DNA of 11,408 nucleotides from Gammaproteobacteria bacterium. GTDB lineage: Bacteria; Pseudomonadota; Gammaproteobacteria; JAURND01. The stretch covers positions 1-11,408 of the forward strand of contig JAURND010000136.1 of assembly GCA_030830425.1 (NCBI GenBank). The letters run 5' to 3'. The number at the start of each line of letters is the position of its first letter. Positions within the stretch are counted from its first letter, which is position 1. The notes under the pieces are model-generated. The model saw only the letters and a list, made by a program, of their open reading frames with translations. It was not told the DNA's origin and searched no databases. This document shows positions 1-11,408 of this stretch, piece by piece. A program made the translations under genes and the position numbers.

Positions 1-70
1 CCCTGATTTTGTCTCACTTTCAGGGAGAACGAGTATATACTCGTCTCACTTCAATGTGAGACAACCCCCC
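1..70. repeat. Two repeat tails fused head to head
   Basis: Bases 1-39 match 9137-9175 with about one difference (CCCTGATTTTGTCTCAC, then TTTCAGGGAGAACGAG). From 70 back to 35 the opposite strand reads like 2571-2609, including GTCTCAC (43-49) and GTGAGAC (56-62), a perfect 7-bp stem with a 6-base loop. The halves meet at a perfect 16-bp palindrome, ACGAGTATATACTCGT, at 29-44. This is therefore two copies of the 'module 3' tail pointing at each other. The left copy is cut by the window edge. No gene is visible here. Confidence 0.8.
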
Positions 71-149
71 CTGGCTTCTACAAAAAACTGGCACAAAAAA
101 ACCTTTGTTTTACGTTTTTTAAAGCGTACCGGGAATTTTTGCTGATCAA

Positions 150-1455
<1,306 letters not shown>

Positions 1456-1458
1456 CGC

Positions 1459-2511
1459 ATGAATCATAAATTCTCGGCATTATTACTGAATTGGTATGAT
1501 CAACAAGGTCGAAAAAATTTACCATGGCGAGAAAAAATTACGCCTTATCGGGTATGGATTTCAGAAATTATGCTGCAGCAAACGCAGGTTAAAACCGTCA
1601 TTCCTTATTTTCAGCGATTTCTAGCGCGTTTCCCAAGTATTACCGATTTAGCTGCTGCCAGTGAAGATGAAGTGCTCAGCCTTTGGACAGGGCTAGGTTA
1701 TTATGCGCGCGCGCGAAATTTACACCACGCAGCCAAACAAATAGTGACACAATATAGTGGTGAGTTTCCAAATACATTAGCCGCATTGCAATCGCTATCA
1801 GGGATAGGAAAGTCCACAGCCGGTGCAATACTAGCGATAGCATTTCAACAAAAAGCCACTATTTTAGATGGGAATGTAAAACGTGTATTGAGTCGTGTCT
1901 ATGCGCTTGAAAAAAATACGACCGACGCAGATCTATTGTCACAGTTATGGGAAGTTGCCACGCAACAGACGCCTGAAAAAAGAGCTGATGATTACGCACA
2001 AGCAATGATGGATTTAGGTGCGACGATTTGTAAACGTGGTAAACCCAGTTGTGAGTTGTGTCCTGTTGGATTAACATGCGTGGCGAATTTGCAAGATCGA
2101 CAGTCTGAATTTCCAGCAAAAAAAACCAAAAAAAACATGCCTACAAGATCGGTTCAATTATTGATTTTGCATGACATTCAATCTCAACAAGTTTTCTTGC
2201 AAAAAAGACCACCGACAGGCATATGGGGCGGTTTGTGGAGTTTTCCTGAATGTTTAATGGATGAAGATCCTGCGAAGTGGTGTGAGAAAAACTTGGGTCT
2301 TCGCATAAAAAACATGGCATCATGGTCAAGTTTTAAACATGTATTTACACATTTTCAGCTGACAATTACACCTATTTATATTGATCGTTTTGAATATAAA
2401 AAGAACGTGATGGATATTCAGCAATCTGTTTGGTATACACTAAAAAAATCCGCAGACAGGGGATTTCCAACACCTGTTAAGCGTTTATTAGAAATATTAC
2501 AGGGAGTATAA
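1459..2511 (+). CDS. mutY: A/G-specific adenine DNA glycosylase MutY
   Basis: A 350-residue base-excision repair glycosylase that removes adenine mispaired with 8-oxoguanine. It matches E. coli MutY in length and motif order. SEIMLQQTQ (35-43) contains catalytic Glu36. The helix-hairpin-helix LSGIGKSTAGAILAIAF is at 113-129. LDGNVKRVL (136-144) contains catalytic Asp137. The [4Fe-4S] loop is Cys191-X6-Cys198-X2-Cys201-X5-Cys207. The C-terminal NUDIX-like 8-oxoG recognition domain includes RPPTGIWGGLWSFPE (250-264) and FKHVFTHFQL (292-301). The start is 3 bases after the transporter stop with no clear Shine-Dalgarno, suggesting reinitiation or coupling. yggX lies downstream, as in many gammaproteobacteria, but here a palindromic repeat separates the two. 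Confidence 0.97.
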   Translation: MNHKFSALLLNWYDQQGRKNLPWREKITPYRVWISEIMLQQTQVKTVIPYFQRFLARFPSITDLAAASEDEVLSLWTGLGYYARARNLHHAAKQIVTQYSGEFPNTLAALQSLSGIGKSTAGAILAIAFQQKATILDGNVKRVLSRVYALEKNTTDADLLSQLWEVATQQTPEKRADDYAQAMMDLGATICKRGKPSCELCPVGLTCVANLQDRQSEFPAKKTKKNMPTRSVQLLILHDIQSQQVFLQKRPPTGIWGGLWSFPECLMDEDPAKWCEKNLGLRIKNMASWSSFKHVFTHFQLTITPIYIDRFEYKKNVMDIQQSVWYTLKKSADRGFPTPVKRLLEILQGV

Positions 2512-2513
2512 AC

Positions 2514-2609
2514 TGTTTGAATTTAAGGGGGCGTGGATCCCGGCCTTCGCCGGTACGCTTCGCGAAAAACCCCCTGGTTTTGTCTCACATTGAAGTGAGA
2601 CGAGTATAT
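2514..2609 (+). repeat. Modular palindromic repeat, modules 2 and 3
   Basis: This copy lies between mutY and yggX. AGGGGG (2526-2531) pairs with CCCCCT (2570-2575). Inside that stem is the hairpin CCGGC-CTTC-GCCGG. Then GGTTTT leads into GTCTCAC (2582-2588) paired with GTGAGAC (2595-2601) and the GAGTATAT tail. The same series recurs at 8943-9019 and 11301-11377, and the tail recurs at 35-70. The G-rich stem followed by GGTTTT starts 14 bases past the mutY stop, so it could attenuate transcription into yggX, although the T-run is short. The 2610-2671 stretch beyond it is AT-rich with no clear motif. Confidence 0.8.
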
Positions 2610-2671
2610 TCCCGCATATTTACCCACTTGAAATTTATAAGAACCCATCTTGAATGCCCATGGATATAAAT

Positions 2672-2905
2672 ATGTCTCATTCTATTTTTTGTCTTAAATT
2701 AAAAAAAACAGCTGAAGGTTTAGGCGAGCCACCTTATCCAGGTAGTTTAGGTGAAAAAATTTATCACCATATTAGCCAAGAAGCTTGGCAGATGTGGTTG
2801 AACCATCAGACCATCTTGATTAATGAATATCGGTTGAGTTTGGTCGATTCGAAGGCGAGAACTTTTTTGTTGGAAGAGATGCAGAAGTTTTTATTCGAAC
2901 AATAA
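2672..2905 (+). CDS. yggX: YggX-type Fe(2+)-trafficking / oxidative damage protection protein
   Basis: This 77-residue cytoplasmic protein belongs to the YggX family, reported to protect Fe-S clusters and limit Fenton damage. It matches the family pattern throughout: [10 protein letters not shown] with conserved Cys7, then [36 protein letters not shown], and [12 protein letters not shown] at the C-terminus. I chose the ATG at 2672 over the in-frame ATGs at 2654 and 2660 because the family begins at M-S-x-x-I-F-C. Neither choice has a strong Shine-Dalgarno. It lacks the roughly 10-15 residue tail seen after FLFE in E. coli YggX, ending directly at FLFEQ. Its position after mutY is the standard gammaproteobacterial arrangement. 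Confidence 0.92.
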
Positions 2906-2924
2906 AACTGTAGTGGCGATTCTT

Positions 2925-3129
2925 CAGCAATTCCCGCCAAAAACGTGGAATTGCTTCCTTGTTTTAACGCATCGCTTGAACAAGTTCACGCTCGCGGCAA
3001 AGAGGGAGAAGCGCCGTCTCCCCCTTTGCAATCCCCCATGCGGTTGCCAGCAATGCGGGTTATTTCTACGAACAAGTTTTACAAGAAACCCTTTATTTTA
3101 GGCTCTCAAAATGGCAGCGGGAATTGCTG
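2925..3129. repeat. Intergenic element bounded by 13-bp inverted repeats
   Basis: The gap between the convergent yggX and parC is bounded by CAGCAATTCCCGC (2925-2937) and its exact reverse complement GCGGGAATTGCTG (3117-3129), giving a 205-base span. Bases 2925-2970 also align with 6793-6839; both share CAGCAATTCCCGC and, some 20 bases on, TCCTTGTTTTAA. No credible gene lies inside: short reading frames there have no recognisable motif. It may be a non-autonomous mobile element or a remnant of one. Confidence 0.6.
2997..3029. terminator. Strong hairpin between convergent yggX and parC
   Basis: GCAAAGAGGGAGA (2997-3009) pairs with TCTCCCCCTTTGC (3017-3029) around a 7-base loop. There is one A-C mismatch on the plus strand; on the minus (parC) transcript the same position is a G-U pair, giving a continuous 13-bp stem. 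It lies about 110 bases past the parC stop and 90 past the yggX stop, a natural place for a bidirectional transcription end. Neither side has a proper U-tract, so termination is not certain. Confidence 0.45.
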
Positions 3130-3136
3130 GCAATTC

Positions 3137-5359
3137 TTAAATATTGCTAGATATTCGCTCAACATTGGCAAAGCCATTGGGCAATCGAAATCCACGACGC
3201 CCTCGCTCGCCGCGATAATGTTTCAAATCAGAAGCTGATAGTGAAAACTTTCGTTTTCCAGCATATAAAGTTAATCCATCGTTCTGGTTGAATACAATGA
3301 TGTGCAAAATATATTCTGCTTTTGCAGCAGAGATCCCCATCATTTTATTGCCTTTCCCGCGCGCTAATTGTGGCAAATCTTTTAATGGGAAAATCAGAAA
3401 ATAGCCAATATTGGTGACAATGGCGATTAACTGAGTTGCGATATTGTTGACAGGTTGTGGGGCAAGCACATGAGACTTTGGCGGTAACTTCAGCACTGCT
3501 TTACCTGCACGGTTTTTGCAGTATAACTCTTCGAGGGTTGCGATGAATCCATATCCCGCGCTAGATGCTAACACATAATGCTGTTTAGGGTCGCTCAATA
3601 GTGCCGATACAAAACTTACTTCAGGTTCTGGTTTGAGTCGACTCGTCAGTGGTTCTCCTTGTCCACGTGCAGAGGGCAGGGTGTGCGCAGGTAATGAGTA
3701 ACTGCGTCCGGTGCTATCTAAAAATACAGCAGATTGGTTGCTTTTGCCTTTTGCCTGCACCAGAAAATCATCGCTGGCTCTATAGGCTAATTTATCCCCT
3801 TCTACATCATGACCTTTAGCAGCACGCACCCAACCTTTTTGAGAAAGCACAATTGTCATTTGCTCAGCGGGTAACATGTCTTCTTCCGATAATGCTTGTG
3901 CAGGCATTCTTGATACAATCGGTGATCGTCGTGCATCCTGATGTGTTTTTGCGTCTGCCAATAATTCATCGCGAATCAATGTTTTAAGGGCTTTGTCTGA
4001 ACTGAGCGTTTTTTGCAGCTGATCTCTTTCTTTAGCGAGTTCTGTTTGTTCAGCGGTGATGTGTATTTCTTCTAGTTTAGCCAGATGACGTAATTTTAAT
4101 TCTAGAATACTTTCTGCCTGCAAATCACTGAGTTTAAATCTTTCCATCAATACGGGTTTTGGCTTGTCTTCTTGGCGAATGATGGCAATGACTTCATCGA
4201 TATTTAAATAGGCAATCAGTAAGCCCTCTAAAATATGCAAACGCGCCGATACATTATCTAAGCGATATTGTAATCGATGGCAGATGGTGTTTTTTCTGAA
4301 CACCAACCATTCCGATAAAATGGTTTTCAGATTTTTGACCTGTGGTTTGCCGTCGAGGCCAATCATATTCATGTTGACCCGATATGTGCGTTCTAAGTCA
4401 GTCGTGGCAAATAAATGTGCCATTACTTCTTCGGCATTCACCCGATTAGAGCGTAGTGTGATGACTAAACGCGTCGCGTTTTCATGGTCAGATTCATCGC
4501 GCAGATCTTCTACCATGGTTAATTTTTTAGCCTGTAGTTGAGCTGCAATTTGTTCCAATATAACCGAACCAGAAGTTTGATGAGGAATGGCTGTGATGAT
4601 AACGTCAGTATTTTCTTGGGTATAAACGGCGCGCATGCGTAAACTGCCATGGCCAGTTTGATACATCGTCAATAGATCATGGGGGGAGGTAATGATTTCT
4701 GCATCTGTGGGAAAATCAGGGCCTTTGAGATAAGCGCATAAAGCATGGACATCAGCATCTGGATTATCAAGCAGATGCACACACGCATCTACCACTTCTT
4801 TTAAATGATGTGGCGGGATATCTGTGGCCATTCCCACCGCAATCCCAGTGGTACCATTTAATAAAATATTGGGTAATCGTGCAGGTAAAATAGTAGGTTC
4901 TTTTAAAGTGCCATCAAAGTTGGGTACCCATTTCACCGTGCCTTTTTCGAGTTCTTCGAGCAAGGTTTGTGCATACCGAGTCATTCGAGACTCGGTATAA
5001 CGCATCGCTGCAAATGATTTAGGGTCATCCGGTGATCCCCAATTGCCTTGACCATCAATAAGCGGGTAACGATAAGAAAAATCTTGCGCCATGAGTACCA
5101 TCGCTTCATAACAGGCAACATCACCATGCGGGTGATATTTGCCTAATACATCTCCTACGGTACGTGCTGATTTTTTATGTTTTGCCGTGTTTTTTAAGCC
5201 CAGTTCAGACATCGCATAAATAATGCGTCTTTGTACCGGTTTTAATCCGTCACAGATATTGGGCAATGCGCGATCTAAAATTACATACATGGCATAGTCT
5301 AGATATGCTTTTTCACTAAATTCGCTTAAGTATTGTTGTTCAATGTTATCGGTGGTCAT
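3137..5359 (-). CDS. parC: DNA topoisomerase IV subunit A (ParC)
   Basis: A 740-residue type IIA topoisomerase subunit (E. coli ParC is 752) that cuts and rejoins DNA to decatenate chromosomes with ParE. The breakage-reunion domain includes [12 protein letters not shown] (39-50), [15 protein letters not shown] (73-87), and [10 protein letters not shown] (117-126) with active-site Tyr121. [20 protein letters not shown] follows. The C-terminal pinwheel has the ParC-type [37 protein letters not shown] and [13 protein letters not shown] blocks, which separate it from GyrA. The quinolone-determining residue equivalent to E. coli Ser80 is Val81 (codon GTT at 5117-5119); the equivalent of Glu84 is retained as Glu85. 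It follows the lipoprotein gene by 21 bases on the same strand and may be read from that operon. There is no clear Shine-Dalgarno. Confidence 0.97.
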
Positions 5360-5380
5360 GGGTTAAATAGGAAGGGTGGA

Positions 5381-5989
5381 TTAAAAATTCAACGGACAAG
5401 CCAAATTAACCATTTTTTGTAACATGATTTGAGTGGCACGATTAGCAGCAACTACACCTGCATAAGGATTATTTTCTGTGGCAGGCACTTTTGTATCGAT
5501 CATTTGATGAGCGATGATTTGATGAGTACGATTATCCAATAAAGTCATTTCCATATTGAGCTCAATCGTGCTGCTATCTTTTTCAAAAACTTGTTGCAAG
5601 GTGAGTAATCGGGTTTGCAACGTCCAATCGGTATTGCCTATAAATGGGGGCGAAACAACCGCACGAAAACAACCATGTTCCGTCAGATATTGTGGCAATA
5701 ATGCGCTGAACATACTGGCAGGAGGAGCTGCCCAACGATTGCGCGCGAAACTTTTTAATTCATAAGCACGCTGAGCATAAATCATATCCGTACTTTGAAG
5801 TTCAGGATTGGCTTGTGTTGCGCTGACCAATAGCGTTTTTTCGCGCATCGGATAAGTGATTTTTAGGTCAGATGCTGGGATATTTAAAGTATAGATATTG
5901 ATGGTGGGTGTTTCTACAGGCCCTAACACGGAACACCCCGTTAGAGAAAAAAAAGCACCCAACACAATGATCGTTAATTTTTGAATCAT
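5381..5989 (-). CDS. ABC-type transport auxiliary lipoprotein (DUF330/PqiC-like)
   Basis: A 202-residue lipoprotein. Residues 1-18 form a short signal peptide ending in the lipobox SLTGC, with Cys19 the lipidated residue. The body matches the ABC_trans_aux/DUF330 pattern. YTLNIPAS comes near the N-terminus. IYAQRAYELKSFARNRWAAPP is followed by MFSALLPQYLT in the middle. FRAVVSPP and NTDWTLQTRLLTLQQVFE come next, and a late region resembles 'A...AN...IMLQKMV'. Such lipoproteins partner MCE proteins in lipid-transport ABC systems and are thought to sit in the periplasm or outer membrane. The gene starts 3 bases after the MCE gene stop, strongly suggesting co-translation. The family call is good; the specific system (Mla-, Pqi- or Yeb-like) is not settled. 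Confidence 0.82.
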   Translation of the reverse strand: MIQKLTIIVLGAFFSLTGCSVLGPVETPTINIYTLNIPASDLKITYPMREKTLLVSATQANPELQSTDMIYAQRAYELKSFARNRWAAPPASMFSALLPQYLTEHGCFRAVVSPPFIGNTDWTLQTRLLTLQQVFEKDSSTIELNMEMTLLDNRTHQIIAHQMIDTKVPATENNPYAGVVAANRATQIMLQKMVNLACPLNF

Positions 5990-5992
5990 GGT

Positions 5993-6748
5993 TTACCGTT
6001 CTCCTGGTCCTAGTTGACTATTTTTTTTGCCACGTATTAAAGCACTAGGATTATCTTGCAGTGTTCGAGTGAGCGGTCCTACATCTGTTAATACACGGTT
6101 GAATCGGTTGAATGTATCTAGCATGCTGGGCATCATCTGTTGCGACATATTTTGTACTAATTGTTGACTATCTTGTAAGGTTGCACTCATTGAAGTGGCC
6201 TTATTTGCAAAGACACCGCTGATTTTATCTAGATTTTGTAGCGTGTGATGAATGGCTTTTTGATTATCATCATTGAGCAGTTCACTCACATTCATCGTGA
6301 GCTCACGTATAGCGGTATCAAGCTGCATGAGCATAGAAGGTTGCGAGACAATCACTGGATATTTTTCACCAGTGGCGATTTTTAAGAGAGGGGCTTGAGC
6401 GGCACCAGCTGTTAGGCCTACAAACATCATGCCGGTAATTCCTTGCGCCCTTAATGTTGCTTTGGTACTTTGATTGATGGGCGTATTTTCTTGGATATTG
6501 AGCAGCAATCTGACCTGTTGAGGATTATGCGGATCGATCTCGATATTCACCACTGATCCGACTTGCACACCATTGAACTTGACAGGTGCCTGGATGTTTA
6601 ATCCGTCTACAGACTCGCTTATATAGACTAGATATTGCTTGTAAACCGCCTGATCTTTAGACGAGAGCCAAAATATGGTGATCGCCAAAATCGTGGTTAA
6701 ACCAATAATAAATAAGCCGACGATGAAGTAATTTGCACGTGATTCCAT
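5993..6748 (-). CDS. MlaD-type MCE domain protein
   Basis: A single-pass inner-membrane MCE protein of 251 residues from the chosen start. MESRANYFIVGLFIIGLTT begins it, with the transmembrane helix at about 7-27. The MCE domain follows (about 35-115), with YISESVDGLNIQAPVKFNGV, QVGSVVNIEID and ATLRAQGITGMMFVGLT. The C-terminal half is a helical, Met/Gln-rich region typical of the coiled extension in single-MCE proteins. The family binds phospholipid or hydrophobic substrates for an ABC transporter. I prefer the ATG at 6748 to the one at 6760: MESRANY is the family start, and the 4 extra codons lie in repeat-derived DNA. However, the better Shine-Dalgarno (AGG) fits 6760. The permease and ATPase that normally precede such a gene are absent; upstream is repeat DNA and then hemC. 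Confidence 0.88.
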   Translation of the reverse strand: MESRANYFIVGLFIIGLTTILAITIFWLSSKDQAVYKQYLVYISESVDGLNIQAPVKFNGVQVGSVVNIEIDPHNPQQVRLLLNIQENTPINQSTKATLRAQGITGMMFVGLTAGAAQAPLLKIATGEKYPVIVSQPSMLMQLDTAIRELTMNVSELLNDDNQKAIHHTLQNLDKISGVFANKATSMSATLQDSQQLVQNMSQQMMPSMLDTFNRFNRVLTDVGPLTRTLQDNPSALIRGKKNSQLGPGER

Positions 6749-6785
6749 ATGATACCGCATTTACCTGAATAGAATTTTTTGGGGC
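6749..6785 (-). repeat. Module 1 remnant at the MCE gene start
   Basis: On the minus strand, ATTCAGGTAAATGCGGTATC plus AT (6770 down to 6749) matches the right arm of the module 1 repeat at 11282-11303 (ATTGAGGTAAACGCGGTATA plus AT) at about 19 of 22 positions. The upstream AAAAAAttCTATT matches too. The end of a repeat copy therefore directly abuts the MCE coding sequence. The matching left arm is not present, so this copy is partial. Confidence 0.65.
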
Positions 6786-6792
6786 TCTTATA

Positions 6793-6912
6793 CAGCAATT
6801 CCCGCTCAAAGCTCGGAACTTGCATCCTTGTTTTAATGCGCTTTTTCTCCTTCTCTTCTTGTGAGAAGGTACCCGCAGGGTGTACGTCATTCCCGCGAAG
6901 GCACGAACCCAT
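6793..6912. repeat. Second dispersed repeat family, with hairpin
   Basis: Bases 6793-6839 are a diverged copy of 2925-2970. A perfect 7-bp hairpin follows: CCTTCTC (6849-6855) with GAGAAGG (6863-6869). After it comes CGTCATTCCCGCGAAGG (6886-6902), resembling the widespread 'TCATTCCCGCGAAGGCGGGAATCC' class of intergenic repeats, here with its second arm degenerated. Short minus-strand frames here translate to S-C-L-R-G-N-D, a familiar artefact of such repeats. I see no real gene between hemC and the MCE gene. Confidence 0.6.
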
Positions 6913-6959
6913 CCATATTTAGCAACAAGTGTTCGATTAATCTTATAGCCACTTAAATG

Positions 6960-7994
6960 TTAATAGTCCATCTTGCTCTTCAATAAGGCCGCTAATTTTT
7001 CTCCCAGAGCTGCCGGGTCATCAGCAGATCCATTGAGCTCTGCCCTAAAAAACAAAGGCTTTTCCGGATGTGCCATGAAGCTACGCATCTGCAGTTCACC
7101 GTTCACTTCAACCGCATATGCAGCAATCGGCAATTCGCACCCCCCATTTAATGCAGCGTTAAAATGACGTTCAGCGATAATACAGCGTCTAGTAGGGGTA
7201 TGGTCAAGTGCTGATAGTAATGAAGCCAATAAGGGCGAATGATCGATATGGCACTCCACACCAATGGCCCCTTGACCTACAGCCGGAATCCAGGTTTCTG
7301 GGGGTAAATAAGCATTGATGCGATGAGACCTCCCTAATCGATGTAATCCAGCAGCGGCTAAAATGATGGCGTCATATTCTCCATCGTCCAATTTTTTTAG
7401 GCGAGTCCCTACATTACCGCGCAACATTTTTACTGATAAATCAGGGCGAATTTCTTGGAGTAGAGAAGCGCGCCGACTGCTAGACGTGCCAATGACAGCA
7501 CCATGGGGTAAATCTGCCAATTGAGTCACGTTTATACCCATCATCTTTGAAATTCTGGGATTATGCTTGTCCCCATTCGCCATCCTCACATAGGTCTGGC
7601 TATGCTGCGATGTCTCATGTGGACGAGGCCTATCCGGCTTTTTCAAATCCGATGGGTATAGACTAGCGGAACAGATCAAGGCATCTCGTGGATCATCTCT
7701 TTGACAAACAGCACCCAGGATTAATCGGTTTGCTATTTTTACGGTCATATCTTTCACGGAATGGATAGCGATATCCACTTTTTTACAGAGGAGCGCAGAT
7801 TCCAGTTCTTTGGTAAACAACCCTTTCCCGCCAATCTTTGCCAGATTTTGATCTAGTTTTTTATCACCTTCTGTGACAAAAGAGACCAATTCTATATGCA
7901 TATTGGGGTAAATCGTCAGGATTTTTGCTTTGACAAATTCAGCCTGCCAAAGTGCAAGAGGGCTTTGGCGAGTGGCAATGCGTAGTATATCCAT
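6960..7994 (-). CDS. hemC: Hydroxymethylbilane synthase with an in-frame insertion
   Basis: A 344-residue cytoplasmic enzyme that joins four porphobilinogen units into hydroxymethylbilane for heme synthesis. LRIATRQSPLALWQA (4-18), KIGGKGLFTKELE (53-65) and HSVKDM (78-83, catalytic Asp82) are present. So are GTSSSRRASL (169-178), LRGNVGTRLKKLD (191-203) and AVGQGAIGVEC (238-248). NGGCELPIAAYA (283-294) carries Cys286, the dipyrromethane cofactor site. Normal enzymes have about 300-315 residues. The excess is residues about 112-154, between DPRDALICSAS and NVTQLADLPHGAVIGTSS, encoded exactly by a 128-base palindromic segment (7533-7660). Without it the protein would be about 301 residues with a normal surface loop. 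The reading frame stays open and every catalytic motif is intact. Upstream by 28 bases is a secreted-protein gene. hemD is not adjacent, unlike the common hemCD order. Confidence 0.95.
   Translation of the reverse strand: MDILRIATRQSPLALWQAEFVKAKILTIYPNMHIELVSFVTEGDKKLDQNLAKIGGKGLFTKELESALLCKKVDIAIHSVKDMTVKIANRLILGAVCQRDDPRDALICSASLYPSDLKKPDRPRPHETSQHSQTYVRMANGDKHNPRISKMMGINVTQLADLPHGAVIGTSSSRRASLLQEIRPDLSVKMLRGNVGTRLKKLDDGEYDAIILAAAGLHRLGRSHRINAYLPPETWIPAVGQGAIGVECHIDHSPLLASLLSALDHTPTRRCIIAERHFNAALNGGCELPIAAYAVEVNGELQMRSFMAHPEKPLFFRAELNGSADDPAALGEKLAALLKSKMDY
7533..7660 (-). repeat. Palindromic element inserted in frame in hemC
   Basis: TATACCCATC (7533-7542) and its perfect complement GATGGGTATA (7651-7660) bound the segment. 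The match continues inwards (CTTTGAAA versus TTTCAAAT), giving roughly 23-base inverted ends. A smaller imperfect hairpin lies in the centre (around 7583-7628, CCTCACAT...ATGTGGACGAGG). On the hemC strand it encodes residues 112-154, a Lys/Arg/His/Pro-rich hydrophilic peptide without stops. Only one copy is seen in this window. It is a candidate mobile palindromic element tolerated as a protein loop. Confidence 0.7.
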
Positions 7995-8022
7995 GATAGA
8001 GAAGCTAGAAATTTGGCGGTGA

Positions 8023-8607
8023 TTAGGGTTGTGTGTTTTTAGGTTTCTCTTTGAAATTTAACTCATCATAGAGATTTTTAACAGGTTTTGGAATTTGCAC
8101 AAAGAAAGGACAATCCGCCACATCATGAGATTTGCATCCCATATAGCCGTTGCCAGTTGACCATAAGCCACCCGTCGTAGGTGCAGGGACTAGTAACCCA
8201 CGCTGTAAGGTTACCGGAAACGTATCTTTGCCGATTTTTGTATAAATACAGATCACTTGCCCTATACCCACACCTACCCATTGTGCACCAATAAATGCAT
8301 CAACTGTTTGTAAAAATGATGTTTGTAGGGTCTTCCAGCCTTTACTAGCACTCCATGTTCGCTGAGTAGGGTTGAATTTTAAATCTTCTATGTTTGGACA
8401 GAGATCTCTAACCAGTTGGACATCAGAGGACGTGTCTGGCATGGTGATCTGCGCAGCATCGGCCGTGTTTGCAGTGATTGTATGGGTCGTCGGGTGCGCG
8501 GTAGTTTCGCCCGCAATGATTTCGTTCTTTGCAAATATCAGAGATGAACTAAAAAATGCGGAAGTTGCCACAACTTTTATGAATATTGCCAGATATTTCT
8601 TTGTCAT
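8023..8607 (-). CDS. Small secreted protein of unknown function
   Basis: A 194-residue protein that I cannot name. Residues 1-26 are a signal peptide (MTKKYL, hydrophobic core to about 25, probable cleavage after LIFA). Residues 27-62 are Thr/Ala-rich and probably unstructured. The folded part runs from about 65 to 180: a LCPNIEDLKF start, WSASKGWKTL, GAQWVGVGIGQVICIYTKI, FPVTLQRGLLVPAP and GCKSHDVADCPFFVQIP. Four cysteines (in LCP, VIC, GCK and DCP) could form two disulfides, consistent with a periplasmic or exported location. The layout loosely recalls small Cys-containing exported proteins of Legionella and Coxiella (DUF3757-like), but that is a weak impression. The start has GAGA at a reasonable distance and a proper signal peptide. 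It lies 28 bases upstream of hemC on the same strand, with no visible functional link to heme synthesis. Confidence 0.75.
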   Translation of the reverse strand: MTKKYLAIFIKVVATSAFFSSSLIFAKNEIIAGETTAHPTTHTITANTADAAQITMPDTSSDVQLVRDLCPNIEDLKFNPTQRTWSASKGWKTLQTSFLQTVDAFIGAQWVGVGIGQVICIYTKIGKDTFPVTLQRGLLVPAPTTGGLWSTGNGYMGCKSHDVADCPFFVQIPKPVKNLYDELNFKEKPKNTQP

Positions 8608-8681
8608 AAGGTTTCTCGATGTTTTTTGGAATTCTGCGATGGTAAAAAAGGTAAGTAGGCTAGGGAACAGGCAGTACGAAT

Positions 8682-8759
8682 GATATCGCGCTTACTTGAA
8701 GGTATTAGTTTTTTAAAACAATATGCTAAAAAAATCCTATGGATGTAAGCATGGTATAA
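8682..8759. repeat. Module 1 stem-loop copy
   Basis: GCTTACTTGAAGG (8690-8702), the GTTTTTTAAAACAATA core and ATGTAAGCATGGTATAAG (8743-8760) match the copy at 11225-11300 along its length. GCTTAC pairs with GTAAGC, and the flanking ATA/TAT bases also pair, so the stem is kept although several bases differ. It lies just upstream of the secreted-protein gene and may contain or disturb its promoter. Confidence 0.7.
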
Positions 8760-8871
8760 GCTGCTGAATTTAAGAAGGCAGCATGAATCCGGGTCTTCGT
8801 TAGGATGGTTCGCGAAGACCATTCATTTTGTTTCACGGCAAAGGTTCAAAAAGCAGCTTCTTAACGTGAAA
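8760..8871. repeat. Diverged modules 2 and 3
   Basis: AATTTAAGAAGGCAGCATG, GGTCTTCG (8792-8799) paired with CGAAGACC (8813-8820), and TTTTGTTTCAC parallel the copies after mutY and upstream of tkt. TTAAGAAG pairs with CTTCTTAA, and TTTCACG (8831-8837) pairs with CGTGAAA (8865-8871). The stems are kept with different bases. The 8608-9209 gap (602 bases) consists of a short unassigned leader (8608-8681) followed by this repeat cluster; I see no gene in it. Confidence 0.6.
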
Positions 8872-8874
8872 TGG

Positions 8875-9168
8875 GTATATACTGCTCGTATTTGAATGTG
8901 AGAATTTTAATGTATCTGCTTTTTTGATACGAGCAGTATCATCTATTTGAATTTAAGGGGGCAGCAGAACACTTCCCCCTTAAAAAACCCCCTGATTTTG
9001 TCTCACATTGAAGTGAGACGAGAATATACTGCTCGTACTTGAAAGTGAGAATCTTTATGTGTCTGCTTTTTTGATACGAGCAGTATCATCTATTTGAATT
9101 TAAGGGGGCAGCAGAACACTTCCCCCTTAAAAAACCCCCTGGTTTTGTCTCACTTTCAGGGAGAACGA
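8875..9168. repeat. 147-base tandem duplication of the full repeat
   Basis: 8875-9021 and 9022-9168 are two copies in direct tandem at a period of 147. They are nearly identical from TCTGCTTTTTTGATACGAG to CCCCCTG, and more diverged at both ends. Each copy has ATACTGCTCGTA paired with TACGAGCAGTAT (8879-8890 with 8928-8939; 9026-9037 with 9075-9086). Each also has TTTAAGGGGG paired with CCCCCTTAAA (8952-8961 with 8975-8984; 9099-9108 with 9122-9131). The first copy ends in a perfect GTCTCAC/GTGAGAC stem (9000-9006 with 9013-9019); the second carries the altered TTTCAGGGAGAACGAG tail also seen at the window start. Confidence 0.9.
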
Positions 9169-9175
9169 GTATATA

Positions 9176-9200
9176 TTTTTAAAAACCAGTACCTTCAAGT
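9176..9200 (-). repeat. Inverted fragment of module 1 beside the tkt stop
   Basis: On the minus strand, ACTTGAAGGTACTGGTTTTT plus AAAA matches ACTTGAAGGTCTGGTTTTTA plus AAA at 11239-11261, apart from a one-base indel. With the copy at 11225-11300 it brackets tkt as an inverted pair. Confidence 0.7.
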
Positions 9201-9209
9201 CAGCACAGT

Positions 9210-11204
9210 TTATAATAATTTTTTCACAGCTTTTTCAATGTGCTCGGCTGTGATCCCTAATGCAGCATAGACTGCTTCGCAAGGCGCTGATTCTCCATAT
9301 CGATTCAGGCCAATAATTTTGCCTTTTAATCCTACATATTTATACCAAAAATCCGCAGCACCTGCTTCAACTGCGACCCGAGCTTCTATTTTAGCGGGTA
9401 GTACAGATTCTCGATAACTCGCGTCTTGTTGATCAAACACGTTGGTGGATGGCATAGATACGAGGCGAACAGAGTAGCCTTGTTCAGTAAGGCGAGCAAA
9501 TGCTATTGATGCCAATGAAACCTCTGATCCTGTTGCGATGATAATCGCTTGTGGTTTGCCTTTGCAATCTTGAAGAATATATCCCCCCCGCTCTACATAA
9601 GGTAGGGTTTTTAGATCACGCCTTTCTGTGGGCAAGTTTTGTCGGGATAATAAAAGGCAAGTCGGTCCTTGTTGATTTTCTAATGCATTTTTCCAGGCGA
9701 TGGCCGTTTCAATTAAATCACAGGGACGCCAAACCGTGACATTAGGCGTTAAGCGCAATATAGCGGCATGTTCAATGGGTTGATGCGTAGGGCCATCTTC
9801 GCCTAAGCCAATAGAGTCATGGGTCAATACGAAAATGGATCGAATCTTCATGAGTGCGGCTAGACGAATTGCGTTACGTCCATAGTCGACAAAAGTCAAA
9901 AAGGTACCGCCGTAAGGAATCAAGCCCCCATGGATGGCTAGCCCATTCATGATGGCAAACATGCCAAATTCGCGGACGCCATAATGAATATAGTTGCCAT
10001 CAGGTTGCTTGGCTTCAAAGACTTTGGATAGCGTATGCCAGGTATTGTTAGAGGGAGTTAGGTCGGCTGAACCACCGATTAATTCGGGTAATAATTTAGC
10101 ATAGGCATCTAGGCATATTTCAGAAGCTTTGCGTGTTGCGATAGGTTGATTTTTTTCAATGCAGGTTTGTAAAAATATCTTGTTTTTTCTTTCCCAATCA
10201 TTAGGGAGTTTTCTTTGAGTACGACGTAAAAATTCTTCAGCTAAGATCGGATTTGTTTTTCGATATTGATCAAATTTCTCTTGCCATTCTAGCGCTAAAC
10301 CAGCGCCTAATTTTCGAGCATCCCATGCGGCATAAATGTCAGGAGGAATCACAAATGGGGGATGTGCCCAGCCCAATGCTTCGCGTGTGGCGGTTATTTC
10401 TGTTTCTCCCAAGGGTGAGCCATGTGTTTTTGCGCTGCCTGCTAAATGAGGTGAGCCAAAACCAATTTGAGTTTTACAACAAATCAAGCTGGGTTTGTGA
10501 GGCATGTCGCGGGCTTCTTCAATCGCAGCAGCAATCGTTTTGGGGTTATGACCATCAACTTGTGCAATGACATGCCATCCATAGGCTTCAAATCGCGCTG
10601 GCGTGTTGTCTGTGAACCAACCTTGCGTATTCCCATCAATAGAAATCCCATTGTCATCGTAGATCACAATGAGTTTTCCAAGTTGTAATGTGCCTGCCAG
10701 TGAAGCAACTTCGTGAGAAATGCCTTCCATTAGACAACCATCACCTACAAACACATAGGTGTAATGATCCACGATTTCTAAATGTGGTCGATTAAAATGA
10801 GCGGCCAAATTCTTTTCGGCAATTGCCATACCTACTGCATTGGCGAATCCTTGCCCCAAGGGGCCCGTTGTTGTTTCGATACCAGGGGTATGTCCGTATT
10901 CAGGATGTCCAGGTGTTTTAGAATGAAGCTGGCGAAATTGTTTGAGATCGTCCAGGCTTAAAGGATAACCTGTCAAATGTAAGAGAGAATAAAGCAGCGT
11001 TGCACCATGACCATTGGATAGAACAAAGCGATCACGGTTAATCCAGTTTGGATTTTCTGGGTTGTGTCTCAAAAAATCATTCCATAACACTTCAGCGATA
11101 TCTGCCATGCCCATTGGCATGCCGGGATGTCCGGAATTTGCTTTTTGTACCGCATCGATACTTAAAAAACGAATTGCGTTCGCTAGCTCACGTCTTGTTG
11201 GCAT
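9210..11204 (-). CDS. tkt: Transketolase
   Basis: A 664-residue thiamine-diphosphate enzyme (E. coli TktA is 663) that moves two-carbon ketol units between sugar phosphates in the non-oxidative pentose phosphate pathway. [10 protein letters not shown] places His26 exactly as in E. coli. [20 protein letters not shown] and GPLGQG come next. [18 protein letters not shown] begins the ThDP/metal motif, continued by [10 protein letters not shown]. In the second domain are [13 protein letters not shown], the [20 protein letters not shown] region with the catalytic Glu (about residue 410), and [19 protein letters not shown] set the start at the ATG at 11204, which gives the family length and has GGAG (11211-11214) six bases upstream. 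The frame stays open to 11378, but those 58 codons lie in repeat DNA and have no family counterpart. Repeats flank the gene on both sides, and no gap or pgk gene is next to it. Confidence 0.97.
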
Positions 11205-11210
11205 GAAGTT

Positions 11211-11229
11211 CTCCGAAATAATGTTTATA
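11211..11229 (-). promoter_or_regulatory. tkt Shine-Dalgarno and possible -10 inside a repeat arm
   Basis: On the minus strand, GGAG (11211-11214) is spaced six bases from the ATG at 11204. Upstream, TATAAA (11224-11229) would be a good -10 box, giving a leader of about a dozen bases. It forms part of the outer arm (TTATACCGC) of the module 1 repeat. The -35 position (ACCAGA at 17-base spacing) is poor, so the promoter is tentative; the ribosome-binding site is convincing. Confidence 0.45.
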
Positions 11230-11300
11230 CCGCTCTTACTTGAAGGTCTGGTTTTTAAAACAATAGGTTGAAAAAAACTATTGAGGTAAACGCGGTATAA
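11225..11300. repeat. Module 1 stem-loop upstream of tkt
   Basis: TTATACCGC (11225-11233) and GCGGTATAA (11292-11300) are perfect inverted arms, and the pairing extends to about 16 of 20 positions. Inside, AATAGGTT and AAACTATT form a second small hairpin. This is the best-preserved copy of module 1 in the window. Confidence 0.8.
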
Positions 11301-11408
11301 TCTGTTTATGTTAAAGGGGAAAAACATGGATCCCGACCTTCGTCGGGACGCTTTGCGCAATCCCTGGTTTTGTCTCAACCTGAAGGTAAAAAAGACAGTA
11401 CCTTCACG
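11301..11408. repeat. Modules 2 and 3 at the window end
   Basis: TCCCGAC-CTTC-GTCGGGA (11331-11348) is a perfect 7-bp hairpin, counterpart of the CCGGC-CTTC-GCCGG hairpin after mutY. CCCTGGTTTTGTCTCA follows as in the other copies. The last part differs: TGAAGGTA (11381-11388) pairs with TACCTTCA (11399-11406), reusing the TGAAGGT motif of module 1. The element probably continues beyond the window. Confidence 0.7.

Follow-up and report, generated by a model that had tools for sequence, protein, structure and literature searches.

The hydroxymethylbilane synthase gene (hemC) of a gammaproteobacterium contains a 128-bp palindromic segment that is read in frame, recurs in five other genes of the same genome and aligns end to end with ERIC elements of enterobacteria. 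We consider this segment very probably a non-autonomous, hairpin-forming mobile element of the ERIC/IRU/RU-1 kind that has become compatible with translation in this lineage. It lies on a stretch of 11,408 nucleotides (the window; contig C111 of an 864-kb assembly of 172 contigs), for which an earlier note, based on the letters of the DNA, had described a 128-base palindrome in frame in hemC. Its placement at 7533-7660 proved exact (Table 1). The nearest protein matches support the suggestion that the host is gammaproteobacterial; the nearest of the genomes compared have only the class in common with it, and the best 80 ParC matches have 61 to 66% identity, no close relative being found among named organisms.

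An insertion of 42 residues in HemC

The hemC frame is open throughout, and the protein with its insert scores 329 bits against TIGR00212 (cut-off 164). E. coli HemC aligns to it as two blocks, 2-108 and 155-337, and the PF01379 match is split into two stretches. An insertion-free allele exists in a sister HemC (P0002, source ENA), which has 311 aa, is 89% identical over aligned columns and lacks exactly 42 residues; where the sister reads ICSTGLNVTQ, the window HemC has ICSASL, the 42 residues and NVTQ. The insertion is therefore real, but it comprises 42 residues (113-154) rather than the approximately 43 (112-154) first proposed. These residues are not a conserved part of related HemC proteins. 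In a protein search with 8000 sequences scored and the best 120 listed, the other 118 listed relatives have 295 to 330 aa versus 344 in the window HemC, and residues 113-152 are crossed by no listed row of other genomes (32 of the 35 other genomes matched HemC). The G+C content is 0.469 in the element versus 0.457 in hemC.

Table 1 Features of the window and host genes of the element in the source genome
Feature	Contig	Position in window	Strand	Basis
hemC, hydroxymethylbilane synthase, 344 aa, host gene	C111	6960..7994	-	TIGR00212 329 bits; PF01379 in two stretches plus PF03900
Palindromic element of ERIC type (128 bp with the TA of each end), in the hemC frame	C111	7533..7660	-	exactly 7660-7533 matched by positions 1-127 of the ERIC model
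Net inserted 126 nt, codons 113-154 (YPSDLKK...KMMGI)	C111	7533..7658	-	absent from sister HemC P0002
5' terminal inverted repeat TATACCCATC (coding strand), first TA included	C111	7651..7660	-	covaries between copies with opposite end
3' terminal inverted repeat GATGGGTATA, last TA included (putative TA target duplication)	C111	7533..7542	-	suggested by net 126-nt insertion
Apical hairpin GCAGCATAG-CCAGAC-CTATGTGA	C111	7586..7608	-	motif common to intergenic hairpins of own genome
Host gene dsbD	C158			NCBIfam NF001419 above cut-off
Host gene rlmD	C49			NCBIfam NF009639 above cut-off
Host gene, 'probable DNA repair protein'				NCBIfam TIGR03623 above cut-off
Host gene ileS				NCBIfam TIGR00392 above cut-off
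Host gene dnaE	C155			NCBIfam TIGR00594 above cut-off
Remnant (half element) in recG				partial gene, below NCBIfam cut-offs
Remnant (piece) in rlmJ				Pfam PF04378

We modelled HemC with AlphaFold from 58 sequences (mean pLDDT 88.7; 260 of 344 residues at 90 or above). The model has target-normalised TM scores of 0.91 and 0.93 against the E. coli HemC structures 1ah5 and 1pda, and residues 118-142, which sit between strands 104-108 and 167-170, have pLDDT below 50. The insert is probably a disordered loop in this model, and the tolerance by the protein that had been proposed is apparent to that extent, the loop being predicted to be both disordered and tolerated. At this site another HemC (P0008) has a short insertion of a different, repeat-like sequence (KRAVHERAVHE), and the HemC loop may thus tolerate additions. 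Since a natural insertion-free HemC with 89% identity exists, the cost or gain of the loop is directly measurable. Elsewhere in the window, a tandem duplication at 8861-9154 (147-nt unit, 91% identical) consists of intergenic repeats that are found again in part near 1-64, 2498-2632, and 11223-11385.

Copies, fold and reading frames in the source genome

That the segment is a repeated element is confirmed by five more full-length copies in the same genome, which bring the total to six (hemC, dsbD, rlmD, the TIGR03623 gene, ileS, and dnaE). All are 128 bp, in frame and genic, and each is crossed by an open frame of 365 codons or more; since this genome is 64% complete, intergenic copies may be missing from the count. 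A DNA search of the genome returned three near full-length matches (C158, C49, and C5) with E-values of 1.2e-26 to 5.0e-23, which exclude chance for the hemC element, together with three short pieces. Covariance model R1 adds C13 (3e-16) and, weakly, C155 (0.03), and a search with the peptide alignment also recovers C155 (0.007). A search with model R2, which was constructed from the six full copies, sets these apart with E-values no higher than 2.6e-19. As the dnaE copy on C155 is a member of R2, its score there is not independent evidence; independent support comes from the R1 and peptide scores and from its 128 bp, which match the subfamily A copies described below without gaps. Further, E. 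coli DnaE lacks exactly query residues 488-529, again 42 residues. An assembly artefact is ruled out by the presence of copies on six contigs and by the insertion-free sister allele. Other weak matches were set aside, those in purH on C135 (E 0.006) and acnA on C82 (E 0.012) as chance or undecided and two DNA matches on C73 and C108 as likely chance. A 23-nt antisense match at the 3' end of lgt is a possible further piece.

Counting the recG half and the rlmJ piece, the orientation of the element relative to the gene is identical in all eight cases. Solved homologues without the inserted stretch are available for hemC, rlmD, ileS, dnaE, recG, and rlmJ; those of dsbD cover only the two flanks of the insert, and no solved homologue matched the TIGR03623 gene. 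The insert is within PF01379 in HemC and within PF00133 (residues 27-718) in IleRS. In DsbD it follows the main DsbD_N stretch, of which there is a second, and since solved DsbD domains align on both sides, it is probably inside this domain. The RlmD insert falls within the equivalog model, ahead of the methyltransferase stretch, and RlmD has 506 aa versus 407 to 465 aa in the other 119 listed relatives. The DnaE insert is at the edge of HHH_6, and that of the TIGR03623 protein is ahead of a PD-(D/E)XK domain. Both termini are TA in four of the six full copies, while the ileS copy lacks the final TA and the dnaE copy lacks both. In dsbD (C158, L161) and rlmD (C49, L160), extra partial copies of the 3' end are directly upstream of the full copy, in frame; some Proteus ERICs are likewise in tandem, with 124-bp spacing.

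The element with two flanking bases on each side (7531-7662) folds at -48.1 kcal/mol (z = -5.2), and none of 200 shuffled sequences was as low. The consensus hairpin has 39 pairs, with 97.4% of cells paired in four copies, and its arms covary among the copies. Both sides have changed in 9 of the 39 pairs in four copies (shuffled 4.1, 0 of 500 as good; slid controls 0 to 3) and in 17 of 39 in six copies (shuffled 6.3, 0 of 500 as good; slid controls 2 to 5), although part of the excess over the slid controls is expected, since the pairing structure was derived from these same copies. Template switching during replication can correct imperfect palindromes, and the arms could be complementary for this reason alone, without selection or mobility. 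This would explain the covariation without any function, and would fit the dnaE copy, in which the inner arms are quite different yet complementary again. We nevertheless consider it unlikely as the whole explanation, because it accounts neither for copies in six unrelated genes nor for the ERIC homology, and because several internal loops hold the same place across copies; it may act in addition. Under the mobile element reading, complementary arms would be kept by a role of the hairpin in movement or in RNA, or by template-switch correction, and either selection or the mechanics of insertion may be the reason.

Five copies (hemC, dsbD, rlmD, the TIGR03623 gene, and dnaE; subfamily A) share one frame, which is free of stops. 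A second subfamily (ileS and recG) is read in another frame, in which the ileS copy is stop-free; the recG half encodes the ileS-type peptide (56% identity, E 9e-5). A change from TTTGAA to TTTCAA removes a TGA in the ileS frame, and the opposite arm matches it (CTTGAAA for TTTCAAA). The reverse strand has an open frame in four of the five A copies, which is used by none of the eight copies and remnants, and the hydrophilic character of the read-strand peptide may account for the orientation bias.

The frame-A peptide is present in four proteins, the other three being 47 to 51% identical to the HemC copy, as might be expected of a functional module copied into several proteins for the sake of protein function. 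Among the four closest A copies, variable columns number 16, 13, and 18 of 42 by codon position, with third positions not in excess (permutation p 0.23), and dN/dS ranges from 0.37 to 0.99 between pairs, values that have low power at n = 4. There is thus little sign of selection on the peptide itself, which is not supported by the sequences at this power. The ileS and recG genes moreover encode a different peptide from the same element, and we regard a selected module as improbable. Removal or bypass of the insert at the RNA or protein level, such that the enzyme never contains it, might be imagined for so stable a hairpin in a coding region, but is very hard to reconcile with a used frame that is open in all six full copies while other frames of the same strand contain stops, a pattern expected only if the element is translated.

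Kinship with ERIC and hairpins with a common tip

To compare the element with ERIC, we used a model (R3) of nine ERICs, seven from Proteus mirabilis, one from an E. coli K-12 F' plasmid and one from a plant-associated Klebsiella plasmid. R3 is weighted towards Proteus mirabilis, the origin of 7 of its 9 rows, and its E-values are rough owing to a short calibration. It was run on 35 sources, namely the window, six other copy or piece loci, 19 foreign hairpin loci and, apart from C32, the own intergenic hairpin loci (nine of ten). Model positions 1-127 align to the whole hemC element (29.3 bits, E 8.8e-5) and, over the same positions, to the copies in dsbD (39.1 bits, E 2.4e-7), ileS (38.5 bits, E 3.5e-7), rlmD (32.1 bits, E 1.6e-5), and the TIGR03623 gene (22.2 bits, E 0.006). 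Two foreign hairpins (0.005 and 0.011) score like the last of these. Within the 35 sources, R3 did not match the dnaE copy, the recG half or the own intergenic hairpins, and in 99 kb of control sequence (30 loci) it had no match with an E-value of 10 or below. In the reciprocal search, R2 matched the Klebsiella ERIC (5.5e-5), one Proteus ERIC (1.3e-4), and two more from Proteus (0.02 and 0.04), and among the nine ERICs did not match that of E. coli K-12 or the remaining Proteus copies. It also scores several foreign hairpins with the same tip (best 5.6e-9) above any ERIC and so does not by itself single out ERIC. R2 points to a broader set of hairpins with a common tip, ERIC among them, while it is R3 that ties the hemC element to ERIC. 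On this sequence evidence, the element is a coding-compatible variant of ERIC and not the independent kind that the earlier note had envisaged; in-frame ERICs were already published in 2007 (PMC2759123).

The source genome has 13 occurrences of the apical motif GCAGCATA-N2..12-TATGTGA and none backwards; four of the 13 are element copies and nine are other hairpins. Eight of the nine have no open frame of 90 codons across the motif; the coding context of the remaining one (C32) cannot be judged, as it lies where a contig ends. A longer form of the motif is present in 23 of 369 gammaproteobacterial genomes, the source included, and never backwards among those listed. One own intergenic family (C10, C15, C66, C73, C136 and others; L169, L170, L175, L176, L179) has the ends GTAACTATTCA / TGAATGGTTAC and the tip of the hemC element. 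Target duplications of 8 bp can be seen by eye in this family, TATAAGTG on C136 and GAATGAAT on C73, and an imperfect one on C66. A second intergenic type (L173 and L178, on C33 and C133) has GGTCTGTTTACAAT / ATTGTAAACAGACC at C33 and the same apical tip. The 23 genomes (for example, L181-L200) contain long hairpins with quite different arms and the constant tip GCGCAGCATA-N-TATGTGAGC; a single genome has as many as 12, and the reversed pattern does not occur.

At E 1e-5, R2 has matches in 13 of the 369 genomes, the source included, which give 19 foreign places. No open frame of 100 codons crosses the element in 15 of these, and the frames of 119 to 181 codons at two more (L222 and L229) look spurious. 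The remaining two (L217 and L224) have longer open frames near a gene start, and none of the 19 is clearly mid-gene. At L217 and L224, ERIC-like hairpins are in an open frame just before genes that by eye resemble rnhB and a nucleotidyltransferase, and may be cases of N-terminal extension in lineages other than this one. With these two counted as genic, six of six own copies versus two of 19 foreign ones are genic (Fisher p 1.6e-4, for a foreign set chosen by score and not at random).

Searches for further relatives in named GTDB contigs, IMG/VR, plasmids, and phages, by peptide or DNA with alignment A3 or the hemC copy, gave no confirmed relative. In the 369 genomes, A3 found its own genome and five weak matches (0.008 to 3.4e-5), judged to be chance after inspection of the loci; at the best of them (G215), the frame differs from that of the gene there. 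The rlmD element region found only itself in the protein database, from two candidates, a search of poor sensitivity since it did not list the other copies of its own genome. Rfam at gathering scores had nothing in the window or at eight loci.

Insertion into genes and comparison with known systems

We propose that the element entered hemC at a TA, which was duplicated in the process, most likely through a transposase acting in trans at TA; for Photorhabdus, ERIC-like MITEs have been linked to IS630-type ends (PMC6267812), and an enzyme of that type may be suggested by analogy. The TA duplication would follow from the 126-nt gain at the protein level together with the TA ends. With a duplicated TA, 128 bp add 126 nt (42 codons), whereas 127 bp would add 125 nt, and the 42-residue differences in both HemC and DnaE agree with a gain of 126 nt per insertion. 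Translation compatibility would thus depend on a length of 128 instead of 127 bp and on one stop-free frame of the coding strand. A copy that points in the direction of the gene and enters in a suitable frame would add a hydrophilic loop and survive, such that survival in genes would hinge on a gain in multiples of three, an open frame and a site that tolerates a loop. The second subfamily is read in another frame, with its stop-removing change matched in the opposite arm. The label 'selfish' for such an element is plausible from the sequence pattern.

A bolder reading, which we offer tentatively, is that a length change of one base, together with a purge of stops from one strand and compensating changes in the opposite arm, has reshaped a mobile hairpin so that its main habitat is now inside core proteins (HemC, IleRS, DnaE, RlmD, and DsbD) and even their conserved domains, while families of the same genome with the same tip are intergenic. 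The data suggest a route by which a mobile element could become harmless to genes, namely a length in threes and the absence of stops on one strand, and that ERIC-type elements can be tolerated inside conserved enzymes.

The habit of in-frame insertion is known from Rickettsia and Wolbachia and is now seen in a gammaproteobacterial element. The palindromic elements of those genera (RPE and WPE) are hairpins, about 150 bp in RPE and of several families, that occur in frame in core genes (PMC10969869, PMC2229807, PMC4224334), and the RPE trait of in-frame insertion in conserved protein genes recurs here in hemC, dsbD, rlmD, ileS, dnaE, and the TIGR03623 gene. Their hosts are Alphaproteobacteria, and the likeness drawn here is one of published behaviour; a horizontally transferred RPE or WPE is most improbable, given that the hemC element instead matches the ERIC model end to end. 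QMITE1 of Coxiella burnetii is also a gammaproteobacterial MITE that overlaps genes, but it has 300 to 400 bp and, in named functional genes, is described as overlapping C-termini (PMC5896051). MITEPlu5 of Photorhabdus luminescens is an ERIC-related hairpin with a TA target and CCC near its terminus (TATACCC here); it differs in its 123 bp in most complete copies, its 552 complete copies and its non-coding nature according to its authors (PMC6267812).

The closest system is ERIC itself, the properties of which are listed, with those of RPE, in a review (PMC2229807). Both are full-length imperfect hairpins of nearly the same size (127 versus 128 bp), with TATAC...GTATA ends that include TA and the same layout of arms and apical hairpin, and TA ends and TA duplications are given for ERIC in PMC2759123. 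They differ in length, as all six copies here are 128 bp and the printed ERIC consensus, the K-12 copy and Proteus copy 1 are 127 bp (given by the match for these two copies; the other R3 rows were cut to 127 by hand). They also differ in coding capacity, since on the strand read here each of the nine ERICs, like the printed consensus, is interrupted by stops in every one of the three frames, whereas the copies here are stop-free in the used frame. A third difference is one of distribution and not of sequence, in that ERIC is mostly intergenic and all six full copies here are genic. Delihas (2007; PMC2759123) described a 42-codon ORF in ERIC (RU-1) of gammaproteobacteria, which extends two conserved genes in frame at their ends and is present in hypothetical ORFs; that paper places these cases at C-termini or in small ORFs, with none within a conserved domain, and considers that such insertions would appear to disrupt function. 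Among the matches listed from openly readable full-text literature, no report of ERIC inside conserved domains was found. The six mid-gene, in-frame copies in one genome, those in HemC and IleRS inside a Pfam domain, run counter to that statement. In-frame ERICs were therefore known before, and what appears to be new, judging from the sequences, is a 128-bp, stop-free subfamily that is present mid-gene and, in HemC and IleRS, inside the domains of the enzymes.
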